Assembly (NCBI RefSeq): GCF_004375085.3 | Contig: NZ_SNAQ03000007.1 | Span: forward strand, 62,001-126,000 | Source: Lewinella sp. W8 | GTDB taxonomy: Bacteria > Bacteroidota > Bacteroidia > Chitinophagales > Saprospiraceae | Direction of reading: 5' to 3' | Length of the DNA: 64,000 nucleotides | Shown here: in pieces, positions 1 to 64,000 of the stretch | How positions within the stretch are numbered: the first letter of the stretch is position 1 | Layout of the letters: every line of letters starts with the position of its first letter | Position numbers and translations under genes: made by a program | The notes under the pieces: generated by a model | Told to the model about the DNA's origin: nothing | Seen by the model: the letters and a program-made list of their open reading frames with translations, nothing else | Databases searched by the model: none

Positions 1-792
1 GTGGCGGAAGCTCCGGAGCCCGAGCGCATCGGGATGCATGACGTAACCTTCTACAACGGATACTTTGAAGTGGGTAAGGGCTTCCGCAGCGATCGCCACA
101 ACTTCGAGTGGATTATTCCCGAAGAAGACCGCATCGCCTTTGCCACGACCGTCCCCACCGAGGGAACCCGCATCGGTAAACCCCAGTTCATCATTTCCGT
201 ACTGGAGCTCGGTGGCGAAAAGCCGGTCCTGAAACGGAAAATGTTTGGCCTTAAAAAGGGCATGGCCGCCTTTGATAAAGTCGAGAACGGATACTTCCTC
301 TACAACGACCGGGGCTACGTCCTCATGGACTACGATGCCGATAAAGGATTTTCCGAACGTAAGGACGAATGGTACCCTGATCCCACGGCGGCCCTCCGGA
401 CCCTGACCGGAATCGCCACCGCCGCCGGAGGAGCTGCCTACGCTGGCGCCCAATCCTACAACATGCTCGAAAGCGTTGCGACAACTGGCGATATTCAGGG
501 GGCCGCCCAGCGATGGGGTGACCGTATGGATGCCATGAGTTCCGCCGGAGACGTGGGCATGGGCTACGCTACCGACCGCCAGGTCAACGGCCGCGTCGAC
601 GATGACTTCGCCTTCTTCTTCGCCCGCGACGGCAAGGAAGGACTCACCCTTTTCAAAGTGGATAAAAACACGGGAGAAGAAGTCAACAAGTTCCGCTTCG
701 ACGACAAGACTCCCCTGTACGAAGTGGACTACCGTAGCAACCGCCTGTATTACGCCGCTAACGGTAAGTTCAAGATTTATAAACTACAGTAA
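1..792 (+). CDS. C-terminal part of a hypothetical beta-propeller-like protein (5' truncated by the window)
   Basis: The reading frame is open from the first base, so the true start probably lies upstream and at least 263 residues remain. Short beta-strand blocks of the type 'YFLYNDRGYVLMDYDAD' and 'LTLFKVDKNTGEEVNKFRF' recur, as in PQQ/WD40-like blades; a small Ala/Gly-rich stretch (about residues 128-142) interrupts them. No catalytic motif is visible. No neighbour on the same strand helps define the role. Function unknown; the propeller reading is an inference from strand pattern only. Confidence 0.6.
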   Translation: MAEAPEPERIGMHDVTFYNGYFEVGKGFRSDRHNFEWIIPEEDRIAFATTVPTEGTRIGKPQFIISVLELGGEKPVLKRKMFGLKKGMAAFDKVENGYFLYNDRGYVLMDYDADKGFSERKDEWYPDPTAALRTLTGIATAAGGAAYAGAQSYNMLESVATTGDIQGAAQRWGDRMDAMSSAGDVGMGYATDRQVNGRVDDDFAFFFARDGKEGLTLFKVDKNTGEEVNKFRFDDKTPLYEVDYRSNRLYYAANGKFKIYKLQ

Positions 793-1114
793 AGCGCGGG
801 CATCCCGTTCTTTAAACTTTATGTGAGTCATCCCAAATTGTGAGCCCACCTTACCACATTAAGGAAATGTAATTGGAGATGGCGATGCTAAATCTGTTGA
901 GCGGTATCAAGGCAACTTGGTACCGCTCTATTCATTTTCATGGAGGTTCCGTGAGGGGTTCAAATAGAAGGTGAAAGCATTTAGCTACTATTTATCATAG
1001 TGGGCGTCCGACGAATTCTTTATTTCTGACGCAGTCAATATAAAGTTCGCCTGACGACTCGCGCGATCATCCTTCGCTTTCTGCAGGAAAAATTGAGGAT
1101 GCTTTGTGTTCACT
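793..1114. other. Intergenic stretch, no convincing gene
   Basis: Convergent intergenic DNA between the truncated gene and the reductase on the minus strand. It holds one good hairpin (899-928) and otherwise nothing I recognise. A short minus-strand frame across 988-1176 overlaps the end of the reductase and lacks support. Confidence 0.5.
899..928 (+). terminator. Hairpin, possible terminator of the first gene
   Basis: A 13-bp stem (one T-G pair) with a GCAA tetraloop, arms GAGCGGTATCAAG and CTTGGTACCGCTC, followed by TATTCATTTTC. It is about 105 nt beyond the stop codon and the T-run is imperfect, so the terminator assignment is tentative. Confidence 0.4.
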
Positions 1115-1777
1115 TTACAGCAATTCCCGCGCCCCGTGCACGTGCACTCCGGGCTGGACGCCCTGGGCGGCGGCAATCATTTTCGCGGCCAGCACGTCCA
1201 CCTGGGTGGGGTTGTAATCCCCCAGGATGCCGGGGCTGATGCCCCGCAGGAAATTACTTACCCCAATGCCGATGCGCTCCCCCAGGCGAAACTCTTCCCG
1301 GTCGCCAACCAGTACGCCGGGCCGGAAGATGTGGGTGGCCCAAAATCCGATCTCCTCGATTGCCTCCTCCGTTTGCCCCTTTACGCGGTTGTAGAAAATG
1401 AGGCTATCCGCTGAAGCTCCGGCGGCGGACACCAACAGGCACTGGTTTGCCCCGCCGGCCTTGGCCACTAGGGCCGCCTTCAGTATGTAGTCGTGGTCCA
1501 CTTTCCGAAAAGCTTCCTGACTCCCGGCCTTTTTGATCGTCGTTCCCAGAGCGATGAAGATGTCGTTGCACTTGATCTTACCCGCTTCCTTTTCCAGTGC
1601 GTCAAAGTCTACGATCCGGTTGTCCAGCTTGTCGGAGTCCAGGTGGATTTTCCTTCGCGTCAGGGCAACGACTTTACCGTAGGCTTCGTGGTGCAGCAGC
1701 TGACTCAGCAATTGCTCGCCCACCAGTCCGGTTGCCCCGACCAAAAGGGCAGTCTTGTTCGATTTGGTGATTTCCAT
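1115..1777 (-). CDS. NAD(P)-binding Rossmann-fold oxidoreductase (HTATIP2/TIP30-like atypical SDR)
   Basis: 220 aa. The N-terminus carries the nucleotide-binding signature GATGLVG (residues about 14-20) followed by 'LTRR' in the position where SDR_a5-like proteins select NADPH. Later blocks 'DIFIALGTT', 'CLLVSAAGAS' and 'FYNRVKGQTEEAI' (Y-x-x-x-K pattern) match small NAD(P)H-binding proteins of the HTATIP2 type. Substrate unknown. The start codon lies one base after the stop codon of the upstream TlpA-like gene, so the two are almost certainly cotranscribed and translationally coupled. Cytosolic; no signal peptide. Confidence 0.8.
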   Translation of the reverse strand: MEITKSNKTALLVGATGLVGEQLLSQLLHHEAYGKVVALTRRKIHLDSDKLDNRIVDFDALEKEAGKIKCNDIFIALGTTIKKAGSQEAFRKVDHDYILKAALVAKAGGANQCLLVSAAGASADSLIFYNRVKGQTEEAIEEIGFWATHIFRPGVLVGDREEFRLGERIGIGVSNFLRGISPGILGDYNPTQVDVLAAKMIAAAQGVQPGVHVHGARELL

Positions 1778-1778
1778 G

Positions 1779-3119
1779 CTACTGAGGACTGGCGGTTAAT
1801 TCGGCGATGCTTGCGTCAAAGCTGCGTTTGAAGTCTTCGTACTTGCTGGTGGCCGGACCGTTGAAACCCGTATGGATGCGGGTAACCCGGTTGTCGCGAT
1901 CCACGAATAGGAGGGTAGGGTAGCTGATGATTTTGTTCAGCATGGGCAGGGCCTCACCGGCGGCCGCCTTGTCTTCGGATCCCGCCAGGGCAATTGGCCA
2001 GGGGATGTCCATTTTATCCCGGTACCGGCGGATGGCCTCCCGACTACGTTCGTCCTCTGCACCGTAGCGCTCGAAGGCCAGAGCGATCACCTCCAGGTCA
2101 CCGACCTCGTTCTCGGCCAGGTAGGATTTCAGGAACTCGGCTTCATCGCGGCAGTTGGGGCACCAGGTCCCCATGAGTTGCACCAGCTTGGGTTTGCCGA
2201 CGTAGCGTTCGTCCTCCAGGGAAATGGTTTCACCCTCCGGAGTGGCGAAACTGAACGTCAGGGGGATGTCCTCCCGCATTTCGGTGAGCGCGTCGGGACT
2301 GGTCAGCGTGGCGTTCTCATCCCGGACGGCCGTCCAGGAAGCAATGTAGTGGCGGCCGGAGCGGAAGGATCCTTTGAGGGCGCCCGCTTCGTCCAGCTTG
2401 GCTTCAAAGAGAAAGGCATGGCTCCCGTCAAACACGCTCAAGTATACTTTGTCCGCCTGTACCGTACCCTCCAGGTAGCGGTAATCTCCCGTCTCTGTGC
2501 GGAAGGTTCCGCGGAGCTCGTTGCCGTTTTGCTGGAATTCAGCGATGCCCGGGAAGGTCTCCTCTTCGTCTACGAAGGTCACCGCCCAGGTACCGCTGAC
2601 GTCCTCCGTGGGCGTTTTGCGGAGGGGCGTAAAGCGGTAGTCCTTGCCGAAGTAGGCCTTAAAGGGAATGCGGTAATCATCCCGGTAGTGTACCACCCAG
2701 ACACCTTCAATCACGTTCTCTTCGTGGTAGGCGCTAATGTGGGTGTCGTACACCGGAAAGTCGATCCGGATGGTATCACGGCCCGCCTGCTGATCCCGCC
2801 CGAAAACGATGTGTTCGGCGGGCACGGTAATAACCTCCTCACCGTTCTGGATGTCGATGCGGAAGGTGGTGTCGGTTTCGTACACGACGGTGAAGTTGAA
2901 GGGCAGCACCCCTTCGGTCACCTCCTCAAACTCCAGGTTGACCTTCTCCGGGAGGGGAGCGCCCTTAGGGTTGGGTACGATGGGGTTGAACTCCAGTTCC
3001 AACGTGCCCCGGTAGGGACCGGGAGGAAGGGTGGGGTAGCGATCCTGCACGAAGGTGCAGGCAGTAAGCAAAGTAGTGAGGAACAGACCCAGCAGGGTAA
3101 ATCGGGCAAGTCGGGGCAT
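1779..3119 (-). CDS. TlpA-like thiol-disulfide oxidoreductase lipoprotein
   Basis: 446 aa from the chosen ATG. The frame is open further upstream, but only the start at 3119 places a lipoprotein signal peptide (LLTAC lipobox) at the N-terminus. The first ~300 residues are beta-rich, with two related lipocalin-like blocks; the C-terminal ~140 residues form a thioredoxin fold with the redox motif WCPNC (Cys320 and Cys323) and a later cis-Pro segment 'ISYPTLLFVD'. Such proteins act in the periplasm in disulfide reduction or cytochrome c maturation; the nearby di-haem cytochrome c fits but is on the opposite strand. The target of this protein is unknown. Confidence 0.85.
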   Translation of the reverse strand: MPRLARFTLLGLFLTTLLTACTFVQDRYPTLPPGPYRGTLELEFNPIVPNPKGAPLPEKVNLEFEEVTEGVLPFNFTVVYETDTTFRIDIQNGEEVITVPAEHIVFGRDQQAGRDTIRIDFPVYDTHISAYHEENVIEGVWVVHYRDDYRIPFKAYFGKDYRFTPLRKTPTEDVSGTWAVTFVDEEETFPGIAEFQQNGNELRGTFRTETGDYRYLEGTVQADKVYLSVFDGSHAFLFEAKLDEAGALKGSFRSGRHYIASWTAVRDENATLTSPDALTEMREDIPLTFSFATPEGETISLEDERYVGKPKLVQLMGTWCPNCRDEAEFLKSYLAENEVGDLEVIALAFERYGAEDERSREAIRRYRDKMDIPWPIALAGSEDKAAAGEALPMLNKIISYPTLLFVDRDNRVTRIHTGFNGPATSKYEDFKRSFDASIAELTASPQ

Positions 3120-3335
3120 GGAAGGTTTTCTTTTATCCACGCAAAGAACGCAAAACCAAACCGGAGGTTTGGGGCCGGGGACCCTAATGATGTACCGCAA
3201 GGGGGTTCTTGACCCGAATCGTACGAAGATCACCCCGTAGAAATACCTGTTTTGTGGATTTGAGTGGACTTTTTCGTCTTTAACGCCGAAATTAAATCAC
3301 TCACCTCGCTTACCTCACCACCAATCTAACCCATT

Positions 3336-4322
3336 ATGAAAAGAACCATCTTGCGCGTTGCGCTGGGGCTGGCCGGCTTTCTGGTCGTCGCCCTGGCGGC
3401 TGTTTTGATCTACGTTTCTACGGCCCTGCCCAACGTCGGACCTCCCCCCGACCTGACCGTAGAAGGCACCCCGGAGCAGGTAGAAAGAGGAAAATACCTG
3501 GCCAATAACGTCATGCTTTGCATGGACTGCCACGGTAAACGCCAATGGGCGGAATTTGGCGGGCCGCCCGAGGAGGGCACGCTGGGTATGGGCGGAGAAG
3601 TTTTCCCCCGGGAGGCCGGCTTCCCCGGTCACTTCGTGGCCCCCAACATCACCCCCGCCGCACTGGCCGATTGGACCGACGGAGAGATATTCCGGGCCAT
3701 CACCACTGGGGTTAGTAAAGATGGGCGGGCCCTTTTTAACGTCATGCCTTACCAAAGCTACGCTAAGCTTGACCGGGAAGACATCGAGGCGGTCATCGCC
3801 TACCTCCGGACAGTCTCCCCGGTAGAAAACAAAACGGCTCCGAGTGAATTCGACTTCCCCGTCAACTTCATCATCAATACCATTCCCCAGCCCGCCAGTT
3901 TTGCTCCCCGGCCGGATCCCTCCGACCAGCTGGCCTACGGTAAGTACCTCGTCACCGCCGGCGCTTGCTACGACTGCCACACCAACCAGGAAAAGGGAAC
4001 CTTCGTCGGCGAGCCCTTCGCCGGCGGCATGAATTTTCCACTACCCGATGGTTCCGTCGTCACCTCGGCCAACATCACTCCCGATCCCACCACCGGAATC
4101 GGTAATTGGACCGAAAGCCAGTTCGTGACCCGCTTCAAGCAGTACGCCGACTCCTCCTACGTGTCGCCCACCATCGCCGCCGGTGATTTCCAGACCTTCA
4201 TGCCCTGGACCATGTACGCCGGAATGACCGAAACGGACCTCAAGGCCATGTTCGCCTACCTGAAGAGCCTCGAACCCGTCGACAACGAGGTAGAAATCTT
4301 CGCCAGTAGCTTGGAGGATTAA
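3336..4322 (+). CDS. Di-haem cytochrome c, membrane anchored
   Basis: 328 aa. An N-terminal hydrophobic helix (about residues 8-30) acts as uncleaved anchor or signal. Two haem c attachment motifs are visible, CMDCH at residues 62-66 and CYDCH at 211-215, each beginning a cytochrome c domain of about 140 residues; Met-containing loops downstream ('FNVMPYQSY', 'TFMPWTMYAGM') can supply the sixth haem ligands. The arrangement resembles the cytochrome subunit of periplasmic dehydrogenases or sorbosone/alcohol dehydrogenase-type electron acceptors. No dehydrogenase is next to it here, so the donor is unknown. The gene is followed directly by tRNA-Arg. Confidence 0.88.
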   Translation: MKRTILRVALGLAGFLVVALAAVLIYVSTALPNVGPPPDLTVEGTPEQVERGKYLANNVMLCMDCHGKRQWAEFGGPPEEGTLGMGGEVFPREAGFPGHFVAPNITPAALADWTDGEIFRAITTGVSKDGRALFNVMPYQSYAKLDREDIEAVIAYLRTVSPVENKTAPSEFDFPVNFIINTIPQPASFAPRPDPSDQLAYGKYLVTAGACYDCHTNQEKGTFVGEPFAGGMNFPLPDGSVVTSANITPDPTTGIGNWTESQFVTRFKQYADSSYVSPTIAAGDFQTFMPWTMYAGMTETDLKAMFAYLKSLEPVDNEVEIFASSLED

Positions 4323-4419
4323 ACCTTGCCCTGCGCCTTGCGCATGTCCGAACGTTGTACTACTTTTGCCCCGCTTTCGGTGCAACCTATCTTTGGGTTC
4401 AGCCGTTAAGCAAAGGTCC

Positions 4420-4491
4420 GGTCTCGTAGTACAACGGATAGTATACAGGTCTCCGAAGCCTGGGATGGTGGTTCGATTCCACCCGAGACCA
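4420..4491 (+). tRNA. tRNA-Arg (anticodon CCG)
   Basis: A complete cloverleaf folds: acceptor arms GGTCTCG/CGAGACC, D stem GTAC/GTAT, anticodon stem CAGGT/GCCTG with loop CTCCGAA (anticodon CCG at 4453-4455, reading CGG), T arm GGTGG-TTCGATT-CCACC and discriminator A at 4491. CCA is not encoded. Its 3' end is repeated at 36186-36206, making it the likely attachment site of the following element. Confidence 0.95.
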
Positions 4492-4492
4492 C
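4472..4492 (+). other. attL candidate (tRNA-Arg 3' end)
   Basis: The 21 bp from the T loop of tRNA-Arg to one base past the discriminator (TTCGATTCCACCCGAGACCA plus C) recur perfectly and in the same orientation at 36186-36206. The integrase begins 160 bp inside. Recombination at a tRNA 3' end that rebuilds the tRNA is the standard arrangement for tyrosine-integrase elements. Confidence 0.82.
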
Positions 4493-4519
4493 TTCTAGCC
4501 AACAATTTGTTGGTGGTCT

Positions 4520-4559
4520 AACCCGCAATCCTTAGTTCATAAGGGTTGCGGGTTTTTTT
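4520..4559 (+). terminator. Rho-independent terminator after tRNA-Arg, element-encoded
   Basis: Near-perfect 15-bp stem, AACCCGCAA-T-CCTTA against TAAGG-G-TTGCGGGTT, with a 5-nt loop and a T7 tail. It lies inside the element boundary, so it now terminates the host tRNA. Confidence 0.85.
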
Positions 4560-4613
4560 ATTTGCCCCAAACTTCACTATAATTGTTTGTTCTTCACGCT
4601 AAACGTCATGCCT

Positions 4614-4646
4614 TTCTAACCTTATTCTAACCTCAAGCTAAATTTC
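4614..4646 (+). repeat. 11-bp direct repeats upstream of the integrase
   Basis: TTCTAACCTTA and TTCTAACCTCA follow each other directly (4614-4635), then a weaker third unit. The same 11-bp period appears in the five-copy array downstream of the integrase. Confidence 0.5.
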
Positions 4647-4651
4647 TGACC

Positions 4652-5794
4652 ATGCGGGTGAAGGCAATTCTCTGGACCTATAAACCACGTCGCGACGGTA
4701 GCTGTAACATCAAAATCTACGTGCAGGACGGGGGCAAAAAGCACTATCGCAAAACCGATTTTTACGCCACGCCGGAAAATTGGGATAAGGACAAGGGCCG
4801 TTTGTTGGAAAAAGATTCCATCTCCATTAAGACCAACGTCCAACTGGAACGGCTCAAGCAAAGCATCCTAACCCAGGCGGCCGGACTAGAAACTTCCCTG
4901 CTGCGATTTATCGCTGGCCACATCGACGAGTGCGAACGGGGGCTACATAACATCGCCCTCAATACCATCAAGCAGTATAAGTCTCATTTAAAGCGATTGA
5001 GCGGCTTTGCCGCAGTCACCCACCGGACGGACATTGCGTTTGACGACGTGGATCTTACGCTATACACTGAGTTGAAGCAGTACCTGATGGGGAGCGGCTG
5101 CGGACCCGCCGGCACCAGCAAGCACATTCGGATATTGAAGAAGTTCATGCGCCTTGCGCTGGAGCTGGGCTTGCACGACAATACCGCCTTTCAGCTCCGG
5201 GCGTTTTCGGGTACCCGAGTACCCGCGAAAAAGAAGATCTACCTAACTAAGGAGGAAATCAGCCTCATGGCGGGGCTCAACCTCAGGGGGCAGCAAGCAC
5301 TCGCCAAGGAGCGCGACCGCTTCATTGTCTCCTATTATCTGTTGCTGCGGTACGGCGATAGTGTAAATATCTCCCGGGGCAACATCGTGCGGCACGATGG
5401 CCGGATCTTCTACCGGAATGTCGCCGAGAAAACGGCCAGTGAGAGCTTTGTGCCCGTGAAACCGGAAGTGCTGGAGATCCTGGAGAAACGTCAGTACGAC
5501 CTTTCCGGTGGTGCCAACCAGGACTCCAACCGGAAGCTCAAAACCATTGCCGCCTTGGCGGGCATCAATACCAACATGGCCAGCGGCGGTGATGGCTTTA
5601 CGCCGAAGTCCGCCCTGGTGACCACCCACACCGCACGGAGGAGTGCGGCCACTAACCTACTCCTCGATGGCGTGCCCATTTCTGAGATCATGCAACTGGG
5701 GGGCTGGAAGAACGAGGCTACGTTACGTCATTACCTGCTGGCGGGAGGAATTCAGTTGGCCACGCTCAGTGCCGACCGGGCATTTTTTAAGTAA
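4652..5794 (+). CDS. int: Tyrosine recombinase / site-specific integrase
   Basis: 380 aa, the usual length for Bacteroidota phage-type integrases. The N-terminus ('ILWTYKPRRDGSCNIKIYV') is the arm-type DNA-binding domain; residues ~95-190 form the SAM-like core-binding domain; residues ~205-380 are catalytic. Visible catalytic residues are Arg233 (LLLRYGDS), the HTARR box with His326 and Arg329, a Trp in GGWKN in place of the second His, and nucleophile Tyr361 (RHYL). It sits just inside the tRNA-Arg attachment site and points into the element, as expected for the enzyme that integrated it. No frameshift or lost catalytic residue, so it may still be active. Confidence 0.95.
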   Translation: MRVKAILWTYKPRRDGSCNIKIYVQDGGKKHYRKTDFYATPENWDKDKGRLLEKDSISIKTNVQLERLKQSILTQAAGLETSLLRFIAGHIDECERGLHNIALNTIKQYKSHLKRLSGFAAVTHRTDIAFDDVDLTLYTELKQYLMGSGCGPAGTSKHIRILKKFMRLALELGLHDNTAFQLRAFSGTRVPAKKKIYLTKEEISLMAGLNLRGQQALAKERDRFIVSYYLLLRYGDSVNISRGNIVRHDGRIFYRNVAEKTASESFVPVKPEVLEILEKRQYDLSGGANQDSNRKLKTIAALAGINTNMASGGDGFTPKSALVTTHTARRSAATNLLLDGVPISEIMQLGGWKNEATLRHYLLAGGIQLATLSADRAFFK

Positions 5795-5820
5795 TGCTTT
5801 GCACCTTAAGCCTTAACGGA

Positions 5821-5875
5821 GCTTCAATTTAGCTCAACTTTAGCTTCACTTTAGGTCTACTTTTGGTTCACTTTA
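5821..5875 (+). repeat. Five tandem 11-bp iterons (candidate arm-type integrase sites)
   Basis: Five head-to-tail units beginning GCTTCAATTTA, GCTCAACTTTA, GCTTCACTTTA, GGTCTACTTTT and GGTTCACTTTA, consensus GSTTCACTTTA. The period is close to one helical turn. The array starts 26 bp after the integrase stop. Arm-site or replication-iteron function is an inference from position and phasing. Confidence 0.65.
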
Positions 5876-6219
5876 GCCCAAAACCCCTAATGTTTGCTGG
5901 GGTTCCAGCTTATTTTGCCAGTGCACAGCGTTTTGATGCCTGACCAAGCAGATCAGCGGCCACTTTTCGGAAGAAAAACCCCTTCTCCGGAAAAGCCGGA
6001 GAAGGGGGATAGAGTGGCAAAAAGAGCTGATATGTGTTTGGGCCACGTAGTATTCAGGTTTCACCCTAAGGTGCTTGATGGTCAGTTATTTGACCGTGAC
6101 CGACGCAAGTTTTGCTTGATGCTTGTAGCGGGCTTCCCGGTGGTTGAGACAGTACCGCTGGCGAGAATTGCTTCTCGGGAAGTGATAACCACAGTACAGG
6201 CACCCGTGGTGCTTTTGGG
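5876..6219. other. Intergenic, holds terminator only
   Basis: Between the iterons and the end of the minus-strand core operon. Apart from the terminator hairpin at 5979-6007 I see no gene; a 109-codon plus-strand frame here has no coding character. Confidence 0.5.
5972..6007 (-). terminator. Terminator of the minus-strand mobile-core operon
   Basis: A perfect 12-bp stem, CCCCTTCTCCGG and CCGGAGAAGGGG, with a 5-nt loop; on the minus strand it is followed by TTTTTCTT. It lies about 210 nt beyond the stop of the last gene of the 9527-6220 operon. Confidence 0.75.
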
Positions 6220-7041
6220 TTAGCCTGCCGCCATGTTCAGATTCTGCTCCTGGGCGGCGCGGGCGTTTCCCTTTAGCTCTTCGTAGTCGATGAACTCTTG
6301 CTCCGCTGCATCGGCAGCGGGTGGGGAAGGGGTGGGTTGCGGGTTAGATGGCTCCTTAGTTTCTTCCTTGGCACCTGCGGCCACGCCGCCATAGCCCATG
6401 TCCGTCACAAAGCGGTTCCATTCGCGGGAGGCTTCCTGTTCCGCAAATTCGTCTAGGTGTTGCGTCATCCGGTCCTGAATTTTCGCCTGCATTTGATCGG
6501 CAATTTCTTTGCGCCGTAGGGAGTAGGCCATTTCGATACAGCCCCGGAGTTCCGCGTTCTGTTGGGCCTCCACGGCCGCCGGGGAGGCCCGGAGGTAGGC
6601 GAAAATGAAAACGAAGTGACAGGCCAGCAAAACCCCGGTGCCCAGGACCGCAATCAGTCCAATGGTGTCGTGAATACTGGACAAATCAACCAGGGAAGTG
6701 GTCAGCAATAAAAATGCCACGCTGAGCAGGGTGGAGCAGTACATCGAGGCGCGGGACATCTTACCGGTGATGTTCAGCTGTCGGATGCTGAGCGACGTTC
6801 GTTTGCCGGCTGCATCCCATCCGTACGCTCCGTAGTCGTAAATGGCTACGAAGGTCAGTGCGCCCAGGGAAGCGGAAAGGGTAGGGTGGCCCGTGGGAAA
6901 GAAATCGCCGCCGTAGGTGAAGCCAAAAGCAAAGGTGAGCGCCGCGTTAATGATTCGCATGGTGAGGTGAAAAGTGGCCGTGATGGCATCAGCGGCCACC
7001 GACTGGCTGGTGGATGTAATCTTTTTTGAAAGGTTTCCCAT
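6220..7041 (-). CDS. Hypothetical four-helix membrane protein of the mobile core
   Basis: 273 aa from the ATG at 7041, chosen because the longer frame adds only a Pro/Lys/Thr-rich leader before the first helix. Four hydrophobic segments lie at about residues 26-46, 57-77, 98-118 and 128-150; the cytosolic C-terminal half is charged ('LRRKEIADQMQAKIQDRM') and ends in a Pro-rich linker and acidic tail. I do not recognise the family. It is the last gene of the minus-strand operon of HTH/replication-like genes, so a role in element maintenance or transfer is possible but unproven. Confidence 0.7.
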   Translation of the reverse strand: MGNLSKKITSTSQSVAADAITATFHLTMRIINAALTFAFGFTYGGDFFPTGHPTLSASLGALTFVAIYDYGAYGWDAAGKRTSLSIRQLNITGKMSRASMYCSTLLSVAFLLLTTSLVDLSSIHDTIGLIAVLGTGVLLACHFVFIFAYLRASPAAVEAQQNAELRGCIEMAYSLRRKEIADQMQAKIQDRMTQHLDEFAEQEASREWNRFVTDMGYGGVAAGAKEETKEPSNPQPTPSPPAADAAEQEFIDYEELKGNARAAQEQNLNMAAG

Positions 7042-7145
7042 AACTTTGTTTTGAGTTTGTGGCGGGCGGCGCTGCTTCGAAACGTAGCCGCCCGACCGTG
7101 AATTAGGACGCTCCGTCCCCGTAGTGGGGTGGGGCGTTTTTGGAT

Positions 7146-7469
7146 TTAGTTTGTTGGTGAGTGCCACTCTCCGTTTTTCCAGGTAGCGACCACGGGCCCT
7201 TGTTTGCCGTGGGTACAGTCGTAGATTTCGGCCCAGGCGACACCGCTTCCGCCCGGTTTGCGATCACAGCGATTGCGGGCGGCTTTGAGTTGGTTGAGTT
7301 CCCGCAGGAAGTCGCCTTTCCAGCGTTTGTCCGCCCAGATGTAGTAGGGGCCACTGGCTTTATGGATATGGTACCGGTACGCCATTTTCAGGTTGCCCGC
7401 CGAACTCGGACGGTCCTGACCCCGGGGCCGGGTGCGCTTGCGGGGATTATTGGAAGTAAGGTTTGACAT
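7146..7469 (-). CDS. Small hypothetical protein of the mobile core
   Basis: 107 aa from the ATG at 7469. A basic N-terminus (NNPRKRTRPRGQ) precedes a compact domain rich in aromatic residues ('YRYHIHKASGPYYIWADKRW', 'VVATWKNGEWHS'), suggesting a small beta fold that could bind nucleic acid. It begins 10 nt after the stop of the upstream winged-helix gene and is probably cotranscribed. Family unknown. Confidence 0.6.
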   Translation of the reverse strand: MSNLTSNNPRKRTRPRGQDRPSSAGNLKMAYRYHIHKASGPYYIWADKRWKGDFLRELNQLKAARNRCDRKPGGSGVAWAEIYDCTHGKQGPVVATWKNGEWHSPTN

Positions 7470-7479
7470 GGAGAAGTAT

Positions 7480-8733
7480 TTACGCGCCAGCGAGGCTGCT
7501 GTCCGCTGCATTAAGTTTTGCCGTAAAGCGCGCAAAGAGGGCCGGGCCACCGCGCTTCTCCAGGTATTGCCGGATACTGCGAAGGGTTTCTTCCGGATTC
7601 CCGCTTACGCTATCCTGCGCCCGACGGTACCTGGTCAACTGTTTACCGATCACCGAGCGGATGTTCCATTCTTTTCGCTTTGATTGCTCCGTCTTGAACC
7701 ACCCTTTGCTGCGGGCGAAGCCGTTGGGGTTCCGGATGTCGAACCAGAGAGAAGGGATGACGATAAAGGCTTTCTTGCCCGCCGCCGTCCGTCGCTCACA
7801 TTCACCGACGAAAAGGTCAATTCGATGCAGGAACTCTTCGGTGGCCGCATTCCAGCTGGCCGGGTTTCCGTAGACGAAGAACTCAGCCAGGGCGACTCGT
7901 CCCCGGGTAACTTCGGAGGGCACCAGGTAGCCGGGCATCCATTCGGCCAGCTCACTAAAGGCGTACCGCCAGACGGTCTCCAGGTGGCGGGGGAGCCGCT
8001 GCCGGTCGCGCTCACGAAGGTGTGCGGTTACTTCCTCCATGGTATCGGGCCGCTGGGGTGGGGGAACTTTTTTCGCGGAACTTTTTTGGAGGGGGAGGGT
8101 AGCCTGCTTTTTGCGTGGCGGGTCTTCGCTGCTGGGGTGGTAACCCGCTTTGATTTCCGGTTGGTTCCCGTCTGCGGAAGGCGAAGGAGCGGCCGAAGCA
8201 GTTGCGGGTTCATCATCCGAGGCTAAGGAGCCTAATTCATTTAATTTATTGGTTACTTGTCTGGTTACCCGTGATAGGGTATGCGGCAAAAATTGCCGTA
8301 GGCTGGGTAGTGGATTGTCAAATTTTCCGGCTACGTTGCCGGCGTTCTCGGCGTTGGTGTCCTGCAAATACAGCAGGTCCGGGTTGATGGCCAGCTCAAA
8401 GCTGGCGTTGCTGCCGTGGAACGTCTTTTTTAGCCACCCAAAGTCCTCCAGGCGATTCAGCAGGTTGCGAACCGTCCGGACGCAGCGGTGGGTCATCTTA
8501 TGGAGCTGTTTGGAGTTCGTGCGCAGGGTCCGCAGCGTATTTGTGCTCCGGGGAGTGGCCCGGTAACCCTGTTGCTGGTATTTTCCCGTTTCTTTTTGCC
8601 AGAGGCGAATGATCACCTTCATCATTTCCAGGTGCCCGCTCTTCAAGCGATTACCCGGTGGCTTACCGGCGTTCTGGTGGCGGAAGGCTTCTTCCAGCAA
8701 GCGATATGATTTTGCGGGTTTGACGATAATCAC
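7480..8733 (-). CDS. Winged-helix replication-initiator-like protein of the mobile core
   Basis: About 417 aa from a GTG at 8733; the frame stays open to an ATG at 8799, but those extra residues look non-coding and hydrophobic. Residues ~55-125 resemble a winged helix-turn-helix ('HKMTHRCVRTVRNLLNRLE', 'DFGWLKKTFHG'), followed by a long low-complexity Pro/Ser/Lys linker and a C-terminal helical domain ('WRYAFSELAEWMPGYLV', 'VIPSLWFDIRNPNGF'). Position between small HTH genes and the integrase suggests a replication or transfer-initiation protein. No relaxase or helicase motif is present, so the exact role is uncertain. Confidence 0.7.
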   Translation of the reverse strand: MIIVKPAKSYRLLEEAFRHQNAGKPPGNRLKSGHLEMMKVIIRLWQKETGKYQQQGYRATPRSTNTLRTLRTNSKQLHKMTHRCVRTVRNLLNRLEDFGWLKKTFHGSNASFELAINPDLLYLQDTNAENAGNVAGKFDNPLPSLRQFLPHTLSRVTRQVTNKLNELGSLASDDEPATASAAPSPSADGNQPEIKAGYHPSSEDPPRKKQATLPLQKSSAKKVPPPQRPDTMEEVTAHLRERDRQRLPRHLETVWRYAFSELAEWMPGYLVPSEVTRGRVALAEFFVYGNPASWNAATEEFLHRIDLFVGECERRTAAGKKAFIVIPSLWFDIRNPNGFARSKGWFKTEQSKRKEWNIRSVIGKQLTRYRRAQDSVSGNPEETLRSIRQYLEKRGGPALFARFTAKLNAADSSLAGA

Positions 8734-8862
8734 GGAAGTTGATTTGATGAAAAAAAATATGGTTACAGCTTTGGAATGGTTCCGCGCTGCTGAGGTCAAT
8801 ATTGGGTGCTGGCGATGCTGCCAAAGGCATCGCCATAAGAGGTTGTCTATGCCGGTTAGAGC

Positions 8863-9195
8863 CTACGGTAGGACAAGCCGACCGGCCTTCACTAGGCGGA
8901 GTACTTCCTGCACTTCCTCCCGGAGGTAAGTGTAGGGCCGCAGCTGGCCAAAGGTGCTCAGGTACTTCTTGGGATGATTACGCAGGTACCGCAGCACGTC
9001 GAGGTGACGGCCACTGGCGTTGGGGACTTTCCCCAGCATTTCGGCGGCTTCGTCTCCGGAAAGCCATTCGCTATTCTCCTTGCGCAGGAGGCGGTTTTGC
9101 TCTTCCAGGAGCTCGATCTGCCGGACCAAAAGGTTAGCCAGATATTCGTTATTGATGGTGGGCGCGATGGGCGCAGTGTTCATGGTGGCACTCAT
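8863..9195 (-). CDS. Small DNA-binding protein (helix-turn-helix, mobile-element type)
   Basis: 110 aa from the ATG at 9195. An N-terminal coiled-coil (NLLVRQIELLEEQNRLLRKE) precedes a MerR/excisionase-like helix-turn-helix ('WLSGDEAAEMLGK', 'LDVLRYLRNH', 'YLREEVQEVL'). Such proteins are common beside Bacteroidota integrases, where they act as excisionase or regulator. It follows the upstream HTH gene by 2 nt, so the two are translationally coupled. Excisionase role is an inference. Confidence 0.75.
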   Translation of the reverse strand: MSATMNTAPIAPTINNEYLANLLVRQIELLEEQNRLLRKENSEWLSGDEAAEMLGKVPNASGRHLDVLRYLRNHPKKYLSTFGQLRPYTYLREEVQEVLRLVKAGRLVLP

Positions 9196-9197
9196 GG

Positions 9198-9527
9198 TTA
9201 CGCGGCATTCTTCATGATCAGGCAAAACTCCATTCCTTCTTCCGCCGCGAAGCGGGTTAGGTCCTCCAGTCGGAGCCGGCGCTTACCGAAGCCCCACTTC
9301 GTGACCAGGTCGTGGTACCAGTGAAGGCCAAGGGATTCTGCCAGTCCCCGGACTTCCTGGGGATAGGCATTTTCCGGCTTCCGCAGGCAAATGGTCAGCT
9401 TATTGGGCGTCATTCCGGCGCGACGGGCAAGTTCCTCGAAGGGAAAGCCTGCGGCTTCGGCCTTGTCCTGCAGCCATCGTTCCAGGGTAATCTTAACCGG
9501 AGATAAGGTGGGGTAGGAGGGAGCCAT
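9198..9527 (-). CDS. HTH domain protein of the mobile core
   Basis: 110 aa from the ATG at 9527; the upstream extension to 9605 is rejected because it is compositionally different. The segment 'FEELARRAGMTPNKLTICLR' is a Cro/C1-type helix-turn-helix and is followed by a small C-terminal domain ('LRLEDLTRFAAEEGMEFCL'). First gene of the minus-strand core operon, divergent from the XRE regulator at 9781. Probably a regulator of the element. Confidence 0.7.
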   Translation of the reverse strand: MAPSYPTLSPVKITLERWLQDKAEAAGFPFEELARRAGMTPNKLTICLRKPENAYPQEVRGLAESLGLHWYHDLVTKWGFGKRRLRLEDLTRFAAEEGMEFCLIMKNAA

Positions 9528-9702
9528 GAGCTGAACTTTTTGTAGGTTTATGATGTAGTCACTGGCTCCGTGCGGGCAATTCGGCAGTGTTCCCGTAGGT
9601 TGCATAATTGCACCTCAGGTTTTTAAAAACCGCTGAAAGATTTACTTTTACGGAAGTTTAGTTCCAATGACAAACCAAATTTATGCCATTTGGATTGATT
9701 TT

Positions 9703-9719
9703 ATCAACTAATAGTTGAT
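9703..9719. promoter_or_regulatory. Palindromic operator candidate in the divergent core promoter region
   Basis: Perfect 8-bp arms ATCAACTA and TAGTTGAT with a 1-bp spacer, in the AT-rich region between the divergent HTH genes. A related half site TAGTT recurs at 9733-9737. Binding by the XRE protein encoded at 9781 is an inference. Confidence 0.5.
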
Positions 9720-9780
9720 TTTTATTTCAACCTGTAGTTCATTATTGGTTTTTATTTCATGCGTTAAATCCTGATTTTTA

Positions 9781-10146
9781 GTGTACTTAAGCCGTAATTT
9801 GGAATATCTCCTTCATCAAAAAAAAATGAGGAAGGCTGATCTGGCGAGGCTGTTAGGCGTCTCGAACCAGCAAGCTTCGAAGTACGTTGACGGTCAGAAC
9901 CAACCCCGCATCGAAGCCCTGGTGAAAATGGCCGAGCACTTCAACGTGGCCCTGGATGACCTGGTGTTGGTTGATCTGGCCAAGGGCGCTGGGCGTCCCT
10001 TCGGGGAAGGGATGGCCGACCAGGTACAGGACGCAGACGAACAAACTAGGGAACTTAATAAGCTGCTCCGGCTGAGAATTGCGGAGCTGGAGCGGAACCT
10101 AAAGGCCACGGACCCGGATTTAGCGTCGGAGCTGGGGATAGAGTAG
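9781..10146 (+). CDS. XRE-family transcriptional regulator
   Basis: 121 aa with a GTG start; no upstream in-frame ATG. Residues ~8-60 are a textbook Cro/C1 helix-turn-helix ('ADLARLLGVSNQQASKYVDG', 'PRIEALVKMAEHFNVALDDL'). The C-terminal ~45 residues are charged and helical (ELNKLLRLRIAELERNLKA), likely a dimerisation coil. Divergent from the minus-strand core operon and next to a palindrome, so most likely the switch regulator of the element. Confidence 0.85.
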   Translation: MYLSRNLEYLLHQKKMRKADLARLLGVSNQQASKYVDGQNQPRIEALVKMAEHFNVALDDLVLVDLAKGAGRPFGEGMADQVQDADEQTRELNKLLRLRIAELERNLKATDPDLASELGIE

Positions 10147-10321
10147 GGGAGGAGTTAGAAGGCTACAATACTTGACGAATACTGTACAGAAAGTAAATCA
10201 GGCAGCTTTACTTTGTATTGTTGGCTAGTACTCCATGGTAATTCTGCGGGGTATCTTTTTAGAGTCTTATCCGGTCTCCGCATCTAGGCTCTACATAAGC
10301 CTTGTATTTATCCAAAATAGC
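10147..10321. other. Intergenic, no recognised feature
   Basis: AT-rich DNA between the XRE regulator and the remnant gene. A 69-codon plus-strand frame starting at 10235 runs antisense through the remnant and is not convincing. Confidence 0.4.
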
Positions 10322-10692
10322 CTAACTATTAGGGATTTGTGGCTCAATAGGGAGCTCCGCTTTGAATTCTTGTACTACCTCTGTTTCTTCAACATCTATC
10401 TCCCGAAAGAAACGGATACCTCCCGGCCACCGGAAAGCTGGTGACCCTAAAAGCGTCCTTTCATAACGTCCAGGTATTGTTCCGTTAGGTCAAATCTTTC
10501 ATTACCATCCTCGGCAGCTATAGTAAAAATAAGCCGGCGACTGAAGTAAACCTCGTTTTTAGCTTCCAGGCAGTAATTCCCCACAGAAGCATTGGTCCAG
10601 TGTTTGATGTGCTTGACTTTTGTCCATTAAGGTCATGCTTGATCTACGATAGCGTTATCGGTAGTACCGATTGAGAGGATATTCTCTTCCAT
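10322..10692 (-). pseudogene. Decayed small gene of unknown function
   Basis: Reading from the ATG at 10692, clear protein-like sequence is broken by two in-frame stops (TGA, TAA) after 'SIGTTDNAIVDQA', resumes in the same frame with 'KHIKHWTNASVGNYCLEAKN' and 'RRLIFTIAAEDGNERFDLTE', then appears to continue in another frame as 'LLGSPAFRWPGGIRFFREID' to a stop at 10322. Two stops plus one frameshift make it a pseudogene. I do not recognise the parent family. It lies at the junction of mobile core and cargo, where past insertions or deletions are expected. Confidence 0.6.
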
Positions 10693-10750
10693 GTTTTCTT
10701 GGTTTAACCTCAACAAATAGGATTAACCTTCGACTTGGTCACATTTTTTT

Positions 10751-10779
10751 GTGACCAATCTCACTTCCTTACTCTTTGT
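10751..10779 (+). promoter_or_regulatory. ECF-type promoter P1 (cation-chloride cotransporter)
   Basis: GTGAC at 10751-10755, 15-nt spacer, ACTCTTTGT at 10771-10779, preceded by a T-run; 42 nt before the ATG of the cotransporter gene. Same two-block motif as the other seven sites in the element. Confidence 0.75.
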
Positions 10780-10821
10780 AGAGACTCTACATTTTTTACT
10801 ACCCATTGAGGCCCTGCGACA

Positions 10822-12993
10822 ATGAAAAAATTTGGCACTTTCGGCGGTGTTTTTACGCCCACGCTGCTCACTATTCTTGGAGTTATCATGTACTTGCGCT
10901 TGGGCTGGGTCGTTGGTAACGCAGGATTACTTGGGGCTTGGCTCATCATCATCCTGGCTTTCGTCATTACCCTCACGACGGCCCTCTCTATGTCCTCAAT
11001 TACTACTAATACTCGCATAGGGGCAGGTGGTGCTTACGCGATCATTTCTCAGGCATTAGGCCTGGAGGTAGGAGGGAGCTTGGGGATTCCACGCTACATA
11101 TCCCAGGGGCTTGCTGTGACCATGTACATCTTCGGTTTTCGGGAAGGTTGGCTGACTATTTTTCCTCAACATCCCGCCTTTTTGGTCGACTTAATCGTAT
11201 TTGTCCTTCTCTACGCCATCGCCTATAAAAGCGCTGACTTGGCCATCAAAACCCAGTACATCATCATGGGCATCATTGGCCTTTCGCTGGTTTCCATCGC
11301 CTTTGCCGCCGGTTTTGGCTCTATGCAATACACCTCGGCGGAAGCCGCTCGTTTCGGCACCTATGCGGGGGTTGATGCCGAAGGATCCGAAAAGTTCTGG
11401 TTGGTCTTTGCCGTATTCTTTCCCGCCGCTACGGGTATTATGGCCGGAGCCAATATGTCTGGCGAATTGGAAGATCCCCGTAAGTCCATTCCCTCCGGAA
11501 CGCTTTGGGCTATTGCCGTAAGCTTTGTTGTCTACATGGTCTTGGCTTACTGGATAGCCCGCTCCGCTTCAGAATCTGAATTGATTAACAATTACAACAT
11601 CATGATCGAGCGGTCCTTCTTTCCGCCGCTTGTCATCGCCGGGGTATTAGGTGCCACTTTTTCCTCCGCCCTGGCCTCCATCATTGGTTCTTCCCGTATC
11701 CTGTATGCCATGGGGCAGCACCGGGTACTACCGCAGGGGGAGTGGTTGGAATTCCAGGACGAAGCAGGACAGCCGCGCAACGCCATGATCGTTACTGGCA
11801 TCCTCATCTTCGCCACGATGCTTCTGCGCGACCTCAATGCTGTGGCCCCTCTGGTAACCATGTTCTTCCTGATCACCTATGCCATGCTCAATATCGTGGT
11901 GATCATCGAGCAGCGGTTGGGCCTCATCAGCTTCCGCCCTCAGTTCACCGTTCATCCCCTCATACCCTACGTTGGTCTCATCGGCTCCCTGTTCACTATG
12001 TTCATCATTAACCCGACCATCAGTCTGGTTTCCTGGGCGCTGATGATCTTCGTCTACGGGGTGCTGAGCCGGCGCAAGCTCGAAACCAAGTTTGAAGATG
12101 TACGTAGTGGTCTGTTTACCTCTTTCGCGGAGTGGGCCGCCAAACGAACATCCGAAAACGCCCACCCCCAGGAGCGTTCCTGGAAGCCTAACCTCCTGGT
12201 TCCCGTTACCGATGGGGCAACCGTTCAGGGAGCTTTTTCCATCATCAAAGATCTGGCGTACCCCAAAGGTGGTGCGGTCCTGATGGGAATTGGGCAGGGC
12301 ATTGGCAAAAGAAAAGATTTAGCGGAAAAGCTGCACTTGCTGTCCAGAGCTTTTCGCAAGGACGATGTGCATTCCTCCGTAGCCATGATGCAAACCGAAG
12401 CATTTGCTAATGGGGTGAACCTCGGTAACCAGGCCCTGATGGCTTCCTACTTCCGGCCGAACATCGTATTCCTCAATTTACTGGAAACGCCAACTACCAT
12501 AGCTGATTACCTTCCGGTAATTACCGAAGCCGAACGACTAGAACTCGGGGCCGTCATTTACGCTCCTCATCCCCGCGCTATGCTAGGGCAGCAACAGACC
12601 ATCAACGTCTGGATTCGCCCGCAGGGGCCAAAATGGAAAGTTGCTGAGGCACACCAAACCCAAGACCTCGCTTTATTGCTGGCCTATAAACTAAAGCTTA
12701 ACTGGAATAACGCCCACGTCCGCATTATTACGGTAATCGAAGATGCGGACGCAAAGAAAAGTGCCGCTAAGTTTCTCAAAGAGGTAATTGAACTGGCTCG
12801 GCTCCCGATTGATGAAACTCTTGTAATCGTAGGAGATTTTACCGAGCAACTGAATAATACACCGCCCGCCGACATCAACCTATTTGGGGTAACGCCCGGC
12901 AGAACAATGCAGCAGTACCAGGAGGTGGCCACCGCTGTGGATACCTCCTGCCTCTTCGTTCTTGATTCCGGCCACGAAAATATTTTCGCCTAA
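10822..12993 (+). CDS. SLC12-type cation-chloride cotransporter (APC superfamily)
   Basis: 723 aa. Twelve hydrophobic helices fill residues ~1-420. The start 'FGTFGGVFTPTLLTILGVIM' and 'LRLGWVVGNAG' matches the first helix of Na-K-Cl/K-Cl cotransporters, and 'MAGANMSGELEDPRKSIP' matches the conserved segment after their sixth helix. A ~300-residue hydrophilic cytosolic C-terminus follows, also typical of SLC12. The family moves chloride with Na+ and/or K+ and controls cell volume; the ions used here cannot be read from sequence. It opens the cargo, lies under an ECF-type promoter and is followed 33 nt later by a membrane-anchored sensor-like gene. Bacterial homologues exist but are uncommon. 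Confidence 0.9.
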   Translation: MKKFGTFGGVFTPTLLTILGVIMYLRLGWVVGNAGLLGAWLIIILAFVITLTTALSMSSITTNTRIGAGGAYAIISQALGLEVGGSLGIPRYISQGLAVTMYIFGFREGWLTIFPQHPAFLVDLIVFVLLYAIAYKSADLAIKTQYIIMGIIGLSLVSIAFAAGFGSMQYTSAEAARFGTYAGVDAEGSEKFWLVFAVFFPAATGIMAGANMSGELEDPRKSIPSGTLWAIAVSFVVYMVLAYWIARSASESELINNYNIMIERSFFPPLVIAGVLGATFSSALASIIGSSRILYAMGQHRVLPQGEWLEFQDEAGQPRNAMIVTGILIFATMLLRDLNAVAPLVTMFFLITYAMLNIVVIIEQRLGLISFRPQFTVHPLIPYVGLIGSLFTMFIINPTISLVSWALMIFVYGVLSRRKLETKFEDVRSGLFTSFAEWAAKRTSENAHPQERSWKPNLLVPVTDGATVQGAFSIIKDLAYPKGGAVLMGIGQGIGKRKDLAEKLHLLSRAFRKDDVHSSVAMMQTEAFANGVNLGNQALMASYFRPNIVFLNLLETPTTIADYLPVITEAERLELGAVIYAPHPRAMLGQQQTINVWIRPQGPKWKVAEAHQTQDLALLLAYKLKLNWNNAHVRIITVIEDADAKKSAAKFLKEVIELARLPIDETLVIVGDFTEQLNNTPPADINLFGVTPGRTMQQYQEVATAVDTSCLFVLDSGHENIFA

Positions 12994-13026
12994 TGGGCCT
13001 CATTACTAACCATCTAGTGATCACTT

Positions 13027-13896
13027 ATGGAAACTGATAAAGAAACTTCTCCCTCGTTTCTGCGGCGCTACCGTTGGCCGCTGCTGATTACGCTGATCAT
13101 CGGTTTGATCGGTGCATTCTATACCTATCAAAAACAGTCAGGATTCGCTTTTTCTAATTATTTCACCACATATGACGAACCGCTGGATTCCTCGGGCTAC
13201 TACGCCGCGGTTAAAGACTCTTTGCTCGATATTCCTCCCCTGGTAGCCCCGGATTCAACGATATTGGATACTGTAAGCCAGAAGGAGGAACCCGACAGCC
13301 TTTTCGGCTTTGCCCTACCCGTGTACGATTCGCTACCTCCGATCGGGCAAGATTCTTTGGCGGTAGTGGATTCCTCCCGTGCGGAAACGGTTCTGGTCCA
13401 GGATTCCTCGTCTACGCTCGTTCCTACTCCCCCTGATCCTCGAACTGCCCCGGCACCTGCGGCCACGCCCGAATCGGCTGGTACGGAGGATATTTTTGAC
13501 GGCTTACTACCGGCCACCTTTCAGTCGCCCGATGCGGAGCAAGTCTTCCGTGCTACCTATACGGCCCGCACCGTTTCTACAAGAGGTATTTACAAATTAG
13601 CCGCCATTGCCGGTCGCTCGCTCCTGATCGACGCTACCCCAGAAGTCCTGGAAATGCTCAATGTCCTGGCGGCGGAGGAAGCCATCGCCAGCCTCGTGGT
13701 AAGTGACCGAGTGGGCCGTATCGTCTACACCTCAAACCCCCGCGAGCGTAACCGCATGGTCAGTGCCGTTTACCCCGACCTGCCGGTGACCAACGAAGCC
13801 ATCAACTGGTTGCGCCAGGACGGACTGACTACCACGGGGATTCCCGTTTTCTCCGTTGGAGGTAGGGTAGGGACGGTATTTGTGACGACGGAATAG
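13027..13896 (+). CDS. Single-pass membrane protein with Pro-rich stalk and PDC-like periplasmic domain
   Basis: 289 aa. One transmembrane helix (about residues 17-34), then a low-complexity Asp/Ser/Pro-rich periplasmic stalk (~55-160), then a globular domain (~175-289) whose strands 'IASLVVSDRVGRIVYTS' and 'GIPVFSVGGRVGTVFVTT' resemble a PDC/Cache sensor fold. There is no cytosolic output domain. It follows the cotransporter by 33 nt and is probably in its operon. The protein at 15790 has the same plan. Sensor or transporter-accessory role is an inference. Confidence 0.7.
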   Translation: METDKETSPSFLRRYRWPLLITLIIGLIGAFYTYQKQSGFAFSNYFTTYDEPLDSSGYYAAVKDSLLDIPPLVAPDSTILDTVSQKEEPDSLFGFALPVYDSLPPIGQDSLAVVDSSRAETVLVQDSSSTLVPTPPDPRTAPAPAATPESAGTEDIFDGLLPATFQSPDAEQVFRATYTARTVSTRGIYKLAAIAGRSLLIDATPEVLEMLNVLAAEEAIASLVVSDRVGRIVYTSNPRERNRMVSAVYPDLPVTNEAINWLRQDGLTTTGIPVFSVGGRVGTVFVTTE

Positions 13897-13898
13897 AG

Positions 13899-13916
13899 GG
13901 CGCGGCCGCAGGTGCA
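13899..13916 (+). repeat. Solo arm of the GC-rich palindromic repeat
   Basis: GGCGCGGCCGCAGGTGCA, identical to the left arm of the palindromic element at 20374-20456, directly after the stop codon of the preceding gene. The matching right arm is absent. Confidence 0.55.
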
Positions 13917-13948
13917 GAGGAAGTTTTGTAGAAGCGATAGAATTACGC

Positions 13949-14452
13949 CTACTTCCCGAGGAGATTACTTTGGTGCGGATAGTCGAAACTTTCATTCAAA
14001 TCCCAGTACCGCTCGTAAAGGTCGATCATCGTGCCCTTGGACATAATCCACTTAACTGTTTCGTCGAGAATTCGCTGCATGTCCGGCTGGTAGGTCATCC
14101 GGCCGTCTCCACCGCGTACGCCATCGGGTCCTTTGGCTTTTCCTCGATTAAGAAAAATGTTCTTTTCGTCGTAGATGTATTCTCGATACTGTTCGTACTT
14201 CTTGCCTTTAGGCAGGTGCTCCTTCAGGAGCTTTTGGATGCCGAGATAGTATATACGGTACTTTTCCTCGGGGTTCTCGGTGGTTTGCATACCAGTGATG
14301 ATTATCTCTCGCTGGGAGCTAACGTTGCCTTCCAAGTCAATCATCAACTGCCGCTCTTTGCTGGCTTCTTCATCCGCCTTTTGAAACAACTCCCGCCGCT
14401 CCGAATCTTCCGGACTAAGTTCTACTTCTTTTTTCGTATTTGACTTCTTCAT
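13949..14452 (-). CDS. Hypothetical partner of the HTH-ImmA/IrrE protein
   Basis: 167 aa, highly charged and mainly helical, with 'YRIYYLGIQKLLKEHLPKGK' and a C-terminal 'DMQRILDETVKWIMSKGT'. No known motif. It starts 11 nt after the stop of the HTH-metallopeptidase gene, so the two form one transcript. In HTH-ImmA/IrrE toxin-antitoxin-like or derepression modules the neighbour is often the protease target or the effector; whether that applies here is unknown. Confidence 0.7.
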   Translation of the reverse strand: MKKSNTKKEVELSPEDSERRELFQKADEEASKERQLMIDLEGNVSSQREIIITGMQTTENPEEKYRIYYLGIQKLLKEHLPKGKKYEQYREYIYDEKNIFLNRGKAKGPDGVRGGDGRMTYQPDMQRILDETVKWIMSKGTMIDLYERYWDLNESFDYPHQSNLLGK

Positions 14453-14463
14453 TCTTATGATAT

Positions 14464-15651
14464 TTAATTCAGTTGAAGGGTTGTTCTTACTTTTTCTACA
14501 GATTCCTCTATGGATTCTTCACTCCATAGGTTAATGTTTAACTGATTGGAAAGGCTGCTTATATCCGGAAACTTATCCTTGAAAGCACCGTAGAAATTCT
14601 TTCCTTGCAACTCCATCTCATGTTGGTAGAAAGAGTATATGATACAGGGATGGACACCGTTCTCATGCGCAAATTGTTGGACAACTACCTCGTTATGAAT
14701 CATCGGAGCGATGAACTTGAGTTTTTCCTTCGGGAACAATATCTCTTGGGCAAATTCATTAGCCCGTTCTTCAATAAGGAAGAGATCAGGCTCACCGGTC
14801 AGGTGAAAAGTTGTGTCCCGAATCACCTCAAGATCGTAGAGCACATGGTGTAGTTCATGGACTAGCGCAAACCAAATGGTGGCGTAGTTCTTCCGTAGAT
14901 CAGTGATGACAATACAAGGCTTGTCATTTACGACGATTGTTGCCCCGCGGATTTGTGTTTTGCTAAGGTGCTTCTGAAAGATAACCGTGACACCCGCGTT
15001 GTAAAGGGCCTTGATTACCGTGAATAACCCCGTCTTCACGTGCCGTGTGTAGGGCCGAATCTTTGCGACTATTGTTTTTAGTAATTCGCGGTCGTAGGGA
15101 TGATCGTTTTGCAGCAACTCAAAGTAGCCATACGAAGACTTCATCCAAAAGTCGATCATTACGTTATCGTAGGGATTCTTCGTACGGCTGAAAAGAATAC
15201 TCGACTGAATATTCTCGTAGGCAAATAGATTTGGTAGTGAGAAGAAAGTGCAAAGCCGTTGCTCAATGTGATCAATGTCGTCCACCCTTTCGATGAAACC
15301 TACTTCCTTTAATCGGGGTAAGTCAAAGTATTCCGCTACGAAAGTTGCCTTACGAGCCTTTTCCAGATCGCCCATTTCTTTACTTGATTTAGTGCTCAAA
15401 AACGCGGAAGTCACTTGTTCAAGGTTGATCTGCAAGAACTCACCAATTTTAATTAAGTTTATCAGGCTTGGCTGTATCGCGGTACCCGCAATGATGGGGT
15501 CCAACGAGTTTCGATCTATACCCAGTAGTTTGGCTACTTGATAATTTTTAAGTCCGGTAGCGGCCAACTTTGCTTCATACAGCTCTGCCAGCTTGACTGG
15601 CTGAAGTAAAGCGTTACTTAAGAGGGTCGAAATGGCTCCTGATTCTGGCAA
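14464..15651 (-). CDS. HTH-ImmA/IrrE family metallopeptidase
   Basis: 395 aa. Residues ~15-85 form a Cro/C1-like helix-turn-helix (NYQVAKLLGIDRNSLDPIIA). The C-terminal part is a zinc peptidase with HELHH (His265, Glu266, His269) and downstream EERANEFA (Glu294/Glu295) as third ligand region. The family cleaves HTH repressors (ImmA on ImmR, IrrE/PprI on DdrO) and occurs in mobile elements and toxin-antitoxin-like pairs. Two near-identical palindromes (GTGAA...TTCAC) lie just upstream, one 3 bp before the start codon, suggesting autoregulation by the HTH domain. Cotranscribed with the 167-aa gene. AT content is higher than in the neighbouring cargo. Confidence 0.88.
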   Translation of the reverse strand: MPESGAISTLLSNALLQPVKLAELYEAKLAATGLKNYQVAKLLGIDRNSLDPIIAGTAIQPSLINLIKIGEFLQINLEQVTSAFLSTKSSKEMGDLEKARKATFVAEYFDLPRLKEVGFIERVDDIDHIEQRLCTFFSLPNLFAYENIQSSILFSRTKNPYDNVMIDFWMKSSYGYFELLQNDHPYDRELLKTIVAKIRPYTRHVKTGLFTVIKALYNAGVTVIFQKHLSKTQIRGATIVVNDKPCIVITDLRKNYATIWFALVHELHHVLYDLEVIRDTTFHLTGEPDLFLIEERANEFAQEILFPKEKLKFIAPMIHNEVVVQQFAHENGVHPCIIYSFYQHEMELQGKNFYGAFKDKFPDISSLSNQLNINLWSEESIEESVEKVRTTLQLN

Positions 15652-15653
15652 TT

Positions 15654-15667
15654 GTGAAAGGTTTCAC
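15654..15667. promoter_or_regulatory. Operator palindrome 1 upstream of the HTH-ImmA gene
   Basis: GTGAAAGGTTTCAC, perfect 6-bp arms, 2 bp before the start codon on the minus strand. Same half sites as the palindrome at 15706. Confidence 0.55.
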
Positions 15668-15692
15668 GCAAAAATAAGGTATTTGGCAGTAA

Positions 15693-15732
15693 AATAAGCC
15701 CTTTTGTGAAATTCTTCACAAAAGGGCTTATT
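15693..15732 (-). terminator. Strong hairpin: terminator of the 15790 gene, overlapping operator palindrome 2
   Basis: Perfect 18-bp arms (AATAAGCCCTTTTGTGAA and its complement) with a 4-nt loop, followed on the minus strand by TTTACTGCC. It lies 57 nt beyond the stop at 15790. Its centre, GTGAAATTCTTCAC at 15706-15719, is a second copy of the 14-bp palindrome at 15654, so the element may both terminate and bind the HTH regulator. Confidence 0.7.
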
Positions 15733-15789
15733 GTTACTTTACTCGTTATCTGAATTGAAGCGAGTATAGCGCTGGCAGTTATCTGTCTA

Positions 15790-16332
15790 TTACACTTGCA
15801 CCTTGAGATACCGCACCACCAAAGTGCCCAACTTACTATCCAACGACATCACCGGAGCGCTAATCTGCACCACTCCCGGATCACTGGCGTCCACTGTCAT
15901 CCGCTCCCCACCACCAATCGGAATTGGCACCGGTCCCATGAAGTTCTGCCCCTCCAATTTCTTGTCGCTGGCCAGCCAGATCGTACCGTCAAGTCGAATC
16001 AGCGTAACGGCCTCCACTCGGGGAGACTTCATGAACTGGTTGAAGTACTGGCCTACCTGCTCGTAGTTTTCTCGTACCAACTCACTGCGGACGGCCCAAA
16101 CCAGGCTGCGCGTCACTACCTGCAGATCAACTAGGGCTACGGAGTCGAACTGCGCTTGCACTTGCGTCCGCATAAGTTCCATCGCTTCCTGATGGTCTTC
16201 GGCTTGAGCATTGAGTGCCCACTGTTTGCTAAAAGCAAAGTAGTTGATGGCTGCCAGCATCAGGAAGAAGAGGGTAAGAGTAAACCAGTTGCGGCGGAGG
16301 AAGCCGGCATTCTTTGGTTGGTTATCAGTCAT
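15790..16332 (-). CDS. Single-pass membrane protein with PDC/Cache-like periplasmic domain, divergent from the sigma factor
   Basis: 180 aa. One transmembrane helix (about residues 16-33), a helical linker, then a periplasmic domain with 'VEAVTLIRLDGTIWLASDKK' and 'VVQISAPVMSLDSKLGTLVV', the strand pattern of PDC/Cache sensors. No cytosolic signalling domain beyond ~15 residues. The gene is divergent from the ECF sigma gene, and both have the element's ECF-type promoter. This position suits a membrane sensor or regulator that feeds into sigma control; this is inference. Same architecture as the protein at 13027. Confidence 0.75.
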   Translation of the reverse strand: MTDNQPKNAGFLRRNWFTLTLFFLMLAAINYFAFSKQWALNAQAEDHQEAMELMRTQVQAQFDSVALVDLQVVTRSLVWAVRSELVRENYEQVGQYFNQFMKSPRVEAVTLIRLDGTIWLASDKKLEGQNFMGPVPIPIGGGERMTVDASDPGVVQISAPVMSLDSKLGTLVVRYLKVQV

Positions 16333-16385
16333 TGCTTGTTAAGTTTAATGGTTGAACCGCCGCATGTTTTGTGCCACGGTGGACC

Positions 16386-16414
16386 ATATAGACCCCGATT
16401 TTCGGTTGCGTCAC
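16386..16414 (-). promoter_or_regulatory. ECF-type promoter P2 (PDC membrane protein)
   Basis: On the minus strand GTGAC (16414-16410), 15-nt spacer, GGTCTATAT (16394-16386), 53 nt before the start codon at 16332. The -10 block is the weakest match of the N15 sites. Confidence 0.6.
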
Positions 16415-16487
16415 ATTTTCAGAGACCAGGACCGGTCCGTCATTCTTGGGTTAAGCCTTCCGCTAACTTTTTAACTTTACCTGCTGA

Positions 16488-16516
16488 GTGACCAAAAACA
16501 AAAACCAGCTCTTTAT
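16488..16516 (+). promoter_or_regulatory. ECF-type promoter P8, autoregulation of the sigma factor
   Basis: GTGAC at 16488-16492, 15-nt A-rich spacer, GCTCTTTAT at 16508-16516, then ATG at 16527. The 10-nt distance implies a very short leader. The GTG in the -35 block is also an in-frame start candidate, which this promoter reading makes unlikely. Confidence 0.75.
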
Positions 16517-16526
16517 TTCACGACGT

Positions 16527-17117
16527 ATGATTTCAAACCCGTTTAAACAAAATAAACCACCGCCTACGACGCTCTCTGACGCCGATCTCGTCGCCGGCAT
16601 CCGGGACGGCAATCGGCGGCTGCTTAAAGAATTGTACAACCGCTACGCCAGCAAGATTTACTACAAATGCTTGAGCATGATTAAGAACACCGACTTAGCT
16701 CAGGATATGGCCCACGATGTTTTCATCAAGGTGGCCACTAATTTGCATAAGTATCAGGGGAAAGCGGAACTTTCTTTCTGGATTTACGCCATTACCTATA
16801 ACCATTGTATCAGCCACCTTAGGAAAACGGAGAGGCTGCGCTTCGTCCCCATCGATGAAAAACTGGATCCCGCCGACGAAGGTGAACATGAGCTTACTGA
16901 AAAGATCGTCCGCGATCTCAAGCTAAACCAGCTCAAGCGCCTGATCAAAATGCTGAAGCCCGAAGAGGAAGTCATCCTGCTGATGCGTTATCAGGATGGC
17001 ATGAGCATCAAGCAAATCGCGGGTATTCTGCAACTAGGGGAAAGTGCCGTCAAAATGCGCCTCAAGCGCGTTCGTAACCACCTCGCTGAACTGTTCAACG
17101 ACTTGAACCATGAGTAA
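16527..17117 (+). CDS. ECF-type RNA polymerase sigma factor
   Basis: 196 aa from the ATG at 16527. Region 2 is seen at 'LYNRYASKIYYKCLSMIKN' and 'DLAQDMAHDVFIKVATNL', with 'FWIYAITYNHCISHLRK' as 2.3/2.4; region 4 is 'MLKPEEEVILLMRYQDGMSI' and 'QIAGILQLGESAVKMRLKRV'. The linker is short and there is no extra domain. Group 4 sigma factors direct RNA polymerase to stress promoters. Eight copies of one promoter-like motif lie in this element, one directly before this gene, so it probably controls itself and the cargo. The next gene overlaps its end by 8 nt. No classical membrane anti-sigma factor is adjacent. Confidence 0.92.
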   Translation: MISNPFKQNKPPPTTLSDADLVAGIRDGNRRLLKELYNRYASKIYYKCLSMIKNTDLAQDMAHDVFIKVATNLHKYQGKAELSFWIYAITYNHCISHLRKTERLRFVPIDEKLDPADEGEHELTEKIVRDLKLNQLKRLIKMLKPEEEVILLMRYQDGMSIKQIAGILQLGESAVKMRLKRVRNHLAELFNDLNHE

Positions 17118-17352
17118 AAAAACTACCATGCAACTGCTCCTGGAGGCTCGCTTCCAGCAACTAGCCGAGGACCATGAGGAGCGCCACGAAATGCCCGCCG
17201 AACTTCGTGAAGAGGTCTTTCGAACGCTCGACCTCATAGACGTTGTCGGTGAAGTCACCGACCTCTTTACCGGTAAGTTTGGCGAAACCACCGTCGGGTT
17301 CATCGACCTCATCGAAAGCCCGGATTTAGAAGGTGACGACGAAGCCGTGTAG
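17110..17352 (+). CDS. Small acidic protein overlapping the sigma gene, candidate sigma regulator
   Basis: 80 aa, acidic (many Glu/Asp), predicted helical with a hydrophobic C-terminal half ('TLDLIDVVGEVTDLF', 'TTVGFIDLIESPDLEG'). Its ATG lies inside the end of the sigma gene (8-nt overlap), so translation is coupled. No transmembrane helix and no zinc anti-sigma motif. The position is that of an anti-sigma factor or cofactor in many ECF operons; this role is an inference. Confidence 0.75.
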   Translation: MSKKTTMQLLLEARFQQLAEDHEERHEMPAELREEVFRTLDLIDVVGEVTDLFTGKFGETTVGFIDLIESPDLEGDDEAV

Positions 17353-17377
17353 CGGGAAAACTTTCTCTAAATTTTTT

Positions 17378-17406
17378 GTGACCCTTTTCCCTGCTGGACT
17401 CCTTAT
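17378..17406 (+). promoter_or_regulatory. ECF-type promoter P3 (235-aa gene)
   Basis: GTGAC at 17378-17382, 15-nt spacer, ACTCCTTAT at 17398-17406, preceded by a T-run; 38 nt before the ATG at 17445. Confidence 0.75.
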
Positions 17407-17444
17407 GCTAGCCGCCGTAAAATACTCGGCACAAGCTTAGAACC

Positions 17445-18152
17445 ATGCAACCTAAATTCAAAGTAACTCTCCAACAGTCCAAGCCCTTAGCCGAAATCGC
17501 CGGCGATTGGACCACCAGCGATTATAACGAGATCCTCCGGATGACTGACTATGGTGATGCGGATGACCTTGATGGCAACGAATTCCAGGGTATGGCCCTG
17601 CTCTCTCTTTCCGAGCTTGAAAAGGACGAAGCCGCCCAGCTGCTCATTGAGTATGTCTTCCCTGAAGATGCGCTCTCTGAAGGCCAGGCCCAAAACGCCG
17701 CCCACCAAATGGAGGACGAAAAGTTGTGGGAAGAATATCCCGACCCCACCCATCACCGAAACTTTTTCCGGGTTGGCAGCCTGCTTTATCGCGCTTTTAA
17801 CGGGGGCTTCCCTAAGCCGGATGCCCGCAAGCTGACCATTCACGTCAATCCGAAAAGTGATGTCGATCCTAGCCTACTGGCTACACCTACGCCCGCCTTC
17901 ACGGCCCGCCTGCTGGCCGCCGGTATGGAAGATCGTACCCTCATCCACCGTCTCTACGAAGACGAACTCAAAAGCGAACAGTTTCCCGCCGCCGCTACCG
18001 TGGTGTGGTCCGTTAAGTCTACCTCCAACGGCGACGGCTCTTTCCAATTAGATATCCTGGGCTCCGACTACTGGCTCGAAGATTACCGCCCCGCGGACGC
18101 TTACGAGTGCGTGGCTTACCCGGATACCGTAGCCGTAGGAGACGAAGAGTAG
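17445..18152 (+). CDS. Hypothetical cytosolic protein of the sigma regulon
   Basis: 235 aa, acidic, no signal peptide, membrane segment or known motif. Distinctive blocks are 'DLDGNEFQGMALLSLSELE', 'YPDPTHHRNFFRVGSLLYRA' and 'DGSFQLDILGSDYWLEDYRP'. It has its own copy of the ECF-type promoter, so it is probably coexpressed with the channels of the element. I do not recognise the family. Confidence 0.75.
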   Translation: MQPKFKVTLQQSKPLAEIAGDWTTSDYNEILRMTDYGDADDLDGNEFQGMALLSLSELEKDEAAQLLIEYVFPEDALSEGQAQNAAHQMEDEKLWEEYPDPTHHRNFFRVGSLLYRAFNGGFPKPDARKLTIHVNPKSDVDPSLLATPTPAFTARLLAAGMEDRTLIHRLYEDELKSEQFPAAATVVWSVKSTSNGDGSFQLDILGSDYWLEDYRPADAYECVAYPDTVAVGDEE

Positions 18153-18250
18153 CACGTTTATCTCAGTGCTCCATATGTTTTATTATAAGGGTTTTAGGTG
18201 TTTATTTCTGGTGCGGCACCTACGGGTGTCGCACTTTCTCAAAAAAGAAT

Positions 18251-18279
18251 GTGACGCTTTTCCCAAACCGACTCTTTAT
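18251..18279 (+). promoter_or_regulatory. ECF-type promoter P4 (MscS channel operon)
   Basis: GTGAC at 18251-18255, 15-nt spacer, ACTCTTTAT at 18271-18279, the best match to the consensus; 32 nt before the ATG at 18312. Confidence 0.8.
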
Positions 18280-18311
18280 CGAGCATTCTCGAACACCCAC
18301 GCACTTATAAT

Positions 18312-19145
18312 ATGAATGAAATTACTTCCTACTCCGAGCTCTTCTTCGACTCCCTCCAGTCGCTGGCCCGCACCTTCATGACCGCGCTGCCGCGCGTCGT
18401 GGCGGGTCTGGTCGTCTTCCTGCTCGGCTGGCTCATCGCCCGCCTGCTCTCCCGGGGAATCGAGCGGGTGCTTCGAGCCATTCGCTTCAACACCCTGTCC
18501 GATAAGGTAGGGGCCAGCAAGCTGCTGCAGCGGGCCAACGTGTCCCTCTCCCCGGCCGAACTCATCGGCAAGTTCATCTACTGGATCATCCTGCTGGTGG
18601 TCATCATCACCGCCGCCGATACCGTTGGTTGGACGGCCGTCTCCACCGAGATCTCCAAGTTGCTCTCTTACCTGCCGCAACTCCTGGCTGCCATCATTTT
18701 CTTCGTCATTGGCTACTACATCGTCACCTTCATCCGAGACCTGGTCAGCGGCGCGGCCCGCAGCCTGGGCATCAGCGCCGGGCGCGTCATCAGCGCGGTA
18801 GTGTACTATCTGCTGTTGTTCATCGTCACGCTTACCGCCCTGGATCAGGCCGGCGTAGACACCACGATCATCACCGCTAACATGCTCGTTATCGTCGGTT
18901 CCGTCATGCTGGCCGCCGCCATCTCTTACGGCTTCGCCTCTCGCGACGTGCTGGCTAACATCCTGGCCGGCTTCTTCAACCGGCGTAACCTCCAAATCGG
19001 CCAGACCATCGAGGTCAACGGTCAGCGGGGTAAGGTAGTGGCCATGACCAGCCTGGCCGTTACTCTCCAGGTCAGCGAGTCCGAAAAGCTCATCATCCCG
19101 AGCCAAACCATCATCAACGAATCCGTCCGCGTCATCGAGGAATAA
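18312..19145 (+). CDS. MscS-family mechanosensitive ion channel (compact form)
   Basis: 277 aa. Five hydrophobic segments (about residues 23-45, 88-108, 118-140, 157-180, 190-212) precede a short beta domain. The pore region 'GSVMLAAAISYGFASRDVLA' and the following 'ILAGFFNRRNLQIGQTIEVN' match the MscS TM3/beta junction. The large C-terminal alpha-beta vestibule domain is missing; the protein stops after the Sm-like beta domain, as in compact MscS homologues. The family releases solutes on hypo-osmotic shock. Under ECF-type promoter P4 and probably cotranscribed with 19205 and 20513. Confidence 0.88.
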   Translation: MNEITSYSELFFDSLQSLARTFMTALPRVVAGLVVFLLGWLIARLLSRGIERVLRAIRFNTLSDKVGASKLLQRANVSLSPAELIGKFIYWIILLVVIITAADTVGWTAVSTEISKLLSYLPQLLAAIIFFVIGYYIVTFIRDLVSGAARSLGISAGRVISAVVYYLLLFIVTLTALDQAGVDTTIITANMLVIVGSVMLAAAISYGFASRDVLANILAGFFNRRNLQIGQTIEVNGQRGKVVAMTSLAVTLQVSESEKLIIPSQTIINESVRVIEE

Positions 19146-19204
19146 GGTGATCGGAAAATCATAAAAATGTAGCCCGTTTCCGACGGGAATCAACCAACCA
19201 TAAA

Positions 19205-20365
19205 ATGAAAAATTTCGCACTGGCCCTCGTGGCCCTTCTGGGCGTACTCTACCCGCTTTCCGCCCAGTACGCTACCGTTAACTACGACCTTAGCCATAAC
19301 TGGTTCAACCAGGGTCAGCCACTTCCCGCCGAGACCGACCTGGTCTTCACCGGCAAGATGCCCGCCGCTGCCGAGGTCGTCACCGTCACCATCCACTCCG
19401 CCAAGCGGGGCGACGTCCTCCACACCGCCACCTGGCACCGCGTCAACGCCGGCGACGAACTCTCTTTGCCCGTCAACTACAAGCTGCGCTCCGACTACAC
19501 CTACGATTTCCAGATCGATTTCTTCGGAACCGTCGGCAAGGGTAAGCAGAACGAACTACGGCAGCGGATGGTAAACACCCTCAACGCTTACCTCGAGGCC
19601 AAGCAGAAAGACGGTGCCTCCATCGACTTCGCCGGCGGTGCCAAAAAACTTACCCGCGAGATGAACGAGCTCCTCGCCGAGTTGCTTACGCCCTACCAGG
19701 CCCGCACCGGTGGCTGGAACCGCGAACTGTCCGACCTCGTGCTGCTTAAGTTCGAGCGGATGGAAAAGGCGAAGATGACCGTCGGCTACGATAAGCGGGA
19801 TACCACCGCCACCAAGGACGATGTCCGCAAGATCAACCGCATCACCCAACTGGCCGAAATGCAGGAGATCCTCGCCGCCGAAGTCGATCGTATCCTTTCC
19901 GTCGATCTGCTCGGCCTCCAGGATGCCCGCCTGATTGACGATTACACCACCGAGCGCAAGCCCGGCAGCCTGGCCCTTAACCTCGGCTACGGCGGTGCCT
20001 TCCTCAGCGGCAGCTTGGGCGATGGTACCTACGGCTCCGCGCCCTACGCCGGCATCGGTTTGCCCCTCGGGAACCGGGTGCTGGGTACCAAGTTCTTCCG
20101 TAACGCCAGCCTGGTCGCCGGGGTATTCCTGGACGAGTTCGAGGGGGGAGACGGCCAGGAAGTCAAAGGATTCCTCATCGATAAGCCCCTCTACGTTGGC
20201 CTGGACTACAAGCTCTTCCAGTTCGTCCACCTCAACGCCGGCGCCACCACCCTGGACGGCCGAACCCTGAACGTGATGGACGGTGTGGAAGCTAACCAGT
20301 TGGCCATCCGCCCCTTCGTCGGTTTGAGCGCCCGGATCAACCTGGCGCTCGGCCTCGGGAAGTAG
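19205..20365 (+). CDS. Secreted hypothetical protein, probably outer-membrane associated
   Basis: 386 aa with a cleavable signal peptide ending near 'LYPLSAQ'. The middle is helical and charged ('NELRQRMVNTLNAYLEAKQ', 'MEKAKMTVGYDKRDTTATKD'); the last ~130 residues alternate like beta strands ('LALNLGYGGAFLSGSLGDG', 'LAIRPFVGLSARINLALGL') and end in an aromatic-poor strand. This may be a small barrel or a barrel-associated domain. It starts 59 nt after the MscS gene with no terminator between, so it likely belongs to that operon. Family unknown. Confidence 0.75.
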   Translation: MKNFALALVALLGVLYPLSAQYATVNYDLSHNWFNQGQPLPAETDLVFTGKMPAAAEVVTVTIHSAKRGDVLHTATWHRVNAGDELSLPVNYKLRSDYTYDFQIDFFGTVGKGKQNELRQRMVNTLNAYLEAKQKDGASIDFAGGAKKLTREMNELLAELLTPYQARTGGWNRELSDLVLLKFERMEKAKMTVGYDKRDTTATKDDVRKINRITQLAEMQEILAAEVDRILSVDLLGLQDARLIDDYTTERKPGSLALNLGYGGAFLSGSLGDGTYGSAPYAGIGLPLGNRVLGTKFFRNASLVAGVFLDEFEGGDGQEVKGFLIDKPLYVGLDYKLFQFVHLNAGATTLDGRTLNVMDGVEANQLAIRPFVGLSARINLALGLGK

Positions 20366-20373
20366 CATTATTT

Positions 20374-20456
20374 GGCGCGGCCGCAGGTGCAAGGCAGGGG
20401 ACGAAGAGCGAGGAACCCCGCTCCTTGATCCTCCCCTTTGCACCCGCGGCCGCGCC
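20374..20456. repeat. GC-rich palindromic repeat, copy A
   Basis: 19-bp arms GGCGCGGCCGCAGGTGCAA and its complement (one A-C mismatch) flank a 45-bp centre. The same arms and a similar centre occur at 32222-32303; a solo arm is at 13899. REP-like or MITE-like element in the gap before the OmpA gene. Confidence 0.7.
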
Positions 20457-20512
20457 CCCTTGGCTGCCCCGCAAAGCATAATCACCCCCTTATAATTCAA
20501 ACCAATCTAATC

Positions 20513-21385
20513 ATGTCTTTTCGCATTATCCCCGTACTATTTTTTGCCCTGCTGCTGACCTCCTGCGTCAGCAAGCGCAAGTACGAAGACCTCCGTAGCG
20601 TCGAAAACCGCCAGCAACGCGAGCTGGCCGATCTGCGTAAGCAACTCACCGCCGCCGAAAACACGGTCCGGGATCTCAACGCTTCCCAAAGCAGCCAGCT
20701 GACCGAAAGCCAGCAGCGGGAACAACGTCTGCAAACCGAGCTGGCCAACGCCCGCAACGAAGTCGCTCGCGTCAAAACGGATATCGAAACCGTCCGCAAC
20801 GAACTCAGCCTGGCCAAAACCGAACTGGCCCGCCAAACCAACCAACTCGGCGGCCTGGAACAGGACCTGACCGCCCGCAGCCAGCGCATCGCTGAGCTGG
20901 AACGCGCTATCCAGGAGAAAGAAGCCCGTATCGAGGCCATCCGCACCACCATCGACCGGACCCTCCGCGGCTTCTCCGCCTCCGACCTCACCGTCCGCGA
21001 ACAGGACGGGAAGATCTACGTCAGCATGAGCCAGGACCTGCTCTTTCCTTCCGGTAGTAAAACCATCAACGCCAAGGGTAAAGACGCCCTCGCCCAACTC
21101 GCCGGTGCCCTGGTTGCTAATTCCGACATCGCGATCACCGTTGAGGGCCACACCGACTCCGATGGCAACGAAAATACCAACTGGGACCTATCCGTAGATC
21201 GGGCCGTTTCCGTGCTCAAGGAACTCACCAAGAATGGGGTAGACCCTACGCGTATCATCGCCTCCGGCCGCGGGGAGTACTTCCCCGTAGATAACAATGA
21301 AACTCGCGAGGGCAAAGCCCGCAACCGCCGTACGGAAATTATCCTGACGCCCAAGCTGGATGCGCTCTACCGACTGCTCAACTAG
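20513..21385 (+). CDS. OmpA-family peptidoglycan-associated lipoprotein with coiled coil
   Basis: 290 aa from the ATG at 20513, chosen because it begins a lipoprotein signal (LLLTSC lipobox). A long coiled coil with regular heptads (about residues 25-135) spans the periplasm, then an OmpA/MotB domain with the peptidoglycan-binding signature 'VEGHTDSDGNENTNWDLSVD' and 'GRGEYFPVDNNETREGKARN', ending 'NRRTEIILTP'. The protein ties the outer membrane to peptidoglycan. It is the third gene after ECF-type promoter P4 and is followed by a strong terminator. Confidence 0.9.
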   Translation: MSFRIIPVLFFALLLTSCVSKRKYEDLRSVENRQQRELADLRKQLTAAENTVRDLNASQSSQLTESQQREQRLQTELANARNEVARVKTDIETVRNELSLAKTELARQTNQLGGLEQDLTARSQRIAELERAIQEKEARIEAIRTTIDRTLRGFSASDLTVREQDGKIYVSMSQDLLFPSGSKTINAKGKDALAQLAGALVANSDIAITVEGHTDSDGNENTNWDLSVDRAVSVLKELTKNGVDPTRIIASGRGEYFPVDNNETREGKARNRRTEIILTPKLDALYRLLN

Positions 21386-21406
21386 ACAAGCTCGTAATCT
21401 CACGCT

Positions 21407-21440
21407 GCGGTCCGGGGCTTGCTCCGGACCGCCCTTTTTT
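21407..21440 (+). terminator. Rho-independent terminator after the OmpA gene
   Basis: GCGGTCCGG and CCGGACCGC stem, 8-nt loop, then CCTTTTTT. It lies 22 nt after the stop. The longer frame of the next gene would begin with a TTG inside this hairpin, which argues for the ATG at 21458. Confidence 0.85.
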
Positions 21441-21457
21441 CTTTTGCCCACTCTTCC

Positions 21458-23845
21458 ATGGAAGCACCACCAACTATTTCCTTTACTGATCAGTTTGCTG
21501 ACCTACAGCAGGAGCTGACTTCCCGCAACGAGACTCTCTGGCAGCAAGCAGACCCCGCTTTACGTTACCACGATCTTTCCGAGTTTACCTTTTGGTTGAC
21601 CGGACAGCTTCTCACCCTTGGTGACGCTGCTCAGGAAGTAATAGCGGAAGAAATGCCCACAAGGCCGGTGGCCTTTTTTGTAATTTATGTCTGGCTCGAA
21701 CGAGCAAAGGACGTAGTTATTTTATTGCGGAACACTTGTTTTGAGCAACACCGTGCGGACTTGCTCAAGCGAGATAACCGTATTGTTCAGGGTGACCTCA
21801 CCGCTTTCTTTGCTGACACTGAGGAGGTTGTGCGCGGGGCCGTTACAGATTTAGTAGCGCTGCCTGATAATCTGACGTATGCTCCTGAGCTGTTGGAGCG
21901 TCGTATTCAGAAGTGGCGCTTAGAGCATAGCCCCTGGCCCGTGTTGCGAGAGCAGTTTACACTGTTACTCGAACAGGAGGAGGTGCTTAATAATCAAGTT
22001 TTGCGGCTAGAGGCGACTGAAGTAGTTTTTCAGCGCATTCACGCCCACTTTTCCAAGGCTTTTAGCAGTTACCTGTCCTACTTGGTCGAATTAGCTACAG
22101 CACTCGGTGGTGGATTTTCCACAAATGGTGCACCAGCTAAGGAAGGAAGCTCTGCTGAGAGGCTTAAAGCATTGCGCAAGTTTACGGATTGGGCTCCACA
22201 ACCTGAGACTTCAGCTTTGTTCATTGATCAATTGCAAGAATTTACGGATGCTTTGCCAAAGGGGGAGGCTTTGATCATTGGTACGGAAGCGGGACTATTG
22301 CAGCGTCGTTCGTTTAATCTTACCCGAGATACTGCAGCCTGGATTCAGTCGGAGCTGATGTCTGATGTACAAGAATTCTACAACCGTCGGGAGCAAATCA
22401 CTAACCGATTGCTCATTGCGCTGCGCACGGGAGAAAACAGGCGGGAGTCTGCGCGCCAGGAAGGTCAAGATCTGCTGGCCAGGGACATTAACCACAGTCT
22501 GGAACAGTTGCGCAACAACCTAGAACGGTCTGCGGAAAAAATCAAGTCGCTGGAACAAGAAACGGGTACTGTCCTTAAGCGGGCACTATCAATTGGCAAC
22601 GTTCTTAATCCGGACTTCCTACAACTCAATCTTCAGCAAACCCTGCACCAGTACCGAAAGTACCAACAATCTGGGATAGCGGAACTGAGCCAGTATGTGC
22701 GAACAAAAGCAAAACAATTAGTCAGTAGAGGCCGGGATAGCCTCCGCACCGAGGCCCTCAGCGAGTCCGAGCGTATTGTCCGCTTGCTCGACGAACGGAA
22801 GCCTCAGACTGCCGCCGCTCATTATACTGGCATGTTCATTAATACAGGATTCCTGGGCGAATCTTTCTGGGTCGGCCGGTCGGCCGAGCTACAACGCGTG
22901 GGGAATATCATTCATCACTGGCGAAAAGGCTTCCGGGGAGCAGTCCTCATTTCGGGGAGACGCCATTCGGGCAAATCATTTTTCGCCGAAATGATCGGCC
23001 ATCGGTACTTTGAGAATGATTTTGTTCACTTGCGCCCCAACGCCCGCCTAAGCCTGGCCGGCCGGACCCTCGAGCCGACCGAAGACCTGGAAGCTGCCTT
23101 ACAGTTTGTAGTGGAAAACGGCCGCCGCGAGCGGAAAATGGTGCTCATTGATGATCTGGCTGGCTGGCAAGATCAGGATTCTCCGCTGTCCATGGACGTG
23201 GACAGCCTCTTGCGGCACCTCGATGCATACGGGAACCAGCTTTTTTGGGTAGTCACCACCGACAGTAGCCTGCACCAACAATTACAATTGCACCTAGAGA
23301 TAAATCGGTATTTCCAGGCCATTTTCCCGCTAAGCCGACTTTCCAGCGAGGAAGTAGTTGATGCCATTCTCATCCGTCACGGGGCGACCCAAACGCAACT
23401 GGTTGACGAAACGGGTAAGGAACTTGCAACCGAACATCTGCGTCAAAAAATCCGCCAAACGATCCGGGGAAGCCAAGGTCATATCGGTGATGCCCTTCGG
23501 CGATGGGCCTACGCCGTATGCGTCTACGATGGGGAAAGTATCCGTCTGACTAAAGGTGCCCGCTTGTCGCTGACCACTCCCTTGAGCAAGAACGCTGGCA
23601 TCCTGCTACGTGCAATTCTCGTGGAGCGCATTACTTCGGAGTACCAGCTTAGGAAACAGTTTGGCCCCCTTTTTCGTGAGGTCTTTCAACCCCTGACCCA
23701 ACGCTACCTGCAGCTTGGTCTACTCACTCGTCTTCCCAACGGTGCGTTGAGCGTTAACCCCGCCCTCACCGGAGAGTTGGAGCGAGAGCTCCGTCATCAG
23801 TCTTTCCTTCCTCCCAAAGTCACGACCACCAACGAAATTATTTAA
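21458..23845 (+). CDS. Large P-loop (STAND/AAA-like) ATPase with long helical N-terminus
   Basis: 795 aa. Residues ~1-455 are helical, with coiled-coil stretches and no recognised motif. An ATPase domain follows: Walker A GRRHSGKS (Gly500-Ser507), Walker B MVLIDD (Asp565-Asp566) and a sensor-like 'FWVVTTDSS'. Residues ~640-795 look like a winged-helix C-terminus ('LVERITSEYQLRKQFGPLF', 'LQLGLLTRLPNGALSVNP'). The order resembles ORC/STAND NTPases. Its stop is 3 nt before the GTG of an MscS-like membrane protein, so they are coupled. I infer that nucleotide-dependent conformational change may act on that membrane partner; no homologous system is known to me. First gene of a six-gene operon running to 28502. 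Confidence 0.8.
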   Translation: MEAPPTISFTDQFADLQQELTSRNETLWQQADPALRYHDLSEFTFWLTGQLLTLGDAAQEVIAEEMPTRPVAFFVIYVWLERAKDVVILLRNTCFEQHRADLLKRDNRIVQGDLTAFFADTEEVVRGAVTDLVALPDNLTYAPELLERRIQKWRLEHSPWPVLREQFTLLLEQEEVLNNQVLRLEATEVVFQRIHAHFSKAFSSYLSYLVELATALGGGFSTNGAPAKEGSSAERLKALRKFTDWAPQPETSALFIDQLQEFTDALPKGEALIIGTEAGLLQRRSFNLTRDTAAWIQSELMSDVQEFYNRREQITNRLLIALRTGENRRESARQEGQDLLARDINHSLEQLRNNLERSAEKIKSLEQETGTVLKRALSIGNVLNPDFLQLNLQQTLHQYRKYQQSGIAELSQYVRTKAKQLVSRGRDSLRTEALSESERIVRLLDERKPQTAAAHYTGMFINTGFLGESFWVGRSAELQRVGNIIHHWRKGFRGAVLISGRRHSGKSFFAEMIGHRYFENDFVHLRPNARLSLAGRTLEPTEDLEAALQFVVENGRRERKMVLIDDLAGWQDQDSPLSMDVDSLLRHLDAYGNQLFWVVTTDSSLHQQLQLHLEINRYFQAIFPLSRLSSEEVVDAILIRHGATQTQLVDETGKELATEHLRQKIRQTIRGSQGHIGDALRRWAYAVCVYDGESIRLTKGARLSLTTPLSKNAGILLRAILVERITSEYQLRKQFGPLFREVFQPLTQRYLQLGLLTRLPNGALSVNPALTGELERELRHQSFLPPKVTTTNEII

Positions 23846-23848
23846 GCC

Positions 23849-24562
23849 GTGGAACAATTATTCCCTACCATTAGCTGGACCTTCTTGCTGGAAGCCACCC
23901 TCATTTTATTCCTTATTTACCTGGGGCTTCGTAGCCTGCCTTTAATTGTGGGCTTGGCGGGTAAAGGCCAGGTTCGTAATCCCCGTGCAATTCGGGTTCT
24001 TCACCGTGTCCGGGTAATCTACGAAGCCGTAGCATCAGCCATTGTTGTGGTCCTTTTCCTAGGGGTGAACCTACTGCCGCATGGGCTGCTGGTCGGCCTC
24101 CTTTTGCTGCTCCTATGGAATCAACTTCATGACTTTTTTAGTGGCCGGTTTCTTGGACTACGAACCGAAATTCAGGCTGGTCAGCAGATTGTCTTCGGAG
24201 GGCAAGAGGCTATCATTCAGCGGGAGGGGCCTTTGGGTGTAATCCTTCAATTTACCAAGGGGACGCGGCATATTCCTTATCGCCAATTGTATCAAAAGGG
24301 CTTTACCCGCTTGAGCGGAACCCACACCAGCAACTTTTTGGAACTGACCCTAACGCCGGAGGAAGAAGTCATTCCGCAATCTCTTGCTGGTCATCTACTG
24401 GCTTGTCCTTATCTGGACTGGGCACACTTGCCCGAAGTCCAATACGCACAGGGTGGTTCTGCTGAGGTACGTCTTAAAGTACTCCTCCTGGACGAGGACT
24501 ACGCCCCGGGTTTTATTTCCCTGCTCGCGGAGTGGGGGTTCGCGAAAAAAGTTAATCACTAA
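23849..24562 (+). CDS. MscS-like membrane protein coupled to the ATPase
   Basis: 237 aa, GTG start 3 nt after the ATPase stop. Three hydrophobic segments (about residues 10-32, 58-76, 80-92) then 'FFSGRFLGLRTEIQAGQQIV', resembling the MscS pore helix end and beta-domain entry, followed by a beta domain ('IIQREGPLGVILQFTKGTRH', 'IPYRQLYQKG') and a degenerate C-terminal alpha-beta domain. The usual Gly/Ala pore helix is much less clear than in the other MscS genes here, so ion conduction is uncertain. The tight coupling suggests a complex with the ATPase. Confidence 0.7.
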   Translation: MEQLFPTISWTFLLEATLILFLIYLGLRSLPLIVGLAGKGQVRNPRAIRVLHRVRVIYEAVASAIVVVLFLGVNLLPHGLLVGLLLLLLWNQLHDFFSGRFLGLRTEIQAGQQIVFGGQEAIIQREGPLGVILQFTKGTRHIPYRQLYQKGFTRLSGTHTSNFLELTLTPEEEVIPQSLAGHLLACPYLDWAHLPEVQYAQGGSAEVRLKVLLLDEDYAPGFISLLAEWGFAKKVNH

Positions 24563-24580
24563 AATATATCCACCATCATC

Positions 24581-25867
24581 ATGGAACCGTATACGCTCAT
24601 CATCGGCTGTAGTGTTATCATTATCTGCTCTTTCTTTTTTGGGGAAGTTTCTAAGAAAACCAACATCCCCTCTGTACTCATGCTTATTTTTTTGGGGATC
24701 GGTCTTCAGTATGCCTTTCCCTTCATGACCGAGTTCGACCTTGGCGATACGCTCAAAACGCTGGGTACTGTCGGCTTGATCATGATCGTCCTCGAAGCGG
24801 CGCTCGAACTGGAGTTGAAACCGGAAAAGTACCTGCCCATCGCCAAATCCTTTTTTATTGCCCTGGTCGGCTTATTGTTGTCTACCTGGGTAGCCGCTGA
24901 GATCCTTAAATATCTGATTGATGGGATGACTACCCTCTCGGCTTGGTTGTACGCAACTCCCTTGTCCATTCTTTCCAGCGCCATCATCATCCCCAGCGTG
25001 ACGGAATTGCGACCAGATAAGAAGGAGTTCCACATCTACGAAAGTACCTTCTCTGATATCCTGGGCATCATGCTCTTTTTCTTCCTTGCCGGTCAGCTTG
25101 ACCACGGTGGACAAAGTGATCACGCCGGCGGTACGGGCATTGGTAGCTTTTTCGGGTTGACGGGCCTGACCGTCGTTCTCTCTCTCCTGGCCGCTTACCT
25201 AATCATGGTCGTCTTCCAGGGAATCAAAAGCCATACCAAGCTTTTTTTACTAATCGCCGTTCTGCTACTCCTCTACGCAGTCGGCAAGAAGTTTCACCTC
25301 TCCTCGCTGATCATCATCCTGGTCTTCGGTTTGGTGATCGCCAATGTGAAACTCTTCTTCCGCGGCCCCTTCAAGCGCTGGCTCAACTTGCGTAAAGCGA
25401 AGCACATCTACGAGGGGTTACACGTCATCACCATGGAGACGGCCTTTGTAATCCGCACCTTCTTCTTCGTAGTCTTTGGCCTGACCATCGCCGTAGCTTC
25501 CATCTTTAGCCTCGATGTAGCCCTGGTGAGTGGTCTGATACTACTCTCCATTTACGTGATTCGTTTCGTTTTGCTCCGACTCTTCGTGGGTAAGGACATT
25601 TTACCGCAACTCTTCGTCGCTCCCCGGGGCCTGATCACCGTCCTCCTGTTCAATGACATTCCCGAAACGGCGTTAGTAGCAGGCTTTGATGCTGGTATTC
25701 TTCTTTTTGTCATTCTCGGCACCAGCCTCCTGATGACCTTGGCAATGATCTGGGATAAGCAGCGAACTGGAAGGGCTGTCAAGGAATCCAAATCTAATCC
25801 CGTTGGCTATACTGCCTATCAGGCTCCCCGAGTGAGAGAAACTGAACCCGAGGTATTAGTTCCCTAA
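24581..25867 (+). CDS. CPA-family cation:proton antiporter
   Basis: 428 aa, about 12 transmembrane helices. The N-terminal helices 'VSKKTNIPSVLMLIFLGIGL' and 'TVGLIMIVLEAALELELKP' match the start of NhaP/Kef-type exchangers, and 'LSSAIIIPSVTELRPDKKE' and 'IYESTFSDILGIMLFFFLAG' carry the conserved polar residues of the transport core ('ESTFSD' as ion-binding region). There is no TrkA regulatory domain. The family exchanges Na+ or K+ for protons. It follows the MscS-like gene by 18 nt in the ATPase operon. Confidence 0.88.
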   Translation: MEPYTLIIGCSVIIICSFFFGEVSKKTNIPSVLMLIFLGIGLQYAFPFMTEFDLGDTLKTLGTVGLIMIVLEAALELELKPEKYLPIAKSFFIALVGLLLSTWVAAEILKYLIDGMTTLSAWLYATPLSILSSAIIIPSVTELRPDKKEFHIYESTFSDILGIMLFFFLAGQLDHGGQSDHAGGTGIGSFFGLTGLTVVLSLLAAYLIMVVFQGIKSHTKLFLLIAVLLLLYAVGKKFHLSSLIIILVFGLVIANVKLFFRGPFKRWLNLRKAKHIYEGLHVITMETAFVIRTFFFVVFGLTIAVASIFSLDVALVSGLILLSIYVIRFVLLRLFVGKDILPQLFVAPRGLITVLLFNDIPETALVAGFDAGILLFVILGTSLLMTLAMIWDKQRTGRAVKESKSNPVGYTAYQAPRVRETEPEVLVP

Positions 25868-25904
25868 CTAATCCTTACGCCAAAAGCAGAAGAGAAGTCC
25901 CGTC

Positions 25905-26585
25905 ATGCAGCACATTATTTCTAAGCCATTCACCATTATCAATCGGCTGCTGGAGCGGCGGTATCGCTCGTTACTCATTGCACTCGTGGCCATGATTATT
26001 TTGCCGAGCTTCTTCGAAGGTTCTCGCTATCAGGGCTTACTCTCCTTCTTCTTTAATTCGCTGACTATTCTTCTCTGCATCTACGCGGTGCATGAGACGA
26101 AGCGGCAATTGCATGGCGGAATCTTACTGGCCCTCGTCGTGATCATTGTCAATCAATTTGGTGTCTTTAAATCTGAGGCGACCCTTGATTTCTATCTCAG
26201 TTTTATCATCTATTTGGTGTTCTATGCTTTCGTGGCCTATACACTACTGAAGATGATCATAGCGACCGAAGAGGTAAATATCGGTGTACTCTATGCCGCC
26301 GTGCTGGTCTACTTACTCATTGGCATTATTGGGGGATACTTACTCATGCTGATTGAAAACGCCTCCCCCGGGTCTATTAATAATTTACACATTGAGAATA
26401 TCACCAACCCCAGCAAATTCTTCTACTTCTCATTCATTACTCTGAGTACGTTAGGATACGGAGATATTACCCCTGCCTCCCCACCAGCAAGGTCAATCTG
26501 CATGATTCTTAGCACCGCCGGGCCACTTTACCTGACGATCCTGGTTGCCCTTCTGGTTTCTCGCTTCGATCACGCCGAGCTGTAG
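25905..26585 (+). CDS. Two-pore-helix type K+ channel family protein
   Basis: 226 aa. Four short N-terminal hydrophobic segments (about residues 22-120) precede the pore module: a helix at ~128-148, the pore helix 'FFYFSFITLS' and selectivity filter TLGYGD (Thr182-Asp187), then a last helix to the C-terminus. The filter sequence predicts K+ selectivity. No voltage sensor charges and no cytosolic regulatory domain. 37 nt after the antiporter gene, same operon. Confidence 0.88.
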   Translation: MQHIISKPFTIINRLLERRYRSLLIALVAMIILPSFFEGSRYQGLLSFFFNSLTILLCIYAVHETKRQLHGGILLALVVIIVNQFGVFKSEATLDFYLSFIIYLVFYAFVAYTLLKMIIATEEVNIGVLYAAVLVYLLIGIIGGYLLMLIENASPGSINNLHIENITNPSKFFYFSFITLSTLGYGDITPASPPARSICMILSTAGPLYLTILVALLVSRFDHAEL

Positions 26586-26606
26586 TATTTATCAACCAAC
26601 CTATTT

Positions 26607-27638
26607 ATGCTACCACTCCAAAAGGCAACTTATGCCTGCTTGCTTTTCTGTATGATACTTTGCCTGATAATTTACGGCAAGGGCTTCCTGGTGCCGGTCA
26701 TTTTGGCTTTTGTGCTCTGGTACTTGATCAATGCTGTAAACCAATTAATTAGAATGATCCCGAGCGTAGGCACAAAAGCTCCTTCGGGGTTAACACTAGC
26801 TATTGCGGCTATTACGGTATTAATGATTACCGTATCCGCCGGAAGTCTGATTGGGCAACAAATCAACGCAATGGTGGCCACCGCTCCAGATTACCGCGTA
26901 AATCTGGAACAACAGCTTACCCGTATTCTTGGCGGAATTGGCTACCGCCAGCCAGTTAACCTACAGAGTATTACTTCCGAGTTGGACATCAGTAGCTATC
27001 TCGGCTCCTTGTTGTCATCTTTCAGTGCGATTGCTCGGCAGTTCCTCCTGGTGTTACTGTACACCTTATTCTTGCTCGTTGAGCAGCATACCTTTTCTCG
27101 AAAAATAGCAGCACTCCGCCTGAATAAGGAACGAAAGATGAAATTGGCCGAGGTTTTAGATAAGATCAACCGAGCCATCCGTACTTACATTGGGGTGAAG
27201 TTTGCCGCTTCCCTGGCGACGGGCTTGTTAAGTTATGTGGTCATCCAACTCGCAGGGGTAGATTTCGCGCTCTTCTGGGCTTTCCTCATTTTTGTCTTCA
27301 ACTTTATTCCAACCATTGGCTCGATTGCTGCGACCTTGTTTCCAAGTTTGATCGCCTTGGTTCAGTTCGAATATCTGACTCCCTTCTTTATCGTACTCGT
27401 TGGTGTAGGTGCCATTCAATTGGTTATTGGTGGCTTATTGGAGCCAAGGCTATACGGAAATGCCCTCAATATCAGCCCCTTCGTGGTTGTACTTACACTC
27501 ATTCTTTGGGGATTACTTTGGGGGATTGTCGGCATGCTGCTCTGTGTTCCCATCACCGTCATCATGATCACCCTCTTTGCTCAGTTTCCTACTACTCGTC
27601 CCATTGCCGTATTGCTTTCGCAGCGGGGTAGGGTGTAG
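26607..27638 (+). CDS. AI-2E family (PerM/UPF0118) membrane permease
   Basis: 343 aa. Helix pattern and signatures of the AI-2E family: N-terminal helices, a soluble loop ('DYRVNLEQQLTRILGGIGYR'), 'RAIRTYIGVKFAASLATGL' and the conserved 'FNFIPTIGSIAATLFPSLIA' and 'LEPRLYGNALNISPFVVVLT'. The family includes the AI-2 exporter TqsA, and some members from halophiles have been reported as Na+(Li+)/H+ antiporters. The antiporter and K+ channel neighbours (gaps 21 and 24 nt) favour an ion transport role here. Confidence 0.9.
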   Translation: MLPLQKATYACLLFCMILCLIIYGKGFLVPVILAFVLWYLINAVNQLIRMIPSVGTKAPSGLTLAIAAITVLMITVSAGSLIGQQINAMVATAPDYRVNLEQQLTRILGGIGYRQPVNLQSITSELDISSYLGSLLSSFSAIARQFLLVLLYTLFLLVEQHTFSRKIAALRLNKERKMKLAEVLDKINRAIRTYIGVKFAASLATGLLSYVVIQLAGVDFALFWAFLIFVFNFIPTIGSIAATLFPSLIALVQFEYLTPFFIVLVGVGAIQLVIGGLLEPRLYGNALNISPFVVVLTLILWGLLWGIVGMLLCVPITVIMITLFAQFPTTRPIAVLLSQRGRV

Positions 27639-27662
27639 TCCAATTATAAACAGCCTCGTTCT

Positions 27663-28502
27663 ATGGAAGCACCAATTACCAGAAAGGAATTCCGCAAAAA
27701 GGTCCACGAAGTACTGTTTGAAACCAGCACTCCTATCGGGCGCTTTTTCGATCTCATTTTGCTTGGGTTCATCATTCTGAGCATGCTCATCGTGATTATT
27801 GAGACGATTCCTACCATCGAGAAGGAGTATCGACAGGTACTCATCGTATTAGAATGGATGCTGACCATTGCTTTCACTTTGGAGTATATACTTCGCATTT
27901 ATACGGCTAATTTCCCCTGGCGCTATGTCCGAAGCTTTTATGGTGTCATCGACTTAGTCTCCATCATTCCTACCTACTTGGGGCTTTTTTTGGTGGGTAG
28001 CCACTCGCTCAGCATTATCCGGGCCCTGCGTCTACTTCGTGTCTTCCGCATTTTTAAACTGACCAAATACCTTTCCCAGGGAAAACTAATTATCGAAGCC
28101 CTCAAAGCCAGCAGGACAAAAATATCCGTCTTCATGTTCTTCATTCTCCTCATGGTCTGCATTTTCGGTAGCATCATGTACATTATTGAAAACGGAGAAC
28201 ACTCGGGCTTTGATAGTATCCCTCGTGGTATTTACTGGGCCATTGTTACCCTGACGACCGTAGGCTACGGGGACCTCTCTCCCGCTACCCCGCTAGGGCA
28301 GTTCATGGCTAGCCTCATCATGATCGCCGGCTACGCCGTCCTGGCCGTTCCCACCGGGATCGTTACGGCGGAAATGACGAAGGTCTCCGATGCGGTAGAC
28401 GCTGAAATCGCCGCTGAAGAAGGAAAAGAGTGTTCCCGATGTGGGGAGGTGGATAATAAGCAGGTGGCGTGGTATTGTATGCGGTGTGGGGAGAAGCTTT
28501 AA
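27663..28502 (+). CDS. Voltage-sensor K+ channel with C-terminal zinc ribbon
   Basis: 279 aa. Six helices: S1-S3 at about residues 28-110, an S4 with regularly spaced arginines ('IIRALRLLRVFRIFKLTKYL'), then S5, pore and S6 with filter TVGYGD (Thr199-Asp204). The soluble tail ends in a zinc ribbon with CxxC pairs Cys257/Cys260 and Cys272/Cys275 (CSRCGE ... CMRCGEKL). This is a KvAP-like bacterial Kv channel; the zinc ribbon is unusual and may sense metal or redox state or stabilise the tetramer. Last gene of the ATPase/channel operon; it ends 5 nt from the convergent barrel gene. Confidence 0.9.
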   Translation: MEAPITRKEFRKKVHEVLFETSTPIGRFFDLILLGFIILSMLIVIIETIPTIEKEYRQVLIVLEWMLTIAFTLEYILRIYTANFPWRYVRSFYGVIDLVSIIPTYLGLFLVGSHSLSIIRALRLLRVFRIFKLTKYLSQGKLIIEALKASRTKISVFMFFILLMVCIFGSIMYIIENGEHSGFDSIPRGIYWAIVTLTTVGYGDLSPATPLGQFMASLIMIAGYAVLAVPTGIVTAEMTKVSDAVDAEIAAEEGKECSRCGEVDNKQVAWYCMRCGEKL

Positions 28503-28507
28503 GCGTT

Positions 28508-29314
28508 CTACAACGTCACCGTAAAAGCCGTAACAAACCGATGAAACCAATTCCGGATCGGCACGACTGGGTCAGGATCATAAATATTCTGGTAACGAGC
28601 CCCCAGCCGCAGATACTGACTGATCTGCCAGGAAAAAGCCGTACTGGAGCCCAGCCGAGCACCGCTCAGGAGTTCGTCGAACCGAGCCTGGTGGTAGACG
28701 CTAAGGTCCAAGAAGTATTGGTCTCCAAACCACTGCTTCCAACTCCCGTACAAATTGAATTTGACCGCTCGGGTCAAAATTGGTGTACGGTCTACGGGCA
28801 GTAACTCATCACGAACGCCCCGGTAGGTCCACTTCTCGTATTCATAGAACACACCAGCGCCTACATACAACCCCGAGCGTTGTTGCAGCCGTAGGGCGTA
28901 CCGTAAATTGGCCCCCACTCCGTATCCCAATTCCAAACCCCGCGCGTTGGCCCACTGCAACTGTGCGTAAGATTCCGGCATCCACCGGTGTCCCTTTCGG
29001 CTTTTAAATTTGGAGAAAAAGTACCCGCCGCTCAGCGCCACATTACCACCCACCGACGTGAACTCCAACTTATGCGCCAGTACCAGACTGTTCTCTTTGA
29101 TACGCAAGGCCACATCGGCTAAGCTGCTGACCTCCACCAGCAAGTCTTTCTGCGTCTGAATCTTGATTTCCGGCGAAAAAGTTCCCCGAAACTGCCGACT
29201 TGAGTCCATAAGCACGATGAAACTCTCCGGGAAGATCAGTTGCGCCCGAATGCCCCCCATTCCCGCCCAACATAGTAGGGCAAGAGTCAAGAACCCTTTT
29301 CGATAAAACTTCAT
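28508..29314 (-). CDS. Outer-membrane beta-barrel protein
   Basis: 268 aa with a signal peptide ending near 'GGIRAQ'. The mature part alternates in strands ('YAQLQWANARGLELGYGVGA', 'SGLYVGAGVFYEYEKWTYRG') and ends with 'FHRFVTAFTVTL', a typical terminal barrel strand. Length fits an 8-12 strand barrel similar to DUF481-type porin-like proteins. Its ATG overlaps the stop of the DUF4421 gene (ATGA), so both are translated from one mRNA. Ligand unknown. Confidence 0.75.
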   Translation of the reverse strand: MKFYRKGFLTLALLCWAGMGGIRAQLIFPESFIVLMDSSRQFRGTFSPEIKIQTQKDLLVEVSSLADVALRIKENSLVLAHKLEFTSVGGNVALSGGYFFSKFKSRKGHRWMPESYAQLQWANARGLELGYGVGANLRYALRLQQRSGLYVGAGVFYEYEKWTYRGVRDELLPVDRTPILTRAVKFNLYGSWKQWFGDQYFLDLSVYHQARFDELLSGARLGSSTAFSWQISQYLRLGARYQNIYDPDPVVPIRNWFHRFVTAFTVTL

Positions 29315-30279
29315 TCCGTTTCTTTTTTTCGATTATGCACAATCCGCCACCCTACGACCAGCGCCATCCGCGTATTTCTGATCCGCGCGTTCAACCGGTC
29401 CCCGACTTCGTAACCCGGTAGGAAAGAACCGCGCAGGGAAGCGAACAGCCGAATTCCATTATAACCCATGGCCAGCCGCCCACGTACGCGCGGACTGACC
29501 CTAAAACGCCGTTCATCCGTTCCAGCATCTCCGCCGGTATACTGATTGTACCTGAATTCAAGTCCGGCTACCGCCAAGGGGGTCAAATACCAACCGCCAG
29601 GGCTCGACCAGGTATGGCCGTAACCAAGACCCATGCCTACTTTTTGCTGATCGAAGTTATTCACGCTAATATCGGTCCCGTCCCGCAGTTGTAAGTTGAG
29701 CCCGTCCGTTCGCAATGCTTGGTTTTCCACTGTCAACGCCAACACCGTCGAACCCTGGCTCCGGATTTGTCGCTCTGAGTTCTTGAACGCCGCCCGCAGC
29801 GAAAAGCGATCGTTGAGCACCCGAAAGCCGTAAGCCCCGACTACGGTCATCCGCACGTCGGGCCGGTAAGTTGTCTCCCCGGTAACCTCATCCGCTTCTT
29901 CAAACCCGCTGATGCGCTGGGCAACTATTCCAAAGTAGCCCCATTTTTGGTAAAAGTCCAGGTTCAACGCGAGCTGCTTTGCCTCCGTGTCCGTCAGGCT
30001 ACCGATTCTGGCCAGGGGCAGACTAAGCGTAAGGTTGGCGATCCCGTAGCGTGCGCCCAGGGTGGCGTTGGCCCCAGCATTTCGAAAATCAAGCGTTTTT
30101 TCAGAATTAGTGAAAAAGCGTATCTGATAATCCCGCCAGTTCGTTCCCAGCCGGACGTTATTACGTGCTGCCACCGCTTCCACGTAGTCACCAGCGTCTT
30201 CCGCCTCTTGAGCGGCCAGTAGGCTAGGGAAGACCCCACCTAGAAATAACAAAACCCAAAAACTACACCTTATATACAT
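29311..30279 (-). CDS. DUF4421 family outer-membrane protein
   Basis: 322 aa, signal peptide ending near 'PSLLAAQ'. The sequence 'YRPDVRMTVVGAYGFRVLND' and 'RFSLRAAFKNSERQIRSQGS' is typical of the Bacteroidota DUF4421 family, a predicted barrel of unknown role. It overlaps the upstream UspA gene by 17 nt and the downstream barrel gene by 4 nt. Confidence 0.8.
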   Translation of the reverse strand: MYIRCSFWVLLFLGGVFPSLLAAQEAEDAGDYVEAVAARNNVRLGTNWRDYQIRFFTNSEKTLDFRNAGANATLGARYGIANLTLSLPLARIGSLTDTEAKQLALNLDFYQKWGYFGIVAQRISGFEEADEVTGETTYRPDVRMTVVGAYGFRVLNDRFSLRAAFKNSERQIRSQGSTVLALTVENQALRTDGLNLQLRDGTDISVNNFDQQKVGMGLGYGHTWSSPGGWYLTPLAVAGLEFRYNQYTGGDAGTDERRFRVSPRVRGRLAMGYNGIRLFASLRGSFLPGYEVGDRLNARIRNTRMALVVGWRIVHNRKKETE

Positions 30280-31135
30280 CTAGATAATCTTCTTTGAGGA
30301 CCAGCAAAGGTATCGCCGCTTCCCGAACTATCGCCTTGGTGATTGTTTGGGTAAACTGATCGATCCACCGCTTGCGCTGCCGAGTCGTCAGCATCAGTAA
30401 GTCCGTCCCTTCCGTCCTGGTGAAGTGTCTGATTTCCTTTTCGGGGTTGCCCACTACCACCCGGTAGGGGAGCCGGGAGGTGTAGCCACCGTGGATTTTC
30501 TGTTGAAGAGTGTCGATTCGGTCCTGGGTAGCCGGTACCGCATCCTTCTCCTTGACCACCGTCAGCAACTGATACTCCGCTGAGAGCCGCAGCGAAAGGT
30601 CGAAACCGTAATTAATGGCCGACAGGGTGCCGGGCGTCAGGTCCGTAGCGAAACAAATTTTCCTGATTAGATTCTGGGTGGCTCGTGGCGGAAGCAGCAA
30701 CAAAGGACATTGTGCCGTATCGACAAGATATTGCGTCAAGTTCCTGGTCAGTAAGTCCCGCAACAGCGAATGCGCTACCAACCCGATCACCACTAGATCG
30801 AAATCACCGTGTTCCAACAGCTTGGGAACTTCATTAACTACGTCCCCCTCGTAGGCGTAGGTCTCTCCTATCAGCGGCATGTTTTGCTTCCCCGTATTTT
30901 CCGCTACGAACTGGTCGAGCTCCATGCTTTCCTCCCGCTGAACGTCCAGCAGCCAAGCGTTAAATTCTCCAGGTCGGACGAAGGCATCGTATCCGCGCTC
31001 GTCCAGATTGTTCCGGAAATCGTAGATGTGGGCTAGATGCAGGGTACTCCCCAACCGTCGTGCGAAGCGCAGGGAAAAGCGGTAGTAGTCCCGGGCGTAT
31101 TCGGTGTAGCCGTTGAGGAAGAGGATGTTTTTCAT
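30263..31135 (-). CDS. Tandem universal stress protein (UspA domains)
   Basis: 290 aa from the ATG at 31135; the ten residues upstream in frame are not conserved-looking. Two Usp domains (~1-145 and ~148-290): 'KNILFLNGYTEYARDYYRFS' and 'RKICFATDLTPGTLSAINYG' are the two domain starts, 'DLVVIGLVAHSL' and 'DLLMLTTRQRKRWIDQFTQT' the ATP-site loops, the second lacking the canonical G-x2-G-x9-G spacing. UspA proteins bind nucleotide and act in stress resistance, some on ion transporters. Middle of the LapA-to-barrel operon. Confidence 0.88.
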   Translation of the reverse strand: MKNILFLNGYTEYARDYYRFSLRFARRLGSTLHLAHIYDFRNNLDERGYDAFVRPGEFNAWLLDVQREESMELDQFVAENTGKQNMPLIGETYAYEGDVVNEVPKLLEHGDFDLVVIGLVAHSLLRDLLTRNLTQYLVDTAQCPLLLLPPRATQNLIRKICFATDLTPGTLSAINYGFDLSLRLSAEYQLLTVVKEKDAVPATQDRIDTLQQKIHGGYTSRLPYRVVVGNPEKEIRHFTRTEGTDLLMLTTRQRKRWIDQFTQTITKAIVREAAIPLLVLKEDYLDVYKV

Positions 31136-31207
31136 AGCGGTTAATTTAAAGGGAAACGCCGGCAACTGAAGTCAATCGCCGGCGCTCCGTAAATCCCATG
31201 AACATTA

Positions 31208-31897
31208 CTATTTACCGCCCACCTTACGGACGTTTTCTTCGGCTCGTTTGACGGCTTTACGCTGCTCCACGATTTCGGCCTCCCGCGTCTCGATGTCAGC
31301 GGCGTTCACGCCCAATTGCTTGCGCATCTCCTCGATGGTGGCCTCGGCGTCCCGCTGGGTCTTCTGGAACTTCTCCCGGTCGCGGCGCAGGTCCTTGAGT
31401 TCTTTCTCCAGGTCGGCGAGGTGGCGCTGCTCCGTATCCAGAGCGTTGTTCGCGTGGGCTTTAGAGGTAACGCTGGCGTAGCGTTGGGCAATGGCGGCCC
31501 CGGTATCCATGAGGGTGCTTTCGGTCACCTCACCGGCGAAGCCCCGATCGGCGGTCTCGAACCACAGGATGACTGTGGCCTTCACGTTGGGGTCCGTTTT
31601 CTCTTCTACGATTTTGGCGTAGAGCTTGGTGGCACCCATGCCGGGGACAGTGGCTCCAGTAGTGACGAATTCTTCCGCCTTGCGGTTGTACTTCGTTTTA
31701 CCCCGGTAGGGCTTGATGAACTCCTCCCACTGTTCGACGGCTACGTCACGGCTGACGTCGGCCAGTTCGATCAGGTATGAATTATTAGTGCCTTGGCTCA
31801 TGTAACGCTTGGCAATGGAAAGACCATCGTACTGCTGGGCCGAGAGGCCGGCGGTGAGCAGAAGAAAAAGGGTGGTAAAGAGGGATGATTTAAACAT
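31208..31897 (-). CDS. Secreted protein with C-terminal coiled coil
   Basis: 229 aa, signal peptide ending near 'LTAGLSAQ'. The middle domain ('TGATVPGMGATKLYAKIVEE', 'ATVILWFETADRGFAGEV') is followed by a long coiled coil from ~150 to the end with clear heptads. No known catalytic motif. Probably periplasmic. Lies between the LapA-like and UspA genes (gaps 40 and 72 nt) and is likely driven from ECF-type promoter P5. Confidence 0.78.
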   Translation of the reverse strand: MFKSSLFTTLFLLLTAGLSAQQYDGLSIAKRYMSQGTNNSYLIELADVSRDVAVEQWEEFIKPYRGKTKYNRKAEEFVTTGATVPGMGATKLYAKIVEEKTDPNVKATVILWFETADRGFAGEVTESTLMDTGAAIAQRYASVTSKAHANNALDTEQRHLADLEKELKDLRRDREKFQKTQRDAEATIEEMRKQLGVNAADIETREAEIVEQRKAVKRAEENVRKVGGK

Positions 31898-31937
31898 GGT
31901 TGGTTTGTGTTATGATATTATTGGGGTGAGTGATGGC

Positions 31938-32153
31938 TTACGCGCGGCTATTCCATAGGGTGACTAGGAAGGTCAGCAGGGCGGAGGCCAATGCTACGCC
32001 GAGCAGCAGTACAGCCCGTGGAAATTCCCCGTGCCACCAGAGAATGTCGACGGAGGTGGTCTCCGTGTTCTGAAAGATGATCGTCACGATCAACCCCAGC
32101 AGTAGCAGCATGAGCAGTAAGCGAATTTGGCGGATGCCAGATTTGAGGGACAT
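31938..32153 (-). CDS. LapA-domain (DUF1049-like) small membrane protein
   Basis: 71 aa with two transmembrane helices (about residues 12-27 and 44-66) and the linking 'FQNTETTSVDILWWHGEFP', the hallmark of the LapA/YciS family: Asn-Thr after TM1 and a Trp-rich turn. Escherichia coli LapA helps LapB control lipopolysaccharide assembly. First gene of the minus-strand operon, 20 nt from the ECF-type promoter P5. Confidence 0.85.
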   Translation of the reverse strand: MSLKSGIRQIRLLLMLLLLGLIVTIIFQNTETTSVDILWWHGEFPRAVLLLGVALASALLTFLVTLWNSRA

Positions 32154-32173
32154 GGTGAAAGTTGTCGGTTAGC

Positions 32174-32202
32174 CTAAAGAGTGCGAAATATAATTACGTC
32201 AC
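32174..32202 (-). promoter_or_regulatory. ECF-type promoter P5 (LapA/UspA/barrel operon)
   Basis: On the minus strand GTGAC (32202-32198) preceded by a T-run, 15-nt spacer, ACTCTTTAG (32182-32174), 20 nt before the ATG at 32153. Confidence 0.78.
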
Positions 32203-32221
32203 AAAAAAAGTCAGCATTTTT

Positions 32222-32303
32222 GGCGCGGGCGCAGGTGCGAGGGAGGGTTATAGTCGCAAAGTACCTCGCTCCTCGTCCTCCTCTTTGCACCTGCGGCTGC
32301 GCC
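32222..32303. repeat. GC-rich palindromic repeat, copy B
   Basis: Left arm GGCGCGGGCGCAGGTGCGA and right arm TTGCACCTGCGGCTGCGCC are nearly complementary and match copy A at 20374; the centre has the same purine/pyrimidine pattern. It lies between the divergent LapA and MscS genes. Confidence 0.65.
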
Positions 32304-32348
32304 CTGATCATCTATATTTACCATTCTTACGGCAACACATCATCACAA

Positions 32349-33233
32349 ATGGAAACCGATCAAATCACCGTCTTCTTTGAATCCACCACATTTCGTAACC
32401 TAGCGGTTGTCCTTTTTGGTATTCTAGTCATCCTGACCCTCACTGCCTTTATCCGGAGGATGGTCCCCCGCTACGTAGCGGACACCAATAGCCGCTACCG
32501 TTCCCGTAAGTTTGTCAACTACATCAGCTTTGTTCTGATCTTACTTCTGGCGCTAATCGTTTACAGCAGCCAACTGTCTGGCCTTACCGTTTTTCTCGGA
32601 GTGGCTGGCGCCGGCATCGCTTTCGCTCTCCAGGAAGTTATTGCCAGTATTGCTGGCTTCGTCATCATTAACTTCTCCAGCATGTTCAAGGTGGGGGATC
32701 GGGTTATGATCGCCGGCATCCGTGGCGATGTGGTAGATATTGGTGTCCTGCGCACCACTATGATGCAGATGGGCGATTGGGTCAACGGCGACCTCTACAA
32801 CGGTCGTATCGTCCACGTTGCTAATAGCTCCGTTTTTAAAGACCCTATCCACAACTATTCCGGAGAGTTCCCCTTCCTCTGGGATGAAGTCACGATCCCA
32901 ATTCGTCTTGAGTGCGATCACGAACTCACCCGCCAAGCTTTTCTCGATATTCTTAACGAAGTACAGGGAGATTTTGCCAAGGAGGCAAAGAAGTACTGGG
33001 CGGTGATGACTGAGCGGTTCATGATTGAAAACGCCCAAGTCGCCCCGTTGGTCACTTTAGTCTTTGATGAAAACTGGATTACCTTCACTCTGCGTTTCGT
33101 AGTCGATTTCAAAAGAAGACGAATCACTAAGGATCAGATTTATAGTCAAGTGCTTAAAGCCGCTCGTGCCTCTAATGGAAAAATCGTCATTGCAGCGAGT
33201 ACGTTGGAGGTAACGACGTTTAAAGGAGAATGA
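32349..33233 (+). CDS. MscS-family mechanosensitive ion channel
   Basis: 294 aa from the ATG at 32349; the frame upstream runs through the palindromic repeat and is not coding. Three helices (about residues 13-34, 56-76, 84-108), pore helix 'VAGAGIAFALQEVIASIAGF', then 'FKVGDRVMIAGIRGDVVDIG' (beta domain) and a full alpha-beta vestibule domain. The family opens on membrane tension and relieves hypo-osmotic shock. No copy of the ECF-type motif was found before this gene. Confidence 0.9.
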   Translation: METDQITVFFESTTFRNLAVVLFGILVILTLTAFIRRMVPRYVADTNSRYRSRKFVNYISFVLILLLALIVYSSQLSGLTVFLGVAGAGIAFALQEVIASIAGFVIINFSSMFKVGDRVMIAGIRGDVVDIGVLRTTMMQMGDWVNGDLYNGRIVHVANSSVFKDPIHNYSGEFPFLWDEVTIPIRLECDHELTRQAFLDILNEVQGDFAKEAKKYWAVMTERFMIENAQVAPLVTLVFDENWITFTLRFVVDFKRRRITKDQIYSQVLKAARASNGKIVIAASTLEVTTFKGE

Positions 33234-33249
33234 ACTTGGGAATAATCGA

Positions 33250-34032
33250 TTAAGTAAGCCCCAAGGAGGCTTTGATCTCTCCCATCTGCCGCTTCGCCTC
33301 CGCGTACCCCAAATCATGCAACGTATCTAAATGATCGGTATCAAAAATTCCAAATTCATCCGTCTGGATGGGATAGATGACGTGCCTGCACTGTTCTATG
33401 GAGTACTTGGTGTTGGCCATGATAGATAGGTTGAACGTTCGCTTTAGTACCGCGTACATAGAATCGATCTTGTCCGTAGGAATCGTCATCTGGGGAATCA
33501 CATTAACCCCTAGCACTACGGCCTGGGGATCAAGTAGTGGTGCAACCACCATGTTATTAGTTATCCCCCCATCGGCGTAGAGGTACTCTCCGATCGGCTC
33601 CGGTTTAAAAACAAACGGAATCGCACAACTGGCCGCGACCAGGTCGTGCAGTGGTCCACTACTATGGATTTCGCCTTGCCCCGTATTTAAGTTAGTCACC
33701 CCCACAAAAAAGGGAATTTTTAGCCCCAAAAAGTCATTATTAGGGGCCACCGTCGCCAAATGTTCCTTCAGCTTTAGCAGATCCGTAACGCCTAAGGAGG
33801 GGAGTCCTAAGTGCAGCATATTGTACAGGGAGAACTCCCGGATAAAGAGCATCATCTCATCTGCCCTTAATCCGGCTGCGACCAGCATGCCTACGATCGA
33901 GCCCGCACTGACACCCGCTACCTGAGCGATCTCGATTCCCTCTTCTTGTAGAGCACGGATAACCCCAATGTGGGCCGCGCCGCGGGCTCCACCGCCAGAG
34001 AGAGTAAGGTGAAGTTTTTTCTTCGCTAGCAT
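33250..34032 (-). CDS. Patatin-like phospholipase
   Basis: 260 aa from the ATG at 34032 (longer frames add a non-conserved leader over the promoter). Oxyanion loop GGGARG (residues 13-18), nucleophile elbow GVSAGS with Ser42, and the second catalytic residue Asp154 in 'LYADGGITNN'. This is the Ser-Asp dyad of bacterial patatins of the RssA type, which cut membrane lipid acyl esters. No signal peptide, so it acts on the inner face. It lies between two MscS genes and has a divergent ECF-type promoter, which suggests membrane lipid remodelling as part of the same response. Confidence 0.9.
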   Translation of the reverse strand: MLAKKKLHLTLSGGGARGAAHIGVIRALQEEGIEIAQVAGVSAGSIVGMLVAAGLRADEMMLFIREFSLYNMLHLGLPSLGVTDLLKLKEHLATVAPNNDFLGLKIPFFVGVTNLNTGQGEIHSSGPLHDLVAASCAIPFVFKPEPIGEYLYADGGITNNMVVAPLLDPQAVVLGVNVIPQMTIPTDKIDSMYAVLKRTFNLSIMANTKYSIEQCRHVIYPIQTDEFGIFDTDHLDTLHDLGYAEAKRQMGEIKASLGLT

Positions 34033-34050
34033 GTCATCAATTAAATATTC

Positions 34051-34080
34051 GTAAAGGACGCAAAAAGGTTGAAGAGTCAC
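34051..34080 (-). promoter_or_regulatory. ECF-type promoter P7 (patatin gene), N16 variant
   Basis: On the minus strand GTGAC (34080-34076), 16-nt spacer, GTCCTTTAC (34059-34051), 18 nt before the start at 34032. Spacing and -10 block deviate from the consensus, so support is weaker than for P6, which overlaps it divergently. Confidence 0.5.
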
Positions 34081-34086
34081 TAGCAT

Positions 34087-34115
34087 GTGACCGTTTCCCA
34101 TATTCAACTCTTTAG
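34087..34115 (+). promoter_or_regulatory. ECF-type promoter P6 (443-aa MscS gene)
   Basis: GTGAC at 34087-34091, 15-nt spacer, ACTCTTTAG at 34107-34115, 23 nt before the ATG at 34139. Confidence 0.78.
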
Positions 34116-34138
34116 AGAACTAATCAACCCTTATCGTT

Positions 34139-35470
34139 ATGCTAGAGGAGAACTTGCTCAACCTGAACAACTTTACCTTAAATCTCAAAGGCCTGCTAAC
34201 GTTAATCCCGGCCCTATTCGTAGCCATTTTTCTTTACCGGCGTTTTTTAGGTAAGCTCCGCCGCTCAGAAACTACTCGAGAAGATGTAGGAAAAATCGGT
34301 AGGGTAGGAGTAATCTGGATAATACTTGTAGTCGCAATTGCTGTCCTGGCCTCTCTCGACCTGAATCCTACGCTGGTGAATTATAGCTGGGGAGGAACCA
34401 CCCGAACCCTAACGCTCCTACTTCTTCTCGAAATATGTGGTATCGTCGGTGCGGCAATCCTATTAGATTGGATCATCGAGAGCTACCTGAAATTATCTAT
34501 GAAGAATTCCGATGATGACTCTGGTCCCGCTCCTAAAGAGATATCAAGAGTGGTCCGTCCAGTTATCTATCTTCTAACCGCCCTTATCCTGACGAAATTA
34601 TTAGGGGTTGATTTTAGCCTTTGGAACCAAGGGGTGACCAGCGAAGCTCCGGCTTTCAACCTACAATTTTCTGGTCTGCTTTTTGGTCTGCTCGTATTAT
34701 CCATAGTACGAGCTGGTGTTTGGCTGGTCACCAAGCAAATTCTACCACGGTATTACCGCCGGAAGGAGATTGCTTTGGGTGTTCGCTTTGCCATAAATCG
34801 TCTTTTTTCCTACTTCATCTACCTCTTTTCGTTTCTCCTCATCCTGGAGAATGCAGGGTTCGATCTCGTCGGCCTCTGGACTGGTGCCGCGGCCCTCCTT
34901 GTTGGTATCGGGATTGGATTGCAACAAACCTTTAATGACCTCATCAGCGGGATCATCCTGCTGTTCGAACGCTCCGTTGAGGTAGGGGATATGGTGGAGG
35001 TAAACGGCTTGGTTGGCAGGGTGCAGAAAATTAGCACCCGTACCAGCTTAATTAAAACGCGCGATAACATCACTATTATCGTCCCTAATAGTAAAATTGT
35101 TGGAGAGAACGCTATTAATTGGAGCCACCATGATAATAAGGCTCGATTCTTCGTGGAAGTAGGTGTCGCTTATGGCTCACCGACTAAGCAAGTCCGCGAA
35201 ATTCTTCTGGGTGTCGCCGCCGCTCACGGTAGAATCCTCAAGCACCCAGCTCCATTTACTCGCTTCAATGATTTCGGTGCTTCTTCTCTCGATTTCCGAC
35301 TGTATTTCTTCACCAACTATTACGAAGTCGTAGAAGACACTAAGAGCGACCTTCGTTACGAAATCGATGAGGCTTTCCGCCAATACGATATTCAAATTCC
35401 TTTCCCTCAACGGGACCTTTGGATTAAGAACCCAGAGACTTTACAGCCAACGGCCTCCCCTGCGGGATGA
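34139..35470 (+). CDS. MscS-family mechanosensitive ion channel, large form
   Basis: 443 aa. About six transmembrane helices precede the pore helix 'TGAAALLVGIGIGLQQTFND' and the beta domain 'SVEVGDMVEVNGLVGRVQKI' with 'RDNITIIVPNSKIVGENAIN'; the C-terminal alpha-beta domain is complete. The extra N-terminal helices resemble YbdG/YnaI-like MscS proteins. Controlled by ECF-type promoter P6. It is the last clear cargo gene before the right attachment repeat. Confidence 0.92.
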   Translation: MLEENLLNLNNFTLNLKGLLTLIPALFVAIFLYRRFLGKLRRSETTREDVGKIGRVGVIWIILVVAIAVLASLDLNPTLVNYSWGGTTRTLTLLLLLEICGIVGAAILLDWIIESYLKLSMKNSDDDSGPAPKEISRVVRPVIYLLTALILTKLLGVDFSLWNQGVTSEAPAFNLQFSGLLFGLLVLSIVRAGVWLVTKQILPRYYRRKEIALGVRFAINRLFSYFIYLFSFLLILENAGFDLVGLWTGAAALLVGIGIGLQQTFNDLISGIILLFERSVEVGDMVEVNGLVGRVQKISTRTSLIKTRDNITIIVPNSKIVGENAINWSHHDNKARFFVEVGVAYGSPTKQVREILLGVAAAHGRILKHPAPFTRFNDFGASSLDFRLYFFTNYYEVVEDTKSDLRYEIDEAFRQYDIQIPFPQRDLWIKNPETLQPTASPAG

Positions 35471-35859
35471 CCGATTTAAATATTGGATTCTACATGTTGG
35501 TAGAACCCTTTTCCACCATGTTCAGAGATGTAAAGGGCCCTTGTATCTTTGAGCTTCTGCTAACTAAGTTATATCGACAAAAGTGCTTTTTGTCACTTTG
35601 TGAGAGCAAAGAAGAGGAAATCTTAAGGAACAATCTCAACATTATGCCTTGATTAGAATTATGTTCAATTTTGGGATAATTATGCCTCTAGTTTCATAAA
35701 TTTTCACCCTAGTAGTCTTCTAGTAGGGCGCAACACCCCTTCTAGCCTCTGTTCTCTACGATTAAAAAAGATTTGGCAGATTGAGTACAGGTTTGAATAG
35801 ATGAAAAAATTAATATGTTTCCTCTCTTGGCGATTTAAAAACAAAATGTTTGTTTTGTA
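35471..35859. other. AT-rich intergenic stretch, nothing recognised
   Basis: No convincing frame on either strand and no repeat that I could match elsewhere. A short inverted repeat of ACAAAA/TTTTGT lies at its right end, just before the small gene at 35860. Confidence 0.4.
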
Positions 35860-36075
35860 GTGCAGCAGGATGGACCAAAAAAAATCCCCTTGACTCCTAC
35901 CAATACACACGTCCGGCGCATACGAGAACTGCTGGCTCTCGATCTGGCTAATCCTAAGGACAAACTTGCTCTTCAGATGCTGCTCTTGCAAATCTATAGT
36001 GGTCGAGATCAATTTACTGGGATTGATCAAAAGAGGCCCTATACTCCGGACAAAACGGACAGTGAAGAAGAATAA
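35860..36075 (+). CDS. Small hypothetical protein near the right end of the element
   Basis: 71 aa with a GTG start. Hydrophilic, with an amphipathic helix ('VRRIRELLALDLANPKDKLA') and an acidic tail (DKTDSEEE). Composition looks coding, but nothing identifies its family. It lies 111 bp inside the right attachment repeat, where short accessory genes are common. Confidence 0.45.
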   Translation: MQQDGPKKIPLTPTNTHVRRIRELLALDLANPKDKLALQMLLLQIYSGRDQFTGIDQKRPYTPDKTDSEEE

Positions 36076-36185
36076 TTTTTCCTATCCTCAGGCAAGGAAA
36101 ATTAAAGGCCTAATCGCTAAAGTCAGCCTGATCAAATTCTTAATTTGAATTTATATCGCTGTAGATCAGTTAATTGTGTCAGGTT

Positions 36186-36206
36186 TTCGATTCCACCCGA
36201 GACCAC
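36186..36206 (+). other. attR candidate (repeat of tRNA-Arg 3' end)
   Basis: Perfect 21-bp copy of 4472-4492 in the same orientation, 31.7 kb away. No tRNA body precedes it, so it is an isolated 3' end, the footprint expected at the far end of an element integrated in tRNA-Arg. Confidence 0.8.
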
Positions 36207-36262
36207 AACCAATGGTTGTGTTTGGTTGGGCTGCTTAGCGGTCCACCCGAGCCCACAAGAGA

Positions 36263-36296
36263 AACGCTCCACTCCTTCGGGACTGGGGCGTTTTTC
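36263..36296 (+). terminator. Terminator, probably the ancestral tRNA-Arg terminator
   Basis: Stem AACGCTCCACTCC against its complement with one mismatch, TTCG tetraloop, then TTTTT. It follows the isolated tRNA 3' end by about 57 bp with no gene between, as if it once terminated the intact tRNA. Confidence 0.65.
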
Positions 36297-36360
36297 ATTT
36301 TTTGGCTGGTGTTTAAATGCGCTTTGCGTTTGGCTTCGTCGGTTCACCCGAAATCACTTG
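36285..36360 (+). repeat. Diverged ~75-bp repeat, copy 1
   Basis: GGGGCGTTTTTCATTTTTTG ... TTAAATGCGCTTTGCGTTTG ... CGGTTCACCCG matches 37013-37085 with scattered substitutions. Both copies end in a tRNA-3'-end-like sequence. Confidence 0.5.
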
Positions 36361-36417
36361 AAAGACTATGCGAGTATAGTTGACGTAATGCAGGATAATA
36401 TCTGATCCGGCATATCC

Positions 36418-36648
36418 ATGGGCAATCAAGAGAATGATATTCCACCTGGATTGCCAGGACACGATGGAATAAGAACAGTAGTAGCTCAAGAGATTGATTA
36501 CTTAGTGGCTAGAGGGTACATTTATGACCCATACGTGCCTGGGGACTTTAAGATTAAACAATGTATAAGCAATTACCCGAAGACATCGCGGCAAAAATTA
36601 GTCAAGACTTTACCGATGAGGATAAGGACGAAGTACGGCTTATATTGA
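36418..36648 (+). CDS. Short hypothetical frame, possibly a gene remnant
   Basis: 76 codons. The first ~47 residues look like protein ('PPGLPGHDGIRTVVAQEIDY', 'GYIYDPYVPGDFKIKQ'), while the last ~30 overlap the next gene in another frame and do not. It may be the truncated upstream part of a two-gene unit, or a gene whose end was lost. Low confidence. Confidence 0.3.
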   Translation: MGNQENDIPPGLPGHDGIRTVVAQEIDYLVARGYIYDPYVPGDFKIKQCISNYPKTSRQKLVKTLPMRIRTKYGLY

Positions 36649-36917
36649 CGGAAACATTTACGGAACACCATAATGTTGGCACAATAATCCAATGTATTAG
36701 GGCCATACTTTTTCTTTCCGAAGGCGATGTTAGCAAGGTACGAGACTACTGTTTACCTTATTTAAGTGAAGATCCGAGAGATTTGATAATGGAAGCGGTA
36801 GAAGCCGCTGGAAATCCCGGTCACTGGTTTGGAATTCCATTTGATGAGATGGAGTATTTTACCGGAGAGCTTCCGGAAAGGAAGTCCAATGAAGAAGGCG
36901 ACAATCTACCTTTTTGA
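36561..36917 (+). CDS. Hypothetical small acidic protein
   Basis: 118 aa, AT-rich, mainly helical and acidic ('AAKISQDFTDEDKDEVRLIL', 'GNPGHWFGIPFDEMEYFTGE'). No signal peptide or membrane helix. Size, acidity and isolated position after a short upstream frame recall immunity proteins, but no toxin is recognisable, so this is only a possibility. Lies just outside attR in the scar zone. Confidence 0.55.
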   Translation: MYKQLPEDIAAKISQDFTDEDKDEVRLILTETFTEHHNVGTIIQCIRAILFLSEGDVSKVRDYCLPYLSEDPRDLIMEAVEAAGNPGHWFGIPFDEMEYFTGELPERKSNEEGDNLPF

Positions 36918-37012
36918 CTTTTATGCCAACTATTTAGCCAAACTAGCCTTGAGCTGAAACGCAAGTAGTAAGTCCGCTATGGCCTTCTGCTCGTTGTTCG
37001 AAATCTTGACGA

Positions 37013-37085
37013 GGGCGTTTTTCAATTTAGGACTGATGGTTAAATGCGCTTTGCGTCTGGCTACACCGGTCAACTCCGAGACCAC
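37013..37085 (+). repeat. Diverged ~75-bp repeat, copy 2, ending in a tRNA-end scar
   Basis: Matches 36285-36360 and ends with TCCGAGACCAC (37074-37084), an exact 11-bp copy of the tRNA-Arg 3' end. About 65 bp further on, GGGTTCAAATCCACC looks like another tRNA T-arm fragment. Confidence 0.5.
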
Positions 37086-37315
37086 AAATCCAAATGCTGT
37101 TTGCTCTTGTAAAAGGGAGCTTAGCCTAGTTGATTTGCAGAATTCGATGGGGTTCAAATCCACCATCAGAAGCCACCTAACTAGCATTACCGTATTTTGC
37201 CGCCAATCGCGGATATCTTCCGGATTGCTCCCCTAAGCGCCAGGGTGCCAGTACCCAAGCTTGTGCGCTGTTTTGTTCCCCAAAACAGTAGTCCAAGCAA
37301 ATCAACCAGAAAGCC

Positions 37316-38164
37316 ATGAAAAAAATCCACCTCCTCCTCACCCTCTTAACCCTAAGCATGGCACTCGCCGCACAATCCCCGGCCACCACCGGGCCGGAAA
37401 AAGGATCCTTGGTCATCGTCGGTGGTGGTGGAGCCGGTGAGGAGATTCTGCTGAAATTTATTGAGCTCTCCGGAGGGATGGACGCCCCGATGGTGGTCAT
37501 CCCCACCGCCGCAGGACGACCCGCCTACGATCAAGAGGCGGGCGTGGCGAAGACCCTGCGCCGTCTGGGTGCCACCCAGGTACGGGTGTGGCACACGTAC
37601 GACCGCGAAAAAGCCAATGATGCGGCGTTCACCGCGCCCCTAGAAAACGCGGGTGGGGTATGGTTCGGCGGCGGTCGGCAATGGCGGCTGGTGGATGCCT
37701 ACGCCGATACTCGGGCGGAAAAACTATTCTGGGAGGTACTGAATCGGGGCGGCGCCATCGGCGGCTCCTCGGCGGGGGCTACGATCCAGGGCTCTTATCT
37801 GGCGCGGGGAGACACGAAAAACAATCAGATCATGATGGGCGACCACGAAGAAGGTTTTGGCTTCGTAAAAAACGTCGCCATCGATCAACACGTCCTCGCC
37901 CGTAACCGGCAGTTTGACCTGTTTAACATCCTGGACGAACGGCCAGAACTGCTCGGCATTGGCCTGGACGAAAAGACGGCCATCATCGTGCAGGGGAATA
38001 CCTTCGAGGTCCTTGGCCGCAGCTACGTGCTGGTGTACGACCGCAGCTTTTGGTCGAGGGAAGGAAGTAACCTCAAGGAGTTACCGGCGGCGAACCGCCA
38101 GTTTTACTTCCTCCGATCGGGGGATCGGTACGATATGCTGAAGCGGGAGATTTTGGTGGATTGA
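37316..38164 (+). CDS. Secreted cyanophycinase-like peptidase (family S51)
   Basis: 282 aa, signal peptide ending near 'MALAAQ'. S51 features: 'SLVIVGGGGAGEEILLKFIE' at the start, 'PMVVIPTAAGRPAY', 'GGVWFGGGRQWRLVDAY' and the nucleophile motif GGSSAGA with Ser152. Cyanophycinases cut beta-linked Asp-Arg dipeptides from cyanophycin; the wider family includes isoaspartyl dipeptidases. A secreted form would act on external polymer. No cyanophycin synthetase is in the window. Confidence 0.88.
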   Translation: MKKIHLLLTLLTLSMALAAQSPATTGPEKGSLVIVGGGGAGEEILLKFIELSGGMDAPMVVIPTAAGRPAYDQEAGVAKTLRRLGATQVRVWHTYDREKANDAAFTAPLENAGGVWFGGGRQWRLVDAYADTRAEKLFWEVLNRGGAIGGSSAGATIQGSYLARGDTKNNQIMMGDHEEGFGFVKNVAIDQHVLARNRQFDLFNILDERPELLGIGLDEKTAIIVQGNTFEVLGRSYVLVYDRSFWSREGSNLKELPAANRQFYFLRSGDRYDMLKREILVD

Positions 38165-38652
38165 GGCGGCAGTGGTTCCTCAAGAATTATAGGCAGGTTA
38201 ATCTAGCCGAGAATTCGGATGCCGTCGTAAATATGTAGAAGTACGACAAATTCCCCACCACGACTCCAAACCGAAACGTTGCCCCGCCCAGCCCCACGGC
38301 TGCCCCGCCCAATCCCCCCGGCACCCCGGCTGAGCACGAGGGTTCCGCTTCGCTGCACCTGCGCACCGTCGCCCTAATGATGCTGCCCTTCAAAGGACTT
38401 CTCCTCAATTCTGGGGTGATCAAGACCCGACATCCTCATCTTGCAAGATTGGTCCTCACCGACCAGTACCTCAACAAGCGTTTCAAGTAAACCTTCTCAA
38501 GTCCCCCATTCACTTTTCTTCACCACCATTAGGCCATTTTGGCTGCCGCAGGTGCCGGGAAAACCCCGCGGCCACGGTGGTCGGTTGCCTCCGACAAAAC
38601 AATAAATCCCCATTCCTTCGCATTTTAGCGGGGAATAACTGATCACTTTGCT
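38165..38652. other. Intergenic, GC-rich fragments, no clear gene
   Basis: GC-rich stretches (38270-38365 and 38545-38590) contain pieces such as GCTGCACCTGCGCACCGTCG that recall the palindromic repeat arms but do not form a full copy. A short plus-strand frame ending at 38490 ('LVLTDQYLNKRFK') could be a gene tail remnant; support is weak. Confidence 0.35.
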
Positions 38653-39471
38653 ATGCGCCACACGCTTTGCCTAATTCTCTTCTGTTCCCTCAGCCTCACC
38701 CTTTCCGCGCAGACCTTCTCGGCCATTTACCAACCCTCGGATAAGAAAGTCCGGCAGGTGGAGCGGGCCGGCTGGGAGGCCTTTCTCGCCGAACACCAGC
38801 AGCAAAATGCCGCCGGTTACCGCCTCACCGACCTGGAAACTTACCGGGACGGTGGCGAAGAGCGCCGCTACATCGGCATTTATACCGAAAGTCCACTGCC
38901 CGATTCCCTGGGGCGAGCCAGCAGCTGGGCGGAATTCATCAAGCTCAAGCGCAAGATGGCCAAGGCGGAATACACCATGATTGACGTGGCGGCCGTGGTG
39001 CACAACGAAAGCGACTACGACTTCTACGGCATCTGGGTCAAGGAGGCCAACCCCACCATCCATAAGGTGTGGCTACTGGACAGCCGCGAAACCATCCTCA
39101 AGCGGACCCGCGCCATGGCCAAGGACCGCTTCAAAATCAAGCGGGTCCACGTCCTGGACGTGCCCAACGGCGAACCCTCCTTCGTGGTCCTCTACCATTT
39201 TTCCCCGATCAACCGGTACAACTTTCTCTACTTCGCCAATACCGCGGAAGAATTCGCTCAGGAGATGAAGGAGCGCAAGGGCAGCAAGGTGGAGCTGATC
39301 GATTACGACGAGTTCCGGGAAGGGGACAAGGTGCAGTACGTCGCCATTTTTCAGGACGGTGATTACGACAGCGATTTCGTCTCCCGCCAGAGCCTGGAAG
39401 CCATCCGGGAAAAGGAAAAATCACTGGACGCCAGCCGGGGACTGCGTATCGTCAATTTGAGTGTGGACTAA
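38653..39471 (+). CDS. Secreted protein with four ~50-residue repeats (BTRD1-like)
   Basis: 272 aa, signal peptide ending near 'SLTLSAQ'. The sequence repeats a unit of pattern G-Y-x-L-x-D-(20)-Y-x-G-I-Y: 'GYRLTDLETYRDGGEERRYI', 'EYTMIDVAAVVHNESDYDFY', 'RFKIKRVHVLDVPNGEPSFV' and 'KVELIDYDEFREGDKVQYVA'. This resembles the bacterial tandem repeat domain found next to serine hydrolase domains in polyglycine-hydrolase-like proteins; here no hydrolase domain is present. Function unknown. Confidence 0.75.
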   Translation: MRHTLCLILFCSLSLTLSAQTFSAIYQPSDKKVRQVERAGWEAFLAEHQQQNAAGYRLTDLETYRDGGEERRYIGIYTESPLPDSLGRASSWAEFIKLKRKMAKAEYTMIDVAAVVHNESDYDFYGIWVKEANPTIHKVWLLDSRETILKRTRAMAKDRFKIKRVHVLDVPNGEPSFVVLYHFSPINRYNFLYFANTAEEFAQEMKERKGSKVELIDYDEFREGDKVQYVAIFQDGDYDSDFVSRQSLEAIREKEKSLDASRGLRIVNLSVD

Positions 39472-39474
39472 TTG

Positions 39475-39616
39475 TGGGCTGTTCCGTGAGGTTTCATCAG
39501 CGATTCCTGCGGAATCGTTGCAGTTCAGTAGGGCAAACGGTAGCGGCAGGAAATTTCCTGCCGCTACTAGAAATTTCAAGGGCTTGATCGCCAAATGATT
39601 GATGCACATAATAGCC
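39475..39616 (+). repeat. MITE-like nested-palindrome repeat, copy 1
   Basis: Left end GGGCTGTTCCGTGA, inner hairpin GCGATTCC/GGAATCG, perfect 28-bp palindrome at 39540-39567 built on GTAGCGGCA...TGCCGCTAC, right end degenerate. It aligns along its whole length with 42956-43099. Confidence 0.75.
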
Positions 39617-39627
39617 CAGGCCTAGCG

Positions 39628-40440
39628 CTACCCCTCGCTGTCCAGCAGCATTTGTCCGGTGAGGTAAGTAACGGCCGAGCCGGTCAGCCGCACTTTTTTG
39701 CCCTTCATTTCGCAGATCAGCTCTCCGCCGCGGGCGGAAATCTGGCGGGCCTCCATCTTTTTCTTCTTCAGGCGCTTGGACCACAGGGGTGTCAGCAGGG
39801 TGTGTGCCGATCCCGTCACCGGATCTTCGTCAATCCCGTAGGCGGGATAAAAGCACCGGCTGACAAAATCGTGCTTCTTGCCCGGAGCCGTAGCGATCAG
39901 TCCCCGGTACTTCTTGAGGGCTTCGAGCATCGGAAAGTTGGGGGAAAGTCCGCTGAGTTGCTTCTGGTTTTTGAGGACGACGAGGATGTCGTCCGTACCG
40001 GCAAAAACGGCCTCCGGTTTTAGGCCCCCCAGGATTCCCCGCAGGCCCTTGGGGCTGCGGATGGGCTGCGGGACTTCGGCGGCAAAGTCCATGCTGTAGC
40101 GCCCGTTGCCCTCGGGCCGCACCACGATGGTGCCCGCCTCCTGGGTTTTGAAGCGCATGGTTTTCAGTTTTTTATCTCCCGCCTGGTAGAGGATGTGCGC
40201 GGAGGCCAGCGTGGCGTGGCCACACAACCGTACTTCACTGGCCGGAGTAAACCAACGAATGTTGAATTTTCCCCGACCGCGGATGGCGACAAAAGCCGTT
40301 TCGGACAGGTTGTTTTCCGTGGCAATTTTCTGCATCAGCTCGTCGGGGGGGAAATCCTGCACGGGCACGACGGCGGCGGGATTGCCGCCAAAGAGCGTTT
40401 CCGTGAAGGCGTCTACCTGGTAAAGTGGGAGGTTAATCAT
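39628..40440 (-). CDS. PhzF family isomerase
   Basis: 270 aa, typical length. Signature segments: 'YQVDAFTETLFGGNPAAVVP' at the N-terminus, 'NLSETAFVAIRGRGKFNIRW' with the catalytic Glu of the family (Glu in SETAF), 'EVRLCGHATLASAH' and 'GIDEDPVTGSAHTLLTPLWS'. PhzF enzymes isomerise trans-2,3-dihydro-3-hydroxyanthranilate in phenazine synthesis; most homologues act outside that pathway on unknown substrates. No other phenazine genes here. Confidence 0.92.
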   Translation of the reverse strand: MINLPLYQVDAFTETLFGGNPAAVVPVQDFPPDELMQKIATENNLSETAFVAIRGRGKFNIRWFTPASEVRLCGHATLASAHILYQAGDKKLKTMRFKTQEAGTIVVRPEGNGRYSMDFAAEVPQPIRSPKGLRGILGGLKPEAVFAGTDDILVVLKNQKQLSGLSPNFPMLEALKKYRGLIATAPGKKHDFVSRCFYPAYGIDEDPVTGSAHTLLTPLWSKRLKKKKMEARQISARGGELICEMKGKKVRLTGSAVTYLTGQMLLDSEG

Positions 40441-40628
40441 AATGTTGAATTAGTAAAATTTTTCCGAGTATGATAGCGCCAACGGTGGACCCCGCAAAAC
40501 TTTAATCCATTAATTCTGAGGATTGAGGTGACCAAAATGGCGACTGGCCGTCACAAATTGCAAATCGACCAGCTACTTGCTTACTCGCATTCTCAGTTTG
40601 GGAACTTAGCTCGCTCATAAACTAAACC

Positions 40629-40967
40629 ATGAATTACTTTAACGTGCCTACCGATCATCTGTTCTTAAGGGAGGGAACCAACTACATCAAAATTCCCCTC
40701 GCCGATATCCAATTCATCGAAGCTGACGGCAATTACGCCTACCTGCAAACGGAACAAAAACGTTTTGCCGTCAAACGTTCCCTGTCCGCCATCATGGAGG
40801 GTCTGCACGCGCCCACCTTCGTCCGCGCCAGCCGCGGCACCCTGGTGAACTTCGACCGGGTTGATCGAATTAGTTTTGCCGCCGGGACCATCCAATTGGG
40901 TGATCATACCATCAAAATGGGCAAGGCCTACCACGCAGAAATCAAGAGCCGGATGCCCCGGCTGTAA
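40629..40967 (+). CDS. LytTR DNA-binding domain protein
   Basis: 112 aa, almost only a LytTR domain: 'IPLADIQFIEADGNYAYLQT', 'RSLSAIMEGL', 'FVRASRGTLVNFDRVDRI' and 'IKMGKAYHAEIKSRMP'. No receiver domain is fused. LytTR proteins bind paired direct repeats and regulate surface or secretion genes. A stand-alone regulator with no histidine kinase adjacent. Confidence 0.88.
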   Translation: MNYFNVPTDHLFLREGTNYIKIPLADIQFIEADGNYAYLQTEQKRFAVKRSLSAIMEGLHAPTFVRASRGTLVNFDRVDRISFAAGTIQLGDHTIKMGKAYHAEIKSRMPRL

Positions 40968-41300
40968 TCTCACGAAAATGTCCATCCGACCGTAATTTTT
41001 CCGATGGCACTGGGCCCTGGCCCCCTCCCGGGACCCACTGTACGTCAGAAACTGTTTACAATTTTCGTCTCTCTGAAGTTATCCCTCAGTTATCAGGCCG
41101 TCAAAGGCTTGCAAAGACACCATCGGCCAAAGCCGATTGGTGTCTTCTTTTTTGTTTACATTTGGGCTCCGCCGAAAGACAGATGTCTGGCATGTTGGAA
41201 TGCTATGAACACAGTTTACTATTAATCATCCATCGATTCGAGGTGTCTGCTCTTTCGGTGGTTTTCTCATCCTTGCCCGAATTATCCGTACCCATAAGGC
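40968..41300. other. Intergenic, holds the LytTR terminator
   Basis: Apart from the strong hairpin at 41114-41154 no feature is recognisable; the frames here lack coding character. Confidence 0.45.
41114..41154 (+). terminator. Rho-independent terminator
   Basis: 14-bp stem AAGACACCATCGGC with its complement (one bulged T), CAAA loop, then CTTTTTTTT. About 145 nt after the LytTR gene. Confidence 0.8.
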
Positions 41301-41843
41301 GTGAAATTCATCGTATACGATATTGAGGCCACCTGTTGGGAAGGACGTCCCCCCGGAATGACCCAGGAGACGATCGAAATCGGTGCGTGCGAGCTGGATC
41401 CCTACGGGAGAGTAACCGGTTCCTTCAGCCGCCTGATCAAGCCCGTCCTGCACCCCCAGCTTTCCTACTTTTGCCGCAACCTCACCCGCATCGACCAGAG
41501 CGACATCAACCGGGCGCGGGATTTTGTGCGGGTCATCGAAGACTTTCAGGATTGGATCGGCGTCGATTACGAAGAATATCTCCTGGCCAGCTGGGGGAAG
41601 TTCGATCAGCGGCAGCTGATGGCGGATTGCCAGCTCCACCGTCTGGATGATTACTGGCTCGACCACCACATCGACCTCAAGGAGCAGTACCGGCAGATTC
41701 GCCAATTGCCCAAGAAGCGGGGACTGAAATCCGCCGTGAAACACGAAGGCTTCAGTTGGGAAGGTGAACAACACCGGGCCCTGGTGGACGCTCAGAATAC
41801 GGTGAAGATTTTTCAGCAGCTCATCGATATGTGGCAATATTAG
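41301..41843 (+). CDS. DEDDh 3'-5' exonuclease (ERI1/ExoD-like)
   Basis: 180 aa with a GTG start. DEDDh motifs are seen: Exo I 'YDIEATCW' (Asp7, Glu9), 'ETIEIGACELD', Exo II region 'LASWGKFDQRQLMADC' (Asp), and Exo III 'HRALVDAQNT' (His and Asp). The compact form resembles ERI1/KapD-type exonucleases that trim RNA or DNA 3' ends. Cytosolic, monocistronic. Confidence 0.88.
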   Translation: MKFIVYDIEATCWEGRPPGMTQETIEIGACELDPYGRVTGSFSRLIKPVLHPQLSYFCRNLTRIDQSDINRARDFVRVIEDFQDWIGVDYEEYLLASWGKFDQRQLMADCQLHRLDDYWLDHHIDLKEQYRQIRQLPKKRGLKSAVKHEGFSWEGEQHRALVDAQNTVKIFQQLIDMWQY

Positions 41844-42036
41844 GCGCGATGAAGCAGGATCTTCCCCGTCGATTAGTGCAAAGTTGTAACCCTTGTGGGA
41901 GCATAGAGATATAACCCTCTTCTCCTGTATGTTTTTCCTCAATAAAATGCTTTTTGGTATTAAATGGAGTTGTGATGTGGGAGTCTACTCATCACTGATT
42001 TTTGACAAAGACAGTCATTTTTTCTACTATGCGAGT
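41844..42036. other. Intergenic, nothing recognised
   Basis: Left part of a 1.3-kb gene-free region (41844-43136) that is mostly made of repeats listed separately. Here no gene or repeat is recognisable. Confidence 0.4.
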
Positions 42037-42277
42037 TTGGTACTTTTGTCGGCCAAAAGTACCGCAAAAGCCTTCCGTCTAAATTGCCGGCTTAACGGGC
42101 TCGCGGCACTTTTGGCGCCTACGAAATTGAAACTCGCCGCACACTTCTTTTTTCAAAGAACACCTATCGATTGTCGAATCCTTGTTTTTCAAGTAATCAC
42201 CAAGTATTGGCTCAAACACCAATTCCGCTTCACGGCCCAAAAGCACCGCTCTCCCTACCAGCAATTAAGGCCGGGTA
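42037..42277 (+). repeat. Dispersed ~240-bp repeat, copy 1
   Basis: Begins with hairpin GGTACTTTTG-TCGGC-CAAAAGTACC, then GCAAAAGCCTTCCGTCTAAA, GAAACTCGCCGCACAC and ends GCAATTAAGGCCGGG. It is nearly identical to the minus strand of 51131-51368. The layout recalls repeated non-coding elements seen in other Bacteroidota genomes. Confidence 0.8.
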
Positions 42278-42509
42278 TAAGATTTTTCTCGTTGCTGTCT
42301 TTGATTAAAGTATTTGCTACTACCAAGCTTTCTTAGTGGTTTGTTCCGGGTTTTCCCTGCTACCCCCTTTTTTCGGCCTTCGTCATCGGTAGGGAATGGA
42401 GGCCTTTGCGACCGTTAAGCAAAGCTGGTGTATGAGCACCCCCAAAGCTTTTAAAAAAGTACCCATTGATGTGTAACCGATCGGTGGTTTTTTGTCCACT
42501 AAATTGGTT
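42278..42509. other. Intergenic, nothing firm
   Basis: Between repeat copies. The piece near 42380-42425 (TAGGGAATGGAGGCCTTTGC, CCGTTAAGCAAAG) may be another fragment of the dispersed repeat family, too short to call. Confidence 0.35.
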
Positions 42510-42610
42510 GCGAGTTTCGGCTTTGTAGGTCAGCAAAGGTCTCCATTCCCGTTAAGCCGATGATGCAGCCGAGGGCTTTTGGCTCCACCTTTTGGCCAGC
42601 AAAAGGTGGA
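42510..42610 (-). repeat. Dispersed repeat, diverged partial copy 3
   Basis: Shares the ordered blocks CGAGTTTC, TTTGTAGGTC, CCCGTTAAGCCG, GGCTTTTG and a terminal hairpin with the 51131 copy. The hairpin is now TCCACCTTTTGGCCAGCAAA plus its arm, i.e. changed sequence but kept pairing. Confidence 0.6.
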
Positions 42611-42955
42611 AAACTTATGGGGTCGAATTGTTCTTGGCGCTTTGGAGTAAATTTAGAGGCTTCTTACGCCCCCCATTATTTAGCCACTGCATTCATCTGA
42701 CCAAAATTAAAAATAAGTTGCGATCTCAATTTTTGGTAAGGAAGAACTAGAAAGAGAATAGACTCAGCTGAAAAAACAATCTGTGTGCCATCAGAAGAGG
42801 TATAACTCTACCCCGTCCCACACCCCAACGACACTAGTGCCGAAAAAGGTCAAATAGAGATCGATCATTGAAGTCCATACCAGTGCTAAGGCGAATCGGT
42901 CGGTCATCCTTCTCCCGACCAATTATCCAGACAAGCTCTTATTAAGCCTTAGGCC

Positions 42956-43099
42956 TAGGCTGTTCCGTGAGGTTTCATTAGCGATTCCTGCGGAATCGCG
43001 GCAGTTCAGAGGGGCAAATAGTAGCGGCAAGGCATGCCTTGCCGCTACTAGTAAATTCAAGGACTTGATGGCCACAGGGTTAATTCACGGAACAGCCTA
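42956..43099 (+). repeat. MITE-like nested-palindrome repeat, copy 2 (complete)
   Basis: 144 bp with perfect 15-bp terminal inverted repeats TAGGCTGTTCCGTGA / TCACGGAACAGCCTA, an inner hairpin GCGATTCC-TGC-GGAATCGC, and a perfect 28-bp palindrome at 43021-43048. No open frame. It ends 37 bp before the next start codon. Confidence 0.85.
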
Positions 43100-43136
43100 C
43101 CCTTACATCACAAGGCCGTATCTTCGCGCTCCCTTT

Positions 43137-46100
43137 ATGATGCGACACAAGATCAAGGCATTGCTGGCGCTTGGCGTGCTCCTGTTCCTCCAACAGTGTG
43201 GAAAGGAAGCCCAACCCACGTTCGGGGATCAATCCAGCGTTCCCGCGGACGCTGCGTTCTCCCTCATGACCAGTCCCGGCAATAACCCCACCGGGGTGGA
43301 CTTCGAGAATACCCTGACCTACACCGAACAGCTCAACCCCTACACCTACCGCAATTTCTACAACGGCGGTGGGGTAGGGATCGCGGACTTCAACGGGGAT
43401 GGTCTTCAGGACATCTTCCTCACCGGAAACCTCGTCGGCAACCGACTCTACCTCAACCAGGGGGGCTTCAACTTCCTCGACGTCACCCGGGAAGCCGGGG
43501 TGGGGTGCCCGGACAGCTGGAGCACCGGCGTGGCGATCGTGGATATTGACGCCGACGGGGACCAGGACATCTACGTCTGCAAGGCCGGCCCTCCGGCCGG
43601 CGAAAAGATTCCCGGCATGACCGGCGTGCGCCACAACGAACTCTTTCTGAACAACGGCGACGCCACCTTCCGGGAAGCCTCGGCCGAGTATGGACTGGAT
43701 ATCGTGGGATTGTCCGTCCACGCCGCCTTTTTCGACTACGACCAGGACGGTGACCTGGACGCCTACCTGCTCAACAACTCCACCCGCTCCACCACCGGCT
43801 ATGACCTGCGGGAGGGACTCCGGGAAATACCCGATCCGGAGGGCGGCAACAAACTGCTGCGCAATGAGGGTGGCCGCTTCGTGGACGTGAGCCAGGAAGC
43901 CGGCATCTATTCCTCCAATATCGGCTTCGGACTGGGCGTAACGGTGGGGGACGTGAACGAAGACGGCCTGCCCGATCTTTTCGTCAGCAACGACTTCTTC
44001 GAGCGGGATTACCTCTATTTCAATCAGGGCGACGGCACCTTCCGGGAACAGCTCACGGACTACCTGCCGGAGATCAGTCAGGGAAGCATGGGCGCCGATT
44101 TTGCCGACCTGAACAACGACGGCCTGCCGGAGCTCTTCGTCACCGAAATGCTGCCGCGCACCGAGGAACGGCGCAAAACCAAGGCGGCCTTCAATGGCTG
44201 GAACCGCTACCAGCTCTACCGCGACAAGGGATATCACCAGCAATTCAGCCGCAACGTGCTGCAACTGAACCGGGGCGACGGTCGCTTCAGCGAAATCAGC
44301 CGCCTGGCCGGAGTGGACGCCACCGACTGGAGTTGGGGCGCCCTGCTCTTCGACATGAATAACGACGGCTTTCGCGACATCTTCGTGGCCAACGGCACCG
44401 GGAAGGACCTGCTCGATCAGGATTACATCAACTTCCAGGCCAACCCCGCCGCCATCCGGCGGATGGTCTTCGAGGAGGGAAAGAGCGTTACCGACGTAAT
44501 CGATCAGATGCCCAGCGAAGCCCTCGTCAACGGCGTCTTTGCGGGCGGAGACGGGCTGCAGTTCCGGGAAGTGGCCGGGGAGTGGGGCATGGACCAGAAG
44601 ACCTTCAGCAACGGGGCCGCCTACGGCGACCTGGACAACGATGGCGACCTCGACCTGGTGGTCAATAACATCGATGCCCCGGTGGGCATCTACCGCAACA
44701 ACGCGGCTACCTCCGGACAACTCTTGCACCTGCGCGCCGCCGCCGCCCCAAATCCCGACGCCATCGGTGCTCAGGTTTTTGCCTACTCGGAAAAGGGCCT
44801 GCGGTACGCGGAACTGCACCCCATGCGCGGCTTTCAGAGTACGGTGGACAAACGCCTGCATTTTGCCGGAGCACTGGACTCCGTGCTCATCCGCTGGCCC
44901 AACGGCGATTGGGAATCCTTCGTGTCGGTTACGGAAGCGACCATCTGGAGCCTGAAGCAGGGAGAGGGCAGGAGCAGAACGTCGGATGCGCGCCCCCGAC
45001 CGGCGGCTACTAAAGGTTCGGCCTTCACCTTTACCATCGAAGACACCAAAGCCCGGCACGAAGAAGACCGGCCCCAGGAATTTGACCGTGACCCACTATT
45101 GTTTCTGGGCCTCAATAATGAAGGCCCGGCACTGGCCCTGTCCTCCGACCGTCAGTGGTTGTACCAGGGCGGAGCCGCAGGGCAGAACGGAACAATGTTC
45201 TGGGTAGATGATCGATTTTTCTTGAAGGCAACCCCACTGCTACTTCAGGATCAAAATGCCGAAAACACCGACGCCGTCTTCTTTGACGCCGACGGCGACG
45301 GCGACGAAGACCTCTACGTGGCCAACGGTAGCCACCAGTTCGGACCGGCTTCCACGGCACTTTTCGATGTCTTATACTTCAACGAGGGTAGAAAATTCCG
45401 GCGGGGCAAACAGGTGCTGCCCTCCGCCCGTAAACCGGTTGCGTCTTCCTGCGTGCGACCCCACGACGTCGACGGCGACGGCGACCTGGACCTCTTCGTG
45501 GGTGGCCGGCTGCGGCCCGGCCTGTACGGGGTGCCGACCGAAAGCTTCCTGCTGATCAACGACGGACGGGGAGCGTTTGCACCCGCCATCGTCCCGGAAC
45601 TGGAACGCATCGGCCTGGTGACCGACGCCCACTGGGCTAACGTCAGCGGCAACGAGCGCGAAGAGCTGATCGTGGCCACGGAGTGGGGGGCAATAAAGAT
45701 CATCAGCTTTGATGCCGCCGGCCGGATCACCGGAGTTGAGTCCATTTCCGGTACCGCGGGCCTGTGGCACGGCCTGCACCTGGCGGACGTAAACGCCGAC
45801 GGTCGGCTGGACATCCTGGCCGGAAACCAGGGACTCAACAACCGCTTCCGGGCCACCGTCGATCAACCAATGGAGCTGCACGTCAACGATTTTGACGGTA
45901 ACGGGCGGGCGGAACAGTTGCTGACCCAGTTTGCCGCAGACGGCAAATCCTACCCCCTCAACCTCCGCGACGATTTGGTCAAACAAATGCCCGCACTGCG
46001 TAAGCAGATTCCCGGCTACGCCGACTACGTGGGCAAGACGCTGGCGGACCTGTTTCCCGCCGACATCCTGGAGCGATCGGAGATCGGTCGGGTGGAGACG

Positions 46101-46460
46101 CTGGCTTCCATCGTGCTGCTGAACCTGCCCGACGGATGGACCCCGAAAGATTTACCCCTCGAAGCGCAACTGACCCCCCTGTATGCCTTAACCACCACCG
46201 ACCTTAACGGAGACGGCCACCTGGACGTGCTGGCGGCCGGTAACCAGACCGTCGCGAAACCGGAAATCGGCATCAATGCCGCGGGATTCGGGTCGGTGTT
46301 ACTGGGTGACGGTACGGGAAACTTTACGGCCCTCGGTCCCGCCGAGACGAATTTGGTCCTGCGGGGAGACGTGCGGGCCCTGGTTCCTGCCGGCACCGGC
46401 CGGTGGTTGGTGGGGCGTTCCGGGGGATCAACTGCATTACTTAAACTACAAACCCGATGA
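43137..46460 (+). CDS. FG-GAP/VCBS repeat lipoprotein with ASPIC/UnbV domain (paralogue 1)
   Basis: 1107 aa from the ATG at 43137; the frame upstream runs into the MITE-like repeat, so an earlier start is unlikely. Lipoprotein signal with 'LLFLQQC'. Many calcium-loop repeats of form D-x-N/D-x-D-G-x-x-D (e.g. 'DFNGDGLQDIFLTGN', 'DYDQDGDLDAYLLNN') predict a seven-bladed beta propeller in two sets. Between them is an ASPIC/UnbV domain ('HPMRGFQSTVDKRLHFAGAL', 'VLIRWPNGDW'). Such CRTAC1-like proteins are surface-exposed in Bacteroidota and often stand near SusCD genes; none is present here. Stop overlaps the next start by 4 nt. Confidence 0.9.
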   Translation: MMRHKIKALLALGVLLFLQQCGKEAQPTFGDQSSVPADAAFSLMTSPGNNPTGVDFENTLTYTEQLNPYTYRNFYNGGGVGIADFNGDGLQDIFLTGNLVGNRLYLNQGGFNFLDVTREAGVGCPDSWSTGVAIVDIDADGDQDIYVCKAGPPAGEKIPGMTGVRHNELFLNNGDATFREASAEYGLDIVGLSVHAAFFDYDQDGDLDAYLLNNSTRSTTGYDLREGLREIPDPEGGNKLLRNEGGRFVDVSQEAGIYSSNIGFGLGVTVGDVNEDGLPDLFVSNDFFERDYLYFNQGDGTFREQLTDYLPEISQGSMGADFADLNNDGLPELFVTEMLPRTEERRKTKAAFNGWNRYQLYRDKGYHQQFSRNVLQLNRGDGRFSEISRLAGVDATDWSWGALLFDMNNDGFRDIFVANGTGKDLLDQDYINFQANPAAIRRMVFEEGKSVTDVIDQMPSEALVNGVFAGGDGLQFREVAGEWGMDQKTFSNGAAYGDLDNDGDLDLVVNNIDAPVGIYRNNAATSGQLLHLRAAAAPNPDAIGAQVFAYSEKGLRYAELHPMRGFQSTVDKRLHFAGALDSVLIRWPNGDWESFVSVTEATIWSLKQGEGRSRTSDARPRPAATKGSAFTFTIEDTKARHEEDRPQEFDRDPLLFLGLNNEGPALALSSDRQWLYQGGAAGQNGTMFWVDDRFFLKATPLLLQDQNAENTDAVFFDADGDGDEDLYVANGSHQFGPASTALFDVLYFNEGRKFRRGKQVLPSARKPVASSCVRPHDVDGDGDLDLFVGGRLRPGLYGVPTESFLLINDGRGAFAPAIVPELERIGLVTDAHWANVSGNEREELIVATEWGAIKIISFDAAGRITGVESISGTAGLWHGLHLADVNADGRLDILAGNQGLNNRFRATVDQPMELHVNDFDGNGRAEQLLTQFAADGKSYPLNLRDDLVKQMPALRKQIPGYADYVGKTLADLFPADILERSEIGRVETLASIVLLNLPDGWTPKDLPLEAQLTPLYALTTTDLNGDGHLDVLAAGNQTVAKPEIGINAAGFGSVLLGDGTGNFTALGPAETNLVLRGDVRALVPAGTGRWLVGRSGGSTALLKLQTR

Positions 46461-47053
46461 TTCGCTACCCCTGGTTTCTGGCCTTTTTCGGGCTGCTCTT
46501 TTTCACCTCCTGTCAAACCGATGATCGTCCACCGGAAGAACGGTACGCGGAAGCCCTCGCGGCCGGCCTGGCCAGCAAGACGGTGACCAATGACCTGTTC
46601 CTTGGCCTGGAACTGGACATGACGGACCAGGAATTCTACGACCAGTGCACCCGGCTGAACCAGCAGAAAAAGATCGTGATGGGATCCGGTGGAAACCGAG
46701 TCAATTACGCGATGTCGGAGGAACTGGATCGTCCGGCGACGATGACCTTTTACCCGGATTTCAGTAAGGATGATCCGCGGCGGATCCTGGCCATGGACTT
46801 GGAAATCAGCTACGACGACTGGTCGCCCTGGAACCGGGACGCCAGCAGTGCCGCGCTGATCAAAGATTTGTACACCTACGTGAAGGAGGAGTACGGGAAT
46901 GATATTATTCCCGTTCCCGACGACCGTTACAAAGTGATCTTCACGCAGGTGAAGAACAACCGCCGCATCGCTTTCTGGATCAAGGACGAACGCATCGTGC
47001 GGGTGAGAATCACCGATTTACGGGCCCTGCCCGAAGAACCCCTGGGACTATAG
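46457..47053 (+). CDS. Hypothetical lipoprotein between the FG-GAP genes
   Basis: 198 aa. Lipobox 'LLFFTSC' at about residue 19. The mature domain has mixed strands and helices ('LFLGLELDMTDQEFYDQCTR', 'AMDLEISYDDWSPWNRDASS', 'YKVIFTQVKNNRRIAFWIKD'). Its ATG overlaps the upstream FG-GAP stop (ATGA) and it ends 9 nt before the next FG-GAP gene, so the three form one operon. Probably a partner of the FG-GAP lipoproteins at the cell surface. Family unknown. Confidence 0.82.
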   Translation: MIRYPWFLAFFGLLFFTSCQTDDRPPEERYAEALAAGLASKTVTNDLFLGLELDMTDQEFYDQCTRLNQQKKIVMGSGGNRVNYAMSEELDRPATMTFYPDFSKDDPRRILAMDLEISYDDWSPWNRDASSAALIKDLYTYVKEEYGNDIIPVPDDRYKVIFTQVKNNRRIAFWIKDERIVRVRITDLRALPEEPLGL

Positions 47054-47062
47054 CAAGCCGAT

Positions 47063-50000
47063 ATGAAGTATTCAATGAAGAAGTATTTGGCGCTAGCGCT
47101 GGTGCCGTGTTTTTATCTGATGAGCTGTGGCGGTCCGTCGGACGAGGGGGGCATTCCTCCCTACGATGGCAGTACCCTCTTCGAGCGGATTTCCCCGGGT
47201 AAAAGCGGCGTGGATTTTGCCAACGAGCTGACCTTCGACGAGGATTTCAACATCTACAAATACCGCAACTACTACAACGGGGGCGGTGTGGCCCTGGGGG
47301 ACGTCAACAACGACGGACTGACGGACATCTACTTCAGCGGCAACCGCGTCAAAAACCGTCTCTACCTCAACCGGGGGAACTTTGAGTTCGAGGACGTAAC
47401 GGAGGCGGCCGGCGTTGCCGGTCAGGCCGCCTGGAGCACCGGGGTGACGATGGTGGACGTGAACGCCGACGGCTGGCTGGACATCTACCTGTGTAATTCC
47501 GGCGATATCGCCGGCGATAACCGCCGCAACGAACTGTATATCAACCAGCGTGACGGGACCTTCCAGGAGGGGGCCGAAGTATTCGGCCTGGCCAACGAGG
47601 GCCTGAGCACCCACGCCGTTTTCTTCGATTACGACAAGGACGGAGACCTGGATTGTTACCTGCTCAACAACAGCTACCAGGCCATCGGGTCCTTTAATCT
47701 CGAACGCAACGAACGTCCCATCCGCGACGAAAAAGGGGGCGACATTCTTTACCGGAACGACGGCGGAGAATTCAAGGACGTTTCCGAAGAAGCCGGCATC
47801 TACGGCTCCATCATCGGCTTCGGTCTTGGGGTCACCGTCGGTGACGTGGACCGGGACGGCTGGCTGGACATCTACGTCTCCAATGACTTCTTCGAGCGGG
47901 ACTACCTCTACATGAATAATCAGGATGGCACCTTCCGGGAAACCCTCACGGAATCCATGAACTCCATCAGTGCGGCTTCCATGGGCGCCGACATGGCCGA
48001 CATCGACAATGACGGATACGGAGAAATTTTCGTGACGGAAATGCTGCCGGCCACCAACGAAAGGATCAAGACGGCCACGACCTTCGAAAACTGGAACAAG
48101 TACCAGTACAACCTCAAGAACGACTATTTCCACCAGTTCACCCGCAACATGCTGCAGCGGAACAACGGCGACGGAACCTACACGGAGGTCGGCCGACTCG
48201 CCGGTGTGGAAGCCACCGACTGGAGCTGGGGAGCCCTGATCTTCGATATGGAAAATGATGGCTACAAAGATCTCTTCGTCGCCAACGGCATCTATCAGGA
48301 TCTCACCAACCGCGACTTTCTGGACTACATCGCCGACGATGAGTTCAAGCGTGAAATTACCGCCAGCGGCAAAGTGGATTTTGAAAAACTGGTGGACGCC
48401 ATTCCCTCCAATCCCGTACCCAATGCTGCTTTCCGCAATCTGGGGGCCGGGGAAGACTTTCGTTTTGAAGACGTAGCTGCCGAATACGGTCTTGACCTGC
48501 TCGGCTTCTCCAATGGCTCCGCCTACGCGGATCTGGATAACGATGGTGACCTGGATCTGGTCGTCAACAACGTTAACCGTACGGCTACCCTTTACCGCAA
48601 CCACGCCGAGGAAAAGCAACAAGACAACCACTGGTTACAACTGATCCCGAAGGGGAAGACCGGTAACACCTTTGCCGTCGGCACCAAGGCCACCGTCTTT
48701 GCGGGAGAAGACCGCTTTTTCCTGGAGCACATGCCCATGCGGGGTTTTCAGTCCAGCATGGATTACCGGATGCACTTCGGGCTCGGTCCCGTAGCGACCA
48801 TCGACAGCGTTTTACTGGAATGGCCGGACGGAGAATTCATGGTGGTCACGAATCTGGCGGTGGATCAGCTGGTGACCGTAGCCCGTAGTGGTCAGGTGAC
48901 GACCAGCCAGTCGGAGAAAGTAAGCGTTCGCTACGCCGAAGGACCGGAAATTGAACAGGAAGTGGCCGAAGCTACGGTCTTCCGTACCCTGGATGATCGC
49001 GTGGCCTTCATCGCGAATAACGAACATAAAGAAAATCGCTTCTCTGACTTCGACCGCGACCCCCTGATTTTCCATATGCTCAGTGCGGATGGCCCCGCGC
49101 TGTGCGCGGGCCGCTTTGATCGGTCCGGCAACCTCAGCTTCTACCTCGGCGGCGCCCGGGACCAACCCGGTCGGATCAATACCTACGCCCGGGGGAGTTA
49201 CCTGATTACGGGAGAGGAGGTGACCGCAGAAGACCAGGTCAGTGAAGACGTCGCCTGCGCCTGTTTTGACGCCGATGGCGACGGGGACGACGATATCTAC
49301 GTCGTTAGTGGTAGTAGTGAGTTCGGTGCGGCCAGCACCGCCCTGATGGACCGGCTTTACCTCAATGAGGGCGACGGTCGTCGGTGGACGAAGAGCAAGC
49401 AATTGTTGCCGAACAGCCGCCGGCCCGCAGTGGGCAGTACCGTAGCGCCCCATGACGTAGACGGAGACGGCGACCTCGATCTGTTCGTCGGCTCCCGGAT
49501 GCGCCCCGGCCTGTACGGAGTACCCACGGATAGCTACCTGCTGATCAACGACGGTAAAGGAAACTTTACGGACGTGGAGGCCGCGGCCCTGAAGGAGATC
49601 GGAATGGTCACGGACGCCGTCTGGACGGACCTGACCGGTGACGGAACCGCCGAGTTGCTCGTGGTCGGAGAATGGATGGCTCCCCGGGCCTTTTCCGTGT
49701 CGGAGGGGGAGCTTTCCCCGATGAACCTTGAATTTGCCCGACCAGACGGCACGGCCACCGACATGTTGGGGTGGTACAACGACGTGCTGGCGGCCGACTT
49801 CAACGGAGACGGTAGAATGGATCTGGCCCTCGGAAACCATGGCCTGAATTCCCGTTTCCGGGCCTCGGAATCGGCACCGGTTATTCTCCACGTCAACGAC
49901 TTCGATCAGAATGGCTCGGCCGAACAGATCATTTCCACCTATGAAGGGGATAAGGCCTATCCCGTTCCCCTTCTGCACGATCTGGTCAAACAAATGCCGG

Positions 50001-50464
50001 GCCTGCGGAAACGCTATCTGAAGTACAGCTCCTTCGGGGACCAGACCATGGAGGACATCTTCCCCGCCGAAGTCCTCGAACGTTCCGTACGCTTTGAGGC
50101 GACGGAACTCCGCTCGGTCATCCTGCTCCAGCAGGCAGACGGAAGTTTTACCGTTCAGCCGCTGCCGACCAAGGCGCAGGAAAGTCCCGTTTTCGCGCTG
50201 GAATCCCTGGACTTTGATGCGGATGGTGACCTGGATATTTTACTCGGGGGCAATTTCTTTTACGCAAAACCCGAAGTGGGCCGTTACGACGCCAGTAGAG
50301 GGTTACTGCTGGAGAACGATGGTACGGGGCAGTTCACTGCCGTGAACGCCGGTCGGAGTGGGATAAAGGTCGCGGGGGAAATCCGCGAGATGGTGTCACT
50401 GGGCCGGGGGCGTTACCTCCTGGCCCGGAACAACGACTTGCCGGTGATGCTGATGCGGGAGTAA
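47063..50464 (+). CDS. FG-GAP/VCBS repeat lipoprotein with ASPIC/UnbV domain (paralogue 2)
   Basis: 1133 aa (an ATG four codons later is equally possible). Lipobox 'CFYLMSC'. Same architecture as the gene at 43137 and alignable throughout: 'YRNYYNGGGVALGDVNNDGL', ASPIC/UnbV segment 'EHMPMRGFQSSMDYRMHFGL' and 'VLLEWPDGEF', then the second propeller set with 'CFDADGDGDDDIYVVSG' and 'DGDGDLDLFVGSRMRPGLYG'. Calcium-dependent adhesion or glycan/protein binding is the usual guess for the family. Gene duplication with the small lipoprotein between copies. Confidence 0.9.
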   Translation: MKYSMKKYLALALVPCFYLMSCGGPSDEGGIPPYDGSTLFERISPGKSGVDFANELTFDEDFNIYKYRNYYNGGGVALGDVNNDGLTDIYFSGNRVKNRLYLNRGNFEFEDVTEAAGVAGQAAWSTGVTMVDVNADGWLDIYLCNSGDIAGDNRRNELYINQRDGTFQEGAEVFGLANEGLSTHAVFFDYDKDGDLDCYLLNNSYQAIGSFNLERNERPIRDEKGGDILYRNDGGEFKDVSEEAGIYGSIIGFGLGVTVGDVDRDGWLDIYVSNDFFERDYLYMNNQDGTFRETLTESMNSISAASMGADMADIDNDGYGEIFVTEMLPATNERIKTATTFENWNKYQYNLKNDYFHQFTRNMLQRNNGDGTYTEVGRLAGVEATDWSWGALIFDMENDGYKDLFVANGIYQDLTNRDFLDYIADDEFKREITASGKVDFEKLVDAIPSNPVPNAAFRNLGAGEDFRFEDVAAEYGLDLLGFSNGSAYADLDNDGDLDLVVNNVNRTATLYRNHAEEKQQDNHWLQLIPKGKTGNTFAVGTKATVFAGEDRFFLEHMPMRGFQSSMDYRMHFGLGPVATIDSVLLEWPDGEFMVVTNLAVDQLVTVARSGQVTTSQSEKVSVRYAEGPEIEQEVAEATVFRTLDDRVAFIANNEHKENRFSDFDRDPLIFHMLSADGPALCAGRFDRSGNLSFYLGGARDQPGRINTYARGSYLITGEEVTAEDQVSEDVACACFDADGDGDDDIYVVSGSSEFGAASTALMDRLYLNEGDGRRWTKSKQLLPNSRRPAVGSTVAPHDVDGDGDLDLFVGSRMRPGLYGVPTDSYLLINDGKGNFTDVEAAALKEIGMVTDAVWTDLTGDGTAELLVVGEWMAPRAFSVSEGELSPMNLEFARPDGTATDMLGWYNDVLAADFNGDGRMDLALGNHGLNSRFRASESAPVILHVNDFDQNGSAEQIISTYEGDKAYPVPLLHDLVKQMPGLRKRYLKYSSFGDQTMEDIFPAEVLERSVRFEATELRSVILLQQADGSFTVQPLPTKAQESPVFALESLDFDADGDLDILLGGNFFYAKPEVGRYDASRGLLLENDGTGQFTAVNAGRSGIKVAGEIREMVSLGRGRYLLARNNDLPVMLMRE

Positions 50465-50477
50465 ATCAGACTGTTGA

Positions 50478-51053
50478 ATGATCAACCCCGTATCCAACGT
50501 GTGGTATACTCCGAGAGGTGTTTTTAGCTCCCAGAGTGGTCAAGAAGCGGAGTGGAAGAAGTACATAAAGTGGTCTAAGTTGACTCACTTGTCAGAGGTA
50601 GTGTCACTAGATGGTTTACTCAATAAAATATTGATGAATATAGACTCCGACCATGAAACGATCTGGAAATATTTGGTAGTAGAGGGGCAAGTCGTTACGC
50701 CATTTTTTACTTCTCTTGAGTACGTTATTGAAAGCACTAAAGATTTTCTTCCATTTAATTTATTGGCAGTGATACGAGATCCTAGCCAACGAAGGGCCCA
50801 TTTGGATCACGATTTTGAGTTCATTGGATATGATCTGATCGATAAGGATTTTCAAATCAGTGCTTTAGTGAATTGTGGCGGGTTTGATGAATCATTCCAG
50901 CCTGATGACCTAAATCAATTCGGATTGATTTCCCAATGGGGAAATGCGAGAATCATTCAAGCCAAGCTGCGAAAATTAAATCCAGAAGAATTTCATGCTG
51001 ATTGTGAGATGTTCGAAGTGTGGAGACACAAGACCATTGGAAGGATTAAATAA
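50478..51053 (+). CDS. Hypothetical cytosolic protein
   Basis: 191 aa, clearly more AT-rich than the FG-GAP genes before it. No signal peptide or membrane helix. Contains 'FFTSLEYVIESTKDFLPFNL' and 'GYDLIDKDFQISALVNCGGF'. Composition, size and single-gene position suggest a recently acquired gene, perhaps an orphan immunity-type protein, but no motif proves it. Confidence 0.65.
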   Translation: MINPVSNVWYTPRGVFSSQSGQEAEWKKYIKWSKLTHLSEVVSLDGLLNKILMNIDSDHETIWKYLVVEGQVVTPFFTSLEYVIESTKDFLPFNLLAVIRDPSQRRAHLDHDFEFIGYDLIDKDFQISALVNCGGFDESFQPDDLNQFGLISQWGNARIIQAKLRKLNPEEFHADCEMFEVWRHKTIGRIK

Positions 51054-51130
51054 AGAATTCGTGTGATCTCACACAAGACTTGGTAAAAGCAAATGCTGTT
51101 GTTTGCCATTTAACGAGGAAAATCATTTTC
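51054..51130. other. Intergenic before repeat copy 2
   Basis: Contains the short palindrome GTGTGATCTCACAC at 51060-51073, which may be the hairpin of a weak terminator; no T-run follows. Confidence 0.35.
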
Positions 51131-51368
51131 CCGGCCTTAATTGCTGGTAGGGGGAGGGGTGCTTTTTGGCCGTGAAGCGGAATTGGTGTTTGAGCCAATA
51201 CTTAGTGACGACTTGGAATACAAGTAGTCGACAATCGAAAGGCGTTCTTTGAAAAGAGTAGTGTGCGGCGAGTTTCAATTTCGTAGGTCGAAAGGTGCCG
51301 TAGCCCGTTAAGCCGGCAATTTAGACGGAAGGCTTTTGCGGTACTTTTGGCCGACAAAAGTACCAAGC
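51131..51368 (-). repeat. Dispersed ~240-bp repeat, copy 2 (inverted)
   Basis: Near-identical to 42037-42277 but on the opposite strand, including both ends (CCGGCCTTAATTGC at one end, hairpin GGTACTTTTG-GCCGA-CAAAAGTACC at the other). The two copies bracket the first two FG-GAP genes as an inverted pair about 9 kb apart. Confidence 0.8.
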
Positions 51369-51597
51369 CTGGATAGCAAGAATAATGTTTGCCTTGGCTA
51401 TAGATCAATGATAAAAAGGCTATTGCATGAAACAACCCTAGCGTCTAGCGCACAATTTAGTCAGCCAGGAGATAGGAGGAAAAGGCTTAACTATAGGCCT
51501 CCGCGAGGGTTAAAACTTTTCGATAATCATTGGCATTGCAACATTTAGTCTATTGGCCCAACCGCAAGATCGCGTCAGTACTTTTAAATCTTCTCCG
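51369..51597. other. Intergenic, nothing recognised
   Basis: Between the repeat and the DUF4291 stop codon; no frame or motif of note. Confidence 0.4.
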
Positions 51598-52203
51598 TTA
51601 GATTTTCCTAATTATCTCCCCCGGAAGCGCCATCACCCGCTCTTCGGGCACCATGGGGTTGCCTTGATGATTCCGTTGTTCCACCACGAAAGGAGTGATG
51701 TCGTGGATGCCAACCAGCCATTCCCGGTGGAAACGGTGTAGGGTCTGGCCGCGTAATCCAATCTGAATGGCCTTACGCTCGAGCTTGTTGCCGTAGGGGT
51801 CATGGTCAGGGTCCCACTGCAGGCGCACGTCAGAACTGGCGAGGGCTTCCTTCCAGCCTTCCTGATCGGGGTACAGTGTGGGTTGAAACGAAGAATGGAC
51901 CGCCTCCCGAAGGATTTGCTCCCACCCGGCCCGGGTGACCGCCAGCCGGAGAATCCGCTCCTGGTTGGGTTTGGTGGCCCATCCGGCCCGATACATCATC
52001 CACATGAATCCCGGTTTGATCCAGGTCATGCGCCCGTGGCGGTAATCCGGCCCACCAAATTGCTGGTGGGCAACGGCGTAGTCGGCGATGCTGGGTCGGA
52101 ACGCCTGGTAAACGTAGACGATCGTATTGTCGTAGTCGGCGATGACGTGCTTGCCCCGCTCGGGGAGTTGTGTCTGGAGGGTAGTGTAGGGTAGGAGTTT
52201 CAT
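51598..52203 (-). CDS. DUF4291 family protein
   Basis: 201 aa, full length. Family hallmarks: 'YDNTIVYVYQAFRPSIADYA', 'MTWIKPGFMWMMYRAGWATK', 'RILRLAVTRAGWEQILREAV' and 'VRLQWDPDHDPYGNKLERKA'. The family is widespread and of unknown biochemical function; the conserved Lys, His and Trp residues suggest an enzyme, possibly acting on a nucleotide or protein group. Monocistronic, cytosolic. Confidence 0.9.
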   Translation of the reverse strand: MKLLPYTTLQTQLPERGKHVIADYDNTIVYVYQAFRPSIADYAVAHQQFGGPDYRHGRMTWIKPGFMWMMYRAGWATKPNQERILRLAVTRAGWEQILREAVHSSFQPTLYPDQEGWKEALASSDVRLQWDPDHDPYGNKLERKAIQIGLRGQTLHRFHREWLVGIHDITPFVVEQRNHQGNPMVPEERVMALPGEIIRKI

Positions 52204-52545
52204 TATGTTAGTTTTGATATTAAACTAAGTGTGTGGCCTAAAAAGTTTCTCCAATCGGAAATTTTTGGTGAGGGATCCGCCAACTAATCATTTTTACTAA
52301 CCACTTAATCAAGGTGACTAACGTGGAGGGATGGGGTGCAGTAGTCTTGTGTGGTCAACGGTGATGGACTGCTCCACTCACTTCTTGTAATCCCAAAACC
52401 CGCGTAAACTACTTCGAACTGATTGCTCCCCACACCTGATGTTTCCCAACACTTTCCGATGGATTTCGGACGGTGATCAGGGGTATTGATGGTAGGGCAG
52501 GCCGTGAGTGAAAAGTTTACCCGGGTTTTCAAAACTCCTCATCCC
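52204..52545. other. Intergenic, nothing recognised
   Basis: Divergent region between DUF4291 and the secreted protein. It should hold both promoters, but I cannot point to convincing -33/-7 boxes and see no repeat or hairpin of note. Confidence 0.4.
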
Positions 52546-54381
52546 ATGTTACGTCTTTATGCGCTTTTGACGATACTTGCTTTCTTCTCCTGTTCCCTTT
52601 CCCTGTCCGCCCAGTGCCCCGGTACGGTGGTGGTGGCACCCACCGCAGCCAGCTTTGAAAATGGCATGGATGGATACCTCAACGTGGCCGAAAACTACGG
52701 TAATTACACCAACCTCGATTTTCTCATCGGTTCGGGAGCGAGTGCCTTCGACGGTCCCTCCGCCGCAGCGGACGGCAACAACTACCTGTACGTTCCCTTC
52801 CGCTACTCCGGTCCGCCGACGGATCCCTACCAAATTGCTGAACTACGCAGTCCCTGCTTTGATCTGACGGGACTGAACGACCCGGAGCTGCACGTTCGCT
52901 TTTTCCAGGCGAACAACGCGCGCTCTTCGATTTTCCTCATGGTCAGTCGGGACGGTGGCCTGACCTGGGAATACCCACCGGCCCCCGGTGAGTACGTGCG
53001 CTATCAGGCACCCGCCAACCGTCCTCCGGGCTGGTTTGACGGTTTCGTTGACCTGTCACCCTACGCCGCAGAAACCGATTTTCGTTTCCGGATCGGTGTC
53101 CAGGCCAGCGCGGAACTCGACATGGATTTTGCCTTTGACCTGTTTACCATCGACGAAAAACGCTGTCCCGTACCGGTGGAACTTGACCTCGTCTCCACCA
53201 CGACCTCCGGCGCGGCGGACGGAGAAATTGACGTCATCATTTCCGGTGGGGTAGCCCCCTACACCTACGCCTGGAGTAACGGCGCTACGGGAGCTACGGC
53301 TACCGGGCTCAGCAGCGGCAACTACTCCGTAACCGTAACGGACGTCAACGGCTGTTTTGGCGTGGCCTCGGTCTACGTTTCGGATCCGCTGGCGTGTAAC
53401 GGAACCAAAGGTGGAGGCTGGCCCTACAGCTACGATTTTGAAAGTAATGGCCTGGGCTTGCTAAAGCAAAACCGCGACGACGATACAAACTGGCGGCGCC
53501 TGACCGGAGATACCCCCACGACGGGGACGGGCCCCCAAAGTTTTATCCCCTTCCCGGCCGGACCCCAGTATCGCTACATCGAGGCGGGCAACGGCAATAA
53601 TCCCAGAACGGGAGTACTCACGGTGAAAAAATGCCTGAACATGACCTCCCTGACCCAGCCAATTGTTCAGGTGGCCTACAATATGTACGGCATCCACCAG
53701 GGAAGTTTCGCCATCGAGGTAAGCGACGATGGGGGGCAGAGCTGGGAGCGGGCCTTTGAAGACACCGGTAACAATGGTTTCATTTGGAGCTACGCTACCG
53801 TTGATCTGAGTCCCTACAATTCCGGTCAGACCCGGGTGAGAATCGTTGGCGAGACGGGCGGGACCGGCCCGGAAAGCGACATTGCCATTGATTATTTCTA
53901 CCTGGGTGAAGCGGGGGGAAGCCTGCAGGCGGAACGTCCCCAAGAAGAGATCGTCGCCGTCAATCAGTTGGAACAGCGCGTGGAATCCCTCAAGGACCAG
54001 TGGATGGCCGAGGGCCATACCCCCGCCTTTGGCGACGTCGTCATCGAGGATAACCAAAACCTGCCCCTTCCGGCGGCCGCCGCCGAAGGCTGCGCCACCT
54101 GCGTCCTCGATACGGATATCTTCAAAATCTACCCGAACCCCGCGACCGCCGGGAAGGAAGTTACCGTCAGTTTCACCAGTCCCGGAGGTGGCGTAGTCAC
54201 CATGATTCTCCTGCGAATTGACGGGCAGCCACTGGTGGAAGTCGCGCGTCGGGTTATCCGTGGACCCAACGAGGTCAACTTCATGATTCCCGCCGATCTA
54301 CCCCCCGGCATCTACCACCTCCGGGTGGTGGGCGCCGACTTCAGTGATGGCAGCAACATCGTAGTCGTCTGGCCTACCTAA
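52546..54381 (+). CDS. Type IX secreted protein with SprB repeat
   Basis: 611 aa from the ATG at 52546, chosen for the signal peptide (ending near 'LSLSAQ'). Two jelly-roll/MAM-like modules (~30-210 and ~300-465; 'ELRSPCFDLTGLNDPELHVR', 'IQVAYNM'-type strands) flank a SprB repeat ('GGVAPYTYAWSNGATGATAT', 'GLSSGNYSVTVTDVNGCFG'). The C-terminus is a type A T9SS sorting domain ('IFKIYPNPATAGKEVTVSF', 'DLPPGIYHLRVVGADFSDGS'). Such proteins are exported by the type IX system and anchored or released at the surface; adhesion or gliding-related binding is likely. Confidence 0.9.
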   Translation: MLRLYALLTILAFFSCSLSLSAQCPGTVVVAPTAASFENGMDGYLNVAENYGNYTNLDFLIGSGASAFDGPSAAADGNNYLYVPFRYSGPPTDPYQIAELRSPCFDLTGLNDPELHVRFFQANNARSSIFLMVSRDGGLTWEYPPAPGEYVRYQAPANRPPGWFDGFVDLSPYAAETDFRFRIGVQASAELDMDFAFDLFTIDEKRCPVPVELDLVSTTTSGAADGEIDVIISGGVAPYTYAWSNGATGATATGLSSGNYSVTVTDVNGCFGVASVYVSDPLACNGTKGGGWPYSYDFESNGLGLLKQNRDDDTNWRRLTGDTPTTGTGPQSFIPFPAGPQYRYIEAGNGNNPRTGVLTVKKCLNMTSLTQPIVQVAYNMYGIHQGSFAIEVSDDGGQSWERAFEDTGNNGFIWSYATVDLSPYNSGQTRVRIVGETGGTGPESDIAIDYFYLGEAGGSLQAERPQEEIVAVNQLEQRVESLKDQWMAEGHTPAFGDVVIEDNQNLPLPAAAAEGCATCVLDTDIFKIYPNPATAGKEVTVSFTSPGGGVVTMILLRIDGQPLVEVARRVIRGPNEVNFMIPADLPPGIYHLRVVGADFSDGSNIVVVWPT

Positions 54382-54406
54382 ATTATAACCTAGAGAGCGT
54401 ATTCGG

Positions 54407-54440
54407 GCCGCCGCGGGAACCTTTCCCGTGGCGGCTTTTT
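54407..54440 (+). terminator. Rho-independent terminator of the T9SS-secreted protein gene
   Basis: Stem GCCGCCGCGGGAA against TTCCCGTGGCGGC (one G-T pair), then TTTTT; 25 nt after the stop. Confidence 0.85.
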
Positions 54441-54529
54441 GGGGATTTAGGATCGAGGTGAAGGCGAAGGAGAAGCATGATTAAAAAAAAGGGTAAAAGC
54501 CACCAAGGAAAGATCAACGGGTTGGGTGT

Positions 54530-54602
54530 CGGGAGGACATGCCCTGCCACTACCGAGCAGCAAAAAAGGATGGCGATTCCCCCGGAATCGCGGATACTCA
54601 CC
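54530..54602 (-). repeat. MITE-like repeat, degenerate copy 3
   Basis: On the minus strand, GCGATTCC-GGGG-GGAATCGCC is followed by GGTAGTGGCAGGGCATGTCC, the same order as the inner hairpin and 28-bp palindrome of copies 1 and 2, but with decayed arms. Confidence 0.5.
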
Positions 54603-54792
54603 TGGCCGATTACCGCAGCACCAGCGAAATAAGCAGGGGGAAAGCTCGTCGGCCCAGGCGCGAGGAACGAGCTGACTGGTCCGCCGAGCGGAGAAGAAAT
54701 TACCGGCCATTGCTTTCTCCAAAGAAAACAGGAGGCCAATTTTTATGCAGTTTAGCATTTTAGGACATCCTGTGTCTACTAAATATTTACAC

Positions 54793-55452
54793 ATGGTATT
54801 GGCCAGCTTTCAAAGCCTTGGCATTTGTCTAATTTGGTTTGTCTTTCTTACCTGCCCACAAATTATTGGAGCACAAGAGCCTGACTTTGACCAGGTCATC
54901 ACGGATTGGGAAACTGCCTGGAGAGATTCTTTGATCTCGTTAGATACAACGATCATCGAAACCGTAGTTGGCATAACGCGGCGAGAAGGATGCGCTTCGC
55001 TAAACTACTTCCTGGGGCCAAAGGAGCCCTACCATTGGGCAAAAGGTAAAGACTCGGATAGTATCGACTTTCGTAGGTTTTCTTCTGGCTTTAGTGATGC
55101 ATTAAAGTGTGCTATCGTTTTGGCGCTAATCGAGCAGCAGCAGTGTATTCAAGAGATCATTGAAAAATCCTTCGTTAAGGGCAAAAATTGTCCTCTTGAT
55201 GAAGTAAGGGTTGGGTGTTGGCCAATCTTTGAGTTAATTGTTAATTCTCCCGACACCGGAATCAGGGCGCCAGTAAAGGAAGCTATCCGTCAAAAGGGAT
55301 TCCGGTTTCATTTCGCACCAAACCCATTTATGGAACACCGTTTTATTCGCCAGCATTTTAGTCAGCTTTGGATTGAGTTATTCTCTCCAGCGGAGTGGGA
55401 AGAGCTTCCCAAAAGCCAACTTAGGTATCTCGAAGGATTAGCTAAGGGTTAA
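54793..55452 (+). CDS. Hypothetical secreted or anchored protein
   Basis: 219 aa from the ATG at 54793, which puts a signal-like hydrophobic segment ('LGICLIWFVFLTC') at the N-terminus; a start 16 codons earlier is possible. The mature part is helical with five cysteines ('REGCASLNYFLGPKEPYHWA', 'DALKCAIVLALIEQQQCIQE', 'KNCPLDEVRVGCWPIFELIV'), perhaps disulfide-bonded. AT-rich relative to neighbours. Family unknown. Confidence 0.65.
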   Translation: MVLASFQSLGICLIWFVFLTCPQIIGAQEPDFDQVITDWETAWRDSLISLDTTIIETVVGITRREGCASLNYFLGPKEPYHWAKGKDSDSIDFRRFSSGFSDALKCAIVLALIEQQQCIQEIIEKSFVKGKNCPLDEVRVGCWPIFELIVNSPDTGIRAPVKEAIRQKGFRFHFAPNPFMEHRFIRQHFSQLWIELFSPAEWEELPKSQLRYLEGLAKG

Positions 55453-55483
55453 GCTGAGAGCGTCCCCATCGGTACCCACGACC

Positions 55484-55504
55484 GGCCTGCGGAGCAGGCC
55501 TTTT
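55484..55504 (+). terminator. Terminator after the 219-aa gene
   Basis: GGCCTGC-GGA-GCAGGCC followed by TTTT, 32 nt after the stop; a second hairpin CCAGGG/CCCTGG follows at 55505-55522. Confidence 0.65.
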
Positions 55505-55720
55505 CCAGGGTTTGTGCCCTGGCCATCGCCATAAAACCCACGGGCGGCCCTGCGCTTACCCGATTAACTAGGTAAAGCAGTCCTTCCCGGAGAGATATCC
55601 GGCGCCGGAAATGGCTCAACGTGGAACGTCTCGACGGTCACCTGCGCTGAACGTATCGACCATCCTCCGCCGGATGTGTGCGCCGCTACGCCTATCTTCG
55701 CGCCACCAGAATTATCGTCC

Positions 55721-58700
55721 GTGCGCCCTACGTCCATCATTTGTTATACCCTTCTGCTTGGCGGTCTTGCCGGTCTGCTTTGCACCTGCGACCTCGCCCC
55801 GGAAAACTCCCCCCTGCTCTTCCGGGTACGGCAGGATGCGGGCATCGAGAGCACTAATGCCCTCAAGCCCACGGAGGATTTCAACATCATCGAGTACCTC
55901 TATTACTACAACGGGGGTGGGGTGGCGGCCACCGACATCAACGGCGATGGCCTGCCGGATTTGTACTTTACCAACAACCAGCAACCGAATAAGTACTACA
56001 TCAACGAGGGGAATTGGCAATTCCGGGACGCAACGGAAGAGGGCGAGGTCGCAGGTGCCGGCAGTTGGTCCACCGGTGTGTCCATCACCGACGTCAATCA
56101 GGATGGGCGGCAGGATATATACGTCTGTAACGTCAGCGGATACAAGGGCCTTACGGGCAAGAATGAACTCTTCGTCCAGCAGGCCGACGGTACTTTTCGG
56201 GAGCAGGCCGCCGATTACGGACTGGATTTCGCCGGCTTCAACACCCAGGCCTACTGGTTTGATTACGACCTGGACGGCGATCAGGATATGTACCTGCTGC
56301 GGCACTCGGTCCACAACGACGCCACCTACGGCACGGCCCAGGGCCGTGAAATAATGGACTCCCTGGCCGGGGACCTCCTGCTCCGCAACGACGTCAATTC
56401 CGCCACCGCCAGCACCCCCCGCTTCGTCAACGTTACCGCGGCCGCCGGGATGTATTCCTCCAAAATCGGTTACGGTCTGTCCGCGGCCATTACGGATTTT
56501 GACCAGAATGGCTATCCGGACCTCTACGTCTGCAACGACTTTTCCGAAAACGATTACTACTACCTCAATCAGGGAGACGGCACCTTCCGGGAGTCCGTCC
56601 GCGAGCGGATGGGCCACAGCAGTCAGTTCAGTATGGGCAATGACCTGCTGGACCTCGACGAAGATGGCCGACCGGACCTGCTCACCCTCGATATGCGGCC
56701 CAGCGATGAAGTCGTGCTGAAGCACACCGCCAACGCCGATGCCTATAATGTCTACGCCATCAAGCGGGAACTGGGTTACTACGACCAGGTACCCCGCAAT
56801 AACCTGCAGTGGAACCGCGGAGATGGCTATTTCACGGAAATCGGACAGTTGGTCGGCCTGGAGGCCAGTGACTGGAGTTGGTCCGTGCTGTCTGAAGATT
56901 TCGACTTCGACGGTTGGAAAGAGGTGTTCGTGGCCAACGGCATCGAACGGCGGCCCAACGACCTGGACTATTTGAAGTTCATCTCTTCGGACCTGGCCCG
57001 GACGGCCACCAACCTGGAACTGGCCGAACAAATGCCGCCCGGAAGGGTCGCCAACCAGTTTTATGATCAGGGACCCTACTTCGAATTCGCTCCACGGGGC
57101 GAGGATACGGACCCCAGCGGACTGGAGCACGTGGGCAGCTCGACCGGTGCGGCCGTGGCCGACTTCGACGGCGACGGCGACCTTGACGTCGTAGTCACTC
57201 ACCTGAACGAGCCGGCCAGTATCTACGAGAATACGCTGCTTGAGGTGGCCCGCTCCCGCGATTCGGTGGCTCTGCCGGGCACTTCGGCCATGGTCTACTA
57301 CCGGGTGGAAGACAACTCGAATTACGAAACCACCTTGCGCATCATCAACATTCAGGACGTGGCCCTGCGTTCCGGGGCAGTCACCTATCGGGCCTACCTG
57401 TCGGATGGCACCATGGTGATGCGGGCCTGGGGCCCGCAGCGCGGCCAGCTTTCCCAGTCGGATGACCGCTTCAGCTTCCGGCTGCCGGAGGGCGGGGGAC
57501 TGGACTCCCTCATCCGTATTGATGCCACCGCCGGCACGGCCACCCGCTACGTACTGCAGTGGGGCAGGTTGGACAAATTGCAAATCGGACCGGCGGGGAA
57601 GATGTCCACCTCACCGGCGGCCCGGTACTCCGTACGGGAAACGCCCATCGTCCACCAGAGTAGGGTAGCCCAAGACTTTGACCGCGAACCCCTGCGGCCC
57701 TGGGCCGCGCCCCTGGGCGCCCCCGTAGTGGCCCAGCTCGCGGGAGAGCCCTTGTTTTTGGGGGGCGGGGACGGTGCTCCGGCGCTGTACCGCTTTGACG
57801 GGGAAAAACTGGTCACACTGGCCGAAATTGACACCGAGGATCGGGTCACCGCGGCGGTCTACGTTCGCCTGGACAGTACCCGGGGCAATCATCTGCTGAT
57901 CGGGGACGATCGGGGGAAGCTCCGGCTCTACGATCAGAGGGGAGCCGAGCTTACGGACTGCGAGGAATGCCTCCCCCAGCTGCCCTTCATCCCGTCACAC
58001 ATACTTGCAGGGGATTTCGACGAAGACGGCGACCAGGATTTACTGGTCCTGACGCAGTCCGACGGTAGTTCCTTCGGAGAACGGACACCGGTTTACCGGC
58101 TCGATAACCGGGGGAACGGAACGATGGATACCATTCGCCTACCGTTGGCGGGCATGCGGGATGCGGTTTGGATACGGGACAACCGGGAAATTATTGCCGT
58201 CGGTCCCTGGCAACAGCTCAAGTTGGTGGATTTGGCCGGGGAGGATTGGCAGGTACTGGACTTTGGTCCCGCCGGTCTCTATCATTCCGTGAGCCTGGTA
58301 GAGTTTCCCGATTCCACGCGGGAGCTGGTCGTGGGTAACCTGACCCGCAACACCAGTCTGGGGGACCCCTACAACGAGGGGCCATTGTTCCTTTACCGGG
58401 ACGACCTTGACGGCAACGGTCGCCGTGACCCCCTGATCACTTACCGACGGAACGCTCAGGAGTACAGCTGGGCGGACAAGGATGAGCTCGGTACCCAGCT
58501 ACCTTCTCTGCGGCGGAATAATCTGAGCTACGCGGATTTCAGTCGGCGCAGCGTGGACGAAAGCTTCCCCGAGTTGGGTGCCCCGGTGGGCACCGCCGAG
58601 GAACTGGATAACCTGATCTTGTATAAACTGGAGGCGGAGGACGTGGAATGGGAGGTGGACTACCTCGCACCGGAGTTGCAACCCGTGCCCGTAAACCACG

Positions 58701-58939
58701 AAATACTGGACGGGGAGCGGATGCTGTTGGCGGGCAACTTCACCACCGTACTTCCCCGCCTCGGCCGTCTGGACGGTGCGGCCCTCCAACTGATTGACGA
58801 GGCCGGTGAAGTGTCCGTCATTGACCTGGGGGGAGTCCGTAACCGCAGTATGATCACGAAGATCGTTCCTCTGGATGGCCGTCACTGGTTACTGGTGGTG
58901 CGCGAAGGAAGTCACTTGATCCTGCGCAGGGAGCAGTAG
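55721..58939 (+). CDS. FG-GAP/VCBS repeat lipoprotein (paralogue 3, divergent)
   Basis: About 1072 aa from a GTG at 55721, which gives a lipoprotein signal 'LLLGGLAGLLC'; an earlier GTG at 55676 is possible. The first propeller set aligns with the other two paralogues ('YYYNGGGVAATDINGDGLPD', 'DYDLDGDQDMYLLRH', 'NDLLDLDEDGRPDLLTLDM'). The central ASPIC/UnbV region is much altered: the HPMRGFQS-type motif is replaced by 'TMVMRAWGPQRGQLSQSDDR'. The second set is shorter in calcium loops ('AGDFDEDGDQDLLVL'). Likely surface-exposed binding protein with changed specificity. Confidence 0.88.
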   Translation: MRPTSIICYTLLLGGLAGLLCTCDLAPENSPLLFRVRQDAGIESTNALKPTEDFNIIEYLYYYNGGGVAATDINGDGLPDLYFTNNQQPNKYYINEGNWQFRDATEEGEVAGAGSWSTGVSITDVNQDGRQDIYVCNVSGYKGLTGKNELFVQQADGTFREQAADYGLDFAGFNTQAYWFDYDLDGDQDMYLLRHSVHNDATYGTAQGREIMDSLAGDLLLRNDVNSATASTPRFVNVTAAAGMYSSKIGYGLSAAITDFDQNGYPDLYVCNDFSENDYYYLNQGDGTFRESVRERMGHSSQFSMGNDLLDLDEDGRPDLLTLDMRPSDEVVLKHTANADAYNVYAIKRELGYYDQVPRNNLQWNRGDGYFTEIGQLVGLEASDWSWSVLSEDFDFDGWKEVFVANGIERRPNDLDYLKFISSDLARTATNLELAEQMPPGRVANQFYDQGPYFEFAPRGEDTDPSGLEHVGSSTGAAVADFDGDGDLDVVVTHLNEPASIYENTLLEVARSRDSVALPGTSAMVYYRVEDNSNYETTLRIINIQDVALRSGAVTYRAYLSDGTMVMRAWGPQRGQLSQSDDRFSFRLPEGGGLDSLIRIDATAGTATRYVLQWGRLDKLQIGPAGKMSTSPAARYSVRETPIVHQSRVAQDFDREPLRPWAAPLGAPVVAQLAGEPLFLGGGDGAPALYRFDGEKLVTLAEIDTEDRVTAAVYVRLDSTRGNHLLIGDDRGKLRLYDQRGAELTDCEECLPQLPFIPSHILAGDFDEDGDQDLLVLTQSDGSSFGERTPVYRLDNRGNGTMDTIRLPLAGMRDAVWIRDNREIIAVGPWQQLKLVDLAGEDWQVLDFGPAGLYHSVSLVEFPDSTRELVVGNLTRNTSLGDPYNEGPLFLYRDDLDGNGRRDPLITYRRNAQEYSWADKDELGTQLPSLRRNNLSYADFSRRSVDESFPELGAPVGTAEELDNLILYKLEAEDVEWEVDYLAPELQPVPVNHEILDGERMLLAGNFTTVLPRLGRLDGAALQLIDEAGEVSVIDLGGVRNRSMITKIVPLDGRHWLLVVREGSHLILRREQ

Positions 58940-58945
58940 CGCCGC

Positions 58946-59650
58946 CTACCGGGCGGACCGCAGTCGTTGTACCTCCCGCTCCTGGCGGCGCAACTGCGCG
59001 CCGCCGCCGAGGGGGACCACCAGTCCGGCCGCCAGCGTTCCGTCGGGCTGCACGGTAGGCTGAAGACGGATGGACAGGTCATCGCTGATGTCAAATTCCT
59101 GAAGGTGAGCGTCGCTGTAGGCTTCGACGGCCTGAAGCAAGTAAACCACAAAAATGCCGATGTAGGCGGTTTGCCGACCACGGTCGGCGTTGTCTCTGGC
59201 CGTAATGAGGGCCTGATCGGAGACTTGTTCCTGCGGGAACTCATCGTCGGTAACGAAACACTGGGACTCCGGAATTCGGATCACGTTTCCGTCGCCGAGA
59301 CAGCGGTTTTCGAGGGCGGTGCGGAAGCGCACGTAGCGGGTTTGGTTGAAGTCGGCGTAGGCAATGATGCCCAGCAAACCGCCATAGACGAGCGGCACCT
59401 TCCACCACCGACGGTTGTACACCTGCCCTCCACCCGGAATGGCCGCCCAGAGGAGGGCGTTGCGGGGGTTACGTTGAACGGAGGCAAGCGTCAGTAAGGT
59501 GTCGGCCTCGTCCATCAGCAGTTCATCTCTTTGCAGGGTGTCGGCCTGGGCGGATAAAGCACAGGAAAAGATCAGACCCAGGATGACCATCCCCGAAAGC
59601 CGCAAAAATGGCGAAGTGCCCGAAAGGGTATCGTACAAGTGGGTACGCAT
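58946..59650 (-). CDS. DUF5683 family membrane protein
   Basis: 234 aa with a signal-like helix near residues 18-35. The DUF5683 hallmark 'WAAIPGGGQVYNRRWWKVPL' with 'VYGGLLGIIAYADFNQTRYV' is followed by a second helix ('AYIGIFVVYLLQAVEAYSDA') and 'HLQEFDISDDLSI'. The gene usually sits beside parB in Bacteroidota, as here (79 nt downstream of it). Function unknown, perhaps envelope biogenesis. Confidence 0.9.
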   Translation of the reverse strand: MRTHLYDTLSGTSPFLRLSGMVILGLIFSCALSAQADTLQRDELLMDEADTLLTLASVQRNPRNALLWAAIPGGGQVYNRRWWKVPLVYGGLLGIIAYADFNQTRYVRFRTALENRCLGDGNVIRIPESQCFVTDDEFPQEQVSDQALITARDNADRGRQTAYIGIFVVYLLQAVEAYSDAHLQEFDISDDLSIRLQPTVQPDGTLAAGLVVPLGGGAQLRRQEREVQRLRSAR

Positions 59651-59729
59651 GCTTACTTGGTTGGGGTGGTCTTAAGGTATGCCGTAAACAAGACGAGTAA
59701 CGCAGGCAAAACGTGGGCCAGGGGAGGAA

Positions 59730-60680
59730 TTATTCTACGGATTTGTAGAATCCCTCCAGTTCTTCCTGATTTTTGAATTTAATGGTGATGGAGCCGGACT
59801 TGGCGTCCTTGTCTTCCAGGTCGATTTTGATCTGTTTGGTGCCGAAGAAGGCCTGGAAAGCTTGCTTGACCTCCTTCAGTTCGTCGTTGGAGGGCTGCCG
59901 GTTCTTGCTCACCTTGGTCTTTTCCTTGTAAGACTTGGCTTCCTGTTCAATCTTCCGGATACTCCATTCGGGATGGTCGAGGATGTCCTTGAGGAAAAGC
60001 TCCTGGAGTTGTTTGTCCTTGATGCCCGCAAAAGCCTTTGCCGCACCAATGGTGAGCTGGTTGTTTTTAATGGCTTCCTGCACCATGGGGCTGGTTTCCA
60101 AAATCCCCAGATAGTTGGCCACGGTGGAGCGCTTAATGCCTACGCGGTCGCTGAGCTCCTTTTGCGTCAACTTGAATTCCTGTTTGAGCCGCAGGTAGCT
60201 GTAGGCAATTTCCATGGGGTTGAGGTCCTGCCGCAGGACGTTCTCGATCAACGCCATTTCCAGCAGGGTCTGGTCATTGGCGGTGCGGATGAAGGCGGGG
60301 ACTTCCGTTAATTCGGCGGCCTTACTGGCCCGGTAGCGCCGCTCCCCGCTGATGATCTGGTAGCTACCGTCGCCCATGTGCCGCACGGTGATGGGCTGGA
60401 TGATGCCGTGAGCCCGGATGCTGTCCGTGAGTTCATCCAGCGGCTCCTGCTCAAATTCCTTCCGGGGCTGATCCGGATTAGGGAAGATCTTGTCTAGGGG
60501 CAACATGGCGAAATTGCGGCTCAGGGTAGACACCGCCTCGGCGGTGGGCTTGGCCAGGGTCTCCTGGACCTGGCGCTCCCCAAAAACGGCATTGACTCCG
60601 GCGCCCTTCTTCAGGACGTCGCCCAGGCTGTTACTGAGGGCATCTTTACTTGGTTGTCCGCGCTTGAATTTTTTCGCCAT
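59730..60680 (-). CDS. parB: ParB/RepB/Spo0J chromosome partition protein
   Basis: 316 aa. ParB N-domain with 'FPNPDQPRKEFEQEPLDELT' and CTPase box 'ISGERRYRASKAAEL'; then 'LIENVLRQDLNPMEIAYSYL' and the helix-turn-helix 'TQKELSDRVGIKRSTVANYL'; a short C-terminal dimerisation domain ('LKEVKQAFQAFFGTKQIKID', typical of Bacteroidota ParB). ParB binds parS, clamps DNA with CTP and works with ParA. In Bacteroidota parA normally precedes parB directly; here the upstream 300 bp are empty and the next gene is a TPR protein. Confidence 0.95.
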   Translation of the reverse strand: MAKKFKRGQPSKDALSNSLGDVLKKGAGVNAVFGERQVQETLAKPTAEAVSTLSRNFAMLPLDKIFPNPDQPRKEFEQEPLDELTDSIRAHGIIQPITVRHMGDGSYQIISGERRYRASKAAELTEVPAFIRTANDQTLLEMALIENVLRQDLNPMEIAYSYLRLKQEFKLTQKELSDRVGIKRSTVANYLGILETSPMVQEAIKNNQLTIGAAKAFAGIKDKQLQELFLKDILDHPEWSIRKIEQEAKSYKEKTKVSKNRQPSNDELKEVKQAFQAFFGTKQIKIDLEDKDAKSGSITIKFKNQEELEGFYKSVE

Positions 60681-61004
60681 GGGAGGGTTCTGTTTATACC
60701 GGTGGGCAAAGATACAAGGATTAGGGGATTGCCAAACGGATGGTGTAGGGGAGGGGGCGCGCGGATGATCGGGATACTCCTACTTGAGAATAACCCGCGG
60801 TATCTTCTCCACCCACGGAATTAATTTAAGAAAAAATTCAGGTGAAGTGTAACGGTCCGTCATCTCGTAGCATACAGGCTTCGAGAGCAATACCTAAGGG
60901 GTATTCGTAGGACCGTCGCCGGGAATAAATAATTTTCCTGGGGACGGTCTTTGTCCGTACCCACCACCGGGAGGTGGCCAGCTTCCCCCGTCGAATCTGC
61001 TTTC
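60681..61004. other. Intergenic upstream of parB; no parA
   Basis: No coding frame of quality. I looked for a parS-like 16-bp palindrome of TGTTnCACGTGnAACA type and did not see one here. Confidence 0.45.
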
Positions 61005-62435
61005 CTACGGCGTCCTTACCCGGGTGGATTCCTGAATCCAACACCCCACGAAGAACTTATCTCCCTCGTTGATGCCCCGCTGGAAGATGTCCGACTTGGA
61101 GGGCATGTACTGGGCGTAGCGATTGATGAATTTATTGGCTTCGGAAGCCAGGGCCGGCTCGATTGCCTTAGCCCGCTGCCACTTATCGATGGCCGGCCAG
61201 GTAACGATCTGGGAGTCAAAGCCCGTGCCCGGTCCGCAAAGCGGCCCACTGGACGCATACAGGGTGCCGATGAGCATGTAGGGTTCACCGGAATTCGGGT
61301 TCGCTCCGGCCGCCCGCAGGGCATACTTGCGGGCCTCGCGGAAGTTCCGCTTGTGGCTGTAGTACACTTTGGCGGCGTACAGCAGATAGCGCCCCTTCTT
61401 CTCCGCATCATCCGTTTCTTCGGAAGCGGCCAGGAAGTTTTCGATGGCCGTATCGTATTCTCCGTCCTTGAGGTTGTCAAAGGCAATCTTGAGGGTAGAT
61501 GGCCCCGCCGTCACCACGCAGTTCTCGGCGTAAGCCTTGCTGACGGCATCAAATTCCGGACTGCCCTCCAGACACTCCCCGTACTTCAGACGGCTGAAAA
61601 CCGTTAGGATGACGTCGCAGTCAGTAGGGTTGTCCAGGAAATCCTGGTAATACTGATTGATGTAGTAGTCACAGTCGTAAAAGCCCTTCACCGTTTCAAA
61701 GTAACGGAGCACGTCGGGGGTATAGGCCTTGATGGTCTCCCAGGCCTCGCAGTAGCGTCCCTCACATTCGGCCAGGCCCTTTTCAAGGCGCGTCATGAGG
61801 GCATCGGAGATTTCCTTGGCTTCGTCGGCTTCAATTTTGCCCTCCCGATGCTGCTCGACGAGCAGGCTGGACATGGGATTGATGACGAAATACTGTAGTT
61901 TTTCCGGCCCATCAATTTCCAGGCTTTCCTTAAACAGAGCGAAAACCTCGTCTTTGGTGGCCAGGCCCTCGTAGGTGTAGTAGCTGTCGAAACCCTGAAT
62001 GGCGGCCATGTAGCCATCGCCCGGGTAACAATCACGGGCCTGCTGGTAAAGCATAAGGATGGTATCTCCGTAGGCTTGTTTCCGGTCAGGGTACTGGCGG
62101 ATTAACTCGGAGAAGAAGGCCACGCCGTCGGTGTAGACCGTGGGGCGCCGCCCGTCGGCGGCGGGACTGGTGGCGTAAACCTTACGCCAGACCTTCATGG
62201 CCTCTTCCTTTTCGTTGGCCTTGATCAGGTTACGGTAAATGACGTAATTGGTTTCCGCCTCGTCGGGATCACTGGTGTCGCTGAAGGTCCGGCAGGACGT
62301 ATCGTTGGAGGTCGTAGTTTCGGGGGAACTGCCCCCGTCGGACAGGGCCTCCGAGGCACCCAGGAACAAAGGATTAATCAATACGATTAGGGCAAGAAGA
62401 AAAGAGGAAAACACCGAAAAGGAAGTCCGCATCAA
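61005..62435 (-). CDS. Secreted tetratricopeptide-like protein
   Basis: 476 aa, signal peptide in the first ~30 residues. Helical repeats of TPR type are visible, best near 'AFDNLKDGEYDTAIENFLAA' and 'AEKKGRYLLYAAKVYYSHKR' and 'FREARKYALRAAGANPNSGE'. Several cysteines. The C-terminal 'INEGDKFFVGCWIQESTRVR' recurs in Bacteroidota TPR proteins as an unnamed tail. Probably periplasmic scaffold; partner unknown. Confidence 0.82.
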   Translation of the reverse strand: MMRTSFSVFSSFLLALIVLINPLFLGASEALSDGGSSPETTTSNDTSCRTFSDTSDPDEAETNYVIYRNLIKANEKEEAMKVWRKVYATSPAADGRRPTVYTDGVAFFSELIRQYPDRKQAYGDTILMLYQQARDCYPGDGYMAAIQGFDSYYTYEGLATKDEVFALFKESLEIDGPEKLQYFVINPMSSLLVEQHREGKIEADEAKEISDALMTRLEKGLAECEGRYCEAWETIKAYTPDVLRYFETVKGFYDCDYYINQYYQDFLDNPTDCDVILTVFSRLKYGECLEGSPEFDAVSKAYAENCVVTAGPSTLKIAFDNLKDGEYDTAIENFLAASEETDDAEKKGRYLLYAAKVYYSHKRNFREARKYALRAAGANPNSGEPYMLIGTLYASSGPLCGPGTGFDSQIVTWPAIDKWQRAKAIEPALASEANKFINRYAQYMPSKSDIFQRGINEGDKFFVGCWIQESTRVRTP

Positions 62436-62539
62436 ATCATTACGTTGGTTATCGATAGTATAAAGATGCTAAAGCTTATGAATGTTGGCTAATGCAGGTG
62501 GCGAAAAAACGTATTTTTGCGCCCAAATAGCCCCTTAAC

Positions 62540-63598
62540 ATGAAAAAGCATAATTTCAGTGCCGGTCCGGCCATCCTTCCCGCCAGTGTAATTCAAGAAG
62601 CCGCCGCCGGCGTGGCTAACCTCAACGGGAGCGGCCTTTCCGTCCTGGAAATCAGCCACCGGTCCGCGGACTTCGTAAAAATCCTCGACGAGGCCGAAAG
62701 CCTGGTGCGTGAGCTACTCGGAGTCGGTGATGATTACGCCGTGCTCTTTCTGACCGGAGGGGCCAGCAGTCAATTTTACCTCTCGGCCATGAACTTGCTG
62801 GCCGAAGACCAGACGGCCGGGTACATCGATACCGGAGCCTGGTCCGCCAAGGCCATCAAGGAAGCCCGGAACTTCGGTAACGTAGAAATCCTGGCCAGCA
62901 GTAAGGATAGCAACTACACCTACATTCCCCAGGACGTCAACATCCCCAACGGACTGCGCTACGTACACCTGACGAGCAACAATACCATTTTCGGAACGCA
63001 GTTCCGGGAATTCCCCGATACCGACGCTCCGTTGATCAGCGATATGTCCAGCGATATTTTCAGTCGGCGGATTCCCCTGGAGAAATTCGGCCTGATTTAC
63101 GCCGGAGCACAGAAGAACATGGGGCCCGCCGGGGTCACCCTGGTTATCGTCCGCAAGGATTTGCTGGGACAGGTCAACCGTACCCTCCCCACCATGCTGG
63201 ACTACCGGACCCACATCGCCAAGAAGTCTTCCTTCAACACGCCGCCCGTTTTCCCGATCTACGTCAGTATGCTGACCCTGCGCTGGGTAAAGGCCCAGGG
63301 AGGACTGGAGGCGATGGAAAAGCACAACGCCGAAAAGGCCCAGTTACTCTACGATGAGATTGATCGCAACCCGAAATTCCGGGGTACGGTTACCGATCCC
63401 GCCAGCCGGAGCCTGATGAACGTAACCTTCGTACCCACCGATGAGGCGGACCTGGAGCCCTTCCTGGCCGCGGCCGCAGCCGCCGGCTGCGAGGGGGTGA
63501 AGGGACACCGCTCCGTGGGGGGCTTCCGGGCCAGCATCTACAACAGCATGCCGAAGGAAAGTGTACAGGCGCTGGTGGACGTCATGAAGGCCTTCTAA
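62540..63598 (+). CDS. serC: Phosphoserine aminotransferase
   Basis: 352 aa, the normal length. N-terminal 'NFSAGPAILPASVIQEAA' is the SerC signature; PLP lysine Lys192 lies in 'YAGAQKNMGPAGVTLVIVRK'; 'GGASSQFYLSAMNLL' binds the phosphate, and 'GHRSVGGFRASIYNSMP' closes the active site. Converts 3-phosphohydroxypyruvate and glutamate to phosphoserine in serine synthesis, and acts in pyridoxal phosphate synthesis in some bacteria. No serA adjacent within the window. Confidence 0.96.
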   Translation: MKKHNFSAGPAILPASVIQEAAAGVANLNGSGLSVLEISHRSADFVKILDEAESLVRELLGVGDDYAVLFLTGGASSQFYLSAMNLLAEDQTAGYIDTGAWSAKAIKEARNFGNVEILASSKDSNYTYIPQDVNIPNGLRYVHLTSNNTIFGTQFREFPDTDAPLISDMSSDIFSRRIPLEKFGLIYAGAQKNMGPAGVTLVIVRKDLLGQVNRTLPTMLDYRTHIAKKSSFNTPPVFPIYVSMLTLRWVKAQGGLEAMEKHNAEKAQLLYDEIDRNPKFRGTVTDPASRSLMNVTFVPTDEADLEPFLAAAAAAGCEGVKGHRSVGGFRASIYNSMPKESVQALVDVMKAF

Positions 63599-63673
63599 AT
63601 CAGGTGCACTGCCGGACCGACGGCCGTGGCACCTGTACCGGCTGAGCCGAGTATTCCGTTTCACTTCACGCTC

Positions 63674-63731
63674 CCGCGCCCGAAAATTTTGCGCTGATTT
63701 CTTAAGGAAAAGCCAAAATTTTCGGGCGCGG
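63674..63731. repeat. Perfect 18-bp inverted repeat between serC and the next gene
   Basis: Arms CCGCGCCCGAAAATTTTG and its exact complement, separated by 22 bp. It lies 75 bp after serC. No T-run follows, so a REP-like or mRNA-end element is more likely than a simple terminator. Confidence 0.6.
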
Positions 63732-63874
63732 CCCATTTTATACCGTCCGTTGGTCGATCATTTGGGTTCGTTGGTCGAGAAATCCGATCCTTTGCCTTTA
63801 TCGTGGCGTTAAATACGCGCGAGTTTAGTACTTTAGTTCACTGACTAAAGCACAGATCACAGAAACCCCAAGCA

Positions 63875-64000
63875 ATGAATTCCTTAAAAGCTAGAATGAC
63901 AACCATCGTCCTGGTCCTGGTGCTGGCGCTAAGTGGTGCTAGCTACGGATTTCTGATCGGGAGAAGCCAGCAGATGGATACTACCCGGGCCTCGGAACAA
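63875..64000 (+). CDS. Start of a membrane-anchored protein (3' truncated by the window)
   Basis: 42 codons to the window end with no stop. ATG at 63875, then a single hydrophobic helix 'TTIVLVLVLALSGASYGFLI' and a polar continuation 'GRSQQMDTTRAS'. This could be a signal anchor of a periplasmic or sensor protein; nothing more can be said. Confidence 0.55.
   Translation, partial: MNSLKARMTTIVLVLVLALSGASYGFLIGRSQQMDTTRASEQ

Follow-up and report, generated by a model that had tools for sequence, protein, structure and literature searches.

The window analysed here, a stretch of 64,000 nucleotides from Lewinella sp. W8, contains a pair of inverted repeats with FG-GAP genes between them, and matches to PF13517 and PF07593 confirm that assignment of the genes. 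The original prediction described the repeats as nearly identical, and this is what is found: 42037-42284 aligns with the minus strand of 51366-51115 over 254 columns at 90.6% identity (E 4.5e-97), with longest identical runs of 65, 36, and 28 bp. The limits of ~240 bp first given to the repeat were too narrow, as homology to other genomic copies spans ~41868-42822. A stretch at 42510-42610 had been described as a diverged relative of the repeat with an end hairpin changed on both arms. The relationship and the hairpin change (GGTAC/GTACC to CCACC/GGTGG) stand but the 100-bp size does not: a diverged match to the start of the repeat at 42548-42605 (minus strand) is accompanied by a second match at 42388-42437, so the relative is a full-length copy at ~42374-42610. 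The inverted repeats are copies of one mobile DNA element, the first complete and the second broken, and the inverted arrangement results from two copies of one element inserted in opposite orientations rather than from a designed flanking pair. The features of the two copies are as follows.

41864-41867: possible 4-bp target duplication CCCC on the left, weak because the left element end is short of one terminal T
41868-42822: complete ~955-bp non-autonomous element (terminal inverted repeat, module A, centre, inverted module B, terminal inverted repeat), from the homology limits of five end-to-end genomic copies
41868-41892, plus strand: left terminal inverted repeat (TIR), GTCGATTAGTGCAAAGTTGTAACCC, followed by a diverged tandem second copy of the motif
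42035-42277, predicted RNA on the minus strand (alignment orientation plus): module A, from a covariance model match at 42035-42141 (plus), the helices, and the strand tests
42039-42063: P0 hairpin of module A
42077-42090: P1 arm of module A, GTCTAAATTGCCGG, 12 of 14 positions paired with 42258-42271
42103-42115: P3 arm of module A, 11 of 13 positions paired with 42237-42249
42122-42129: P2 arm of module A, 7 of 8 positions paired with 42220-42227
42130-42218: apical region of module A, AAACTCGC, then ~72 nt of variable sequence at near-constant length, then GCTCAAACA
42220-42227: P2 partner arm of module A
42237-42249: P3 partner arm of module A
42258-42271: P1 partner arm of module A, CCAGCAATTAAGGC
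42374-42610, predicted RNA on the plus strand: module B, a diverged inverted copy (covariance model match 42506-42614 minus, 53 bits)
42797-42822, minus strand: right TIR, TGTGGGACGGGGTAGAGTTATACCTC on the minus strand (TIR pattern match at 104797-104822 of contig C77)
42823-42826: possible 4-bp target duplication CCCC on the right
51115-51368, predicted RNA on the plus strand: module A of the truncated element copy, the second arm of the pair (covariance model match 51264-51368 minus, 130 bits)
51369-51530, minus strand: truncated copy, remnant of the TIR and a decayed left arm that is 52% identical to its intact counterpart

The right half of the truncated copy (~51115-51530) is absent. The genome holds five end-to-end copies of the element, one of which is split by an IS110-family insertion, as well as older fragments. 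Both ends of the element copies match a single TIR pattern, and all 29 matches to this pattern in the genome fall within the ~955-bp element or a sister element of ~460 bp that shares its ends. Identical 4-bp target duplications flank three of the five large copies and 12 of the 15 sister copies; among the large copies other than the one in the window, the flanks are AGTA/AGTA, AAAG/AAAG, AATT/AATT, and an imperfect AATT/AATC, and the CCCC pair in the window is offset. All 15 sister elements and two of the five large copies are inserted into repeated palindromes. The target of the sister element is a separate family of REP-like palindromes in the genome that start with GTAG.

The element contains two inverted copies of a module of ~245 nt, A at 42035-42277 and B at 42374-42610. 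Each module has a hairpin, P0, and an extended stem built from three helices, in which P1 is followed by an internal loop, P3, a second internal loop, P2, and an apical loop. Both internal loops, one on each side of P3, have GUUAA facing ~1 nt on the favoured strand. The helices are also present in module B, where P3 has 16 of 17 and P2 6 of 6 positions paired. P0 sits ~170 bp inside the TIR in the complete element.

The original prediction placed the repeat in a structured family and hinted at a structured RNA, and both suggestions are supported by strong covariation over the copies within the genome and across 16 lineages. When the P0 hairpin was aligned alone and without gaps, all 14 hairpins (six distinct) paired at every position, and four of the ten pairs had changed on both sides; in a first alignment of P0, where MAFFT misplaced a gap, RNAalifold reported 1 of 13 pairs as covarying. 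With the MAFFT alignment of 20 modules as input, RNAalifold recovered the structure in part only. For the longer helices, the pairing of each arm with its own partner was compared to pairing with partners from other lineages. Across 16 lineages, which are related and include paralogous modules of one genome entered separately, the own and cross-lineage scores were 7.91 and 4.06 for P1, 12.06 and 4.21 for P3, and 8.19 and 4.40 for P2, and the observed value was reached in none of 20000 permutations for any of the three helices. A first set of nine lineages gave 0, 1, and 0 of 20000 permutations, and wrong-partner controls in that test were null (14592 and 9004 of 20000). Two matches in genome G125 (L074 and L080; E 2.3e-4) that do not have the second motif were excluded before the covariation tests, and the module of genome G602 was left out of the 16-lineage test as its anchor motif is absent. 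The helices of the module are kept by compensatory change across genera, independent of sequence. Additionally, the conserved blocks of the module outlive the decay of the surrounding element: L005 and L008, the two partial copies of greatest age, are still 97% and 94% identical to the window copy in block 1 and 95% and 94% identical in block 2, against 57% and 52% in the left arm.

The module recurs in genomes that are not linked by BLASTn. Model matches were found in 8 of 150 genomes of the family and in 9 of 21 genomes of the genus (the source genome is counted in both), and an order-wide scan of 198 genomes returned five at E <= 0.003, one of which, G602, belongs to another family and has a module without the exact motif pair. 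Of 35 modules examined in other genomes, 33 have at the predicted distance a GCTCnnnCA motif, which was outside the search model; when the two G125 matches dropped earlier are included, the count is 33 of 37. The shape of the module is conserved across the bacterial family and its sequence is not. Among 395 genomes of the phylum, a descriptor of the exact motifs matched the source genome (11 matches) and one unrelated-looking sequence only, and a short-loop version matched two genomes, both unrelated-looking; with so strict a descriptor, and with most of the carriers outside the sample, this is weak evidence of absence. In viral contigs 85 stretches fit the descriptor, and of the 80 returned not one was confirmed by the model. 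The module is also found with other ends. A paired element in G002 has different TIRs, paired elements in G005 and G003 have a third TIR type beside P0, and in G190 the module occurs as solitary copies whose homology begins at P0.

The strand on which the module would act was examined by folding. The minus strand gives the more stable fold in 15 of 16 lineage groups, where part of the raw energy gap is due to base composition, and its z-score is the lower one in 12 of 16 lineages and the higher one in 4 of 16. When the helices are read on the plus strand, A.C mismatches (26) outnumber G.T pairs (13). As folding and wobble evidence favour the same strand, the RNAs of modules A and B would be transcribed divergently. 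The module probably encodes an RNA, which would be read from the best-folding strand, with the two members of a pair transcribed outwards from the centre and P0 at the 3' end of each. Neither a promoter nor a terminator was identified for it. Overlapping open reading frames were found at 3 of 22 loci, on differing strands and with none in common, so a protein-coding module was rejected. Cis-regulation of one gene class was likewise set aside, as the 20 neighbouring proteins are diverse in their Pfam matches and no gene recurs among them as a common neighbour.

The element has TIRs and short target duplications and does not encode a transposase, and it was most likely moved in trans, probably by a DDE-type transposase. 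All 29 TIR matches in the genome, a draft assembly from which a partner may be missing, are non-coding, and a search of genome contigs gave one relative, with no transposase seen. Three genes in the genome with a PF00665 (rve-type) domain were considered as the partner and rejected, as no TIR-like sequence near them rose clearly above shuffled background.

Several known systems resemble the element in part. Bacterial MITEs, which include NEMIS, ERIC, and Nezha (PMC3733652), share with it TIRs, short target duplications, the lack of a transposase, dispersed intergenic copies, and structure if transcribed. The element is far bigger than these MITEs, at ~955 bp, and contains two inverted ~245-nt modules with a secondary structure that is conserved between genera and is found with at least three TIR types. 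REP, BIME, and REPIN sequences are also structured intergenic units that frequently form inverted pairs, but REPs are simple palindromes of 20-40 bp (PMC3733652), whereas the unit here is a ~245-nt fold of four helices. It does not fit the definition of a REP as a palindrome of that size with a GTAG/CGTC foot and an RAYT gene. IS1397, ISPa11, ISPpu9/10, and ISRm22 insert into REP sequences (PMC1525189), and the insertion into repeated palindromes is alike; the inserting elements here differ from those IS elements in being non-autonomous, with no partner IS found.

A gathering-threshold Rfam scan of the 64-kb window returned one tRNA only, and permissive scans gave no credible match for the module, HEARO included. 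HEARO, GOLLD, ROOL, and OLE are large structured bacterial ncRNAs whose function is not obvious, some of them mobile or repeated. The module is like them in its large, highly conserved fold and its mobility, and differs in matching no Rfam family, in the two-fold GUUAA internal loops around one helix, and in occurring as divergent pairs in TIR elements. The integron attC consensus includes GTTRRRY, and the GCTTAAC and GTTAAGC sequences of the module resemble its R boxes; compared by eye with the consensus, the pairing partner is CTAC rather than GTTRRRY and the spacing is wrong, and attC was rejected. A literature search that covered few subscription papers or preprints found no description of the element or the fold.

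We consider it likely that the pair represents two copies of a MITE-like element with inverted ~245-nt modules whose fold is conserved and which probably acts as RNA. The original prediction saw in the inverted arms a potential inversion of the lipoprotein genes between them, and arms of ~250 bp with 90.6% identity and a 65-bp identical run could recombine at a low rate. It is very improbable that they serve as a switch: with at least eight similar copies of this dispersed element in the genome, nothing distinguishes the pair from the others, the second arm has decayed to a fragment and shows no sign of upkeep as a partner, similar modules elsewhere flank unrelated genes, and no tie is seen between the module and the FG-GAP genes. 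An equally slight chance is given to an ordinary decaying foldback repeat, in which the pairing would reflect inverted duplication only and the module would have no function. The element halves are themselves inverted duplicates (59% identity over 591 columns), but P1, P2, and P3 form within one module and not between the halves, solitary modules carry them too, the helices covary across 16 lineages, and the core blocks outlast the flanks.

The structure could instead work as single-stranded DNA in the manner of REPIN or IS200/IS605 elements, with an HUH (tyrosine) transposase or some other enzyme that binds single-stranded DNA recognising the hairpins. Inverted pairs of a structured unit with outward hairpins are a REPIN-like layout, the conserved P0 hairpin lies outermost in the module, and the homology of the solitary G190 copies begins there. 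We regard this as unlikely, as several paired elements have TIRs (those of the source genome, which have 4-bp duplications, and those of G002, G005, and G003) and HUH elements are not known to make a target duplication; the module also far exceeds the size of a REP and its fold favours one strand, although single-stranded DNA could show the same. A guide-type (omegaRNA-like) RNA used in trans by a TnpB- or IscB-like nuclease, with the guide beyond the P0 end, is more doubtful still. The module is mobile and highly structured, and its predicted 3' end lies at the edge of homology beside variable sequence in G190 and in old copies here, but P0 of the complete element is ~170 bp inside the TIR rather than at the edge, no TnpB or IscB was found among the Pfam matches of the 20 neighbouring proteins, and the module matches neither HEARO nor any other Rfam family.

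Under the preferred reading of a MITE-like element with RNA-forming modules, the most likely role of the module would be that of an element-encoded non-coding RNA, bound by protein via its paired internal loops, that helps the element to spread or persist. More tentatively, and at somewhat under even chances, the modules may form an undescribed class of mobile structured RNA of ~245 nt, carried as divergent pairs in non-autonomous transposons with several unrelated types of TIR, in relatives of Lewinella and in their family, with arrays in some species, whose opposed GUUAA loops would dock a partner protein that the element exploits. The predictions on strand, ends, and paired internal loops are concrete and can be tested in cultivable relatives. 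Bacterial MITEs are mostly treated as decayed leftovers. Here, selection preserves an ornate fold in the interior even as the transposon ends are replaced, which points to a cargo function. Since BLASTn misses the fold and Rfam has no entry for it, Bacteroidota may contain many such families that have escaped annotation.

The repeat at the inverted pair is a MITE-like element that carries an inverted pair of a conserved structured module. The original prediction of an inverted repeat held, as 42037-42284 and the minus strand of 51366-51115 are 90.6% identical over 254 columns. The unit was described as too small, however, since the homology among the copies in the Lewinella sp. W8 genome (6.18 Mb, 91 contigs; the window corresponds to C77:62001-126000) spans ~950 bp (window 41868-42822). 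Likewise, 42510-42610 was correctly taken to be a relative of the repeat, but it is a piece of a full-length diverged copy (~42374-42610) on the opposite strand. The features are:

41868-42822, large element (~955 bp): terminal inverted repeat (TIR), module A, centre, inverted module B, TIR
42035-42277, module A
42374-42610, module B, inverted relative to module A
51115-51368, second arm, inverted relative to module A

Five end-to-end copies of the large element were found in the genome: the window copy on contig C77, a pair on C11, and single copies on C21 and C22. A 1.4-kb stretch with an IS110-family transposase (PF01548, PF02371) interrupts one of them; this insertion sequence (L023:2722-4146) adjoins the P0 hairpin, one of the module helices, of module B. 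Shorter or diverged copies are present on C44 (twice), on C28 and at C77:113112-113412. The last is the second arm in the window; it retains module A, together with a left arm in decay, and lacks the right half. The segment between the two arms encodes two FG-GAP/ASPIC proteins. Recombination between the arms would be possible in principle, but they are two of at least eight similar copies in the genome, and their longest common run is 65 bp.

The large copies end in inverted repeats of the TGTGGG...TTRTAACC type. This pattern (≤3 mismatches) gives 29 matches in the genome versus 1 on a reversed control, and all 29 fall either in large elements or in a ~460-bp class (15 copies, loci L032-L057, e.g. 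C5:143403-143861) that has the same TIRs and a different foldback interior. All 15 of the ~460-bp elements examined are inserted exactly in the middle of a palindrome of the type GTAGCGGCAAGG-CATG-CCTTGCCGCTAC (GTAGCGGCA...TGCCGCTAC), and its central four bases are identically duplicated around the insert in 12 of them. Palindromes of this type free of an insert occur 47 times (≤3 mismatches). These places, including window 43021-43048 and 39540-39567, are REP-like perfect palindromes that represent empty targets of the ~460-bp elements, and their central ~12 bp vary symmetrically (AAGGCATGCCTT, AGGAAATTTCCT, AGGTAATTACCT). One palindrome is enclosed by a ~144-bp repeat-like unit (window 42956-43099) with the TIR TAGGCTGTTCCGTGA, and related ends border other copies in loci L023 and L026. 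For the large element, target duplications were assigned by eye: three copies have AGTA, AAAG and AATT, respectively, the window copy has CCCC offset by one base, and the fifth has an imperfect AATT/AATC; two of the five copies, also by eye, lie in such palindromes. No transposase with ends of the TIR type was found in the genome, where three rve-domain genes were checked. Over the genome collection, only one further record, a Lewinella MAG, matched the TIR pattern; a remnant in it (L066:5595-5860) has the same TIR type and a tandem-TIR left end and lacks the P0 hairpin.

Conserved blocks common to module A and inverted module B alternate with spacers that vary. These blocks remain 94-97% identical to the window copy in the two oldest partial copies, whereas the left arm there has fallen to 52-57%. 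BLASTn found the module in none of 59 other genomes. A covariance model built on 13 own copies and spanning module positions 1-107 did find other genomes. In the family set it matched 8 of 150 (E ≤ 0.01), counting the own genome, and in the genus set 9 of 21 (E ≤ 0.05), with 16, 13, 11, 6, 5, 4, 3, 1 and 1 matches per genome. About 1.5 false matches are expected at E ≤ 0.01 over 150 genomes, so single weak matches need support. Such support comes from within-genome repeats (77-95% identity over 195-414 bp) and from GCTCnnnCA, a motif outside the model that lies 55-100 nt past ACTCGC in 33 of 35 modules tested from other genomes (33 of 37 when two G125 matches without the motif, left out earlier, are counted in); together these cover part of the listed matches.

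The module contains four helices: P0, a 10-bp hairpin, P1 with 14-nt arms, P3 and P2. Over 20 modules, P3 pairs up to 17/17 and P2 up to 11/11, and the spacing is near-constant (CTTAACG to CTCGC, 43-47 nt; CTCGC to GCTC, 68-74 nt). In P0, 100% of cells are paired over six distinct rows, with double changes in four pairs and a covariation score of 0.547 versus 0.132 for shuffled alignments (reached in 0 of 500 shuffles). For P1, P3 and P2, the best Watson-Crick pairing of the 5' region of one lineage with the 3' region of the same or another lineage was scored, and own partners came out clearly ahead. The own-partner sum was reached in 0, 1 and 0 of 20000 permutations, respectively, for 9 lineages, for which wrong-helix controls were null, and in 0 of 20000 for each helix for 16 lineages; paralogues of one genome were entered separately, so the lineages are not fully independent. 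Because the best window was taken for own and cross pairs alike, window choice does not explain the own-partner excess. A near-identical ~20-nt insert (ACCACGAAGTAGC.GCG.AGC), which may be yet another small mobile palindrome, adjoins or interrupts P0 in module B of L027 and in L071 of another species (G002).

The minus strand of the module gives the more stable fold in 15 of 16 lineage groups. Against dinucleotide shuffles, its z-score is below that of the plus strand in 12 of the 16 representatives (minus z -2.95 to -9.97). In the plus reading, mismatches are A.C in 26 cases versus G.T in 13, despite G.T being counted as a pair in the choice of arms. On the minus strand, P1 is followed by an internal loop, P3, a second internal loop, P2, the apical region and, close to the 3' end, P0; GUUAA occupies one side of the P1/P3 loop and the opposite side of the P3/P2 loop. 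The direction of reading in the window would be leftwards for module A and rightwards for module B and the second-arm module.

Inverted module pairs with P0 outward also occur in genomes G002, G005 (~715 bp) and G003, with TIR sequences that differ from those of the large element, and module arrays are found in G013 and G015. These pairs and arrays indicate that the module is not bound to one set of transposon ends. Tandem or inverted arrays within 3 kb were seen at L206, L217 and L222 (G015) and at L210 (G013), where the period is ~573 bp. The genes that adjoin modules are diverse (20 proteins scanned), and the Pfam matches of these proteins include no transposase, reverse transcriptase or TnpB/IscB. 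Rfam at gathering scores returned only a tRNA in the window, and permissive scans returned nothing credible.

Both the mobility of the element and the structure of the module are well supported. The structure probably acts at the RNA level, and we infer that the module is transcribed.
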